Virus record (IMG/VR): IMGVR_UViG_3300045743_000147
Location: 1-28,380 of that record
DNA: 28,380 bases
Reading direction: 5' to 3' (one strand)
From: a virus
The number at the start of each line of letters is the position of its first letter. Position 1 is the stretch's first letter. The translations under genes were made by a program, and so were the position numbers. The notes below the pieces were generated by a model. The model saw only the letters and a list, made by a program, of their open reading frames with translations. It was not told where the DNA came from and did not search any database. This document shows, in pieces, positions 1 to 28,380 of the stretch.

Positions 1-1
1 G

Positions 2-679
2 GAACTTGGTAAAAAAGAAGTTATCGAAACCTCTGGTGGTGAATTATGTTCTGATCAATTTTTTCATTATTATGATCATCCATTACTAGCAATTCTATTG
101 AATCCAATACATGGTAGTATTAAGAACCCAAGATTATTTTTAGTTGAAACCGCTGGAGAATCACTATCAGATAAAGGTTTGAAATCTGGTTCTAAAGAAT
201 TAACTTTGGTTGAAGAAATTGAACTACCAGAAGTCGCCTTGAATCAAAAGATTGCATTTGGTATTTTGTGTGCATTAGAAGTTAATCGAGATCCAGAATT
301 TGTATTATGGGCCAATAATTGGTTATCTGGTATTGATAGAAGTAGAGGGGCTGCTGCTTATTATGCTTATGCTGCTAGGGCTGCTGCTAATGCTGCTTGG
401 TCTGATGCTGCTAATGCTGCTCGTTCTGCTGCTGCTTATGCTGCTGATGCTGCTTATGCTGCTGCTGCTCGTTCTGCTGCTGCTGCTGATGATGATGCTG
501 CTTATTCTGCTGATGATGCTGCTGATGATGATGCTGCTTATTCTGCTGATGATGCTGCTGATGATGATGCTTATTCTGCTGCTGCTTGGTCTGCTGCTAG
601 GGCTGCTGCTGCTAATGCTGCTGATGCTGCTAATATTGATTTAATTTCTTTAGCTAAAAAAGCTTTAACTTATACTTGA
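2..679 (+). CDS. Phage protein with Ala-rich repeat tail (5' partial)
   Basis: The reading frame is open from base 2, so the gene starts before the window; the TTG at 98 is only an internal codon. The visible first 115 residues are ordinary sequence and include an acidic stretch with VEEIELPE. From about base 349 the protein becomes almost pure Ala/Asp/Tyr/Ser, built from GCT, GAT, TAT and TCT codons. It contains a 12-residue unit (DDDAAYSADDAA) repeated twice plus a degenerate third copy. Ala-rich tails after a compact N-terminal domain are seen in several phage hypothetical families; I cannot assign a function. The tail is probably helical, with little constraint beyond composition. The uniform T-ending codons suggest expansion by slippage. 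Confidence 0.8.
   Translation, partial: ELGKKEVIETSGGELCSDQFFHYYDHPLLAILLNPIHGSIKNPRLFLVETAGESLSDKGLKSGSKELTLVEEIELPEVALNQKIAFGILCALEVNRDPEFVLWANNWLSGIDRSRGAAAYYAYAARAAANAAWSDAANAARSAAAYAADAAYAAAARSAAAADDDAAYSADDAADDDAAYSADDAADDDAYSAAAWSAARAAAANAADAANIDLISLAKKALTYT
488..571 (+). repeat. 36-bp in-frame tandem repeat
   Basis: Two exact 36-base units (488-523, 524-559) and a third that loses one GCT triplet. Each unit is a string of GAT, GCT, TAT and TCT codons, so unit changes keep frame. It lies inside a longer GCT-rich microsatellite-like stretch from about 349 to 630. Confidence 0.9.
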
Positions 680-687
680 GGACATGA

Positions 688-695
688 TATAAATA
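688..695 (+). promoter_or_regulatory. Candidate T4-type late promoter (TATAAATA)
   Basis: An exact TATAAATA lies in the 59-base gap before the gene at 739, oriented toward it. T4-type late promoters consist of this single element. In AT-rich DNA an eight-base match can arise by chance; its intergenic position is the main support. Confidence 0.4.
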
Positions 696-738
696 TTAAA
701 TTAAAATATCCTAACTTAAATAAATAGAGAACAGTAAA

Positions 739-882
739 ATGAAAAAAAATAAAAGCTTACCAGTATTTCCTTTGTATACGTTATATACCGAGACTACTAA
801 AGAACCATATGTGTGTTATCCAGTAACAAAATTAATAGCATTAGTAGCATTTAGTCTATTTTTAGGATTGCCATTATTATGA
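739..882 (+). CDS. Small membrane protein, 47 aa
   Basis: Short ORF starting ATG after a weak purine-rich site (GAGAACAG). The polar N-terminal part is followed by one hydrophobic segment at about residues 31-47 (LIALVAFSLFLGLPLL), ending at the C-terminus. Its stop overlaps the next start as ATGA, which supports it as a real gene in the operon. Function unknown; possibly a tail-anchored inner-membrane peptide. Confidence 0.6.
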   Translation: MKKNKSLPVFPLYTLYTETTKEPYVCYPVTKLIALVAFSLFLGLPLL

Positions 883-1238
883 AACCATATTTATTAAATG
901 ATTGGCAAGATTATACTACACAACAAGTATTAACTGAGTGGTTTTCTAATAAAGTCGAAGTTCAAGATACTGATATTGAAATTTTACTTGCATCTTATAC
1001 CTATGAATGTTATAGTGGTACTGCATATGTTTTATATAAGGATATTGAAAATGGAAATTTGTATGAAGTACATGGGTCTCATTGTTCATGTTATGGGTTA
1101 GAAGATCAATGGGAACCTGAACAAGTAACATTAGAATATTTACAGAATAAAATTATAAACAAATATGTTGATAAGGAATATAAAAAAGAATTTTTGGAAG
1201 TATTTAATAATTTGAAAAATGAGACTTTATTGGTATGA
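879..1238 (+). CDS. Conserved phage hypothetical protein (GSHCSCYGLE motif)
   Basis: 119 residues, acidic, with the motif GSHCSCYGLEDQWEPE at about residues 67-82, which I recognise as the hallmark of a small family found in many T4-like and other large phages. Two closely spaced cysteines and a histidine could bind metal, but this is not shown. The start overlaps the previous stop and the end overlaps the next start (ATGA), so it is likely translationally coupled. No known function. Confidence 0.8.
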   Translation: MKPYLLNDWQDYTTQQVLTEWFSNKVEVQDTDIEILLASYTYECYSGTAYVLYKDIENGNLYEVHGSHCSCYGLEDQWEPEQVTLEYLQNKIINKYVDKEYKKEFLEVFNNLKNETLLV

Positions 1239-1468
1239 GAGTTAAAAAATTAATTACCTTATCTGAATCTGAAGTTAAAGAAGCTTTATGCAATTATGTT
1301 GAAAATAAACATAAAATTAAAGTTGCAAAAGATAATAATCTGCAATTTTTAAACGGAAATAGAGATACTTTAGAATTATTTGATAAAGTTAATATGATTT
1401 GGCATGATGAAACAACTCCAAAGAAAGTTGGTTTATCTATGTGGGCTAGACAATTTAATTGTTGGTAA
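1235..1468 (+). CDS. Hypothetical protein, 77 aa
   Basis: Basic N-terminus followed by LSESEVKEALCNYVENKHKI, a helical opening seen in small phage proteins of unknown role. The start overlaps the upstream stop as ATGA. No catalytic motif is visible. The C-terminus is Trp-rich (MWARQFNCW). Confidence 0.7.
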   Translation: MRVKKLITLSESEVKEALCNYVENKHKIKVAKDNNLQFLNGNRDTLELFDKVNMIWHDETTPKKVGLSMWARQFNCW

Positions 1469-1469
1469 T

Positions 1470-1694
1470 ATGAAAAAGTTAAATCCACCTAATCAAGAGA
1501 TTATAATTAATAAATCTATACATTTAATACTTGATGCATTATTAGCTATTGATGATGATTTACCTTTTAAGGCCGAACAAAAATTAGCACAGGCAGTTAT
1601 TATATTAAACCAATTGGGTAATATTGAATCTTTTCACGATGTAGACAAAGAAGAAATGTTTAAACATTGTAGAAACATTATATTAGGTAAATAA
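1470..1694 (+). CDS. Hypothetical protein, 74 aa
   Basis: I place the start at ATG 1470, one base after the preceding TAA, rather than at the longer in-frame ATG at 1404 that would lie deep inside the upstream gene. The product looks like a small helical bundle with an acidic IDDD patch. No recognised family. Confidence 0.65.
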   Translation: MKKLNPPNQEIIINKSIHLILDALLAIDDDLPFKAEQKLAQAVIILNQLGNIESFHDVDKEEMFKHCRNIILGK

Positions 1695-1697
1695 ACG

Positions 1698-1976
1698 ATG
1701 AAATATGTTAACAATAAAAAGATTAGAACTATGGCAGATAATGCTAGTTCATATAAAGAGGGTATTTTTTGTAAAAATTCAATATTCCCTGAACGATTTG
1801 GTGAATTGTTGATTAATGAACTTACTGAAAAATTAGATTCTTTGACAAAACTCCACGAAGATAATATAATGTTTTACGAAGATGATTTTGATCGAGGTTA
1901 TAGTATGGCACTAGATCATGTTTATGAAATATTGAATTCACAATTTGATGAAGAAACAGAAGATGACAACAATTGA
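1698..1976 (+). CDS. Hypothetical acidic protein, 92 aa
   Basis: Starts ATG three bases after the previous stop. The C-terminus is strongly acidic (FDEETEDDNN). The segment FPERFGELLINELTEKLDSLTKLHEDN is predicted helical and resembles the helices of small phage proteins whose N-terminus reads FAELIVREC, but the match is loose. Function unknown. Confidence 0.65.
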   Translation: MKYVNNKKIRTMADNASSYKEGIFCKNSIFPERFGELLINELTEKLDSLTKLHEDNIMFYEDDFDRGYSMALDHVYEILNSQFDEETEDDNN

Positions 1977-2457
1977 GCTTTATAAAGAATATCTTAGGAT
2001 TTTAGAATTGTGTGAAAATACAAATATTGATCCTAGAACCTGTATTCGATATTGCGGCAAATTGAATATAGAACATATTGTAGATTTTTGTAAACCTAGT
2101 ATCGATTATACATTTGCAGTTGGTTTAGTGGAAAATAAACCCGTATTTATTGGTGATGTATTATTCCACAAATATACATGTGATATGATTACTGTTGCTA
2201 GTAATACTTATAAAGGAGCATTATCTAATAGCACTTGGGAACCTAATTATCCTGCTATTAAAAGCAGAGTAGAAAAATTAGAATACAAAATTAGTAAGAT
2301 GACAGAAACTCTAAATTCTATTAGAAAGGTTTGTCCACATAAAAATCATACAAAGGAATATCAATCTAATACTGGGAATTATGATCCTTCAGCAGATTCT
2401 TATTGGATCAATTGTACGTGTCTACATTGTGGTGAAAGATGGAGGATCAGTGATTGA
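1963..2457 (+). CDS. Phage protein with C-terminal zinc ribbon
   Basis: About 164 residues from ATG 1963, which overlaps the previous gene by 14 bases; ATG 1945 in frame is an alternative. The C-terminal 40 residues carry CPH, then NTGNYDPSADSYW, then CLHCGERW, giving Cys/His pairs typical of a treble-clef or zinc-ribbon fold. This ending (NTGNYDPS followed by CxxCG) occurs in a family of T4-like phage hypothetical proteins. A nucleic-acid-binding role is plausible but unproven. Confidence 0.75.
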   Translation: MTTIELYKEYLRILELCENTNIDPRTCIRYCGKLNIEHIVDFCKPSIDYTFAVGLVENKPVFIGDVLFHKYTCDMITVASNTYKGALSNSTWEPNYPAIKSRVEKLEYKISKMTETLNSIRKVCPHKNHTKEYQSNTGNYDPSADSYWINCTCLHCGERWRISD

Positions 2458-2641
2458 TATTAAAGATTTAGAAGCAGCAGCAACAAAATATTATGATGTT
2501 CCTGATGGATTACATACAAGTAAAGTTATCGATACTGATTTATTTGCACAATTACTAGTTATCAAATGTTGTGATTTTCTAAAAGATATTTTAGATGATT
2601 CTTTTGCCGCTGATGAATTAAGAGATTATTTTGATATTTAA
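2450..2641 (+). CDS. Hypothetical protein, 63 aa, GTG start
   Basis: The open frame extends upstream to 2381, but GTG 2450 sits four bases after GGAGG (2442 region) and overlaps the stop of the upstream gene, making it the best start. The product begins VIDIKDLEAAATKYYDVP and is mostly helical and acidic. No recognised function. Confidence 0.6.
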   Translation: MIDIKDLEAAATKYYDVPDGLHTSKVIDTDLFAQLLVIKCCDFLKDILDDSFAADELRDYFDI

Positions 2642-2650
2642 GGATTGGTT

Positions 2651-2902
2651 ATGAATGAAAAAATTTTAGAAATTGCTCGTAAATCTGGGTGGTTACATGC
2701 TTGTAAACATGGTGGTGTTGATAGTAACTTAGATGAAGATTGGGAAAAGTTTGCCGTAGATATTATTAAAGAATGTTGTAGGATAGTAAATGTGTGGACA
2801 GAAGAAGATGGTTGTACAGAATCTACCGAGGATGTTTTTCAATCTAGGTGTGTTAAAGGATCTTTTGGTTTACCTAAAGATGTATACGGGAATTATCTAT
2901 AA
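2651..2902 (+). CDS. Small phage protein of the MNEKI/EKFA family
   Basis: 83 residues. ATG 2651 follows AGGA at 2641 and gives the typical family opening MNEKILEIARKSGW, preferred over TTG 2645. The middle reads EDWEKFAVDIIKECC, equivalent to the EKFAELIVRECM signature of a small protein family very common in large phages. Paralogs lie at 16083 and 16491. The role is unknown in all members I know of. Confidence 0.75.
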   Translation: MNEKILEIARKSGWLHACKHGGVDSNLDEDWEKFAVDIIKECCRIVNVWTEEDGCTESTEDVFQSRCVKGSFGLPKDVYGNYL

Positions 2903-3043
2903 TGTTAGCTTGGTTATATAAAAAATTGATTGGGACTTTTGTATTATAGAAAAATACCATTTTAAATATTTTGAGTTTTCTAATTCTGTGAATTTTTCTG
3001 AAAATTTAATATCAGGATTTGTATAAATATCTATGCTGGACAT
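2897..3043 (-). pseudogene. N-terminal remnant of a homing endonuclease (antisense)
   Basis: Minus-strand ORF of 48 codons starting at 3043 with a good AAGGA site 6 bases before ATG. Residues 1-37 include FTELENSKYLKWYFSIIQKS. This resembles the N-terminus of phage HNH homing endonucleases, where a KYxKWYF-like segment precedes the HNH core. The core (HHIIP region) is absent; the frame instead runs into the end of the + strand genes. A late-promoter motif on the same strand lies about 80 bases upstream (3130-3123). I infer a decayed free-standing endonuclease gene, inserted opposite to all other genes. Confidence 0.45.
2902..2949 (+). pseudogene. Possible truncated small ORF (15 codons)
   Basis: ATG overlaps the previous TAA (TAATG), giving MLAWLYKKLIGTFVL and a stop. 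The opening resembles the N-terminus of small phage proteins that continue into a zinc-binding domain, so this may be a gene cut short where the minus-strand endonuclease remnant begins. Weak evidence. Confidence 0.3.
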
Positions 3044-3075
3044 GTTGATTCCTTATTAACGTTAGAATGTTTAGT

Positions 3076-3111
3076 GCTTCTGGGGACGGCAATCTCGCGA
3101 GAAGCTTTTTT
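3076..3111 (+). terminator. Rho-independent terminator
   Basis: Stem GCTTCT (3076-3081) with AGAAGC (3100-3105), 18-base loop, then six T. It would end transcripts from the 1-2950 gene block before the promoter at 3142. On the minus strand the same hairpin sits in the leader of the antisense remnant. Confidence 0.6.
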
Positions 3112-3135
3112 GTTGCTATTAGTATTTATATAAAT
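3109..3135. repeat. 27-bp intergenic repeat, copy A
   Basis: Begins TTTGTTGCTATTAGTA and ends just before a TTGACA -35. Copies B (26865) and C (27919) differ by no more than one base over 27. Each carries TATTTATA, the reverse complement of the late-promoter motif. Confidence 0.85.
3123..3130 (-). promoter_or_regulatory. Antisense late-promoter motif, copy A
   Basis: Read on the minus strand this is TATAAATACT, an exact match to the T4 late promoter core with the following CT. It points toward the antisense endonuclease remnant at 3043-2897. Confidence 0.5.
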
Positions 3136-3141
3136 TAAAAC

Positions 3142-3169
3142 TTGACAAAATGCAAAATTGGGGTATAAT
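3142..3169 (+). promoter_or_regulatory. Sigma70-type early promoter
   Basis: TTGACA (3142-3147), 16-base spacer, TATAAT (3164-3169). It drives the DUF6915-like gene. Because ATG 3150 and ATG 3168 lie inside the promoter, neither can be the translation start. Confidence 0.85.
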
Positions 3170-3203
3170 GACACCATCATTTAAACTTTATGAGGAGAAA
3201 TTT

Positions 3204-3881
3204 ATCAAGGCGTATTTACATTCAAAAATCCACGCTAAAGCTTACAAAGGAAATAGTGACGATTATATCGATATTGATAATTTTATTGATTCATCTAAAC
3301 AAGCAGTGGCTGATGTGCGCCACAGGGCTATTCTACACTCGGCATTTGGGTGTTTTATTGTGGAGCAAGTGTTTGGTATTACTAGAATCAATTCGGACGG
3401 TAAAACGTATTCTCCTAGAGATATAGCAGAAGATCACATTCAACAAGACCTAAATGCAATATTTTCGGTAGACAAATATTTAAATAATATTAAATTGTTG
3501 GATATGCCGAAGATTAAAAATATATCAATTTTAGAACATGCAGAAATAGATTCCAAAGTTTTTGGTGTGTCTGAAGATTCTATATTACCTATTCATCATT
3601 GGATGGAAAGCGCATTCCAAACTATGCCTGATAATAGACATAATGTAATATTACATCATGCCTTTGGTATCATTATAGCAGAAAAGGTATTTGGTTTATA
3701 TTTAGAAACTGATGATAAAAAAGTATTAGTATCTGATATAATAAAAAATCATATTACTAGGGAATTTGGATATATTCCTACAATGAATGATTTTTTGCAA
3801 CTAATGAAAATTCAAGATTGGATGTCAGGTACTGCAAAGCATCATAGAGCAAAAGTGGGATTTATCCCTTTGGTAGATTAA
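3204..3881 (+). CDS. Tandem DUF6915-like protein, apparent ATC start
   Basis: The frame is open from 3150 but the promoter covers the ATGs at 3150 and 3168. The best start is ATC 3204: it follows GAGGAGAAATTT with the same spacing as the ATG at 12702 (AGGAGAAATTTATG). Read as Met it gives MKAYLHSKIHAK, close to the opening of DUF6915 proteins. The 225 residues contain two copies of one domain, each with a DxRHxxxLHxAFGxxxxExVFG core (about residues 39-62 and 153-176). Both copies end with a conserved region (RDIAEDHIQQDL, SDIIKNHITREF). Function unknown. Family assignment is from motif memory. Confidence 0.75.
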   Translation: MKAYLHSKIHAKAYKGNSDDYIDIDNFIDSSKQAVADVRHRAILHSAFGCFIVEQVFGITRINSDGKTYSPRDIAEDHIQQDLNAIFSVDKYLNNIKLLDMPKIKNISILEHAEIDSKVFGVSEDSILPIHHWMESAFQTMPDNRHNVILHHAFGIIIAEKVFGLYLETDDKKVLVSDIIKNHITREFGYIPTMNDFLQLMKIQDWMSGTAKHHRAKVGFIPLVD

Positions 3882-3911
3882 TTTTTTAACAACAACTGAG
3901 AGAAATATATT

Positions 3912-4439
3912 ATGAACAAACTAAAAGAAACCTTTGAAACCTTGATTGCAGAACAAAAGAAACTCCAAGCTGAGTTTCAAGTTACTGCCAAAGCTTTATT
4001 CAACGAAACCACTAAACAATTTTTTGAAATTAATCCTGGCATCAAAGCCTTTGTGTGGACGCAATATTCGCCATTTTTCAACGATGGTGAAGAGTGTACC
4101 TTTGGTGTTAATGCTGTAACTTTTACGAATGCTGAAGGTGAAGATCTGGAAGATGTTAGTCCTTATGGGGAATATGAGGGTGAAAATGAATCCATCTGGG
4201 CTACGGAATCCATTAAATATACACTTGAAGAATTTGATGGTGTTGGAAAGGATTATTACAAAGAAGTACGTGAATTGATTTTAGCTGGTACCGCAGTTGA
4301 CATTGAATCTTGTGAATTGTTAACTACAATGATGTCTAGCAATGAATTTGAGCCAGTTATGGAAGCTATGTTTGGCAATCATGTTAAAGTTATTGCAACT
4401 AAAGAAGGATTTGAAGTTGAAGAATATGATCATGATTAA
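3912..4439 (+). CDS. Conserved phage hypothetical protein, 175 aa
   Basis: Helical N-terminus (KLKETFETLIAEQKKLQAEF, likely coiled coil) followed by a domain with IKAFVWTQYSPFFNDGEECTFGVN, a motif I recognise from a widespread family in large phages without known function. Strongly acidic. It has richer GC codon use than its neighbours in the first third. A weak GAGAG site precedes ATG 3912. Confidence 0.75.
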   Translation: MNKLKETFETLIAEQKKLQAEFQVTAKALFNETTKQFFEINPGIKAFVWTQYSPFFNDGEECTFGVNAVTFTNAEGEDLEDVSPYGEYEGENESIWATESIKYTLEEFDGVGKDYYKEVRELILAGTAVDIESCELLTTMMSSNEFEPVMEAMFGNHVKVIATKEGFEVEEYDHD

Positions 4440-4446
4440 ATAAAGC

Positions 4447-4474
4447 TTGCATTAAATCCTAGAGTCGGTATAAT
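4447..4474 (+). promoter_or_regulatory. Early promoter with imperfect dyad around -10
   Basis: TTGCAT, 16-base spacer, TATAAT. AGAGTCG (4461-4467) and CGGCTCT (4482-4488) form an inverted repeat, with one G-T mismatch, that encloses the -10. Confidence 0.75.
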
Positions 4475-4482
4475 ATCATATC

Positions 4483-4496
4483 GGCTCTACGGAGTC
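4483..4496 (+). other. 5' leader hairpin with UACG tetraloop
   Basis: GGCTC-TACG-GAGTC at the expected start of the transcript from the 4447 promoter, five base pairs closed by a C(UACG)G tetraloop, an unusually stable loop type. Possibly protects the 5' end. Confidence 0.5.
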
Positions 4497-4518
4497 TTAA
4501 TTGAGTAAGGAAATTATT

Positions 4519-4756
4519 ATGAATACAAAAGAATTAGTTAAAAAATTTACATGGAAAGACTTATCAGGTGATGGTTTATTGAAAGAGCCTGTACCAATTG
4601 GGACCATATTATGATGAAAGAAGAGTAAATGGTTGTGAATGGTTTAATACCAAAGAAGAAGCAGAAGCCGCTTTGTTGGAATTTATTAATTTAGATCCTT
4701 GGGATAGTGGTGATGATTATGTTTTAGTTGAGGTTTATATTAGCAGGTATATTTAG
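4519..4756 (+). pseudogene. Frameshifted small gene (T4-like hypothetical)
   Basis: ATG 4519 follows AAGGA. The frame gives MNTKELVKKFTWKDLSGDGLL and stops at 4614. Near the GGG at 4600-4602 the +1 frame takes over and stays open to TAG 4756, encoding a natural continuation (GPYYDERRVNGCEWFNTKEEAEAALLEF). One extra G explains both halves: intact length would be about 78 residues. It may be a true mutation, a sequencing slip or, less likely, programmed frameshifting. The downstream half has the W-F-x-T-x-E-E-A-x-A-A style seen in phage proteins carrying an 'ET-EEA' helix. Confidence 0.7.
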
Positions 4757-4765
4757 GATTTTATA

Positions 4766-4933
4766 ATGTTTTTTAAAAATACAACAGGCGCAGAAGATTT
4801 ATTATTAGATAAGTTATCCTATCAATTAGATTCTGCTGATTTTAAAGAATTGATGACTCTAATAGAAAGAATGGATATTATGGTTGAGGATATAAAATGT
4901 CCAGAGTGTGATAAACGAGTTACAGTAAAATAG
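4766..4933 (+). CDS. Small protein with C-terminal CPEC knuckle, 55 aa
   Basis: ATG 4766 follows AGGATTTTATA. Mostly helical and acidic, ending KCPECDKRVTVK, a single CxxC that could bind half a zinc site, perhaps as a dimer. Too short for the ORF caller but well placed between neighbours with good ribosome sites. Confidence 0.6.
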   Translation: MFFKNTTGAEDLLLDKLSYQLDSADFKELMTLIERMDIMVEDIKCPECDKRVTVK

Positions 4934-4941
4934 GAATTTAT

Positions 4942-5124
4942 ATGAGCGTAAAGATGTATTATAAAATTGCATTATATATTATTATAATGTTTATTATGGT
5001 TGGGTTTATCCTACCATTATTATTTTCTGCAGAAAGTACTATCGCTGTAGGATTAGGTGTGTTATTGGTTATTCAATTATTACCATTAACTTTTTATTAT
5101 TATGTATGGACATTTAAAAAATGA
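4942..5124 (+). CDS. Two-helix membrane protein, 60 aa
   Basis: Hydrophobic segments at about residues 9-28 and 34-55, with a short loop (SAEST) and a Lys tail. AGGAATTTAT precedes the start. Its stop overlaps the SPFH gene start (ATGA), so the two are probably co-translated and may act together at the inner membrane. No family recognised. Confidence 0.7.
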   Translation: MSVKMYYKIALYIIIMFIMVGFILPLLFSAESTIAVGLGVLLVIQLLPLTFYYYVWTFKK

Positions 5125-5969
5125 AAAAATTATTATTATGTATTGTGTTATTGGCTTTAACTGCATGTTCTGATGTTCCTAGTGGATATAGAGGTATTAA
5201 AGTTAATTTACTTGGTTCAGATAAAGGTGTAGACAATCAAGAATTGGGTACTGGTCGATATTGGATTGGTATGAATGAGCAATTATTTATTTTTCCTATG
5301 TTTACACAAACCCAAGTTTGGACTAAAGATGTAAATGAAGGAAGTCCAAAAGATGATAGTATGAATTTTGGTACATTGGAGGGTTTAGAGGTTAATACTG
5401 ATATTGGAATTACATATTCACTAGATCCAAATAAGGTTTCTGTAATTTTCCAAAAATATCGGAAAGGTATAGACGAGATTACAAATACTGTACTTCGTTC
5501 AATGGTAAGGGATGCTTTGATTAATGCTGCATCATCAAGACCAATTGAGTCGGTTTATGGTACAGGTAAAGCTGAATTGATCAAAACTGTTGAAGATACT
5601 GTTAGAAAAAATTGCGTTGATATTGGTATTAATATTGAACATGTGTATTGGATTGGTAGTTTGAGATTACCACCTACTATTGTTCAATCAATTAATGCTA
5701 AAGCATCAGCAACACAAATGACCGCACAACGGGAGCAAGAAATTTCGCAGTCGAAGGCCGAAGCTGATAAAAAAATTGAGGAAGCTAGAGGTGATGCACA
5801 ATCTACATTATTGATAGCTACTGCTGAAGCACAAGCAATTAGTATTAAAGGTAAAGCAATTTCCGATAATCCATTAGTTATTCAGTTGAATGCTATTGAA
5901 AAATGGAATGGGGAATTACCAACAACAATGGTTCCTGGTGCCGCTGTACCTTTTGTTAATATTAAATAA
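5121..5969 (+). CDS. SPFH/band-7 (prohibitin-like) lipoprotein
   Basis: 282 residues. Residues 1-16 are a lipoprotein signal (LLALTAC, lipid on Cys16). Residues 17-180 fit the SPFH/band-7 fold: GYRGIKVNLLG near the start, a TQVWTKDV strand and IGITYSLDP. A helical segment follows (TQMTAQREQEISQSKAEADKKIEEARGDAQ), as in prohibitins and HflK/C, which form membrane ring assemblies. SPFH proteins at bacterial membranes scaffold or regulate proteases. In a phage it could affect HflB-type proteolysis or membrane integrity, but this is inference. Lipidation instead of a transmembrane anchor is notable. Confidence 0.85.
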   Translation: MKKLLLCIVLLALTACSDVPSGYRGIKVNLLGSDKGVDNQELGTGRYWIGMNEQLFIFPMFTQTQVWTKDVNEGSPKDDSMNFGTLEGLEVNTDIGITYSLDPNKVSVIFQKYRKGIDEITNTVLRSMVRDALINAASSRPIESVYGTGKAELIKTVEDTVRKNCVDIGINIEHVYWIGSLRLPPTIVQSINAKASATQMTAQREQEISQSKAEADKKIEEARGDAQSTLLIATAEAQAISIKGKAISDNPLVIQLNAIEKWNGELPTTMVPGAAVPFVNIK

Positions 5970-5976
5970 ATAAAGC

Positions 5977-6005
5977 TTTACCTAATTAAATATTAACAGT
6001 ATAAT
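5977..6005 (+). promoter_or_regulatory. Early promoter
   Basis: TTTACC (preceded by AAAGC as in the other promoters), 17-base spacer, TATAAT. Confidence 0.7.
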
Positions 6006-6037
6006 AGTTTCAAGGTTAAGAAATTGATCTTGAAACT
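6006..6037 (+). other. 9-bp inverted repeat at the transcript start
   Basis: AGTTTCAAG (6006-6014) and CTTGAAACT (6029-6037), perfect, 14-base loop. It starts directly after the -10 and spans the expected transcription start near 6012, so it could be an operator or a 5' hairpin. It is followed by CTTAAA-type short repeats to 6052. Confidence 0.6.
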
Positions 6038-6068
6038 AAACTTAAACTTAAACTAGGACTTAATAAAA

Positions 6069-6263
6069 ATGAAAAAACTAAAATTTAAAAAGAGAATTGA
6101 TGGTCAATGTCCAGTTCATCCTGATACTCTAGTAGTATACAGAACTACATCAGAATTGCGTCCCGTTAGTCATATTCATCATCCAATTAGGGCTGGAGAT
6201 CTTAATTGGGCAACTGATGTATTATTTATGGGTACAATTCTGGATTATGCTGAAGTTGTATGA
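6069..6263 (+). CDS. Hypothetical protein, 64 aa
   Basis: Basic start (MKKLKFKKRIDGQCPVHPD), then a His-rich middle (VSHIHHPIRAGD). One Cys and several His may hint at metal binding. ATGA overlap with the next gene. No recognised family. Confidence 0.65.
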   Translation: MKKLKFKKRIDGQCPVHPDTLVVYRTTSELRPVSHIHHPIRAGDLNWATDVLFMGTILDYAEVV

Positions 6264-6583
6264 AAACCATATCATATCTACAAGATTCCATTGAAATTTC
6301 AGATACTCTTTATACAGAATTAATTGCAGAAGCTGCATATTTTCCAATAGTATATTTTATAATAGTTGGATTATTAATCTTGTTTATTTATGGATTTAGA
6401 AAATATTCAAATTGGATTCCAAACATCAATATTAATAGAGCATATCTTATTATTAGTTATTTGATGGGTATAACAACCATTTTAGTGGTTATAAGTTGTT
6501 TAATTTGTTCAATACCATTATTAATAGCCTCTATAAGTAATCCAGAATATTATATTTATCTTTCACTATCGCAAAATCTATAG
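6260..6583 (+). CDS. Multi-helix membrane protein, 107 aa
   Basis: Hydrophobic segments at about residues 28-46 and 62-94; the second is long enough for one or two helices. Short polar ends. It sits between two small genes and a lipoprotein gene. No known function. Confidence 0.65.
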   Translation: MKTISYLQDSIEISDTLYTELIAEAAYFPIVYFIIVGLLILFIYGFRKYSNWIPNININRAYLIISYLMGITTILVVISCLICSIPLLIASISNPEYYIYLSLSQNL

Positions 6584-6593
6584 GAATTAAAAC

Positions 6594-7064
6594 ATGAAAA
6601 ATTTAGTATCATTATTAGTAGTAGTTATGTTGGTTGGTTGTGGTCAATCAGCTGAAGAAAAACAAATTGCTGCATTAAAACAACAAAATCAACAATTATT
6701 ACAACAAGAACAACTACAAGCGCAACAACGCCAACAAGAACAATATCAACAGGCTCCACAAGTCCAACCACAGGCTCAATATCAACAACCTATGCAACAG
6801 GCTCCAGCACCAATTATCGTTCAATCAGCGCCAGCTCAGGTGTCTGGTAGTGGATCTAGTTTGGTTGAAGGTATGGCATTAGGTGCAGTTGCTGGTCATC
6901 TTTTATCTGGTGGGAACAATAACAATAGCCGATATAATCCACCACAAACAGTTATTAATAAGACCTATGTAAATAAGACATACGAAGCACCTAGAACATA
7001 TCAACGACCAGCTACTAATTTTAGTGCTGCCAGATCTACTATTTCTTCAGCAAGAAGACGATAA
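6594..7064 (+). CDS. Gln-rich lipoprotein
   Basis: 156 residues. Lipobox LVGC with Cys16 after a hydrophobic signal. Residues 22-70 are a Gln-rich helical stretch (EEKQIAALKQQNQQLLQQ) that looks like a coiled coil passing into Gln/Pro repeats. A glycine-rich hydrophobic patch at about 88-110 (GMALGAVAGHLLSGG) could insert in membrane. The C-terminus is basic (SSARRR). TAGGA precedes ATG. Phage lipoproteins often serve in superinfection exclusion or envelope changes; that role is only possible here. Confidence 0.75.
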   Translation: MKNLVSLLVVVMLVGCGQSAEEKQIAALKQQNQQLLQQEQLQAQQRQQEQYQQAPQVQPQAQYQQPMQQAPAPIIVQSAPAQVSGSGSSLVEGMALGAVAGHLLSGGNNNNSRYNPPQTVINKTYVNKTYEAPRTYQRPATNFSAARSTISSARRR

Positions 7065-7070
7065 AAGAAC

Positions 7071-7098
7071 TTGACAATTAAATCCTAACTGGTATAAT
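7071..7098 (+). promoter_or_regulatory. Early promoter of the NAD+ island
   Basis: TTGACA, 16-base spacer, TATAAT. It precedes the run of overlapping genes that leads into the PRPP-synthetase-like and macro-domain genes. Confidence 0.85.
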
Positions 7099-7117
7099 AG
7101 CCACATCAGTTAGGATT
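7081..7117 (+). promoter_or_regulatory. Perfect 11-bp inverted repeat enclosing the -10 (operator candidate)
   Basis: AATCCTAACTG (7081-7091) and CAGTTAGGATT (7107-7117) with the -10 in the 15-base gap. The left arm is upstream of the transcription start, so this is a DNA element, not an RNA hairpin. The spacing fits a dimeric repressor or a phage regulator. Confidence 0.6.
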
Positions 7118-7135
7118 TATTATTTAGAGAAGATT

Positions 7136-7447
7136 ATGAGAAAAGAGATTATAGATATACTATTAAATAATATTACAGACGACTTAGAATTTAATTCTGT
7201 TTCCAGTTATATTGAGGATTTATTATTTAAATTGTCAGAATATGAATCTACAGTATCAGTAATAAAAGCATCAATTGAACCTATGGTACGGTTAAATGAT
7301 AGTTTACAAATTCAGAATACTCAATATGTTGATAAATTAAATGATATTGAATCTAGTAATTTATCTCGTATTGCTAATGCGGTAGAAATTATAGCAAAAA
7401 CTAATGTTCGCAAGAATAAAATGATAAAGGATCATATAATTACATGA
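7136..7447 (+). CDS. Hypothetical helical protein, 103 aa
   Basis: Almost fully helical by composition, with heptad-like hydrophobic spacing (YIEDLLFKLSEYESTVSVIKASI) suggesting coiled coil. First gene of the operon that contains the NAD+ enzymes. Stop overlaps the next ATG. Function unknown. Confidence 0.7.
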   Translation: MRKEIIDILLNNITDDLEFNSVSSYIEDLLFKLSEYESTVSVIKASIEPMVRLNDSLQIQNTQYVDKLNDIESSNLSRIANAVEIIAKTNVRKNKMIKDHIIT

Positions 7448-7584
7448 AAACGCTTGCTATTTGTTTATTATCTATGCTAGACTATATTACTAGAGACATT
7501 TACTTAACAGATAAAGAATTTTCAGATTATAAAGAAATCAAGGATTATTTAAACTCGATTATAGGATACTACCATTATGCTTAA
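7444..7584 (+). CDS. Small protein, 46 aa
   Basis: ATG 7444 overlaps the upstream stop (ATGA) and its own end overlaps the next gene by 8 bases. Opening MKTLAICLLSMLDYITRDIY, rest acidic and Tyr-rich. It bridges the two reading frames and may chiefly couple translation. Confidence 0.5.
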   Translation: MKTLAICLLSMLDYITRDIYLTDKEFSDYKEIKDYLNSIIGYYHYA

Positions 7585-8437
7585 AATTAAATACCAACCA
7601 AATAATTTTATAAACCAAACAGAAAAGGTAGTCACTTTTCATACTTTCTCTGGCGGCGAAGTACATGTAAATTTGGGATTAAATAATATAATATCTAATT
7701 CTATTGATGTCAATTACCCTATTCAGATTAAAGCAAGATTAGATTCTTCTGATGAATTGATGAAGTTATTGGTATTGACTGATGCATTAAGAAGAAATTT
7801 TGGTAATGTTATTGAATTAGTAATGCCATACATCCCATATGCTAGACAAGATAGAGCCTGTGTTGCTGGAGATTCTTTTTCTCTAAAAGTATTTACTGAT
7901 ATTATCAATTCTCAGAATTATAGTAAGGTTATTGTATCTGATGCCCATTCTATGGTATCATTAGCATTGTTAAATAATGTAGAAGAAATCCCACAAGAAA
8001 CTTTTGCAAATAGAGTTCATTCAAGAATTAAAAAAGATTATGGTACTGTGGATTTTATTGTTTCTCCAGATTTGGGTGCTAGTAAAAAATCTGAAGAATG
8101 GACAAAGATTAATGATATTAATGTTATTCAAGCAACTAAGGTTAGAGATAAATCAGGTTCTATTGTAGCTACCAGATTGTATGATGAAGGTGTTAATTTG
8201 GTTGGGTCTAAGTGCTTAATTGTAGACGATATTTGTTCGGGCGGAAAAACTTTCATCGAATTGGCAAAAGTATTAAAAAGTAAAGGTGTAGAAAAAATAT
8301 TTTTGTATATTACACATGGTATCTTTGATTTTGGTATTGATTGTATTTTGGATGGTGGTATAGATGATATTTACACTACAGATTCGTTTGACCAATCTGG
8401 TAATGCATCAGTAGTTGTTCATGAGTTTTTCTTATGA
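7577..8437 (+). CDS. PRPP synthetase-like enzyme (possible ADPR-PP synthetase)
   Basis: 286 residues, shorter than the usual 310-315. Motifs in order: PYIPYARQDR (about 87-96, matching the bacterial PYFxYARQDR), VSDAHS (about 121-126), TKVRD as the flexible-loop segment, and the PRPP-loop CLIVDDICSGGKTF (about 214-227), where standard enzymes read VDDMIDTxGT. Classic members make PRPP from ribose 5-phosphate and ATP. In phages a PRPP-synthetase relative next to a NAMPT relative can be the NARP1 pair, in which this enzyme (Adps) pyrophosphorylates ADP-ribose. The atypical SGGKT loop fits altered substrate, but sequence alone cannot decide. Confidence 0.85.
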   Translation: MLKIKYQPNNFINQTEKVVTFHTFSGGEVHVNLGLNNIISNSIDVNYPIQIKARLDSSDELMKLLVLTDALRRNFGNVIELVMPYIPYARQDRACVAGDSFSLKVFTDIINSQNYSKVIVSDAHSMVSLALLNNVEEIPQETFANRVHSRIKKDYGTVDFIVSPDLGASKKSEEWTKINDINVIQATKVRDKSGSIVATRLYDEGVNLVGSKCLIVDDICSGGKTFIELAKVLKSKGVEKIFLYITHGIFDFGIDCILDGGIDDIYTTDSFDQSGNASVVVHEFFL

Positions 8438-8907
8438 ATACAATAAAAGGTAATTTATTAGATTTAGCAGAACAAGGTAAATTTGATGTAATCGTGCATG
8501 GTTGTAATGCGTTTAACAATTTTGGTGCTGGTATAGCACTAGAGATAGCAAATAGGTATCCACAAGCTGATTATGCAGATAAATCTACTATACGTGGTGA
8601 TAAAACTAAATTAGGAACCTATACAAAATCTATAGGATTTTCGAAAACTACAAAAGTTAATAGTTTTGTTATCATCAATGCTTATACTCAATATGGTTGT
8701 AATGCATCAAAACATGTAGATTTATTTGAATATGCTTCTTTTCAAAATATTTTAAATAGTTTAGCAGAAGAATACCCAGATAGCAGATTTGGGTTTCCAA
8801 AAATTGGATGTGGTTTAGCTGGTGGAAACGAAAGAAGAATTTTAGATATGATCGATGATTTTTCTAAATTAATTAATGGTTCGGTAACTGTTGTGGAGTT
8901 CGGATAA
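8434..8907 (+). CDS. Macro domain protein (ADP-ribose binding/hydrolysis)
   Basis: 157 residues, one macro domain. Motifs: GNLLDL near residue 6, HGCNAFNNFGAGIALEI at about 22-38 (ligand-binding Asn-Gly-Ala loop), INAYTQYG at about 87-94 and FPKIGCGLAGG at about 120-130 (phosphate-binding loop). The pattern is closest to Poa1p/ADP-ribose 1''-phosphate phosphatase-like proteins. It overlaps the PRPP-synthetase-like gene by ATGA and lies in an NAD+ salvage island, so its ligand may be ADP-ribose or its 1''-phosphate released by host NAD+-consuming defences or by RNA repair. Exact activity unknown. Confidence 0.88.
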   Translation: MNTIKGNLLDLAEQGKFDVIVHGCNAFNNFGAGIALEIANRYPQADYADKSTIRGDKTKLGTYTKSIGFSKTTKVNSFVIINAYTQYGCNASKHVDLFEYASFQNILNSLAEEYPDSRFGFPKIGCGLAGGNERRILDMIDDFSKLINGSVTVVEFG

Positions 8908-9326
8908 TGCAAGATAGATATTTTAATAATCAAGAATGTATAGATAGATTATTCAATGATTATAAACAACATGGTAATTTGTTTGTAGCATTTGATTTCG
9001 ATGATACCGTATTTGATTTTCATAACAAAGGTGATTATTTTTCTAAAATGGAAAGTTTATTAAGAGAACTTTATGATAGAAAATTTACATTGATTTTGTT
9101 TACTGGTAATGAAGGTGACAAACTTGATGCAGCAGTTAACTATTGTGTTGAACGTGGATATAAACCAACATATGTAAACGAGAATCCTATTATGGCTACT
9201 AGAAAGCCATATTATAATATTCTATTTGATGATAGATCTAGTTTATCTGAAGCCTATTGTATTATGAATTCTGTATTAAATAAAATAGATTTAGCAGAAG
9301 AATTTAACAAAAATGTTTTAATTTAG
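8907..9326 (+). CDS. HAD-like phosphatase
   Basis: 139 residues. FVAFDFDDTVFDFH (about 27-40) gives HAD motif I DxDxT/V with the nucleophile and acid Asp. LFTGNEG (about 66-72) matches motif II (S/T). YYNILFDDRSS (about 105-115) supplies the motif IV Asp pair. The cap is minimal. It starts on the stop of the macro gene (TAATG). Similar small HAD proteins are common in phages; substrate unknown, likely a phosphorylated nucleotide or sugar given the neighbours. Confidence 0.8.
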   Translation: MQDRYFNNQECIDRLFNDYKQHGNLFVAFDFDDTVFDFHNKGDYFSKMESLLRELYDRKFTLILFTGNEGDKLDAAVNYCVERGYKPTYVNENPIMATRKPYYNILFDDRSSLSEAYCIMNSVLNKIDLAEEFNKNVLI

Positions 9327-9333
9327 GATTATT

Positions 9334-9582
9334 ATGAATTTATATTTATTGAGTCAATATGAAGAGCGTGGTTATGATACTTTTGATAGTTGTATTGTAG
9401 CTGCATTAAACGAAGATAATGCTAGAATGACACATCCAGATGGTATAGATAATTGGGGTGGTACTTATTGTAGTCGTAGTTGGTGTAGATCTCCAGATGA
9501 TGTTGTTGTAGAATTGATTGGTATTGCAGATCCTTCTATAGATACACCAAGAATCATACTATCAAGTTTTAATGCGGGGTAA
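9334..9582 (+). CDS. Conserved phage hypothetical protein, 82 aa
   Basis: Opening MNLYLLSQYEERGYDTFDSCIVAA with later ARMTHPDG, WCRSPDDVVVELIG and ending SFNAG. I recognise this order as a widespread small phage family (GYDTYDSxVVAA ... HP ... W ... VxxIGxA ... SFNAG) of unknown function. AGGA precedes ATG. Confidence 0.8.
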   Translation: MNLYLLSQYEERGYDTFDSCIVAALNEDNARMTHPDGIDNWGGTYCSRSWCRSPDDVVVELIGIADPSIDTPRIILSSFNAG

Positions 9583-9586
9583 AGAC

Positions 9587-9970
9587 ATGAAAAAAGCCTT
9601 CCTTGGGGGAACTTGTGGAAATTCAACATGGAGAGAATTCCTAATCCCACTATTGAATATTGATTATTTTAATCCTGTAGTATCAGATTGGAATCCTGAA
9701 TGTCAAGAAAGAGAACTTCTGGAAAGAGAAATTTGTGATTATTGTTTATATGTGATAACATCTGATATGACTGGTGTATATTCTATTGCTGAAGCTGTTG
9801 ATGATAGCAATAAAAGACCACTCAAAACAATATTTTGTTATATTGATGATCAACATTTCACCTCACATCAAATAAAATCATTAATTCAAACTGGCCGATT
9901 AATAGAAAGCAATGGCGGTAAATGTTTTAGAAATTTAATTGATGTAGCAGAATATTTAAATAAAGCTTGA
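9587..9970 (+). CDS. Nucleoside 2-deoxyribosyltransferase-like protein
   Basis: 127 residues from ATG 9587 (preceded by GGGGTAAAG; the ATG at 9572 would overlap the upstream gene). Opening KKAFLGGTCGNSTWRE and middle CDYCLYVITSDMTGVYSIAEAVDDSNKRP match the nucleoside-deoxyribosyltransferase-like family 2, with the Gly-rich nucleotide loop, a VITSDMTGVYSIAEA segment and the E that serves as nucleophile in true enzymes. This fold also occurs in ADP-ribose/TIR-like and nucleotide-binding proteins, so activity is uncertain. Its location between the macro domain and NAMPT suggests NAD+/nucleoside metabolism. Its stop is inside the -35 of the next promoter. Confidence 0.75.
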   Translation: MKKAFLGGTCGNSTWREFLIPLLNIDYFNPVVSDWNPECQERELLEREICDYCLYVITSDMTGVYSIAEAVDDSNKRPLKTIFCYIDDQHFTSHQIKSLIQTGRLIESNGGKCFRNLIDVAEYLNKA

Positions 9971-9994
9971 TTTAATCTAAAAACATAGTATAAT
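9967..9994 (+). promoter_or_regulatory. Early promoter of the NAMPT gene
   Basis: TTGATT preceded by AAAGC, 16-base spacer, TATAAT within the palindrome GTATAATATAC. The -35 overlaps the TGA of the previous gene. Confidence 0.8.
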
Positions 9995-10032
9995 ATACAC
10001 ATCAAAACAACAAATTGAAGAAGGTTTACAAT

Positions 10033-11457
10033 ATGAACGCTATAAATATGAAAGATGCTTATAAAATAGGCCACAAAGATCAATATCCAGAAGGAACCAC
10101 TGAGATTTATTCAAATTTTACTGCTAGATCTGGAAACTATTCTAATGTTCCAAATAGCAAAGGTATTGTGTTTGTTGGTCTACAATATTTCATCATGGAT
10201 TATCTTATTGAAGATTGGAACAACACATTTTTCAACAGACCTATTGAAAAGGTTGTAGCAAAATACAAAAGACGAGTATCTAATATTCTTGGATACGATG
10301 TTAATGTTGATCATGTCAGAGCATTACACAGATTAGGATATTTGCCTATTATCATCAAAGCATTACCCGAAGGCTCTTTCGTACCATACGGAGTTCCCGT
10401 TTTAACTATTAAGAATACACATCCAGATTTTTTCTGGGTAACAAATATGTTAGAAACAGTTCTATCATGTGAATTATGGCAACCAATTACATCAGCAACT
10501 ACATATGCTGCTTATAGGAAAATTGGAATTGAATATGCTGAATTGACTGGTGCTGCTATTGATTTTGTACCATTCCAATTCCACGATTTTTCAATGAGAG
10601 GAATGGCTGGTAGACATGCAGCTGCAATTTCTGGTTTTGCTGCATTAGCTGCTGGCTCTTATGGAACTGATTGTGTTCCTGCTATTGATTTAGCAGAAGA
10701 ATATTATGGTGCAAATTCAGATAAAGAATTGGTTGGGGTATCTGTAAATGCAACAGAACATAGCGTCCAATGTTCTGGTAGTAAAGAAAATGAATATGAA
10801 ACTTATATAAGATTGATGACTGATATTTATCCAGAAGGGATTTTATCTATAGTTTCTGATACTTGGGATTTTTGGAATGTTGTATCTAATTTCTTACCTA
10901 GACTTAAAGATACTATTATGTCTAGGAATGGTAAGGTTGTAATCAGACCAGATTCTGGTGATCCAGTAGATATTATTTGCGGTCTTGATATTGAAATTTT
11001 GGATACTGATGATTTTGATTATGCTAAAAGATGGGCTGCTGATTCATTAGAAGATGAAATTAGGTGCAGCACTCCACATGGAGAAGGTGGTGTTGATGAA
11101 CATTCTGGTATATTTAAATGGAAAGATTCTTATTATGAAGCTAAAATTGAAATTTGGTGGAATAGACACGATAAAAAATATTATTATATTGGTGATAGTG
11201 AATTAATTTCGTTTGAGGAAATTGAAATTCTACCAGAACAAAAAGGTTTAGTTGAATCTTTGTGGGATACTTTTGGTGGGACTATTAATACTGCTGGTTT
11301 CAAAGAATTGGATTCTCATATTGGTGCAATTTATGGCGATAGCATCACTTTAGATAGAGCCGAACGCATTTTTAAACGATTGGCTAAGAAAGGGTTTGCT
11401 TCTTCTAATATCGTTCTTGGTGTAGGATCTGCATCTTATCAGGGTGGATTAGGTTAA
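10033..11457 (+). CDS. nadV: Nicotinamide phosphoribosyltransferase, N-terminal fragment
   Basis: 474 residues from ATG 10033 (AAGAAGG upstream; the TTG at 10015 is not needed). NAMPT joins nicotinamide to PRPP to form NMN; the NARP1 relative (Namat) uses ADP-ribose pyrophosphate. Visible motifs: DAYKIGHKDQYPEGTTEIYSN near the start, FHDFSMRGMAGRHAA, NATEHS with the catalytic-His equivalent, SIVSDTWDFWNVV, VVIRPDSGDP with the substrate-binding Arg/Asp, and GVGSASYQ, the phosphate-binding loop. It then reads GGLG and stops. The remaining C-terminal part, beginning TRDTHGFAMKS, is a separate gene at 11708. So this is a truncated but otherwise intact N-terminal portion, holding most active-site residues. 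A phage-specific insertion (about 325-400) is present. Confidence 0.92.
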   Translation: MNAINMKDAYKIGHKDQYPEGTTEIYSNFTARSGNYSNVPNSKGIVFVGLQYFIMDYLIEDWNNTFFNRPIEKVVAKYKRRVSNILGYDVNVDHVRALHRLGYLPIIIKALPEGSFVPYGVPVLTIKNTHPDFFWVTNMLETVLSCELWQPITSATTYAAYRKIGIEYAELTGAAIDFVPFQFHDFSMRGMAGRHAAAISGFAALAAGSYGTDCVPAIDLAEEYYGANSDKELVGVSVNATEHSVQCSGSKENEYETYIRLMTDIYPEGILSIVSDTWDFWNVVSNFLPRLKDTIMSRNGKVVIRPDSGDPVDIICGLDIEILDTDDFDYAKRWAADSLEDEIRCSTPHGEGGVDEHSGIFKWKDSYYEAKIEIWWNRHDKKYYYIGDSELISFEEIEILPEQKGLVESLWDTFGGTINTAGFKELDSHIGAIYGDSITLDRAERIFKRLAKKGFASSNIVLGVGSASYQGGLG

Positions 11458-11704
11458 AATTGGTGATGTATATAAGATTGGAATTAGTACAAATTTAAAA
11501 CGAAGAATTAGTTCTTTATCCAATAAGTCCAAAGAAAAGGTTGAATTGTTATTTAAAAAAGAGTATACTTTACACAATGCATATCTTTTAGAACAGAAGA
11601 TATTAAAGGAAAATGCACAACATAGAATACAAAAAGAATGGTCAACAGAATTATTTGATTTAGATATATCAAATAATATAATTAAATATTTTAATGAGGA
11701 TTAA
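11453..11704 (+). pseudogene. GIY-YIG/T5orf172-type homing endonuclease fragment inside NAMPT
   Basis: The frame opens at 11453 and has no ATG, GTG or TTG near its start; an ATT at 11459 is the only near-cognate. It encodes IGDVYKIGISTNLKRRISSL, then a helical stretch with LEQKILKENAQ and KEWSTELFDLD. This matches the YKIGIsxNLxxR core and the C-terminal E..W region of GIY-YIG-related (T5orf172/MUG113) domains, missing the first strand. It ends four bases before the downstream NAMPT piece. The remnant of an endonuclease that inserted into the gene is the simplest reading. Confidence 0.75.
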
Positions 11705-11707
11705 AAC

Positions 11708-11992
11708 ATGGCTTTAACACGAGATACACACGGGTTTGCGATGAAATCTACTAACGCAGTTATTAATGGAGTTCAAACGCCTATCTTTAAAGATCCTAAA
11801 ACTGATAATGGTACTAAGAAATCTGCTAAGGGTTTATTGATGGTAACACAAGACGTTAATGGCTATCATTTAGAGGATATGGTTGATACTAAGGCAGAAC
11901 AAAGGGGTTGTTTGGAAACTGTATTTAAAGATGGTGTGTTGATTAAAACAACTACATTAGCTGAAATCAGAGAAATCACTTCTAGGATTTAA
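11708..11992 (+). CDS. nadV: Nicotinamide phosphoribosyltransferase, C-terminal fragment
   Basis: 94 residues. Apart from the first three (MAL) it reads as NAMPT C-terminus: TRDTHGFAMKSTNAVINGV, FKDPKTDNGTKKSAKG, and the end KAEQRGCLETVFKDGVLIKTTTLAEIREI. In human NAMPT the Arg of the equivalent LTRD binds substrate phosphate, so the break lies between two parts of the active site. It has its own GAGGA site seven bases before ATG, which suggests it is made as a separate chain that could assemble with the N-terminal fragment. I infer a split but possibly functional enzyme. Confidence 0.88.
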   Translation: MALTRDTHGFAMKSTNAVINGVQTPIFKDPKTDNGTKKSAKGLLMVTQDVNGYHLEDMVDTKAEQRGCLETVFKDGVLIKTTTLAEIREITSRI

Positions 11993-11993
11993 T

Positions 11994-12608
11994 ATGGATT
12001 GGAAAGATTATGTTGGGTATCAAGAGATAAGTCTTGATACCACAGAAGATAATTTAAATGTATTTTATCTTCAATTTAAAAGTAGCGGTTTTTCTGATAT
12101 GTCTAGATTATGTTTGGAAATAACTAAGATTCTGCTTGATATATCAGATTTTAGATATGATGAAGATGAACTCAAAGATGCAATTGTAGAGATTTTATGT
12201 GATTTCCCATACTTTACTATGGATAAGTTTGAGGGTAATGATAGATATAAGTGGAAATTTGGTTTTGGTAATTATTGTAAATTCACAAAAACTGGTGAAC
12301 TTATTAGAGTTAATCGATTAAAAGTTTTACCATATATAACAAAAGTAGATTTATTAGGACAGTTTTATCATTTTCAAAAAAATAAACTTAAAAATAAAAT
12401 TGCTTTAAATACTAGAAGAGGTCAGGGTAATACAACATATATTACAAACATTAAAGACTATGGATTTAATGTCTATGCAGAACATATTTTTTATAAAGGA
12501 AACACCGCATATGATTGTCCAATTATGGTTATACGATATGGTGAAAAATATGCAATATTTAAACATCCTAAATTTGAATCTTATGGATTTATTATGGATT
12601 TTGGATAA
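11994..12608 (+). CDS. Hypothetical protein, 204 aa
   Basis: One of the larger unknowns. Starts one base after the NAMPT fragment, so it belongs to the same operon. Rich in Tyr, Phe, Lys and Asp; a basic patch KNKLKNKIALNTRRGQG at about residues 130-146 could bind nucleic acid. No motif I can name. Confidence 0.7.
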   Translation: MDWKDYVGYQEISLDTTEDNLNVFYLQFKSSGFSDMSRLCLEITKILLDISDFRYDEDELKDAIVEILCDFPYFTMDKFEGNDRYKWKFGFGNYCKFTKTGELIRVNRLKVLPYITKVDLLGQFYHFQKNKLKNKIALNTRRGQGNTTYITNIKDYGFNVYAEHIFYKGNTAYDCPIMVIRYGEKYAIFKHPKFESYGFIMDFG

Positions 12609-12613
12609 AGAGC

Positions 12614-12641
12614 TTGACTTAATATTCTAAACTGCTATACT
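12614..12641 (+). promoter_or_regulatory. Early promoter
   Basis: AGCTTGACT with TTGACT at 12614, 16-base spacer, TATACT. Confidence 0.8.
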
Positions 12642-12651
12642 AGCTTCACTG

Positions 12652-12684
12652 AAACCGATTAGGGAATGGTTCTTTAATCGGTTT
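12652..12684 (+). terminator. Leader hairpin/attenuator-like stem-loop
   Basis: AAACCGATTA (12652-12661) pairs with TAATCGGTTT (12675-12684), perfect 10 bp, 13-base loop, followed by a T-rich run. It lies in the 5' leader, a few bases after the expected transcript start and before the ribosome site. It could attenuate or stabilise the mRNA. Confidence 0.55.
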
Positions 12685-12701
12685 TTATTTAGGAGAAATT
12701 T

Positions 12702-13253
12702 ATGAATATATTTTATTTGTCGAATAATGCAACTGAATGTGCAAGATTACACGTAGATTGCCATGTTGTAAAAATGATTTTGGAAACAGCACAATTACTG
12801 TCTACTGCACACCGAGTACTTGATGGTGTAGAATATATTGATAATTCATCTGGAAGAAATATTAAACGATGGAGACTTAATAATTCATATGAGGATCATT
12901 TATATAAAGTTTCTCATGTGAATCACCCAAGTGCTATTTGGGTTAGAAAATCGTATGATAATTATATCTGGTTACATTCATTGTTGGTTGAATTGTGTAA
13001 AGAATATTCTTATCGATATGGAAAAATACATAAAGTAGAATTTTCTGGATTAATGAAAAAATTGGAATATGCGCCATTTAATATAAGACCAGGAATATTC
13101 ACAGAACCAACACCAGCTATGCCACCAGAATTCATTGTAGAAAATGATTCTATACAATCATATAGAAATTATTATAGAGGATCTAAACAACATTTACATA
13201 GTTGGAAAAATAGAGAAATTCCAGATTTTATTTTTGAAAAGAGCTTGACCTAA
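12702..13253 (+). CDS. Conserved phage protein with HxDxHVVKM motif
   Basis: 183 residues. Motifs in order: CARLHVDCHVVKMILETAQLLSTAHRV (about 13-39), HVNHPSAIWVRKS (about 72-84), YRYGKIHKVE (about 106-115), AMPPEFI and YRNYYRGSK. I recognise this order from a widely distributed phage family, usually unnamed and sometimes annotated as pyrimidine-dimer glycosylase-like without good support. The conserved His and Asp/Glu suggest an enzyme, possibly a metal-dependent one. Perfect AGGAG site. The stop is joined to the next promoter's -35. Confidence 0.75.
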   Translation: MNIFYLSNNATECARLHVDCHVVKMILETAQLLSTAHRVLDGVEYIDNSSGRNIKRWRLNNSYEDHLYKVSHVNHPSAIWVRKSYDNYIWLHSLLVELCKEYSYRYGKIHKVEFSGLMKKLEYAPFNIRPGIFTEPTPAMPPEFIVENDSIQSYRNYYRGSKQHLHSWKNREIPDFIFEKSLT

Positions 13254-13272
13254 TTTTCTATTATGTTATACT
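13245..13272 (+). promoter_or_regulatory. Early promoter overlapping the previous stop
   Basis: TTGACC, 16-base spacer, TATACT. The last codons of the 12702 gene (AGC TTG ACC TAA) form the -35. Downstream it shares TCACTGAAAC with the 12614 promoter. Confidence 0.8.
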
Positions 13273-13304
13273 AATATCACTGAAACAACTTTAGGATTTT
13301 AATT

Positions 13305-13484
13305 ATGATTTATTTATTATTGATTATGACCTTTTCTGGTCAAATGGAAACCGTTCATTATCAAACTGAAGCAGCTTGCGAATCAGCATTGATGGAAAGG
13401 GTGGACGGGGCTAGAATGAAAGATATTCAAGTTGCTGAATGTATTGATACAATGTCATTAAATGTGAAGAGATTTGTAAAATGA
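13305..13484 (+). CDS. Small protein with N-terminal hydrophobic segment, 59 aa
   Basis: MIYLLLIMTFSG opening looks like a short signal or anchor; two Cys (in EAACESAL and AECID) follow, which could form a disulfide if exported. AGGA precedes ATG, and the stop overlaps the next ATG (ATGA). Function unknown. Confidence 0.6.
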   Translation: MIYLLLIMTFSGQMETVHYQTEAACESALMERVDGARMKDIQVAECIDTMSLNVKRFVK

Positions 13485-13663
13485 ATGGTGAGAACGAATT
13501 AATAACTAAAGGTCAAGCTTTAGCTGCTATGAAGAAGTGGTTTTATGAATCTTTTGATGATGATTTATTAGATCGTATGGAAAAACATGCTTTGATAGCT
13601 CAAGCTGAAGGGTTTTCTATGTCGTTATTAGCAGAAATGGAAATTGAATTAGAGGATATTTAA
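13481..13663 (+). CDS. Small acidic protein, 60 aa
   Basis: Helical, acidic product (FDDDLLDRMEKHALIAQAEGFSMSLLAEMEIELEDI). ATGA overlap with the upstream gene. No recognised family. Confidence 0.65.
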   Translation: MNGENELITKGQALAAMKKWFYESFDDDLLDRMEKHALIAQAEGFSMSLLAEMEIELEDI

Positions 13664-13664
13664 A

Positions 13665-13961
13665 ATGAAACTCAGAGAACTGTTTGATAAAGGTAATACA
13701 TCTTTTAAATTAACAATAACACCAACAAGAATTACAATAAAATTACAAAAAGATATTTCTATGGAATTAAAACTTAGAGTTCTTTATTTTTTTGAAAATA
13801 TAGTAAAAGAGGATTCTATGGTTAATTGTGTTCAATCTTATAGAGGCTCTTTTAAATTACCAAAGGCTGATTTTATACCTTGGCAAATACAAATGAAAAC
13901 CAATAGTCCAAATACTAAAAATACTATAACATTTAAGGAATTAGATTATGCAACTAAGTAA
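13665..13961 (+). CDS. Hypothetical protein, 98 aa
   Basis: Alternating beta-rich start (SFKLTITPTRITIKLQKD), then a helix and a Lys/Thr-rich end. It overlaps the RNA ligase start by 14 bases, so it may be translationally coupled to it. Function unknown. Confidence 0.65.
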   Translation: MKLRELFDKGNTSFKLTITPTRITIKLQKDISMELKLRVLYFFENIVKEDSMVNCVQSYRGSFKLPKADFIPWQIQMKTNSPNTKNTITFKELDYATK

Positions 13962-15018
13962 AATGCCATCTATAGGCCAATATAGAAATGTTATTAAACA
14001 AGTATGTGATCAATCACAATTCATTGGATTAGATGATGATGGTGTAGCGATTTTTGATAGAACTCTGAAAGCTCCGGTATTAACTTTTACTGGAACTGTA
14101 AAATTGCATGGAACTTGTGCCAGTATTGGTTTCAATTTAAAACAACCAACAGATTATTGGTGCCAATCTAAAGAGAGTATTATTGAAGTTGGTAAAGATA
14201 ATGCTGGATTTGCGGCTTATGTCCATTTTCATAAAAAAGAATATGAATCTATTTTAATTAATATACGTGCGCTATTATATCACAATCTCGGAAATTATGA
14301 TCAATTTACTGATGCTGTAATTTACGGAGAATGGTGTGGATCAAGTATTCAAAAGGGTGTTGGTATTAATGGTTTACCAAAAATGTTTGTAGTATTTGGT
14401 ATTAAGTTAATATCCAAAAATCAAGATGATTCCGCTAATGTTTGGGTATCTGATCAATTATTAAAAGATATTATTACAAATAATCCAGAGATTAATTTAT
14501 ACAATATCTTTACTTTTGGTGAATGGTCTATTGACATTGATTTTAGTCAACCAGAACAGAGCCAAAACAAAATCATTGAACTTACTCTAGCAGTAGAAAA
14601 TGAATGTCCATGTGCTAAATATTTTGGTATTGAAAATGGTGTAGGAGAAGGTTTAGTATTTAAACACGATTCAGAAAAGTATGGTACTTTACGATATAAA
14701 TCCAAGGGGTTGAAGCACTCAGTTTCTAAGGTTAAAACACTAGCTCCAGTTGATATTGAACGAGTAAACAGCATTGCTGACTTAGTAGATGTTATTTTAA
14801 CAGAAAATAGACTTCAACAAGGTCTTGAACATTTGCGCTTGAATCATTTGGAACTTGATCAAAAAAACACTGGTTCTTTTATTAAGTGGATTGCTAATGA
14901 TGTTATAAAAGAGGAAGTTGATCAGATTTTAGGAAATAATTTAGATATTCCTGAAGTTTTGAAAGTGGTTTCAAAGAAGTCAAAAGAATGGTTTTTTACC
15001 CAAATATTTTCGGTGTAA
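13948..15018 (+). CDS. RNA ligase (ATP-dependent, Rnl2-like)
   Basis: 356 residues, ATG 13948 after AAGGA. Nucleotidyltransferase motifs in order: motif I KLHGTCASI with the adenylated Lys52; AVIYGEWCGSSIQKGV (about 130-145) as motif III; FVVFGIKL as IIIa; GEGLVFKH (about 232-239) as IV; and LRYKSKG (about 248-254) as V. This is the RNA-ligase type of the T4 Rnl2/kinetoplastid editing-ligase group, which seals 3'-OH/5'-phosphate RNA nicks. Phages use such enzymes to reverse host RNA cleavage. The C-terminal 100 residues are helical and lineage-specific. The nucleotidyltransferase at 17751 may be functionally linked, but no kinase-phosphatase is seen in the window. Confidence 0.88.
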   Translation: MQLSKMPSIGQYRNVIKQVCDQSQFIGLDDDGVAIFDRTLKAPVLTFTGTVKLHGTCASIGFNLKQPTDYWCQSKESIIEVGKDNAGFAAYVHFHKKEYESILINIRALLYHNLGNYDQFTDAVIYGEWCGSSIQKGVGINGLPKMFVVFGIKLISKNQDDSANVWVSDQLLKDIITNNPEINLYNIFTFGEWSIDIDFSQPEQSQNKIIELTLAVENECPCAKYFGIENGVGEGLVFKHDSEKYGTLRYKSKGLKHSVSKVKTLAPVDIERVNSIADLVDVILTENRLQQGLEHLRLNHLELDQKNTGSFIKWIANDVIKEEVDQILGNNLDIPEVLKVVSKKSKEWFFTQIFSV

Positions 15019-15021
15019 ATT

Positions 15022-15336
15022 ATGGCTAATGCTAAAGAAGAATTGATAGAATTTTTAAATGACCGAGATCTTATCTTGAAATGTGCATCTATTTCATACG
15101 ATAGATATTATATAGATAAAGCAATAGATTTTTCGTTAAAAGTTGGGTATTCTGATAATGAAGTACAAAAATTTTTAGATTCATTGGATTTTGAGTATGA
15201 TTCTGGATATGGTTCACAAGAATTGTTCGGTTTATTATGGTTTACAGATGATTCTTGGGCTGATAGAAGAGAGTATGATGGTAAAGAATGGTATGAACAT
15301 CATTATTGTCCAGAAATTCCTGCGGATTTATTATGA
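15022..15336 (+). CDS. Conserved phage hypothetical protein (GYGSQELFG motif)
   Basis: 104 residues. The second half carries SGYGSQELFGLLWFTDDSWADRREYDGKEWYEHHYCPEIP, a block I recognise from many phage genomes (GYGxQELFGxxW, SDRxEYDGxEWWxHHxxPxIP). Acidic and aromatic. No function is known. ATGA overlap with the next gene. Confidence 0.8.
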   Translation: MANAKEELIEFLNDRDLILKCASISYDRYYIDKAIDFSLKVGYSDNEVQKFLDSLDFEYDSGYGSQELFGLLWFTDDSWADRREYDGKEWYEHHYCPEIPADLL

Positions 15337-15536
15337 AAGATAGAAAATACAGAATTGTTACATCTATGTTTTTTAGTACTAATGAGGTATTTAGTATTGA
15401 ATATCTTGACTCAAATAATGTTTGGTCAGTTTTAGAAAGACATACATGGTATGAAACTGAACAGGAAGCTAGAGAGGCAATAAAAAAGTATCAAAAATTT
15501 GATAAATATGTTCCAAGAATAATTGATGTTGATTAA
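15333..15536 (+). CDS. Small protein, 67 aa
   Basis: ATG 15333 overlaps the upstream stop; the TTG at 15306 is less likely. It has a beta-strand start and then WYETEQEAREAIKKYQKF, a helix with the same ET-x-EEA style as the frameshifted gene at 4519. No named family. Confidence 0.65.
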   Translation: MKDRKYRIVTSMFFSTNEVFSIEYLDSNNVWSVLERHTWYETEQEAREAIKKYQKFDKYVPRIIDVD

Positions 15537-15537
15537 T

Positions 15538-15708
15538 ATGAAAGATAGCAAAAGTGATATAAGATTTATTTTAGGGTTCCCCTTTGGCTTAATAGCGGAA
15601 ACATTTGCTAGATTAGCCATATGGGTTAGTAGTAATCAGTTGACGGTGAATTTCGATTATTTAATTAAAGAAAGAGCTTTACACAAAAGACATAATGATG
15701 TACAATAA
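15538..15708 (+). CDS. Small membrane-associated protein, 56 aa
   Basis: ATG 15538 right after the previous TAA. Hydrophobic stretch at about residues 9-37 (FILGFPFGLIAETFARLAIWV), then a basic C-terminus. Possibly an inner-membrane peptide. Confidence 0.55.
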   Translation: MKDSKSDIRFILGFPFGLIAETFARLAIWVSSNQLTVNFDYLIKERALHKRHNDVQ

Positions 15709-15735
15709 GTCTTGATTTAATTAATAGGGGATAAT

Positions 15736-16086
15736 ATGTTACCAGTTAGAATATATTTTGGAAGAAATCCACATTGGCATAATCAATATGAGATTGATCG
15801 GTGGTTTAATTGTATATTAGAAAATCATAACTATAACTACCAAGAAGCTGTTGATCGTATAATTACTAAAATATTTAATCTTGAAGTTAATCCTAGTAGA
15901 TCTGCATATACTACAAACCCATTAATTTTAAATTTTTTTGATGATGAATTTGCTAAGAATAATGTATGGTTTATTGATGATGAAGGTAATCATATACAGA
16001 TGGGTGATGATCGTGAAATGTTATACTCATTAAAGTGGTATAGTATTGGTGAAGCATTATGTAATAATTATAGGGTATTGCCTTGA
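15736..16086 (+). CDS. Hypothetical protein, 116 aa
   Basis: ATG after TAGGGGATAAT. Aromatic N-terminus (RIYFGRNPHWHNQYEIDRWF) and mixed alpha/beta composition. TTGA overlap to the next gene. No recognised family. Confidence 0.65.
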   Translation: MLPVRIYFGRNPHWHNQYEIDRWFNCILENHNYNYQEAVDRIITKIFNLEVNPSRSAYTTNPLILNFFDDEFAKNNVWFIDDEGNHIQMGDDREMLYSLKWYSIGEALCNNYRVLP

Positions 16087-16313
16087 ATGAAAAATTAGTA
16101 ATTTTAGCAAAACAATCAGGATTTTGTCTTGATGGTGGTGTTAATGAAACCCAATATGGGACTTGCGTAGAAACTGCATTAGGTTATTTTGCAGAGAAAC
16201 TTATTAAAGAAACACTTAAACAAGCACAAATTACTTGGCTTAAGGATAATTCTACATTTCCTACCGCACACTCAGATTTAGTGTTAGACTATTTTGGAAT
16301 TAAACATGAATGA
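16083..16313 (+). CDS. MNEKI/EKFA-family protein, TTG start
   Basis: TTG 16083 gives the family opening MNEKLVILAKQSGF; the ATG two codons on is out of frame. The TTGA overlap with the upstream stop supports coupling. It has FAEKLIKETL (family EKFAELIVREC), then DLVLDYFGIKHE, the typical C-terminal HFGI block. Paralog of 2651 and 16491; unknown role. Confidence 0.75.
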   Translation: MNEKLVILAKQSGFCLDGGVNETQYGTCVETALGYFAEKLIKETLKQAQITWLKDNSTFPTAHSDLVLDYFGIKHE

Positions 16314-16494
16314 AATTTATATTGTAACAGTCACAGATATGACATCTGGTGGTATCCACGAAGTAAATGCATTTGATAATGAAGAAGTAGCATTAGAGTA
16401 TTATAAATATTTAAGATCTTTATCAATATATCCAGAAACAATTTATAATATCATCTATAGTATATCTGAATTAAATAAGGATTATAGAAGATGA
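16306..16494 (+). CDS. Small protein, 62 aa
   Basis: ATG 16306 within the end of the previous gene; TTG 16294 is an alternative. MNEIYIVTVTDMTSGGIHEVNAFDNEEVALEYYKYL looks like a small beta-alpha phage protein in which a strand is followed by an acidic helix. ATGA overlap downstream. It carries TATAAATA at 16402-16409, likely by chance. Confidence 0.65.
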   Translation: MNEIYIVTVTDMTSGGIHEVNAFDNEEVALEYYKYLRSLSIYPETIYNIIYSISELNKDYRR

Positions 16495-16703
16495 ATACTA
16501 ATATAGAACAGCTTTCAGATCACTTTGTTACAGTTGGCAATAATTACAATTATATTGATTATGAGTATATTGAAGATTATACTAAAGCGGTTATTATAGA
16601 AACTCTTAAATTGATAGAGTTATCTCATAAATTAGAAGATGATACATTTGACAAAATACATTCAGATACGGTATTATATCATTTTGGAATTAAACATGAC
16701 TAG
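16491..16703 (+). CDS. EKFA-family paralog, 70 aa
   Basis: Diverged N-terminus (MNTNIEQLSDHFV), then YTKAVIIETLKLIEL and DTVLYHFGIKHD. The C-terminal block is nearly the same as in the 16083 gene, with 19 identical bases at the 3' ends. Function unknown; suggests recent local duplication and divergence. Confidence 0.7.
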   Translation: MNTNIEQLSDHFVTVGNNYNYIDYEYIEDYTKAVIIETLKLIELSHKLEDDTFDKIHSDTVLYHFGIKHD

Positions 16704-16824
16704 AGAAGATGCATTGCGTAGAGGTGAAACAAAAATATATTGGCTTGATGTGTTAATTGGTGTAGAATTAGCATTAGCTGGTGTGTTGTTATACGTGTAT
16801 ATATTTACAGATTTGAGATTTTGA
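16696..16824 (+). CDS. Single-helix membrane peptide, 42 aa
   Basis: ATG 16696 overlaps the previous stop by 8 bases. Polar start (MTREDALRRGETK), then a transmembrane segment at about 18-39. The longer start at 16639 lies inside the previous gene and is less likely. Confidence 0.55.
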   Translation: MTREDALRRGETKIYWLDVLIGVELALAGVLLYVYIFTDLRF

Positions 16825-17015
16825 TGAAATATAGCGACCTATTAAATTGTCCATTCTGTGGTTATGATATAACAAAAAATGATCCATTGGATACTGTATA
16901 CCCATCAAATAGTCATATGACATTGTGGCAAGTAGTATGTTGTGAATGTAGTGCTACAGTATTTGGTGTAACTAAAAAACATGCAATGGAAAACTGGAAT
17001 AGGAGAGTTTTATAA
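16824..17015 (+). CDS. Lar-like zinc-ribbon protein
   Basis: 63 residues. LNCPFCGYDI (CPFCG), CCECSATVFGVTKKHAMENWNRR: the CPFCG...CxxC...A...WNRR order is that of the Lar family of restriction-alleviation proteins, known from lambda/Rac prophage Lar, which modulates type I restriction, and from many phage relatives whose role is untested. ATG 16824 overlaps the previous TGA. It likely binds one zinc. Confidence 0.75.
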   Translation: MKYSDLLNCPFCGYDITKNDPLDTVYPSNSHMTLWQVVCCECSATVFGVTKKHAMENWNRRVL

Positions 17016-17245
17016 TGAAAAATAAAGAATTAATTGAATTATTACTAACCTTAGACCCAGAATTGGAAGTTTGTGTATTTCATGATATTGGTGCTATGTT
17101 AGCAGATTATGTGTGTGTTTATCGAGGTTTATATGAAGACCCTGACAATGAGAAATGTATATTCAAGCGAATAGAAGGTAAATTTAGTGGAATCGGAAAT
17201 CCATCTGACTTTGATGATGATAACAATAACTATGAGATTTTATAA
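17015..17245 (+). CDS. Conserved small phage protein, 76 aa
   Basis: TAATG overlap with the Lar-like gene. Opening MKNKELIELLLTLDPELEVCV matches the 'LxxELxxLDPDxEV' start of a small family common in phages (roles unknown); acidic end (DFDDDNNNYEIL). Confidence 0.7.
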   Translation: MKNKELIELLLTLDPELEVCVFHDIGAMLADYVCVYRGLYEDPDNEKCIFKRIEGKFSGIGNPSDFDDDNNNYEIL

Positions 17246-17424
17246 TGAAAATAACAATTGATACAGATGATATAAAAGGATTCATTAGTACTCTAGGTTC
17301 TTATTGCGATGAATGGTATGGTCCTGTAGATTATATGACTTTATCTTGTATAACAGATCTTTTAGAGTTTTTGGCAAAGAAGAAAGCTTTAGAAGAATTA
17401 GTAGAATATAAAAATACTTTATGA
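17245..17424 (+). CDS. Small acidic protein, 59 aa
   Basis: TAATG overlap upstream, not in longer-ORF lists because of its length. MKITIDTDDIKGFISTLGSYCDEWYGP then a helical tail (LLEFLAKKKALEELVEYKN). Function unknown. Confidence 0.6.
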   Translation: MKITIDTDDIKGFISTLGSYCDEWYGPVDYMTLSCITDLLEFLAKKKALEELVEYKNTL

Positions 17425-17437
17425 GAGAAACTCATCA

Positions 17438-17758
17438 ATGAAAAATACAATAACAAGATATCATCATAGTTTTATAGGATTTTTAGAAATGAATAATCAA
17501 GGAAACTGGTGTGAAATTCCAGAAGTTGAAGATATTATTGATAAACAAGATTTTTTGATTAAACAACTAGAAATTAATTTGCGTTTTGAGAAACGTTGGA
17601 GAGAATCACTCCAAGAAAGTAATGATACATATAAAGATTTATATCTGGATACAATAGTTAAACTTCAGAATGTTAGAGGACGTATTTCAACTACTATTAC
17701 TGTGCTATCCGTTTTGTCTATTGGCGCAATTTTAACTTATGCGATTACTCATGCTTAA
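17438..17758 (+). CDS. Hypothetical protein with C-terminal membrane anchor, 106 aa
   Basis: Coiled-coil-like middle (DKQDFLIKQLEINLRFEKRWRESLQES) and a hydrophobic C-terminus (ISTTITVLSVLSIGAILTYAI at about 83-103), the layout of a tail-anchored protein. Weak GAGAG site. Unknown function. Confidence 0.65.
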   Translation: MKNTITRYHHSFIGFLEMNNQGNWCEIPEVEDIIDKQDFLIKQLEINLRFEKRWRESLQESNDTYKDLYLDTIVKLQNVRGRISTTITVLSVLSIGAILTYAITHA

Positions 17759-18323
17759 ATTTTCATATAACAAACTAAAAAAATCCAGATTTAGATATTT
17801 GGAAAAGGATTTATTGACTCTATGTAATAATGATGTTTGGTTAGCTGGTGGTGCTATCAGAAGCATTAAAGATAATAAACCACCAAATGATTATGATTTC
17901 TTTTTTCGAAATGCAATTGTAGCAGGAGAAACTAAAGAGAAAATAATAGACTTGGGATACAATGTAGTTTTTGTGTGTCCAGTAGGATCGTTGATAACAC
18001 TCATGAAAGATAAGGTTAAGGTACAATTAATATTATCCAGATTTTATTTATCGTGTGAGGATTGTATTAATACTTTTGATTTTACTGTGACTTGTGCAGG
18101 ATTCGATGGTGAATTTATCTACCTACATGATAAATACTTAAGAGATCTAAAAAAACTATATTTGAGAATAAATATTCTTCAATTCCCTAGTAGTACAGTG
18201 AACCGTCTAATAAAGTATAAGAAATATGGGTATTCAACTGCGGATTGTATTGTTGATATTATGACCTTGACGTATAATCAAGATCCTAATATACAGGACA
18301 TTTCTTTTCTATATATGGATTAG
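17751..18323 (+). CDS. Nucleotidyltransferase, polyA-polymerase/CCA-adding head-like
   Basis: 190 residues; ATG 17751 overlaps the previous gene by 8 bases (17739 is an alternative). The motif WLAGGAIRSIKDNKPPNDYDFFF (about 30-52) is the GG...DxD signature of class II nucleotidyltransferases (tRNA CCA-adding enzyme, polyA polymerase), with Asp47 and Asp49 as metal ligands. A third strand carrying TFDFTVTCAGFDG (about 104-116) follows. The usual neck/body domains are missing, so it is a minimal head domain. Phage copies could modify tRNA or RNA 3' ends; related folds also occur in toxin-antitoxin nucleotidyltransferases. Specific activity unknown. Confidence 0.8.
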   Translation: MLKFSYNKLKKSRFRYLEKDLLTLCNNDVWLAGGAIRSIKDNKPPNDYDFFFRNAIVAGETKEKIIDLGYNVVFVCPVGSLITLMKDKVKVQLILSRFYLSCEDCINTFDFTVTCAGFDGEFIYLHDKYLRDLKKLYLRINILQFPSSTVNRLIKYKKYGYSTADCIVDIMTLTYNQDPNIQDISFLYMD

Positions 18324-18326
18324 TAA

Positions 18327-18488
18327 ATGATATTATTAAGATGTAAAAGAGTAACTAGAGGTATCAGGTTACATCATACTAGACCACCTATGTGTTGGTT
18401 TCCGGTATATAGATTTAAAACTAGACATTCTGCATTCCATAGTTATATTTTTAGACTTAGAAATGCAGAATTTGTTAAATATATGTAG
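18327..18488 (+). CDS. Small basic protein, 53 aa
   Basis: Arg/His-rich (MILLRCKRVTRGIRLHHTRPPMCWFPVYRFKTRHSAF), net strongly positive, three bases after the previous stop. Possibly nucleic-acid binding. Not a known family. Confidence 0.5.
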   Translation: MILLRCKRVTRGIRLHHTRPPMCWFPVYRFKTRHSAFHSYIFRLRNAEFVKYM

Positions 18489-18499
18489 GAGAATGACTA

Positions 18500-18757
18500 A
18501 TGATTATTTTTATGGAATATAGAACAAAAGGTATATCTAAACGTCAAATGGTGTTAAACTCTCTTAATCCTAATTTTAGAGGAAATACAGTTAGGAGATT
18601 TAATGTTGATTCTAATGCTATTGGAACAGAAGATTTAAATGAAGTAGCAAGACAAGCTGCTATAGACATTCCTGGAGAAGATTGGGAACTCCATAAAGTT
18701 TTTACTATAGAACCAAAACAAGAATTTTTTATTGAATATAAGGAACTAACATGTTAG
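18500..18757 (+). CDS. Hypothetical protein, 85 aa
   Basis: GGAG eight bases before ATG. MEYRTKGISKRQMVLNSL then an acidic region (EDLNEVARQAAIDIPGEDWELHKVF). Mixed alpha/beta, unknown. Its end overlaps the next start. Confidence 0.65.
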   Translation: MIIFMEYRTKGISKRQMVLNSLNPNFRGNTVRRFNVDSNAIGTEDLNEVARQAAIDIPGEDWELHKVFTIEPKQEFFIEYKELTC

Positions 18758-18891
18758 CATATGGATCAAAGAGAACTCTAGGAAATTGTATAACTTCTAA
18801 ATATAGAAAAGGTGCTAAAATCAAAATTAAAGAGTGTATTAAAAACAAAAAATATGGTAGAATTATCAATTTAAATGAGGAACTAATATGA
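18751..18891 (+). CDS. Small Lys-rich protein, 46 aa
   Basis: ATG overlaps the upstream stop by 7 bases; ATGA at the end. Lys/Ile-rich (YRKGAKIKIKECIKNKKYGRIINL), strongly basic, possibly nucleic-acid binding. No family. Confidence 0.5.
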   Translation: MLAYGSKRTLGNCITSKYRKGAKIKIKECIKNKKYGRIINLNEELI

Positions 18892-19034
18892 AAAAGAAAG
18901 TAATAAATAATTTAGTAGCGAAAAACTGCTATTTGTATAACAAACCTAAAGTGGAGTTATCAAAGAAACTTTATAATAGGAATGTTAAGAACTCAAAATC
19001 TTCTAAGGAAGATTATTTAATGATTTTTGCATAA
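18888..19034 (+). CDS. Small Lys-rich protein, 48 aa
   Basis: ATGA overlap with the preceding gene, GAGGAA upstream. Lys/Asn-rich throughout (MKKKVINNLVAKNCYLYNKPKVELSKKL). Last gene before the 19063 promoter. Function unknown. Confidence 0.5.
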   Translation: MKKKVINNLVAKNCYLYNKPKVELSKKLYNRNVKNSKSSKEDYLMIFA

Positions 19035-19062
19035 AGAGTTATTAAATAATCTAACAAAGAGC

Positions 19063-19090
19063 TTGACACAATATTAAAATATGATATAAT
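19063..19090 (+). promoter_or_regulatory. Early promoter
   Basis: AGCTTGACA with TTGACA at 19063, 16-base spacer, TATAAT; TATGA and TCATA flank the -10 as a short dyad. Confidence 0.85.
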
Positions 19091-19117
19091 ATCTCATACT
19101 TTAACAAATAGGAAATT

Positions 19118-19267
19118 ATGATGAATGATGAAGTAACAGTTGATGATGTTTATGTTCGAGTCAGACAAGGTGAATGGTCTAGCGAAGATTTTATAGAATG
19201 GATAAATGATCGTGATGATAGATTCTTTACCAGAGGTTTAGAAGCTATGCAACAATGTATGGTATAA
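19118..19267 (+). CDS. Small acidic protein, 49 aa
   Basis: Two adjacent ATG codons (19118, 19121) after TAGGAAATT; the first is given. Acidic, Asp-rich (VTVDDVYVRVRQGEWSSEDFIEWINDRDDRFF). First gene after the promoter. Possibly a small inhibitor or mimic, but that is speculation. Confidence 0.6.
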   Translation: MMNDEVTVDDVYVRVRQGEWSSEDFIEWINDRDDRFFTRGLEAMQQCMV

Positions 19268-19282
19268 GCCGAGAATACTTAA

Positions 19283-19555
19283 ATGTTAAAAATTGAAACA
19301 CTAACAGAATTAGAAAATTTGACAGATTTTGATACTGTATATGAAGTTATTTCTATGCAAGCATTTAAATATTCGTCTGATTGGGAAACAGGAAATATTA
19401 TAGACAATTTTGAAAAAGTATTTCCATTATCTAATGGCGATATGGTATATAATTTATTAAATACATTAGTTCAATTTGAAATTCATCCAGAACTAGATAT
19501 TTTAAATAGACCTAGTTTAGCTAAAACCTTAGCGAAATTTTATACGGAAAATTAA
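19283..19555 (+). CDS. Hypothetical acidic protein, 90 aa
   Basis: All-helical, acidic (LTELENLTDFDTVYEVISMQAF), no motif recognised. The start has only a weak ribosome site (GAGAATACTTAA). Confidence 0.6.
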   Translation: MLKIETLTELENLTDFDTVYEVISMQAFKYSSDWETGNIIDNFEKVFPLSNGDMVYNLLNTLVQFEIHPELDILNRPSLAKTLAKFYTEN

Positions 19556-19804
19556 ATGAAAAGATATAATTGTAAATTAGGAATCGTTCCATTTATAGAA
19601 GTTAAAGATGGTTATTGGGTTACATATAAAGATGCTGAATATTTAAAATCTGATATACTAGCAAAAGAACAAATAATAACTAGAGCAATAGAAGTCTTAG
19701 AAAAGTTAGAAAGGAGAAATGATCGATATAGGACAATAACTAGTTATTGTTTAATATTATTAGCATTAACTTCAGCATTAGAAATCGTAAAGGCTTTTAA
19801 TTAA
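19556..19804 (+). CDS. Small tail-anchored protein, 82 aa
   Basis: ATG directly after TAA. Charged helix (ILAKEQIITRAIEVLEKLERRNDRYR), then a C-terminal hydrophobic segment (ITSYCLILLALTSALEIV, about 60-78). Unknown function. Confidence 0.6.
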   Translation: MKRYNCKLGIVPFIEVKDGYWVTYKDAEYLKSDILAKEQIITRAIEVLEKLERRNDRYRTITSYCLILLALTSALEIVKAFN

Positions 19805-19805
19805 T

Positions 19806-20000
19806 ATGGCTTATACGGAATTATTCTATAGAAATTTATATCCTAGAAGTAAAGAACCAAAATATACTTGGTTGGTTAATAGATACATGAAATCTAATAG
19901 ATCTTTTGTTAAAAGGTTAGATTTCACTAGAGGTAGTTGGTTGTTATATAAAAAAGGGTTTTCTTTTGTTAAACGTAGTTCTCAGCAAATAAGGTGGTAA
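19806..20000 (+). CDS. Small basic aromatic protein, 64 aa
   Basis: Rich in Arg, Lys, Tyr and Trp (MAYTELFYRNLYPRSKEPKYTW), strongly positive. Starts one base after the previous TAA. Not recognised; could bind nucleic acid or membrane. Confidence 0.55.
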   Translation: MAYTELFYRNLYPRSKEPKYTWLVNRYMKSNRSFVKRLDFTRGSWLLYKKGFSFVKRSSQQIRW

Positions 20001-20001
20001 A

Positions 20002-20205
20002 ATGGGTTGGCAAAAAGCAAGGCTATTATTTTGTAAATTGTTTGTATTTGTAGCATTATGGACATTGGTATTTACTATAGTAGAAAAATATTTTGGTGCT
20101 ACACATTATTATATTTATGCTATGGTTGGGTATTTTTTATATCCACTATTAGATGAAATTGATTCTTGGATACAAAATCCTAGAGATATTACAGAGGATT
20201 TTTAA
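20002..20205 (+). CDS. Two-helix membrane protein, 67 aa
   Basis: Hydrophobic segments at about residues 10-28 and 34-51, acidic C-terminus. TAATG overlap with the lipoprotein gene that follows. Unknown function. Confidence 0.65.
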   Translation: MGWQKARLLFCKLFVFVALWTLVFTIVEKYFGATHYYIYAMVGYFLYPLLDEIDSWIQNPRDITEDF

Positions 20206-20408
20206 TGAAATATATTTTTATAGCATTTTTGTTTTTATCAGGATGTGCGGTAACACCCTATAATTATGGTTATCAACCATATTATACTAGACCAGTAGTT
20301 GATTATACTTACAACTATAATCCATATCCATCAAGATTTGGATACACAACACCATATTATCAACCTTTTGGTCATCATGGTTTTGGACACCATCATCATG
20401 ATTACTAA
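20205..20408 (+). CDS. Tyr/Pro/His-rich small lipoprotein
   Basis: 67 residues. Signal MKYIFIAFLFLSGC with lipid on Cys14; the mature part is a low-complexity Tyr/Pro/Asn stretch ending in a His cluster (GHHGFGHHHHDY) that could bind metal ions. It likely sits in the envelope. The third lipoprotein in the window. Confidence 0.7.
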   Translation: MKYIFIAFLFLSGCAVTPYNYGYQPYYTRPVVDYTYNYNPYPSRFGYTTPYYQPFGHHGFGHHHHDY

Positions 20409-20670
20409 AATCCCTGAAATTGTAATACCGGATCTATTTTCCTGTAATATACATTTAAATTGGGAATTAGAACAATTGGGATTTGGTCAACTATTTATTC
20501 GCATGGATGAAGATGCTAAAACAATACATATTGATAACGAATATCAATCTAAAGAGAAAGTACGGTCGATATTGTATGCTATGGTTGATAAAATCGTTGC
20601 TGATGGCATTTTAGACACCGAACCACACCAATACATTAGAAAATCAGGATTGCATCCTAGAGGGGCTTAA
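20398..20670 (+). CDS. Hypothetical protein, 90 aa
   Basis: ATG 20398 overlaps the lipoprotein gene by 11 bases; the in-frame ATG at 20299 would read through its coding region. A beta-rich first half and helix ending (VRSILYAMVDKIVADGILDTEP). No recognised family. Confidence 0.65.
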   Translation: MITKIPEIVIPDLFSCNIHLNWELEQLGFGQLFIRMDEDAKTIHIDNEYQSKEKVRSILYAMVDKIVADGILDTEPHQYIRKSGLHPRGA

Positions 20671-21006
20671 ATGGGCTTAGAAATCGTAGCAACTAAACAA
20701 ATACAGATTATAAAAACTAGTGCATATGAAACCCAATTTGAGTATTTTGCAAGTTGGGATGTTCCAAGAGGAATTCTCAATACTATTCTTAATAGTGAAA
20801 ATCCAGCATTAGAATATACAAATTGGATTTTATCTGAAACTGGAATTGAACAAATTCCAGTTTATTTTGATGGTGACTATTTTCAACAAGGACCAATTGA
20901 TTATTATAAAGAGGTTCATGTTGGAGAAGAACATATTGAAGATTTGGTTGATTGGATAAGATGTTATGAAAATCGTGGATATGATATTGAATATCTGGAA
21001 AATTAA
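20671..21006 (+). CDS. Hypothetical acidic protein, 111 aa
   Basis: ATG directly after TAA. Acidic with several aromatic residues (FEYFASWDVPRG, YYKEVHVGEEHIEDLVDWIRCY). No domain recognised. TAATG overlap with the next gene. Confidence 0.65.
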   Translation: MGLEIVATKQIQIIKTSAYETQFEYFASWDVPRGILNTILNSENPALEYTNWILSETGIEQIPVYFDGDYFQQGPIDYYKEVHVGEEHIEDLVDWIRCYENRGYDIEYLEN

Positions 21007-21224
21007 TGCAGCCTGAAGAATATGTATTGTTGGGGTTATTGATTATTCTATTTATAGCGTTTTTGGTGATCTGTTATTACATTAGAAAAGCTTGGTTATT
21101 ATGTAGATACAAAAACTTTGACTTTGAATCGTTTTTGATATATCGTAATAATATAACTGGACTAGATACAGATAATTTACCAAAACACTTACTAGAGGTT
21201 TATTTGTGGCAGACTCAGAAATAG
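21006..21224 (+). CDS. Membrane-anchored protein, 72 aa
   Basis: N-terminal transmembrane segment at about 6-28 (YVLLGLLIILFIAFLVICYYI), then a soluble tail. Overlaps the next gene by 19 bases. Confidence 0.65.
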   Translation: MQPEEYVLLGLLIILFIAFLVICYYIRKAWLLCRYKNFDFESFLIYRNNITGLDTDNLPKHLLEVYLWQTQK

Positions 21225-21451
21225 AATTATTAAAACAAGCTAAATTTATAGCAAATTATTGTTTAGACCCAATGTGTTCTACTGATGAAATTAATTTTCA
21301 AGTTGGGTGTCAGGAATTTATTAAAAAAGTCGATGCTTATATTTTAATAAAAAATGCTAGAAACACTATGAAAGTATGTGAAAACAAAATTAATGGATCA
21401 TGTACTTTACATAATTTGTATTGTAACTATCCTAATTGTGAAAAAGCTTGA
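21206..21451 (+). CDS. Cys-rich small protein, GTG start
   Basis: 81 residues from GTG 21206 (AGAGG about 8 bases upstream). Six or more Cys, the last four in KVCENKINGSCTLHNLYCNYPNCEKA, may bind zinc or form disulfides. The stop codon lies in the -35 of the ligase promoter. Confidence 0.65.
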   Translation: MADSEIELLKQAKFIANYCLDPMCSTDEINFQVGCQEFIKKVDAYILIKNARNTMKVCENKINGSCTLHNLYCNYPNCEKA

Positions 21452-21475
21452 CAGAAACCAAGAATATGTTATAAT
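21448..21475 (+). promoter_or_regulatory. Early promoter of the DNA ligase
   Basis: AAAGCTTGACA with TTGACA at 21448, 16-base spacer, TATAAT. The -35 overlaps the TGA of the upstream gene. Confidence 0.85.
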
Positions 21476-21508
21476 AATTACATCTTAAATTGATTGGACA
21501 AATATATT

Positions 21509-22801
21509 ATGCCTATACTACAAATTTTAAATGATTTAAATTCAACAAAATCATCTAATGAAAAAACTACTATTTTATTATCTCATGCAGATAACCAAAC
21601 TCTAAAGGAAGTATGTCATTTAACATATGATCCTCAAATTAGATTTTTTATTAAAAAGCGTCCAGAATCTACATCAACAGGAAATAAACCTCTATCAGAA
21701 ACTTTAGTTGAATTAGTTGGGGTTATAGCATCGAGAGCTAAGACAGGTAATGCAGCAATAGAATTTGTTCAAGAATTACTAAATTCTTCATCTATTTCTG
21801 ATCAAGAAGTTATTTATAGAATATTAGAACGAGATTTAAAATGTGGAACAGGAACTTCTATTATTAATAAAGTTTGGAAAAAATTAGTCCCAGATTATCC
21901 AATTTTATTATGCAACAAATTTAATGTTAAAACTGAATCTAAAATAAAATATCCTGCTATATTGCAAACAAAAATGGATGGTAGTCGCCTTAACTTAGAA
22001 TTTGATAATGGTAATTGTATTTCTATTACAACAAGAAATGGGAATCTTATTTCAATACCAAAAAGTTTTTCTAATATTACTTTGGTTAATAAATCCAGAT
22101 TTATAGTAGATGGTGAATTGCTATATGCACCAAAAGGTATTATAGCAAATCGAAAATTAGGTAATGGTTTTGTAAATAAAGCTATTAAAGGGACAATCTC
22201 AGAAGAAGAATCCGATAATTTATTATTTGTATGTTGGGATTATATTCCATATGAGGATTTCATTCAAGAATCTAGTGCTATTAGATATGATGTTAGGTTT
22301 GAATCTTTAGAATTTATGTTCGAAGGTGTAGAAAATATCAAAGTAGTTGATAGCAAATATGTAAATAACAAAGAAGAAGTATTAGAGCAATATCAGAAAA
22401 ATCTTGATATTGGTTTAGAGGGTTGTATTCTAAAAAATTCGGATGCTATTTGGTCATCTAAACGATCAAATGATTATTTAAAATTGAAAAATGAATCTAC
22501 CGCAGATCTAATTTGTGTTGGGTTTGAATTTGGTGCAGAAAGAACTCAATTTGAAAATATGTTGGGGAGTTTAATTTGTGAAACATCAGATGGATTACTA
22601 AGAGTTAATGTTGGTTCTGGATTTAAACATTTAAAAGGTGAACGAGATAATCCAGAACAATATGTTGGAAAAATTATAGAAGTGAAATATAATGAAGTAA
22701 TTTCCAGTAAAGGTTCGAATTTAAAATCTTTATTTTTACCAATTTACTCTCAAACTAGAATAGATAAAGATATAGCAAATTCGTTGGATGAATTATTGTA
22801 A
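21509..22801 (+). CDS. ATP-dependent DNA ligase, T4 gp30-like
   Basis: 430 residues from ATG 21509 (TTG 21494 in frame is less likely; MPILQILNDL matches the T4 ligase opening). The N-terminal helical DNA-binding domain covers about 1-130. Motif I is TKMDGSR with the adenylated Lys155 (Lys159 in T4). Then RFIVDGELLY (motif III), LFVCWDYIP (IIIa), GLEGCILKN (IV), DYLKLKNE (V), and an OB-fold end with VGKIIEVKYNE. It seals DNA nicks with ATP during replication and repair. Slightly shorter than T4 gp30 (487). The ribosome site is weak (TTGGACAAA). Confidence 0.92.
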   Translation: MPILQILNDLNSTKSSNEKTTILLSHADNQTLKEVCHLTYDPQIRFFIKKRPESTSTGNKPLSETLVELVGVIASRAKTGNAAIEFVQELLNSSSISDQEVIYRILERDLKCGTGTSIINKVWKKLVPDYPILLCNKFNVKTESKIKYPAILQTKMDGSRLNLEFDNGNCISITTRNGNLISIPKSFSNITLVNKSRFIVDGELLYAPKGIIANRKLGNGFVNKAIKGTISEEESDNLLFVCWDYIPYEDFIQESSAIRYDVRFESLEFMFEGVENIKVVDSKYVNNKEEVLEQYQKNLDIGLEGCILKNSDAIWSSKRSNDYLKLKNESTADLICVGFEFGAERTQFENMLGSLICETSDGLLRVNVGSGFKHLKGERDNPEQYVGKIIEVKYNEVISSKGSNLKSLFLPIYSQTRIDKDIANSLDELL

Positions 22802-22812
22802 AACCAGAATTA

Positions 22813-22820
22813 TATAAATA
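22813..22820 (+). promoter_or_regulatory. Late-promoter motif before a hairpin
   Basis: TATAAATACT on the + strand, the same core as in the 27-bp repeats but in the other orientation. The expected start (about 6 bases past the motif) falls inside the first arm of the hairpin that follows. Confidence 0.5.
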
Positions 22821-22821
22821 C

Positions 22822-22877
22822 TTATGTGGCTAGGAAATCGAGTCCGAAAATCCCTTTAGTAAGGATCTGCCACATAA
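22822..22877 (+). ncRNA. Candidate structured leader RNA
   Basis: Perfect 9-bp stem TTATGTGGC (22822-22830) with GCCACATAA (22869-22877). The 38-base interior can form GGA/TCC (22833-22845 region) and TCC(C)TT/AAGGA (22851-22865 region) helices, giving a three-way junction. It lies between ligase and an endonuclease remnant. A tRNA, hammerhead or other named RNA was not matched. Confidence 0.5.
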
Positions 22878-22915
22878 CTCAATACTAGGATTCTATACTA
22901 AAAGGATTTGTTCAT

Positions 22916-23071
22916 ATGACAAGAAAGGTCTATACCACAGAAAATTTTATTGAAAAGTCTAATTTAGTTCATAATAATAAATATGATTATTCAAAAACTA
23001 TAATTATAAACTCAACATTAAAAGTAAAAATGGAAATAGTGAACTATTCATCAAAGATGTATTGGGATTAG
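22916..23071 (+). pseudogene. DUF723-type homing endonuclease N-terminal remnant
   Basis: 51 codons, AAAGGA upstream. YTTENFIEKSNLVHNNKYDYSK and INSTLKVKMEI match the opening of the DUF723-type repeat found in phage homing endonucleases (TxEEFIxKAxxVHGxKYDYSK...YxNxxxKVxIxCxxHG). The expected Cys-Pro-x-His-Gly and nuclease core are missing, so this is a truncated relic. Start codon and ribosome site are intact, so a short peptide could still be made. Confidence 0.7.
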
Positions 23072-23075
23072 ATAA

Positions 23076-23083
23076 TATAAATA
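23076..23083 (+). promoter_or_regulatory. Candidate late promoter of the secreted nuclease
   Basis: TATAAATA in the 41-base gap upstream of the 23113 gene, same strand and suitable distance. Confidence 0.45.
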
Positions 23084-23112
23084 TTAGTGTCTAAACAAAA
23101 AGGAATATCATA

Positions 23113-23577
23113 ATGTATAAATTTTTAATCATATTTCTATTTTCAATATCTACTAGTATAGCTCAAACTATACCAAAAGAAGCAATTGGGGCAATTAATC
23201 CAAATGTTACTCAAGAAAATATCTCTCAAAATATTTGTGTTCCTAATTGGACAAGTACTGTACGTCCAACTGCTAGTGCTACCAACAAAATTAAATATAA
23301 ACAATTAGAATTGTATGGTATTCCAAAATCTGATGATAAACTATTTGAATTGGATCATAAAATTCCTTTGTCCAGCGGCGGTGCTTTATTAGATAATAAT
23401 AATTTATGGTTGCAGAGTTGGAATTCTTGTCCATCAGCAAAAAATAAAGATCGTTTGGAAGTTAAAATAAAAAAACTTATTTGTTCCAAAAAGATAACTT
23501 TGAAGGAAGGAAGAGAAGCTATGGTGGATTGGGTTGCCTCTTATAACAAACGAATAGGAAAATTGGTCTGTAAATGA
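23113..23577 (+). CDS. Secreted HNH-like nuclease-fold protein
   Basis: 154 residues. Signal peptide at 1-17 (FLIIFLFSISTSIA). Mature part: INPNVTQENISQNICVPNWTSTVRP, KQLELYGI, FELDHKIPLSSGGALLDNNNLWLQ (DH at 81-82, the Asn pair at 96-97) and KNKDRLEVKIKKLIC. This order is that of a bacterial and phage family with an HNH/ββα-like motif, a signal peptide and an NPDVTPxTIxxTICxxGWTxxVRP opening. It would act in the periplasm, perhaps on incoming or host nucleic acid. GGAAT precedes ATG. Overlaps the next gene (ATGA). Confidence 0.8.
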   Translation: MYKFLIIFLFSISTSIAQTIPKEAIGAINPNVTQENISQNICVPNWTSTVRPTASATNKIKYKQLELYGIPKSDDKLFELDHKIPLSSGGALLDNNNLWLQSWNSCPSAKNKDRLEVKIKKLICSKKITLKEGREAMVDWVASYNKRIGKLVCK

Positions 23578-23762
23578 AACGATTTCCTGATAAAATAGAT
23601 CCTATATTATTAGCACAATATACTTATTTAAAAGCTTTAAATAAAAAACTTCCTGATAACAAAAATAAGGAGTCATTATTAGAGATATCAACAATATTAC
23701 TTGATAAATTAATACCAGAACATAATAGATTATTAACACAATTAAAACTTTTGGAGAAATAA
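23574..23762 (+). CDS. Small helical protein, 62 aa
   Basis: ATGA overlap with the nuclease gene. All-helical, Lys/Leu-rich (ALNKKLPDNKNKESLLEISTILLDKLIP). Could be a cognate partner of the nuclease, by position only. Confidence 0.6.
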   Translation: MKRFPDKIDPILLAQYTYLKALNKKLPDNKNKESLLEISTILLDKLIPEHNRLLTQLKLLEK

Positions 23763-23932
23763 TGTTACTAAATTATAATAATTCCAACTTCTGGGTAGAT
23801 CCAACACTACCAATTAATACCATCGTGGACAATATCATCAAACATTTCTCTAAACCTGGAGAAATTAAAAATCGAGAAAATATATACCAAATGGTTCTCG
23901 CAAATTTCAGAAAAAATAAACTTTCAATTTAA
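23762..23932 (+). CDS. Small protein, 56 aa
   Basis: TAATG overlap with the previous gene. NFWVDPTLPINTIVDNIIKHFSKPGEIKNRENIYQMVLANF suggests a helical product. Unknown function. Last gene before the 23947 promoter. Confidence 0.55.
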   Translation: MLLNYNNSNFWVDPTLPINTIVDNIIKHFSKPGEIKNRENIYQMVLANFRKNKLSI

Positions 23933-23938
23933 TCTCAA

Positions 23939-23965
23939 ATAATAGCTTGACTAATAAGCTATTAT
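23939..23965 (+). promoter_or_regulatory. Perfect 10-bp inverted repeat over the -35
   Basis: ATAATAGCTT (23939-23948) and AAGCTATTAT (23956-23965), 7-base centre, covering the -35 of the zincin-VWA promoter. Operator candidate; no T-run, so not a terminator. Confidence 0.55.
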
Positions 23966-23975
23966 CATTTATACT
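23947..23975 (+). promoter_or_regulatory. Early promoter of the zincin-VWA gene
   Basis: TTGACT, 17-base spacer, TATACT. Confidence 0.8.
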
Positions 23976-24007
23976 AATGCCATATTATAAAACTTAGGAT
24001 TTAAATT

Positions 24008-26086
24008 ATGGCATTAGTACACACAAAAGCAAAAACTTTATTAGCTAAATTATTGGCAACAGAGAATATCAATGTTGAATATAGAAACCAAACTACAGCT
24101 AGTTGTGATTTAGAAACTCGTACATTATATCTTCCTAATCTTAAAGAAGATTTATCGGTTAATGTATTGGATGTATTCTTAGCTCATGAAGTTAGTCATT
24201 TTTTACATTCTCCAACGGATGCTTGGTTAGAAAATATAAAGACTGTTAATAAAGGTATTTTAAACATCGTTGAAGATGCCAGAATTGAGAGAAAAATTAA
24301 AACAAAATATTCAGGATTGAATAAAATATTCGGTAGTGGATATAAAGAATTATATTTTCTTAACTTTTTTGGTGATGAATATTCTGCGGATATTAATGAC
24401 CGAGGATTTTTAGATAGACTTAATATATATTTTAAAGTTGGTGCAGATTTAAACATAAATTTTACCGAAACCGAACAATATTTTCTTGATAAAATAAATT
24501 TAACAAACACCTTTGAAGATGTTATTGAAATATCTAAAGAATTAGAATCTTATGTTAAAGAATTAAATGAAAGTAAATATTCAGTTAATTTGGATGGAGA
24601 TTTTGATAATATAGACCTCGATTTAGATGACATAGAAGATTTGGATGACATAGAAGATTTAGATGGTATGTATGCTAATCATTTAGGTGATCCTAATGAT
24701 GGTGAAATTAATGATATTGATGAATTAATAATAGAATCTCAAATAGTATTTAATCGTAAATTTGAAACAATATTATCTGATAGTGGTAAAGAAAAAAAAT
24801 ATATAAATGTAAACGTCCCAGATTCTAAAGAATTTATTATTAAACCTAAACAAATTATTGAAGAAATATATGCTAATTATAATAATCCCCCATTACAAAC
24901 AAATCTGATCCAATATAATAAATTTTTAAAAGAAAATCTTAATGTTATTCAATATTTAGTTAATGAATTTAATTTAAAACAAAATGCTGACAGGTATCAG
25001 AAAGTAAAAGTATCTAAAACTGGAATATTAAATGAAAAACGATTATTTGCATACAAAATAACAGATGATATTTTTAGAACTACTACTAATATACAAAATG
25101 GAAAATCTCATGGGATTGTATTATTTTTAGATTGGTCTCAGTCTATGAGATATAATCTATCTGATACAATTAAACAACTATTAAATGTACTATTATTCTG
25201 TAGAAAGTTAAATATTCCATATGAGGTTTATGGCTTTACATCAAGATATCAATATGGAAATGCTAGACCAGAATTTAACTATCCAGAAGGTATTAATTTT
25301 TCAAAATATGAATGTACTTTGTTAAATTTTTTTAGTTCTTCTATGAGCAATCAAGAATTTAAACAAATGGCAAATATATTATTATGTTTTGATGGTTCTC
25401 AACTTAACTCTAATACTATTCCTACTATTGATCAAAGAACCTATATACCAGTGAAATTTAGTTTAGGCGACACTCCGCTAAATGATGCTATTATTTTAGC
25501 AATGGATATTATTCCAAAATTTAAATCACACAATAAAATACAGTTTGCACATACTATATTTTTAACTGATGGGGAATCTAATTATTCTAAATATTCTGCA
25601 GTTAGGAAGGGTAATAAATTTCAACAATCATTACATAATTATGCGTTTGGAGCAAAAACTCTTGTAGTATTGAGAAATTTAGAGACTAAAATTACATCAT
25701 TGGCAGATATATATATAGATCCTATAGCAATAACAAGAGGATTATTTAAAATGTTACGGGATCAAATATCAGATAATGTAATTGGTTTTCGTATAGTAAC
25801 AGATAAAGAAATAAAAAAAGATGCTATAAAATGTTATTTTAATTCCCATGATGAATATGAATCTGGTAAACTATATCTTAAAAAACATAAGTATGTTAGT
25901 TCCACCAATATAATGTTTGATAGGAGTTTTATATTAAGAAATAGTGCTTTAGAACTAAAAATTGAAGATTTTGAAGTAACTGAAAAATCTTCTGTAAAAG
26001 CAATTGCAAAACAGTTTACCAAAATAGCAATAAATAAGAAAATTAATAGAGTTTTTCTTAAAGAATTTATTTCATTAATAGCGTAG
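24008..26086 (+). CDS. Zincin-VWA protein, CobT/MoxR-partner-like
   Basis: 692 residues, the largest gene here. Residues 1-110 carry AHEVSHFLHSP with HExxH (His60, Glu61, His64), a zinc-metallopeptidase signature. An acidic linker at about 195-225 contains an 18-base direct repeat encoding DLDDIE twice. The C-terminal half is a von Willebrand A domain: LFLDWSQSM with MIDAS residues Asp375, Ser377, Ser379, then LGDTPLNDA (MIDAS Thr), and TIFLTDGES (Asp521). VWA proteins of the CobT type pair with CobS/MoxR-type AAA+ ATPases, and one is encoded at 26959. The pair probably remodels a target protein, here possibly combined with proteolysis. CobT in cobalt chelation lacks an HExxH, so chelatase activity is unlikely. 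Confidence 0.85.
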   Translation: MALVHTKAKTLLAKLLATENINVEYRNQTTASCDLETRTLYLPNLKEDLSVNVLDVFLAHEVSHFLHSPTDAWLENIKTVNKGILNIVEDARIERKIKTKYSGLNKIFGSGYKELYFLNFFGDEYSADINDRGFLDRLNIYFKVGADLNINFTETEQYFLDKINLTNTFEDVIEISKELESYVKELNESKYSVNLDGDFDNIDLDLDDIEDLDDIEDLDGMYANHLGDPNDGEINDIDELIIESQIVFNRKFETILSDSGKEKKYINVNVPDSKEFIIKPKQIIEEIYANYNNPPLQTNLIQYNKFLKENLNVIQYLVNEFNLKQNADRYQKVKVSKTGILNEKRLFAYKITDDIFRTTTNIQNGKSHGIVLFLDWSQSMRYNLSDTIKQLLNVLLFCRKLNIPYEVYGFTSRYQYGNARPEFNYPEGINFSKYECTLLNFFSSSMSNQEFKQMANILLCFDGSQLNSNTIPTIDQRTYIPVKFSLGDTPLNDAIILAMDIIPKFKSHNKIQFAHTIFLTDGESNYSKYSAVRKGNKFQQSLHNYAFGAKTLVVLRNLETKITSLADIYIDPIAITRGLFKMLRDQISDNVIGFRIVTDKEIKKDAIKCYFNSHDEYESGKLYLKKHKYVSSTNIMFDRSFILRNSALELKIEDFEVTEKSSVKAIAKQFTKIAINKKINRVFLKEFISLIA
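24620..24655 (+). repeat. 18-bp direct repeat in the acidic linker
   Basis: Two 18-base units of GATTTRGATGACATAGAA, in frame, encoding DLDDIE, followed by a partial third. Confidence 0.85.
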
Positions 26087-26096
26087 GAGAAGATAC

Positions 26097-26681
26097 ATGT
26101 ATTTTTTTGATATTGAAACTCTAGGTATTTCGTCAGAATCTGTAATACTATCAGCAGCAATATTATATGTTGATGTTAATAAACCTAACCACACAATTGA
26201 ATCCTTACGGGATGATACATTATTTGTTAAATTTAAAGTTAAGGAGCAAGTAGAGCAATATAAAAGAACTACTGATAAAAGTACTATTGCTTGGTGGACT
26301 ACTCAATGCGATAATATTAAAAAATTATCATATTATCCATCTAAAGAAGATGTTTCGGTTACTCAAGGCATTACATATCTACGAAATTTTATTAAATCAT
26401 TCAATGTTTACCCAGAAAAAGATTTAATTTGGACTAGAGGTAATTTAGACTCTGTGGTTATGGATTCTTTATGTCGAGCATCTAATGAGTCTTTATTAAT
26501 GCCATATTGGGCATATAGGTGTACCAGAACATTTATATGCACACAAGCAACAATCTCAAATAAAGGGTATTGTGATATAGATTTAAAACAATACCCAACA
26601 TTCGATAGAAATAAATTGACTAAACATTCACCAATAGATGATATAATACTAGATGCCTTAATGGTATTATATAGCGAATAA
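26097..26681 (+). CDS. DEDDh 3'-5' exonuclease (RNase T-like fold)
   Basis: 194 residues. MYFFDIETLG gives motif I (Asp5, Glu7); WTRGNLDSVVM (about 116-126) gives motif II with Asp122; HSPIDDIILDA (about 178-188) gives the His and final Asp of motif III, so the DEDDh class. The layout resembles the DUF5051/Rv2179c-like exoribonuclease family frequent in large phages. It probably trims 3' ends of RNA or short DNA. GGAG precedes ATG, and it is in the operon with the zincin-VWA gene. Confidence 0.85.
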   Translation: MYFFDIETLGISSESVILSAAILYVDVNKPNHTIESLRDDTLFVKFKVKEQVEQYKRTTDKSTIAWWTTQCDNIKKLSYYPSKEDVSVTQGITYLRNFIKSFNVYPEKDLIWTRGNLDSVVMDSLCRASNESLLMPYWAYRCTRTFICTQATISNKGYCDIDLKQYPTFDRNKLTKHSPIDDIILDALMVLYSE

Positions 26682-26683
26682 AT

Positions 26684-26797
26684 TTATTTAGTTTTATATT
26701 TACAATTATCATTGTGCCATCTATTCATATTAAGGATACTAGTAGATTCGAATTTGCAATGTTGGCACTCGATAATTGGATATATTTTTACTGGACA
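26684..26797 (-). pseudogene. Antisense homing endonuclease C-terminal zinc-finger remnant
   Basis: Minus-strand frame of 37 codons after a stop (TAA at 26800-26798), no start codon. It ends ECQHCKFESTSILNMNRWH then NDNCKYKTK, close to the CxHCG...NMxRWHxDNCK ending of phage homing endonucleases (Cys-x2-Cys...His-x4-Cys). It points away from the antisense late motif at 26886. The 5' portion has been lost. The + strand holds no gene in this 277-base gap. Confidence 0.65.
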
Positions 26798-26830
26798 TTA
26801 TTAGTTCGTTTAATAGTAGAAATGTTTAGA

Positions 26831-26867
26831 GCCAATAGATATTTGCGGTATCGTGATTGGCATTTTT
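26831..26867 (+). terminator. Stem-loop followed by T-run
   Basis: GCCAAT (26831-26836) pairs with ATTGGC (26856-26861), 19-base loop, then ATTTTT. Same position relative to repeat B as the terminator at 3076 has to repeat A. Confidence 0.5.
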
Positions 26868-26891
26868 GTTGCTATTAGTATTTATATAAAT
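26865..26891. repeat. 27-bp intergenic repeat, copy B
   Basis: Identical to copy A over 27 bases; the downstream -35 differs slightly. Confidence 0.85.
26879..26886 (-). promoter_or_regulatory. Antisense late-promoter motif, copy B
   Basis: TATAAATACT on the minus strand, pointing at the zinc-finger remnant. Confidence 0.5.
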
Positions 26892-26897
26892 AAAAGC

Positions 26898-26925
26898 TTG
26901 ACTCTATTTAAATATCTGTTATACT
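26898..26925 (+). promoter_or_regulatory. Early promoter of the AAA+ gene
   Basis: AAAGCTTGACT with TTGACT at 26898, 16-base spacer, TATACT inside GTTATACTAAC. Confidence 0.85.
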
Positions 26926-26958
26926 AACTCCACATTAACTTGATAAGAAAATTATATA

Positions 26959-27912
26959 ATGAAACCTGAACTAAATATGATGCCAGACACAACTTTTAAA
27001 AGTACTATTCACAACAAAATTATTTCATTGGATTTGGAGAATACCATTAAATTACAACAAAACGATATCCCAGAAATTGATCCAAATTATATTCCATTTG
27101 GTTTTTATAAAGATCTAACTAAAATAGTAAAATCTAATACCTTTTATCCATTGTTAATTACGGGTAGTCATGGTTCAGGTAAAACTAAGATGGTTGAGCA
27201 AGTATGTGCTAATTTAAATAGGAGTTTAATCAGAATAAATATCTCTATAGATACTGATGAAACAGATTTAATTGGTAGCCAAACTTTAGAGGATGGTAAT
27301 ATTAAATTTAAAGATGGTCCTATTCTTACAGCAATGAGAACTGGTTCGATTATGTTATTAGATGAGCTGGATCGAGGTACATCAAAACTATTATCAATAT
27401 TATCAATTCTTGAGGGTAGTCCTTTTTATGTAAAAAAGACTGGTGAAATTGTTCATCCTAAAGAGGGGTTTAATATTATTGCAACCGCAAATACTAAAGG
27501 ATTTGGTGAAGATCCTAAATATTTGGCACAAATTTTAGATACAGCTTTTTTAGAAAGGTTTGGTATTACGGTAGAACAAAAATATCCAGATATTAAAACA
27601 GAAAAGAAAATTCTATCTAAAGTATTAGATGATGAAGAATTTATTGATACTTTGATTAAATGGGCAAATGTTATTCGATTATCATATGAACAGGGTGCGG
27701 TCGATGACTTTATTTCTACAAGAAGATTAATGCATATTGCTAAATCTTTTATTATATTTAATGATAAAAAGAAGGCTGTTGAATTATGTGTATGTAGATT
27801 TGAAGAAGATACAAAATTATCTTTTATGGATCTATATTCAAAAATATCCTCTGGAGAAGATGAAGAAGAATTTCTCGAACCATCCGTTGCGGAAATGGAA
27901 AATATCTGGTAA
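26959..27912 (+). CDS. AAA+ ATPase, CobS/MoxR-like
   Basis: 317 residues. Walker A GSHGSGKT (69-76), Walker B IMLLDELDRG (131-140), sensor 1 IIATANTKG (about 173-181), and FLERF (197-201) with the expected arginine-finger position. Preceded by an N-terminal segment and followed by an acidic C-terminal tail. Family: MoxR/CobS, ring ATPases that work with VWA-domain partners; the neighbouring zincin-VWA gene is the likely partner. Similar pairs are annotated as 'porphyrin biosynthesis' in large phages, a name that comes from cobaltochelatase homology and is probably misleading here. Confidence 0.9.
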   Translation: MKPELNMMPDTTFKSTIHNKIISLDLENTIKLQQNDIPEIDPNYIPFGFYKDLTKIVKSNTFYPLLITGSHGSGKTKMVEQVCANLNRSLIRINISIDTDETDLIGSQTLEDGNIKFKDGPILTAMRTGSIMLLDELDRGTSKLLSILSILEGSPFYVKKTGEIVHPKEGFNIIATANTKGFGEDPKYLAQILDTAFLERFGITVEQKYPDIKTEKKILSKVLDDEEFIDTLIKWANVIRLSYEQGAVDDFISTRRLMHIAKSFIIFNDKKKAVELCVCRFEEDTKLSFMDLYSKISSGEDEEEFLEPSVAEMENIW

Positions 27913-27918
27913 CTTAAC

Positions 27919-27945
27919 TTTGTTGCTATTAGTATTTATACAAAT
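27919..27945. repeat. 27-bp intergenic repeat, copy C
   Basis: Differs from copy A by one base (T to C at the ninth base from the end). It starts 7 bases after the AAA+ stop, so no room for an endonuclease gene remains. Confidence 0.85.
27933..27940 (-). promoter_or_regulatory. Antisense late-promoter motif, copy C
   Basis: TATAAATACT on the minus strand, directed into the 3' end of the AAA+ gene; would give antisense RNA to it. Confidence 0.45.
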
Positions 27946-27951
27946 TAAAAC

Positions 27952-27979
27952 TTGACAAATAATAAATTTGATATATAAT
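27952..27979 (+). promoter_or_regulatory. Early promoter of clpX
   Basis: TTGACA, 16-base spacer, TATAAT. Confidence 0.85.
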
Positions 27980-28010
27980 ACAACTTGCTTTTAAACTATA
28001 AGGATTTAAG

Positions 28011-28380
28011 ATGACAAAATGTGTATGTTTATGTTGTAACAAAACTAAATTAGATGTTCCAAAAATGATTCAGATAAATTCTGAACTCTTCATCTGCAAT
28101 ATATGTACTTCTGAGGTTAACGCTATGTTTGCTCAAGCTAAAGAAGAAATAATTCCAGAATTTGTTCAACCAAAACTATTACCAAAAGATATTAAAGCGT
28201 TGTTAGACGAAAGCGTTATTGGACAAGAAAATGCCAAAAAAGCTCTTTCAGTCGAGATTTACAACCATTATAAAAGAATTAATAATCTTTCCTTGGAAAT
28301 ACAAAAATCTAACATTATGTTGATTGGAAACAGCGGAACGGGAAAGACATTATTGATGCAAACTTTAGCAAGAATTTTGG
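28011..28380 (+). CDS. clpX: ClpX-like AAA+ unfoldase (3' partial)
   Basis: First 123 codons visible. The N-terminus has a zinc-binding ClpX domain (CLCCNKTK, then [10 protein letters not shown]), then [27 protein letters not shown], nearly the same as the E. coli ClpX segment, and Walker A GNSGTGKT. ClpX unfolds tagged proteins for ClpP. A phage copy may redirect host ClpP or serve in protein remodelling. AAGGATTTAAG precedes ATG. The gene runs off the window. Confidence 0.9.

Follow-up and report, generated by a model that had tools for sequence, protein, structure and literature searches.

The DNA fragment of 28,380 bases that makes up the whole of IMG/VR virus record IMGVR_UViG_3300045743_000147 (the window, hereafter) carries a short, nearly identical repeat at three sites, and at each of them a late-promoter core on one strand stands beside an early promoter on the other. 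What is such a repeat, and why should it recur within one phage genome? The preliminary description of this DNA had offered two answers, the footprints of a mobile cassette or sites where late antisense RNA silences early genes. Our analysis favours the first: each repeat is probably the promoter (5') end of a freestanding antisense homing endonuclease gene (HEG) cassette, with a late promoter for the nuclease and an early promoter for the neighbouring gene.

Three copies of a repeat in the window

The 22 identical bases of the repeat (TTTGTTGCTATTAGTATTTATA) occur at exactly three sites in the window (3109, 26865 and 27919, all on the plus strand), a count confined to the fragment that the record holds. 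Outside these bases copies A, B and C diverge at few positions. With up to three mismatches allowed, 100 dinucleotide shuffles gave no match, and the near-identity reported earlier is thus confirmed. The minus strand of all three copies reads TATAAATACT, the T4 late-promoter core noted in the preliminary description, and the -35 element noted after each copy belongs to a sigma-70-type promoter lying 3' of all three. These early promoters are TTGACA-16-TATAAT at 3142 and 27952 (12/12) and TTGACT-16-TATACT at 26898 (10/12). The core TATAAATA alone proves nothing, because it is found in the window at chance frequency (12 observed against 12.2 expected); its position within the repeat is what counts. 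A loose pattern finds 14 strong promoter-like sites on the plus strand, copies A, B and C included, and the remaining 11 have no late core. The features around the three copies are:

2897-3043, minus strand: nuclease remnant A, a ATGTCCAGC start and then a stretch like a truncated N-terminus of an HNH-type HEG
3065-3107, minus strand: leader hairpin and CTAAACATTC of copy A (outer stem GCTTCT/AGAAGC, one mismatch in the inner stem, 47.6 bits by the covariance model)
3109-3135: copy A of the repeat, with the late core on the minus strand (TATAAATACT at 3123-3130) back to back with the plus-strand early promoter
3142-3169, plus strand: early promoter after copy A, TTGACA-16-TATAAT, 5' of a DUF6915 gene (open frame 3150-3881)
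26684-26770, minus strand: 3' end of nuclease remnant B, in another frame, with a zinc-finger tail (CQHC..NMNRWHNDNCK) that by eye resembles the tails of intact HEGs
26739-26798, minus strand: 5' end of nuclease remnant B, a ATGTCCAGT start and 19 codons
26820-26863, minus strand: leader hairpin and CTAAACATTT of copy B (outer stem GCCAAT/ATTGGC, 54.8 bits by the covariance model)
26865-26891: copy B of the repeat, with the late core on the minus strand at 26879-26886
26898-26925, plus strand: early promoter after copy B, TTGACT-16-TATACT, 5' of a MoxR-like ATPase gene (26959-27912)
27919-27945: copy C of the repeat, with the late core on the minus strand at 27933-27940 and an early promoter on the plus strand
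27952-27979, plus strand: early promoter after copy C, TTGACA-16-TATAAT, 5' of a ClpX-like zinc finger gene (28011 onward, cut by the window end)

The claim that a hairpin and a decayed endonuclease gene adjoin copies A and B is borne out on the minus strand. Remnant A is a 48-codon frame opened by ATGTCCAGC, the middle of which resembles the start of HNH-type HEGs; the likeness is short, with 10 of 15 residues identical to the protein of locus L357 (E 5e-5 for that single comparison) and a second, weaker comparison (E 0.005). Remnant B has lost the middle of its gene, and its zinc-finger tail lies 26 bases past the 19-codon ATGTCCAGT frame. Copy C has neither a hairpin leader nor a nuclease remnant, only promoters, and gives no match to the covariance model. 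On our reading A and B would be cassettes with a decayed nuclease and C a cassette reduced to its promoter pair, although C could be a duplicated promoter instead of a footprint. The genes next to the copies encode a DUF6915 protein (A), a MoxR-like AAA ATPase (B) and a ClpX-like zinc finger protein (C).

The T4-like nature of the fragment rests on its relatives. A 25-kb query from the window has a sole match among named phages, 58 bases that are 88% identical to Lak phage DNA and lie within 22813-23071. On the plus strand this region holds a further TATAAATA, after which come a hairpin unlike that of the leader (TTATGTGGC..GCCACATAA) and a 51-aa frame that is truncated; a decayed nuclease with another type of hairpin leader may lie here. 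Other observations in the window are an internal duplication in the DUF6915 gene after copy A (two DUF6915 stretches in 3150-3881), a family (D2) of five early promoters with a common extended -35 between 9960 and 26939, several of them in the form AAAGAGCTTGAC, and, at 328-667 in the first open frame, a tandem repeat within coding sequence whose steps are 9, 12 and 15 bases long.

An intact cassette inside a split polymerase gene

A scan of 2.9 million viral contigs with the 18-base core of the repeat returned seven stretches, six of which were judged chance. The only exact relative of the 22-base block among them, L008, is on a contig from a related phage and has the same context; window copy C equals it over 41 bases, the -35 included. 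The L008 block lies inside a split polymerase gene, polB. On the strand opposite to polB there follow a late core, a hairpin leader, ATGTCCAGC and an intact nuclease of 406 aa, while the plus strand carries TTGACA-17-TATACT and then an ATG at the next polymerase piece. The flanking plus-strand frames are parts of one PolB (RB69/T4-type gp43), piece 1 reaching residue ~503 and the next beginning at ~528; the second polymerase query was made of its two exons, joined by hand. An early promoter is unexpected in the middle of a polymerase gene, and its -35 half therefore most likely arrived with the insertion. The L008 nuclease aligns with other HEGs, and searched alone it has no Pfam or PHROG match at E 0.001.

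On the same contig, 2 kb away, a second antisense HEG with the leader splits the same polB earlier, into pieces that match phrog_262 from 1 to 306 and from 303 onward. Both polB pieces downstream of the HEGs have a sigma-70-type promoter and an ATG. The polB frames there are of 329, 220 and 39 aa, the 39-aa frame being an exon before a likely intron. Loci L008, L014 and L280 are one 21-kb contig, and its polB (11878-18820) is host to both antisense HEGs, to a likely intron, placed after NSL(YG), and to a stretch like an intein, in which an HNH-like region is visible by eye.

The split polB block of L008 with its intact antisense nuclease, together with the leader and remnants at A and B, supports the reading of the repeats as footprints of a mobile cassette. 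No close empty-site relatives were found; relatives of the MoxR-like gene were found at 34 loci, all at 53% identity or less. The cassette can be described from its two strands. The minus strand carries a T4-type late core, a structured leader and a ATGTCCAGC nuclease start, and the same 41-base block, read on the plus strand, provides the gene at its far side with an early promoter. From this layout we infer timing, activity and mobility. The nuclease would be made late, when the gp55 system of the phage is active. Early expression of the gene downstream, or of the severed downstream part where a gene is interrupted, would be maintained by the outward early promoter; the phage could then tolerate the insertion and would not easily lose the promoter. 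As the preliminary description proposed, the sequence predicts early and late transcription running back to back from these sites.

A hairpin leader before unrelated nucleases

The leader that adjoins copies A and B consists of a late promoter, a covarying hairpin with two bulged C's, CTAAACATT and CAGC-N6-ATTTAT. The first scan for it demanded TATAAATA; it was repeated with CTAAACATTY-N6-30-ATGTCCAGC, a pattern blind to promoter and hairpin, which gave 78 stretches in viral contigs. With the loci found earlier these made 50 distinct places, the window included, of which 42 were judged genuine and eight were dropped by eye as chance (no hairpin, no nuclease). Forty of the 42, two near-duplicates being left out, were aligned for covariance. 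In these the hairpin has a 6-pair outer stem, a C, an R:Y pair, a C, a 4-5-pair inner stem and a loop. Pairing holds in 96.2% of 426 cells, and all 11 pairs covary, each altered on both sides somewhere, with 142 compensatory cells against 41.8 in shuffles.

Run on 385 of 387 loci (those excluded being the window's own sub-loci) and on the window, the covariance model listed 118 matches; 11 with E above 0.05 were dropped, and the 107 kept represent a family of 65 distinct leaders. Variants include CTAATCATTC and ATGACCAGC, and one 74-kb contig carries eight leaders. A sequence like CAGC-N5-8-ATTTAT is present in 58 of the 65, with six-base spacing in 55 of those 58, and in five leaders CAGC precedes the start codon at an unchanged distance to ATTTAT. 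The MSSxxIY protein start would thus be partly a by-product of a nucleotide signal, because CAGC keeps its distance to ATTTAT irrespective of the start codon.

Rfam gave no match at the leader in five sources at E up to 1, and the model found no leader in ten named T4-like phages. A scan of genome contigs gave 26 pattern matches, none above 16.7 bits by the model and all taken as chance; 12 covariance-model matches from genome contigs were dropped as well. We also judged as chance some 34-base matches of a 221-base element query in T5-like phages (E 0.2, one under an annotated promoter). One leader has a 22-base match to Lak phages, where the rest of the leader is absent, and a relative of the L031 nuclease occurs in a Vibrio phage that has no leader.

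An open reading frame of at least 100 aa lies behind 56 of the 65 leaders. The proteins include GIY-YIG, SegE_GIY-YIG and NUMOD3 matches in Pfam, PHROG homing endonuclease families, HNH-type PHROGs and a restriction-endonuclease-like pair (MTES_1575, below the Pfam cut-off). At L032 (1546-2817) the gene behind the leader, which scores 29 bits (E 2e-4) and has TATAAATA on its 5' side, is a TnpB gene; the TnpB protein matches OrfB_IS605 (E 2e-24) and Cas12f1-like_TNB. Judged by sequence, therefore, the 5' ends of HEGs of unrelated nuclease types carry one leader module. Nucleases of known HEG type, as a freestanding HEG cassette should have, are found in the family, and the window holds remnants only. 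Both neighbours of the HEG are opposite to it in orientation at 29 of the 65 leaders, and both run in its direction at 16 of 65.

Promoter statistics were taken on 36 of the 42 leaders, leaving out the window copies and starts other than ATGTCCAGC; loci from the early-promoter pattern were excluded save L008, L014, L031 and L098, which were found again by the pattern scan. Within 30 nt upstream of the leader, TATAAATA is present in 21 of 36 (0.7 expected from shuffles), [ATG]ATAAATA in 28 (1.4 expected) and TAAATA in 33 (3.6 expected). The divergent -35 GTCAAG lies upstream in five of 36, against 0.2 in shuffles. By a strict pattern a divergent early promoter accompanies only 12 of the 65 leaders, so that in many cases the outward early promoter may belong to the host gene itself. 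Among the matches listed for the early-promoter pattern, T4-like marine loci such as L024, L039, L047, L079 and L112 lack the leader and have, between divergent genes, an early promoter set back to back with a late core.

Sequence and placement of the late core are those of a T4-type late promoter, and the gp55 gene is present in some of the records. The 20 records with leader loci, which are fragmentary, contain gp23 in nine and a gp55 homologue in seven; one of them (L316) came from a chance match and has no leader. In the parts of the literature consulted, NATAAATA is the S-PM2 late consensus (PMC2984593), T4 late sites include an A at -13, and late RNA should begin about one helical turn past the TATA box (PMC2988020).

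The hairpin itself may act in DNA or on both strands, either as a protein-bound single-stranded DNA hairpin or as a bidirectional element that is a leader on one strand and terminator-like on the other. We take this as a serious possibility, though not the likelier one. An RNA acting solely on the HEG strand should favour G-U over A-C. In the stems of 61 distinct leaders 584 of 610 cells are Watson-Crick, seven are G-U and eight A-C, and none of the 366 outer-stem cells is G-U; with G-U no commoner than A-C, a role at the DNA level or on two strands is possible. In 28 of the 42 leaders, those with a clear late core beside a parsed stem, pairs could be counted against the canonical +1: in many, as many as three outer pairs would by prediction fall on its 5' side, and 32 of 34 such pairs are kept. 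By eye a T-run follows the hairpin on the plus strand in A, B and L008, but on the opposite strand only 22 of 42 leaders have five or more T among the eight bases that follow the hairpin, and a terminator scan, whose rules admit short loops only and no bulges, gave nothing at A or B. Palindrome correction by template switching could likewise eliminate G-U. The evidence for a DNA hairpin is a lead only, because the +1 is a position predicted by rule and template switching could keep the palindromes perfect.

Other explanations and known homing endonuclease genes

Could the three copies simply be conserved promoter DNA? In AT-rich T4-like phages an early -35 often has the late core in reverse orientation (TATTTATA) directly 5' of it, and among the matches listed for the early-promoter pattern many marine loci are back to back, with a late gene starting directly on the other strand. 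Ordinary divergent promoters nonetheless account neither for the identity of 22 bases nor for the leader hairpin, the ATGTCCAGC starts and the remains of nucleases beside copies A and B, and they leave unexplained the presence of the same 41 bases within the L008 polymerase gene; we regard this explanation as distinctly unlikely.

Late promoters and hairpins before HEGs are familiar from T4 I-TevI, I-TevII, I-TevIII and segB and from Aeh1 mobE (PMC2988022), and in I-TevI, segB and mobE the hairpin masks the ribosome-binding site. The leader hairpin is predicted to leave this site unhidden. Across the 42 leaders the mean unpaired probability of the ribosome-binding site and start is 0.55 with the hairpin, 0.56 without it and 0.51 in read-through RNA, and five leaders lose more than 0.2 on read-through. 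A masking switch of the I-TevI type is accordingly unsupported and has only a slight chance of applying here. As in our cassettes, promoters of host genes are tied to the HEGs of T4 and Aeh1 (PMC2988022); the covariance model has no match in either phage.

The silencing of early genes by late minus-strand RNA from the repeats, the other proposal of the preliminary description, is unsupported because the late promoters point away from the adjoining early genes. Only upstream genes are within their reach, an exonuclease-like gene (26097-26681) for copy B and the MoxR-like ATPase gene (26959-27912) for copy C, into which the late promoter would run antisense; a side effect on these two genes is conceivable. 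HEG-linked antisense transcription does occur in a T4-like phage, S-PM2, where the antisense RNA CfrI links psbA with a homing endonuclease gene (PMC2984593, in the part consulted); in our case it is a prediction, and S-PM2 has no match to the covariance model. The start codon of the leader and the Shine-Dalgarno-like sequence in 36 of 42 leaders point to translation, and we consider silencing highly improbable. We give almost no credence to the idea that the hairpin is the left end of an IS200/IS605-type transposon with two ends: the hairpin is of variable sequence with extrahelical bases and one member of the family is a TnpB, but the 3' ends of 52 complete genes have no conserved sequence to set beside the conspicuous 5' end, and no transposase was found among the leader genes scanned (56 of 65).

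The antisense HEG cassette has its closest parallel in seg43 of Aeromonas phage 25, likewise a GIY-YIG HEG between the halves 43A and 43B of a T4-type polB, with a hairpin just upstream of the start that, as predicted for our leader, leaves the ribosome-binding site unmasked (PMC2988022). In phage 25 (DQ529280) and L008 the gene is split in the same fingers region, with an intron beside NSLYG. The phage 25 HEG runs in the direction of polB, whereas that of L008 is antisense with an outward early promoter, and the phage 25 hairpin (CGGGGTTA..TAACCCCG), unlike the L008 leader, gives no covariance-model match. T4 segD, between genes 23 and 24, is also antisense to its neighbours, but is described as without a recognised promoter of its own, unlike the leader HEGs (PMC2988022). 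In phage 44RR a noncoding insert splitting gene 43, the IC-UTS, likewise restarts expression of a split polB; it is described as having no HEG, unlike L008 (PMC2988022), and the 44RR record has no covariance-model match. Late promoters with masking hairpins at T4 HEGs, host promoters embedded in HEGs, an antisense segD and a non-masking seg43 hairpin were thus already known, as far as the consulted parts of PMC2988022 cover them. The literature searched, in which coverage is partial, contained no leader common to unrelated HEGs and no antisense HEGs with outward early promoters.

A bolder proposal, which we think unlikely as it stands, is that the leader is a single transferable 5' module, acting at least partly as a DNA hairpin, a common docking end at which GIY-YIG, HNH, restriction-type and TnpB nucleases are exchanged in T4-like phages. 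Antisense within an essential gene, its two-way promoter would re-express the severed half, and phages would tolerate a polymerase made in separately promoted pieces.

That HEGs of T4-like phages borrow or carry promoters was known already. If nucleases of unrelated types have a leader in common, these parasites would be sharing a single module for expression (or exchange), and the strict Watson-Crick pairing of the leader poses the question of whether the hairpin works as RNA or as DNA. With the covariance model as a sequence handle, uncultivated phages can be searched for HEG cassettes and for the footprints that these leave. Reading the repeats as cassette ends explains the recurrence of near-identical promoters within a phage genome, and it leads to the testable idea that antisense HEGs buy tolerance by giving the interrupted gene an early promoter.

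Follow-up and report, generated by a model that had tools for sequence, protein, structure and literature searches.

We found that a stretch of viral DNA probably carries an island for NAD+ reconstitution of the NARP1 type together with accessory enzymes, in which a decayed gene for a homing-type nuclease interrupts that for Namat. The island runs from 7577 to 11992 in the 28,380-nt record IMGVR_UViG_3300045743_000147 (hereafter the window, the source of all coordinates). It is an operon-like run on the plus strand of genes for a Prs-like protein, a macro domain, a HAD phosphatase-like protein, an 82-aa protein, an NDT-fold protein, and a NAMPT-like protein (Table 1). A preliminary description had listed five enzyme genes in this region; all five are real by their profile matches, with scores far beyond chance except for the Pfam macro match, but the description missed the 82-aa gene between HAD and NDT and ended the NAMPT gene wrongly at 11992, where there are two ORFs that are mutually out of frame (10015–11457 and 11708–11992). 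Because the Namat gene is broken within the motif that determines specificity, a working NARP1 cannot be assumed in the window.

Table 1. Features of the NARP1-type island.
Feature	Position	Strand	Evidence
Adps-type (Prs-like) gene, 286 aa, loop DDICSGGKT	7577..8437	+	phrog_619 2.2e-78; PF13793 4.7e-11
Macro-domain gene, T4-group type, 157 aa	8434..8907	+	phrog_335 2e-40
HAD phosphatase-like gene, 139 aa	8907..9326	+	phrog_1238 6.6e-18; BT0820 family 3.2e-7
82-aa protein, function unassigned	9334..9582	+	phrog_5444 5e-18
NDT-fold (Nuc_deoxyri_tr2) gene, 127 aa	9587..9970	+	PF15891 3.7e-7
Namat-lineage N-terminal part; reads ...GVGSASYQ, 4 foreign codons, stop	10033..11457	+	phrog_448 1.8e-163; PRK09198 5.3e-128
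265-base insert in SCH/TRD clamp motif	11443..11707	+	sequence
T5orf172/MUG113 (GIY-YIG-like) nuclease remnant, 5'-truncated, 82 open codons	11456..11704	+	PF13455 (MUG113) 2.3e-9; PF10544 (T5orf172) 1.4e-8
Candidate ribosome-binding site GAGGA, 7 nt upstream of ATG 11708	11696..11700	+	
Namat-lineage C-terminal part, separate ORF, 94 aa (MALTRDTHGFAMKST...)	11708..11992	+	phrog_448 positions 400-493, 6.9e-26

Judged by their sequences, the Prs-like and NAMPT-like genes, which lie together on one strand, almost certainly belong to the NARP1 lineage as Adps and Namat. The Adps gene is intact, and its product shares 51% identity with the relative L092 and 43% over 213 aa with ICP1 NrsA. The DDICSGGKT loop singled out in the preliminary description is present but is not special to this phage: the loop class is common to the window Adps and its NARP1 relatives, and Cys occupies the fourth position in 96 of 116 readable loops, none of which reads DDMIDT (138 Prs genes from fetched loci, near-duplicates included; 22 were missed by the search expression). 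The NAMPT part, which has an alternative start at a TTG (10015), scores 415 bits against SpbetaL1 Namat (9W5W/9W5X) compared with about 170 bits against the listed human-type NAMPT chains, and it falls within a Namat clade of 38 leaves (support 0.909), which bears out the earlier assignment to NARP1. It keeps the NMN-binding catalytic residues (D13, Y15, F189, S190, R192, the catalytic His, R306, D308, G360, and D361), as mapped by motif with Bacillus phage PJN02 standing in for SpbetaL1.

Namat, which forms NAD+ in NARP1, has the GSxxxxxxTRD "selectivity clamp" as its published signature. Relatives have GS, at least six residues, and TRD in an unbroken sequence, whereas the window reads GSASYQ, the insert, and (M)ALTRD; the adenine-binding clamp is broken after the Q and ahead of the TRD triplet. 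Neither clamp aromatic remains, as the F392 position and the 396 position (beyond the insert) are Ala, and Asn takes the place of SCL Arg40 in an alignment to Namat structures. The selectivity for ADPR-PP may therefore be lost. A Namat clamp double mutant (R40A/F392G) has no ADPR-PP-driven NAD+ synthesis but retains NMN synthesis (PMC12774641).

The insert has a GC content of 24%, compared with 34% in the N-terminal part of Namat, and places a nuclease piece between the two halves of one gene. This piece occupies a third ORF, matches positions 452–536 of the 576 of the phrog_681 endonuclease (1e-12), and keeps its 82 open codons in 0 of 2,000 mononucleotide shuffles. There is no complete nuclease ORF with a start codon: no ATG, GTG, or TTG precedes the domain, and an in-frame stop lies at 11450. 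The piece has no close relatives in viral contigs and five weak ones in GenBank phages. The C-terminal part of Namat also matches PRK09198 (positions 374–461, 2.4e-22) and Namat in the PDB (2.6e-19). We found no split at the same site among 62 loci, 80 loci, and 55 Namat ORFs of more than 200 aa from HAD-led loci, three sets that have contigs in common; single-base frameshifts in L057, L251, and L279 were not counted, as they may be errors of sequencing. Literature on homing endonucleases, inteins, or splits with nicotinamide phosphoribosyltransferase, in a search that covered a minority of subscription journals, held no report of such a split. Three other forms of interruption were considered and judged unlikely. 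A group I intron has no Rfam match in 11300–11900 at E ≤ 1 and no room in an insert that is almost wholly nuclease frame, an intein is incompatible with a Namat N-terminal frame that reaches a stop after four codons, and a programmed +1 shift from Namat into the nuclease frame is possible by the frames, with nothing in its favour.

There is close to an even chance that the Namat gene is dead, in which case the nuclease inserted, NADases are no longer encountered by the phage lineage, the operon is being lost, and HAD, NDT, and macro may be otherwise used. The destroyed clamp fits such a loss, and there are parallels elsewhere: 60 of 75 ICP1 isolates have an nrsB gene with a nonsense codon, and the intact system costs fitness when the host has no NADase (PMC11559045), and a 93-aa NadV stub follows Prs in Staphylococcus phage HN01. 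However, Adps is intact, and the Namat halves bear no sign of decay at the sequence level: neither is interrupted by stops or frameshifts or has diverged faster than intact relatives have (the C-terminal part is 67.7% identical to L092, and intact relatives are 58–62% identical to one another). The GAGGA before the second half also resembles the AGGA(TT) sites that precede other genes of the window. Two Namat chains are probably still made, and activity of the split enzyme in some form is a realistic prospect, if somewhat short of an even one. If the halves assemble, adenine recognition should weaken, and NMN synthesis from PRPP may therefore survive better than direct NAD+ synthesis. In phage Aeh1, nrdA is split with mobE, and the split NrdA has been shown to be functional (PMC2988022). 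There, as in the window, a homing-type nuclease gene divides an enzyme gene into two ORFs at a site critical to function; the Aeh1 nuclease, MobE, is an HNH enzyme, whereas the window has a truncated GIY-YIG-like piece and a split enzyme whose activity is putative.

The accessory genes encode recognizable enzyme folds. The macro gene matches macrodomain 5e3b (4e-8) in the PDB and falls below the 22-bit cut-off of PF01661 (Pfam Macro; E = 0.009, 16.3 bits). Its likeness to Poa1p-like macro domains, which are ADP-ribose 1''-phosphate phosphatases, is a weak sequence match over the N-terminal 43 aa (6lfu, 6e-5). Macro domains are frequent in phages (2659 of 50,697 records). The HAD protein has the DxDxT, Thr, Lys, and Asp motifs, with D30, D32, T34, K100, and D109 invariant and T66 nearly invariant in 13 aligned sequences, and its fold matches BT_0820 (Z 11.8) and T4 polynucleotide kinase/phosphatase (PNKP, Z 7.9). 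The NDT-like ORF was listed from 9572, and the ATG at 9587 is the likelier start. Its AlphaFold2 model (pLDDT 93) has an NDT fold, with matches to YtoQ and to a putative NDT (Z 13.1 each), and E69, in YSIAEAVDDSNK, is invariant in a 16-row alignment and lies in the long helix H64–76. The invariant Glu of this helix is the putative catalytic residue. PADLOC gave no match for the window NDT, macro, or HAD.

The proposal that these genes are additions to NARP1 held up, and a lack of co-occurrence in relatives, which would have counted against it, was not found, because macro, HAD, and NDT genes recur beside Prs-Namat in other phages and in bacteria. A same-strand Prs is present in the examined DNA of 111 of 124 Namat clusters (one representative per 90% cluster; Prs matches below 25 bits were dropped here and in the loop count). 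HAD occurs in 20 of these clusters, between Prs and Namat in 15, and macro in 28, between them in 13; three of the 20 HAD clusters (L099, L101, and L109) look like unrelated distant HADs. NDT is found in two cluster representatives, and L011–L013, from the cluster of L008, carry it too. Altogether, NDT adjoins Prs-Namat in three other phage locus groups (L053, L011–L013, and L283) and at four bacterial loci (L200, L209, L211, and L215), one of which (L200) encodes a HAD-NDT fusion between Adps and Namat. The preliminary description had proposed to look for its five-gene order in other phages; the exact order seen in the window was found nowhere else, but sub-orders were: Prs-HAD-NDT-Namat in L283 and Prs-macro-HAD-Namat in L313 and L325. 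Both Prs and Namat lie within 5 kb in 51 of 80 viral loci of a HAD-led scan, whose profile, drawn nearly all from members linked to NARP1, is biased toward such loci; a scan of viral contigs with a single HAD sequence gave no match, whereas the profile did. NDT mostly occurs apart from NARP1: at 16 of the 17 viral loci of an NDT-led scan, and at 42 of 47 bacterial loci, the examined DNA has no convincing Prs or Namat. Bacterial relatives of the NDT gene occur with TIR, SIR2, and patatin genes. In the Saprospiraceae order, the short sequences flanking Namat at eight loci contained none of the HAD, NDT, and macro genes. No report turned up in literature on Thoeris or NARP1 with a deoxyribosyltransferase or on extras in phage NAD+ operons, in a search that reached a minority of subscription journals.

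These neighbourhoods bear on whether macro and HAD instead serve RNA repair, clearing the ADP-ribose 1''-phosphate that results when RNA 2'-phosphates are removed in an NAD+-dependent reaction, a reading that we consider unlikely. The window encodes an RNA ligase (13948–15018; phrog_548, 7e-51), the HAD fold also matches that of T4 PNKP, and a macro-KptA link has been described (PMC9503650). Against this, HAD adjoins Prs and Namat in the 51 HAD-led loci, and there is no KptA-like gene among the window families scanned, which represent part of the ORFs. Less likely still is ordinary salvage, with the Prs-like and NAMPT-like proteins making PRPP and NMN and NDT acting in nucleotide salvage. The window Prs does pass the cut-off of the NCBIfam subfamily ribP_PPkin (131.5 vs. 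113 bits), H. ducreyi NadV is placed next to the Namat clade (support 0.75), and the clamp is damaged; yet no NMN adenylyltransferase gene stood out on inspection of the 28-kb window, and the loop and the clade both match those of NARP1 relatives, among them ICP1 NrsAB, a pair that increased the NAD+ of infected cells (PMC11559045). That the insert is an assembly error of the metagenomic contig is very improbable: it comes from a single contig and two pattern scans, of a collection from which near records may be missing, retrieved no second copy (eight loci, two with Namat, both continuous), but the junction lies at a conserved functional motif, as homing nucleases would give, and the 82-codon frame and ribosome site are coherent.

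As a NARP1-type island with accessory enzymes, the locus shares with the NARP1 of SpbetaL1 and ICP1 (NrsAB) the Adps- and Namat-lineage genes in one run on one strand and the catalytic residues of Namat; it differs in having macro, HAD, the 82-aa gene, and NDT between them and in the split of the clamp. Host NADases (TIR and SIR2), with which bacteria destroy NAD+ to halt infection, would leave nicotinamide and ADP-ribose or its derivatives. Macro and HAD, which are phosphatase types, and NDT, which has a glycosidase fold, would convert derivatives such as ADP-ribose 1''-phosphate or a cyclic ADP-ribose to ADP-ribose, Adps would convert ADP-ribose to ADP-ribose pyrophosphate, and Namat would then join nicotinamide. 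Gene context and fold make it plausible, if not quite probable, that HAD, NDT, or macro feed ADP-ribose to Adps in the manner of RyDEP, a cADPR glycosidase that is encoded inside the DyoEdafos NARP1 operon and feeds Adps-Namat (PMC13232231). Both operons contain an extra gene for a putative glycosidase, RyDEP with a ryanodine-receptor-repeat fold and the window gene with an NDT fold.

More tentatively, and with chances well below even, NARP1 could be the core of a larger pathway, in which a front end of HAD phosphatase and NDT-fold glycosidase (sometimes fused) remakes ADP-ribose from cyclic ADP-ribose or ADP-ribose 1''-phosphate. This module would be common to phages and to bacteria with their own NAD+-depleting defence, and its last step in the window would now be a two-chain enzyme following nuclease invasion of the clamp. 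If HAD and NDT do feed NARP1, they would constitute a second phage route, unrelated in fold to RyDEP, that disarms ADP-ribose-based immune signals and reuses them as NAD+, and the occurrence of bacterial NDT relatives with TIR, SIR2, and patatin genes would be explained. With a cut in the clamp that is reported to set its specificity, the split Namat amounts to a natural experiment, whose outcome may be an enzyme of the PRPP type, a less effective producer of NAD+, or no enzyme at all.

The island at 7577-11992 is genuine, as is its connection to NAD+ reconstitution. All of its genes lie on the plus strand of this 28,380-base virus record, and most touch or overlap. They include relatives of the two NARP1 enzymes, Adps (Prs-like, converting ADP-ribose to ADPR-PP) and Namat (NAMPT-like, adding nicotinamide). 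Elsewhere in the window are an ORF entering from the left end with a repetitive Ala/Asp-rich tail (420-660; AAYSADDAADDD...), an RNA ligase (13948-15018), an ATP-dependent DNA ligase (21494-22801), and a peptidase-labelled protein (24008-26086) whose best-ranked GenBank phage relatives are from cyanophages (31% identity).

Genes of the island, with strand and family assignment
Gene	Position	Strand	Family match
Prs-like	7577-8437	+	Strong
Macro	8434-8907	+	Firm in PHROGs only (2e-40); below the Pfam cut-off
HAD	8907-9326	+	Strong
82-aa gene	9334-9582	+	
NDT-fold	9572/9587-9970	+	Strong
NAMPT-like, split	second piece to 11992	+	Strong

Against solved structures, the first NAMPT piece scores 415 bits with Namat 9W5W/9W5X, described as the SpbetaL1 enzyme (PMC12774641), 338 bits with 9KE8, and about 170 bits with human-type NAMPT chains. 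In a FastTree phylogeny of 42 leaves, it groups with the phage locus L092 (support 0.964) and then with L005 and L100 (0.927), within a 38-leaf clade (0.909) that takes in PJN02, a Felixounavirus protein, and ICP1, for whose NrsAB increased NAD+ in infected cells is reported (PMC11559045). Vibrio phage Va3 (Schizotequatrovirus) and the Sinorhizobium and Cupriavidus proteins fall outside. Haemophilus ducreyi NadV attaches to the Namat clade with support of 0.75, so clade membership alone does not prove ADPR-PP use. The Prs loop, flagged as unusual in the preliminary description, is in fact the usual form among the Prs genes of the loci examined, with Cys at the fourth position in 96 of 116 readable loops. 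NCBIfam assigns the window Prs to ribose-phosphate diphosphokinase (131.5 bits, cut-off 113), and ICP1 NrsA scores below the same cut-off (98 bits). The family phrog_12872 matches the Prs (its positions 7-222) and also the NAMPT pieces, which suggests that natural Adps-Namat fusions exist in some phages.

The NAMPT-like gene, previously read as one gene to 11992, keeps its family identity but is not intact: it consists of two ORFs in different frames separated by a nuclease-like insert. The first ORF covers PHROG 448 positions 11-396 and ends in GVGSASYQ-GGLG-stop at 11457; the second covers positions 400-493, starts at an ATG at 11708 (sequence MALTRDTHGFAMKST), and is preceded 7 bases upstream by GAGGA, which resembles the AGGA(TT) sites of several other window genes. 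The 265-base insert holds a single 82-codon open frame that lacks an ATG, GTG, or TTG start; the frame survives in none of 2000 mononucleotide shuffles, and GC content is 24% versus 34-35% in both flanks. It matches MUG113 (2.3e-9) and T5orf172 (1.4e-8), and we take it as a putative GIY-YIG-type nuclease minus its N-terminus.

The cut falls directly after the sixth residue of the published Namat signature GSX-phi-X-phi-X-phi-TRD, the specificity clamp, which was defined from SpbetaL1 Namat structures; aromatics at positions 3 and 7 are reported to hold the adenine, and T, R, and D to act on the ligand of the adjacent protomer (PMC12774641). Residue numbering was transferred by motifs via Bacillus phage PJN02, not directly from SpbetaL1. 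The closest relatives read GSYTYQMVTRD (L005), GSYTYQLVTRD (L100), and GSFSFQYVTRD (L092); the window protein has Ala at position 3 and, counted across the cut, also at position 7, and it retains the catalytic residues. No break at the signature site was found in two retrieved sets of 62 and 80 loci. This interruption within the clamp had been overlooked and is new to us.

We lean somewhat towards the split enzyme not working. Both halves are open, the second has its own start signals, and the C-terminal part is no more diverged than its relatives (67.7% identity to L092 versus 58-62% among L005, L100, and L092); by analogy with functional split enzymes described at nuclease insertions (PMC2988022), the pieces might work together. 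Against this, both clamp aromatics are gone, and NARP1 is lost naturally in ICP1, where a nonsense codon is reported in 60 of 75 isolates (PMC11559045). For SpbetaL1 Namat, a double mutant in the clamp is reported to keep NMN synthesis and lose NAD+ synthesis (PMC12774641), so that a partly working PRPP-type enzyme is a specific possible outcome here; activity in some form is a tentative reading, a little short of an even chance.

Other NARP1 loci are also disrupted. At one (L020:6170-9446), a Namat fragment some 160 residues long precedes a homing-endonuclease-like gene (phrog_655, 3.3e-19), after which comes an intact divergent Namat; two others (L092:6728-6937 and L113:5952-6149) carry an additional C-terminal Prs fragment upstream of Namat. 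Together with the window, these cases make NARP1 genes seem to be repeatedly invaded by other genes; among the interrupted loci noted, a nuclease gene is in place at the interruption only in L020 and the window. In L059 (8753-9621), Namat is broken just past the catalytic His region by about 870 bases containing stops; the opening residues of this insert, CLGTAVMIESI, look intein-like.

We grouped 151 NAMPT-family loci into 124 clusters at 90% identity, including the window and seven GenBank loci. Within the DNA examined, a same-strand Prs is present in 111 clusters, a macro gene in 28 (between Prs and NAMPT in 13), and HAD in 20 (between them in 15); the window, L053, and L011-L013 each have NDT between Prs and NAMPT. 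HAD and NDT are rare elsewhere but macro is not: 50,697 GenBank phage records hold NDT in 21, HAD in 25, and macro in 2659. A HAD-profile-led scan took in 80 of 121 relatives, with at least one of Prs and NAMPT within 5 kb in 59 and both in 51, a fraction that is an upper guess because nearly all members behind the profile are NARP1-linked and the loci were not dereplicated. It added one Prs-HAD-NDT-NAMPT locus (L283) and two Prs-macro-HAD-NAMPT loci (L313 and L325). The recurrence of HAD, NDT, and macro beside Prs-NAMPT supports the proposal that the extra genes are NARP1 additions; the complete gene order of the window had no second instance among the loci examined. In Pseudomonas phage PPSC2 (L083), 'macro domain protein' is the label on the NAMPT ORF, and the ORF after it belongs to the macro family; the annotation seems to be displaced by one gene.

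Scanning one bacterial genome per species with the NDT profile gave 47 loci. Four of these, all from Bacteroidota (L200, L209, L211, and L215), have Prs and Namat within 5 kb, and the genes are arranged in two different orders. In L216, Prs is present and the contig then ends; a weak Prs-profile match in L222 (7e-5) was judged unrelated. L200 encodes a 260-aa HAD-NDT fusion between Prs and Namat (HAD profile at residues 2-132, NDT at 132-259), and the leader of the L211 NDT gene is nearly identical to the start of the L200 HAD, so this gene is likely a former fusion that lost its HAD part. Across 248 genomes of the L211 order, NDT occurs in 3 (two weak, one the seed itself) and the NAMPT family in 24 (13 strong); this low background makes a chance NDT-Prs-Namat neighbourhood very unlikely, although the Saprospiraceae loci are mutually related. 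The accessory genes are a recurrent set; taken with the HAD-NDT fusion, their association goes beyond chance adjacency.

NDT genes also occur near defence genes. In five loci from Bacteroidota and related MAGs (L185, L188, L193, L198, and L206; Pfam check for L193 only), NDT directly precedes a patatin-family gene, which in L193 encodes a CBASS-type phospholipase. Among the flanks checked, that of L193 also carries convergent genes, one for an nSTAND1 ATPase and one for a SIR2-TIR protein; a SIR2-TIR gene is likewise present in L185. The NDT-patatin arrangement looks like an undescribed defence locus. In Crocinitomix (L217:4998-6335), NDT is fused to a TIR domain, and another NDT-like ORF lies downstream. 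Directly downstream of the Prs-NDT-Namat run in L211 (4047-10141) are Piwi and Aga_SIR2 genes (SPARSA type), so that an NAD+-depleting defence adjoins an NAD+-rebuilding module.

The NDT model (pLDDT 93) matches YtoQ, deoxyribosyltransferases, DNPH1, and, lower, the TIR domains of SPARTA; the HAD model (pLDDT 90.8) matches BT_0820 and, more weakly, the T4 PNKP phosphatase. In alignments, NDT E69 is invariant and the HAD phosphatase motifs are complete. NDT, with a glycosidase fold, and HAD, with a phosphatase fold, lie adjacent or fused between an ADP-ribose user and the user of its product; from this we infer that they may supply or clean ADP-ribose. The experimental precedent for an extra ADP-ribose-yielding gene in a NARP1 operon is RyDEP, encoded within that of DyoEdafos: it is reported to open the rings of 2'cADPR and 3'cADPR, and the resulting ADP-ribose to be built into NAD+ by Adps and Namat (PMC13232231).

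Follow-up and report, generated by a model that had tools for sequence, protein, structure and literature searches.

Homing-endonuclease-linked fission of phage enzymes into separately translated chains has several precedents. In Aeromonas phage Aeh1, nrdA is split by mobE and NrdA is active, the split DNA polymerase encoded by 43A and 43B of phage 25 is active as well, and T4 genes 39 and 60, with mobA, are a further example (PMC2988022). The closest described case is the NAMPT of Pectobacterium phage CB7, which is divided into CB7_244 and CB7_246 by the HNH endonuclease gene CB7_245; no splicing was detected by RT-PCR and its authors suggested that the two chains assemble (PMC7344957). In the related Cronobacter phage PBES 02, NAMPT is intact. 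A first-pass annotation of the DNA considered here had put forward its split NAMPT as possibly a new case of fission in a metabolic enzyme, a claim to priority that gives way to the published unspliced CB7 gene (PMC7344957).

The window is a complete IMG/VR record (IMGVR_UViG_3300045743_000147) of 28,380 bases, with 29% GC and nearly all genes on the + strand; at the contig start (98–679) it encodes a low-complexity Ala/Asp-rich repeat protein. No near relative of the whole phage was found in the phage collection, and the split is carried by this one contig only. The relevant features are:

7577..8437, + strand: Prs/Adps-like gene of the PRPP-synthetase family, the usual neighbour of phage Namat/NAMPT
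8434..8907, + strand: gene for a macrodomain-like protein (phrog_335), part of the same run
10033..11457, + strand: N-chain of NAMPT/Namat, 474 aa, ending SYQ-GGLG-stop
11443..11457, + strand: N-chain tail, four extra codons (GGLG) and TAA after the conserved Gln-470, bordering the insert
11453..11704, + strand: 83-codon remnant of a GIY-YIG (MUG113/T5orf172) homing endonuclease, lacking a start codon, the GIY strand and the N-terminal part
11696..11700, + strand: Shine-Dalgarno-like GAGGA, 7 nt upstream of the C-chain ATG and within the last codons of the remnant
11708..11992, + strand: C-chain of NAMPT/Namat, 94 aa, starting MALTRDTHGFAMKS

The split is confirmed, and the coordinates and their reading are right. 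In profile searches PHROG_448 (NAMPT) matched the N-chain over profile positions 14–396 of 500 (E 1e-162) and the ORF at 11708–11992 over positions 400–493 (E 7e-26); the matches being consecutive, the two ORFs represent neighbouring parts of a single protein, between which three profile positions are missing, and PDB chains 9w5x and 9w5w match both parts. The N-chain has D8, Y10, R32, F186, R189, D213, the H243 region, R305, D307, G435, D436, G465 and S466. The first-pass annotation had followed NAMPT motifs as far as GVGSASYQ with a stop four codons on, and had assigned the missing C-terminus to a separate ORF with its own GAGGA site, and both readings stand. The ATG of this ORF lies two codons ahead of the first conserved residue. 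Of the 34 gene starts examined, 21 have a Shine-Dalgarno match of at least 4 nt ahead of them, as do 26% of all the ATGs in the window, which is AT-rich, so that GAGGA is ordinary for a gene here and is weak evidence when taken alone.

In every related locus that spans the junction (about 100 in IMG/VR, in isolate phages and in bacterial genomes, some on overlapping contigs) the sequence is a single continuous frame, where the window has two ORFs. The proposed gene fission, with an endonuclease remnant at the break and a re-started C-chain, is supported. Most relatives have one residue between the Gln and the TRD, and since others have a loop of 8–9 or about 12 residues, the site tolerates insertions in nature. 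The nearest intact genes, those of five loci (L067–L070 and L084), read GSFSFQYVTRD; when aligned with 10033–11457 and 11708–11992 they show 67 and 68–71% identity, respectively, and neither flank stands closer to these relatives than the other. Scanning with the pattern M-x-[LIV]-T-R-D for further C-parts that start in this way gave only two intact genes with a longer loop. No single-base error could restore one chain, since the two chains are in different frames and a further stop ends the remnant.

Further split NAMPT genes were present among the IMG/VR loci. In three of these (L083, L085 and L086; 1986–4309), which are identical within the junction stretch that was read, the gene is broken after TEHSVATSA... 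by a NUMOD4-HNH gene (2839–3435) and the C-part has its own ATG at 3428, which is the same region and endonuclease type as in CB7. In a fourth (L056, 3980–6403) the break is at the catalytic-His region, the inserted gene is an opposite-strand ORF of 236 codons, Cys-rich and HNH-like by eye, and the C-part restarts at 5543. All four resemble the window in having a NAMPT gene split by an endonuclease-like gene and a C-part with its own ATG, but differ from it in the type of that gene, HNH (NUMOD4) or a reverse-strand HNH-like one, and in a break at the catalytic-His region. CB7, like phiTE, shares with the window the enzyme family, the two ORFs separated by a homing endonuclease and an adjoining PRPP-synthetase-like gene (PMC7344957), but its break follows the catalytic-His segment (SEHSVATT...) rather than lying between SYQ and TRD, its HNH/NUMOD4-type endonuclease is whole whereas the GIY-YIG endonuclease here is dead, and its chains are of 278 and 332 aa as against 474 and 94. 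The Aeh1, T4 and phage 25 cases involve other enzymes and endonucleases, and the Aeh1 endonuclease is whole. Phage enzyme splits, NAMPT included, were therefore known already, from CB7, and the four loci above are further cases; what the window adds is a new break site, a GIY-YIG element and an endonuclease that is dead. Other arrangements were also seen among the NAMPT loci: in L017 (2170–5446), a NAMPT stub of 156 residues, an HNH-like ORF containing internal repeats and another NAMPT gene, this one intact, in that order; an 801-codon NAMPT with an in-frame intein-like insertion between RPD and CYADD (L076/L077, 1898–4303); single frameshifts, real or assembly errors, in otherwise intact NAMPT genes (L054/L055 at about 4720 and L100 at about 2390); and, in Klebsiella phage FKP3 (L196, 2483–4845), an HNH gene akin to the NAMPT-splitting endonuclease between prs and an intact NAMPT.

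A homing-endonuclease gene lies between the two parts of the window's NAMPT gene, though as a remnant only. The first-pass annotation had called it a GIY-YIG-type fragment, and profile searches agree in placing it in the GIY-YIG superfamily (MUG113, E 2.4e-9; T5orf172, E 1.3e-8). The T5orf172 match starts at profile position 15 of 101, so the first strand is missing; YKIG, RR and E47 are present. With the GIY strand and start codon absent, a functional GIY-YIG endonuclease was rejected. The remnant is in the frame of the C-chain, which is not that of the N-chain, overlaps the N-chain stop and accounts for nearly all of a net insert of about 268 nt; it ends NED-stop, and GAGGA is encoded within the NED DNA. 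Directly upstream of it frame 2 reads R-V-D-stop, which might be a mutated GVY strand. Its phage relatives match at 35–36% only, the nearest readable one being the C-terminal domain of a 408-codon ORF of Vibrio phage 1.084.O that has a treble-clef-like (zinc-finger-like) N-terminal part and adjoins a terminase gene; among 35 pattern matches in IMG/VR, no relative was confirmed. The simplest history is that a GIY-YIG homing-endonuclease gene inserted at a highly conserved site and then lost its 5' part, and fission of NAMPT by endonuclease insertion is very likely.

The first-pass annotation had named the enzyme NAMPT, which is right as to family, but it is more likely derived from Namat, which makes NAD+ in the NARP1 anti-defence pathway (PMC12774641), than an ordinary housekeeping NAMPT. 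Among solved structures a phage Namat (9w5x) is the nearest in both sequence and fold; for the fold comparison the intact sister L084 was modelled, rather than the window's own chains. The Namat of SpbetaL1 (PDB 9w5x/9w5w) has the closest sequence and fold, the same catalytic core and, as may be the case here, an Adps-like gene nearby, but it is a single chain with a complete GSxxxxxxTRD clamp. The Prs-family gene at 7577–8437 lies upstream in the same run, as in most relatives; family searches do not separate Adps from Prs for this gene. Between it and the split enzyme, at 8434–9970, are macrodomain, HAD-like and nucleoside-deoxyribosyltransferase-like (Nuc_deoxyri_tr2) genes, which possibly form an extended ADP-ribose/NAD+ counter-defence cluster; a PADLOC search gave no relevant match. 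Within the N-chain, residues 318–402 (10984–11238) form an insert of about 85 residues in the barrel domain that is absent from SpbetaL1 Namat and common to some phage relatives, and that consists of a helix and beta strands in the L084 model.

All catalytic and NMN-contact residues of SpbetaL1 Namat are retained across the two chains, which together hold a NAMPT-like catalytic core: D13, Y15, F189, S190, R192, D215, A242, R306, D308, G360, D361, G390 and S391 in the N-chain and T398, R399 and D400 in the C-chain (contact residues from PMC12774641; the SpbetaL1 numbering agrees exactly with that of the PDB chain). The first-pass annotation had placed the glycine loop and the TRD arginine in one active site, and they do share a pocket but come to it from opposite protomers: in the NAD+ complex of Namat the same phosphate is bound by G390/S391 from one protomer and by R399' from its partner (PMC12774641). 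The cut thus separates residues that share a pocket but that, even in the intact enzyme, are contributed by different protomers. It falls inside the specificity clamp of Namat and at a domain boundary, between helix 18 (SYQ), with which the barrel domain ends, and the strand (TRD) that opens the returning domain A; in the AlphaFold model of intact L084 this is between a short helix (470–474) and a strand (483–492), in a block of lower pLDDT (77). Strands 13, 14 and 17 are assigned to the central sheet of this domain (PMC12774641); judging from the published description and the model, they would follow the cut and lie in the C-chain, which would complete the sheet.

The clamp itself is altered. 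The diagnostic Namat motif is GSX-Phi-X-Phi-X-Phi-TRD, in which the aromatics at positions 3 and 7 touch adenine (PMC12774641); intact L084 carries this signature, whereas the window reads GSASYQ, then the break, then (M)ALTRD, with Ala at the first aromatic and the chain cut before the last. In SpbetaL1 numbering F392 is replaced by A467, at a position aromatic in 64 of 65 relatives, and R40 by N35, followed by Tyr, at a position that is K or R in 54 of the 65, while the Y396 position falls at the break. The R40A/F392G change in SpbetaL1 Namat lowered ADPR-PP-driven NAD+ synthesis 16.6-fold and left NMN synthesis intact (PMC12774641). Since positions 40 and 392 are substituted and 396 lies at the break, activity in core nicotinamide-ribose chemistry is likelier than ADPR-PP selectivity, and the clamp changes suggest either a shift towards PRPP chemistry or decay.

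The explanation that we favour, and regard as probable, is that endonuclease insertion split a NAMPT-family gene, that the endonuclease then decayed and that the two chains probably reassemble. A phage enzyme, most likely a NARP1-type Namat, would have been interrupted by a GIY-YIG homing endonuclease between SYQ and TRD; since then the start of the endonuclease gene, its GIY strand and any DNA-binding part would have disappeared, and what is left would now provide the N-chain stop and the C-chain ribosome-binding site. A single message would serve for translation of both chains, which would probably associate in trans: if the fold is as in the intact enzyme, strands of the C-chain would complete domain A's central sheet and the TRD of that chain would reach the active site of the other protomer. 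We infer this order of events, as we do the translation of the C-chain, assembly and activity. The explanation is supported because the ORFs cover consecutive parts of the profile, relatives are continuous, the insert is recognizable as a GIY-YIG domain, key residues are kept, constraint is similar in both chains, the break lies between a helix and a strand in a loop whose length varies naturally, and split enzymes have precedents, and to judge from the sequences a functional two-chain enzyme is likely. What counts against a working enzyme is the eroded specificity clamp, with which a dead or dying enzyme is also consistent, along with the relatively longer C-chain branch described below.

The most serious rival, which we consider unlikely without dismissing it, is recent loss of function, whereby the insertion killed the enzyme, the ORFs are open because decay has lacked time, and GAGGA-ATG is fortuitous or drives production of a useless fragment. 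The changes at F392, R40 and Y396, the decay of the endonuclease itself and the frequency with which Shine-Dalgarno matches precede ATGs in the window would all suit it. So would a slight lengthening of the C-chain branch, a relative measure: compared with the sister branch, that of the window is longer for the C-chain (0.289 versus 0.187) and shorter for the N-chain (0.189 versus 0.282). Against it, neither chain has a stop or frameshift, every catalytic and invariant residue is kept (including 16 of 16 columns invariant in the C-chain alignment), the start codon is placed just ahead of the first conserved residue, and split enzymes of this class work (PMC2988022). Moreover, dN/dS relative to L084, L067 and L070 is about the same in the two chains (approximately 0.18–0.20 for N and 0.23–0.26 for C, with synonymous sites nearly saturated), and the window's branch makes up similar shares of total tree length on a fixed tree (0.0072 for N, 0.0084 for C). 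Both chains therefore look equally constrained, and the similar rates and branch shares, together with the kept invariant columns, argue against long-standing decay of the C-part; the similarity in rates could also mean that the split is recent.

Beyond reassembly as favoured above, a more specific and speculative proposal, to which we give a rather small chance, is that a two-chain Namat has become stably fixed, that the break cut the ADPR-PP selectivity clamp and that the enzyme moved from NAD+ rebuilding (ADPR-PP) back towards NMN synthesis (PRPP), the dead endonuclease acting only as linker and ribosome-binding site.

It is very improbable that the parts are rejoined at the level of RNA or ribosome, by a group I intron, bypassing or frameshifting, to give one normal chain. 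Ribosomes bypass part of T4 gene 60, which lies next to mobA. Spliced introns exist in phage metabolic genes, several of them in CB7, but the split NAMPT message of that phage was itself tested and found unspliced (PMC7344957). Rfam searches of 11300–11900 gave no intron match even at E<=10, the only hit being a chance snoRNA (E 6.2), and folding of the junction RNA was unremarkable (z -1.2). Because about 250 of the 268 inserted nucleotides are endonuclease codons, there is no room for a ribozyme core, and a group I intron, left with some 16 nt outside the endonuclease frame, was rejected. Bypassing between the two copies of GGATTA at the ends of the insert was rejected too, as a ribosome would land outside the C-chain frame. 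An intein was rejected on account of the stop codons and frame change at the junction, in contrast to the continuous 801-codon frame of L076. The lack of an intron match, the differing frames and the stop within the remnant make splicing or a simple sequencing error unlikely, and the C-chain, with a Shine-Dalgarno site and ATG of its own, may be translated separately. Just as improbable is a metagenomic assembly or sequencing artefact: the split rests on a single contig and the frameshifted genes of L054/L055 and L100 are examples of errors, or of real frameshifts, in such data, but a 268-nt insert containing a recognizable gene fragment is no indel error, the relatives of the two flanks are the same and equally close, and joining the parts would need an indel as well as loss of a stop.

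Split NAMPT/Namat genes thus recur, with at least two break regions and several types of endonuclease. In the present case residues that build one active site have been separated, and the split was kept after the endonuclease died. With this locus one can ask directly whether an enzyme cut at the loop of its own active site can reassemble in trans, and whether the loss of a specificity clamp is tolerated or exploited by a phage enzyme of anti-defence. The likely role of the enzyme moves from housekeeping NAD salvage to the rebuilding of NAD+ against NAD-depleting defence.
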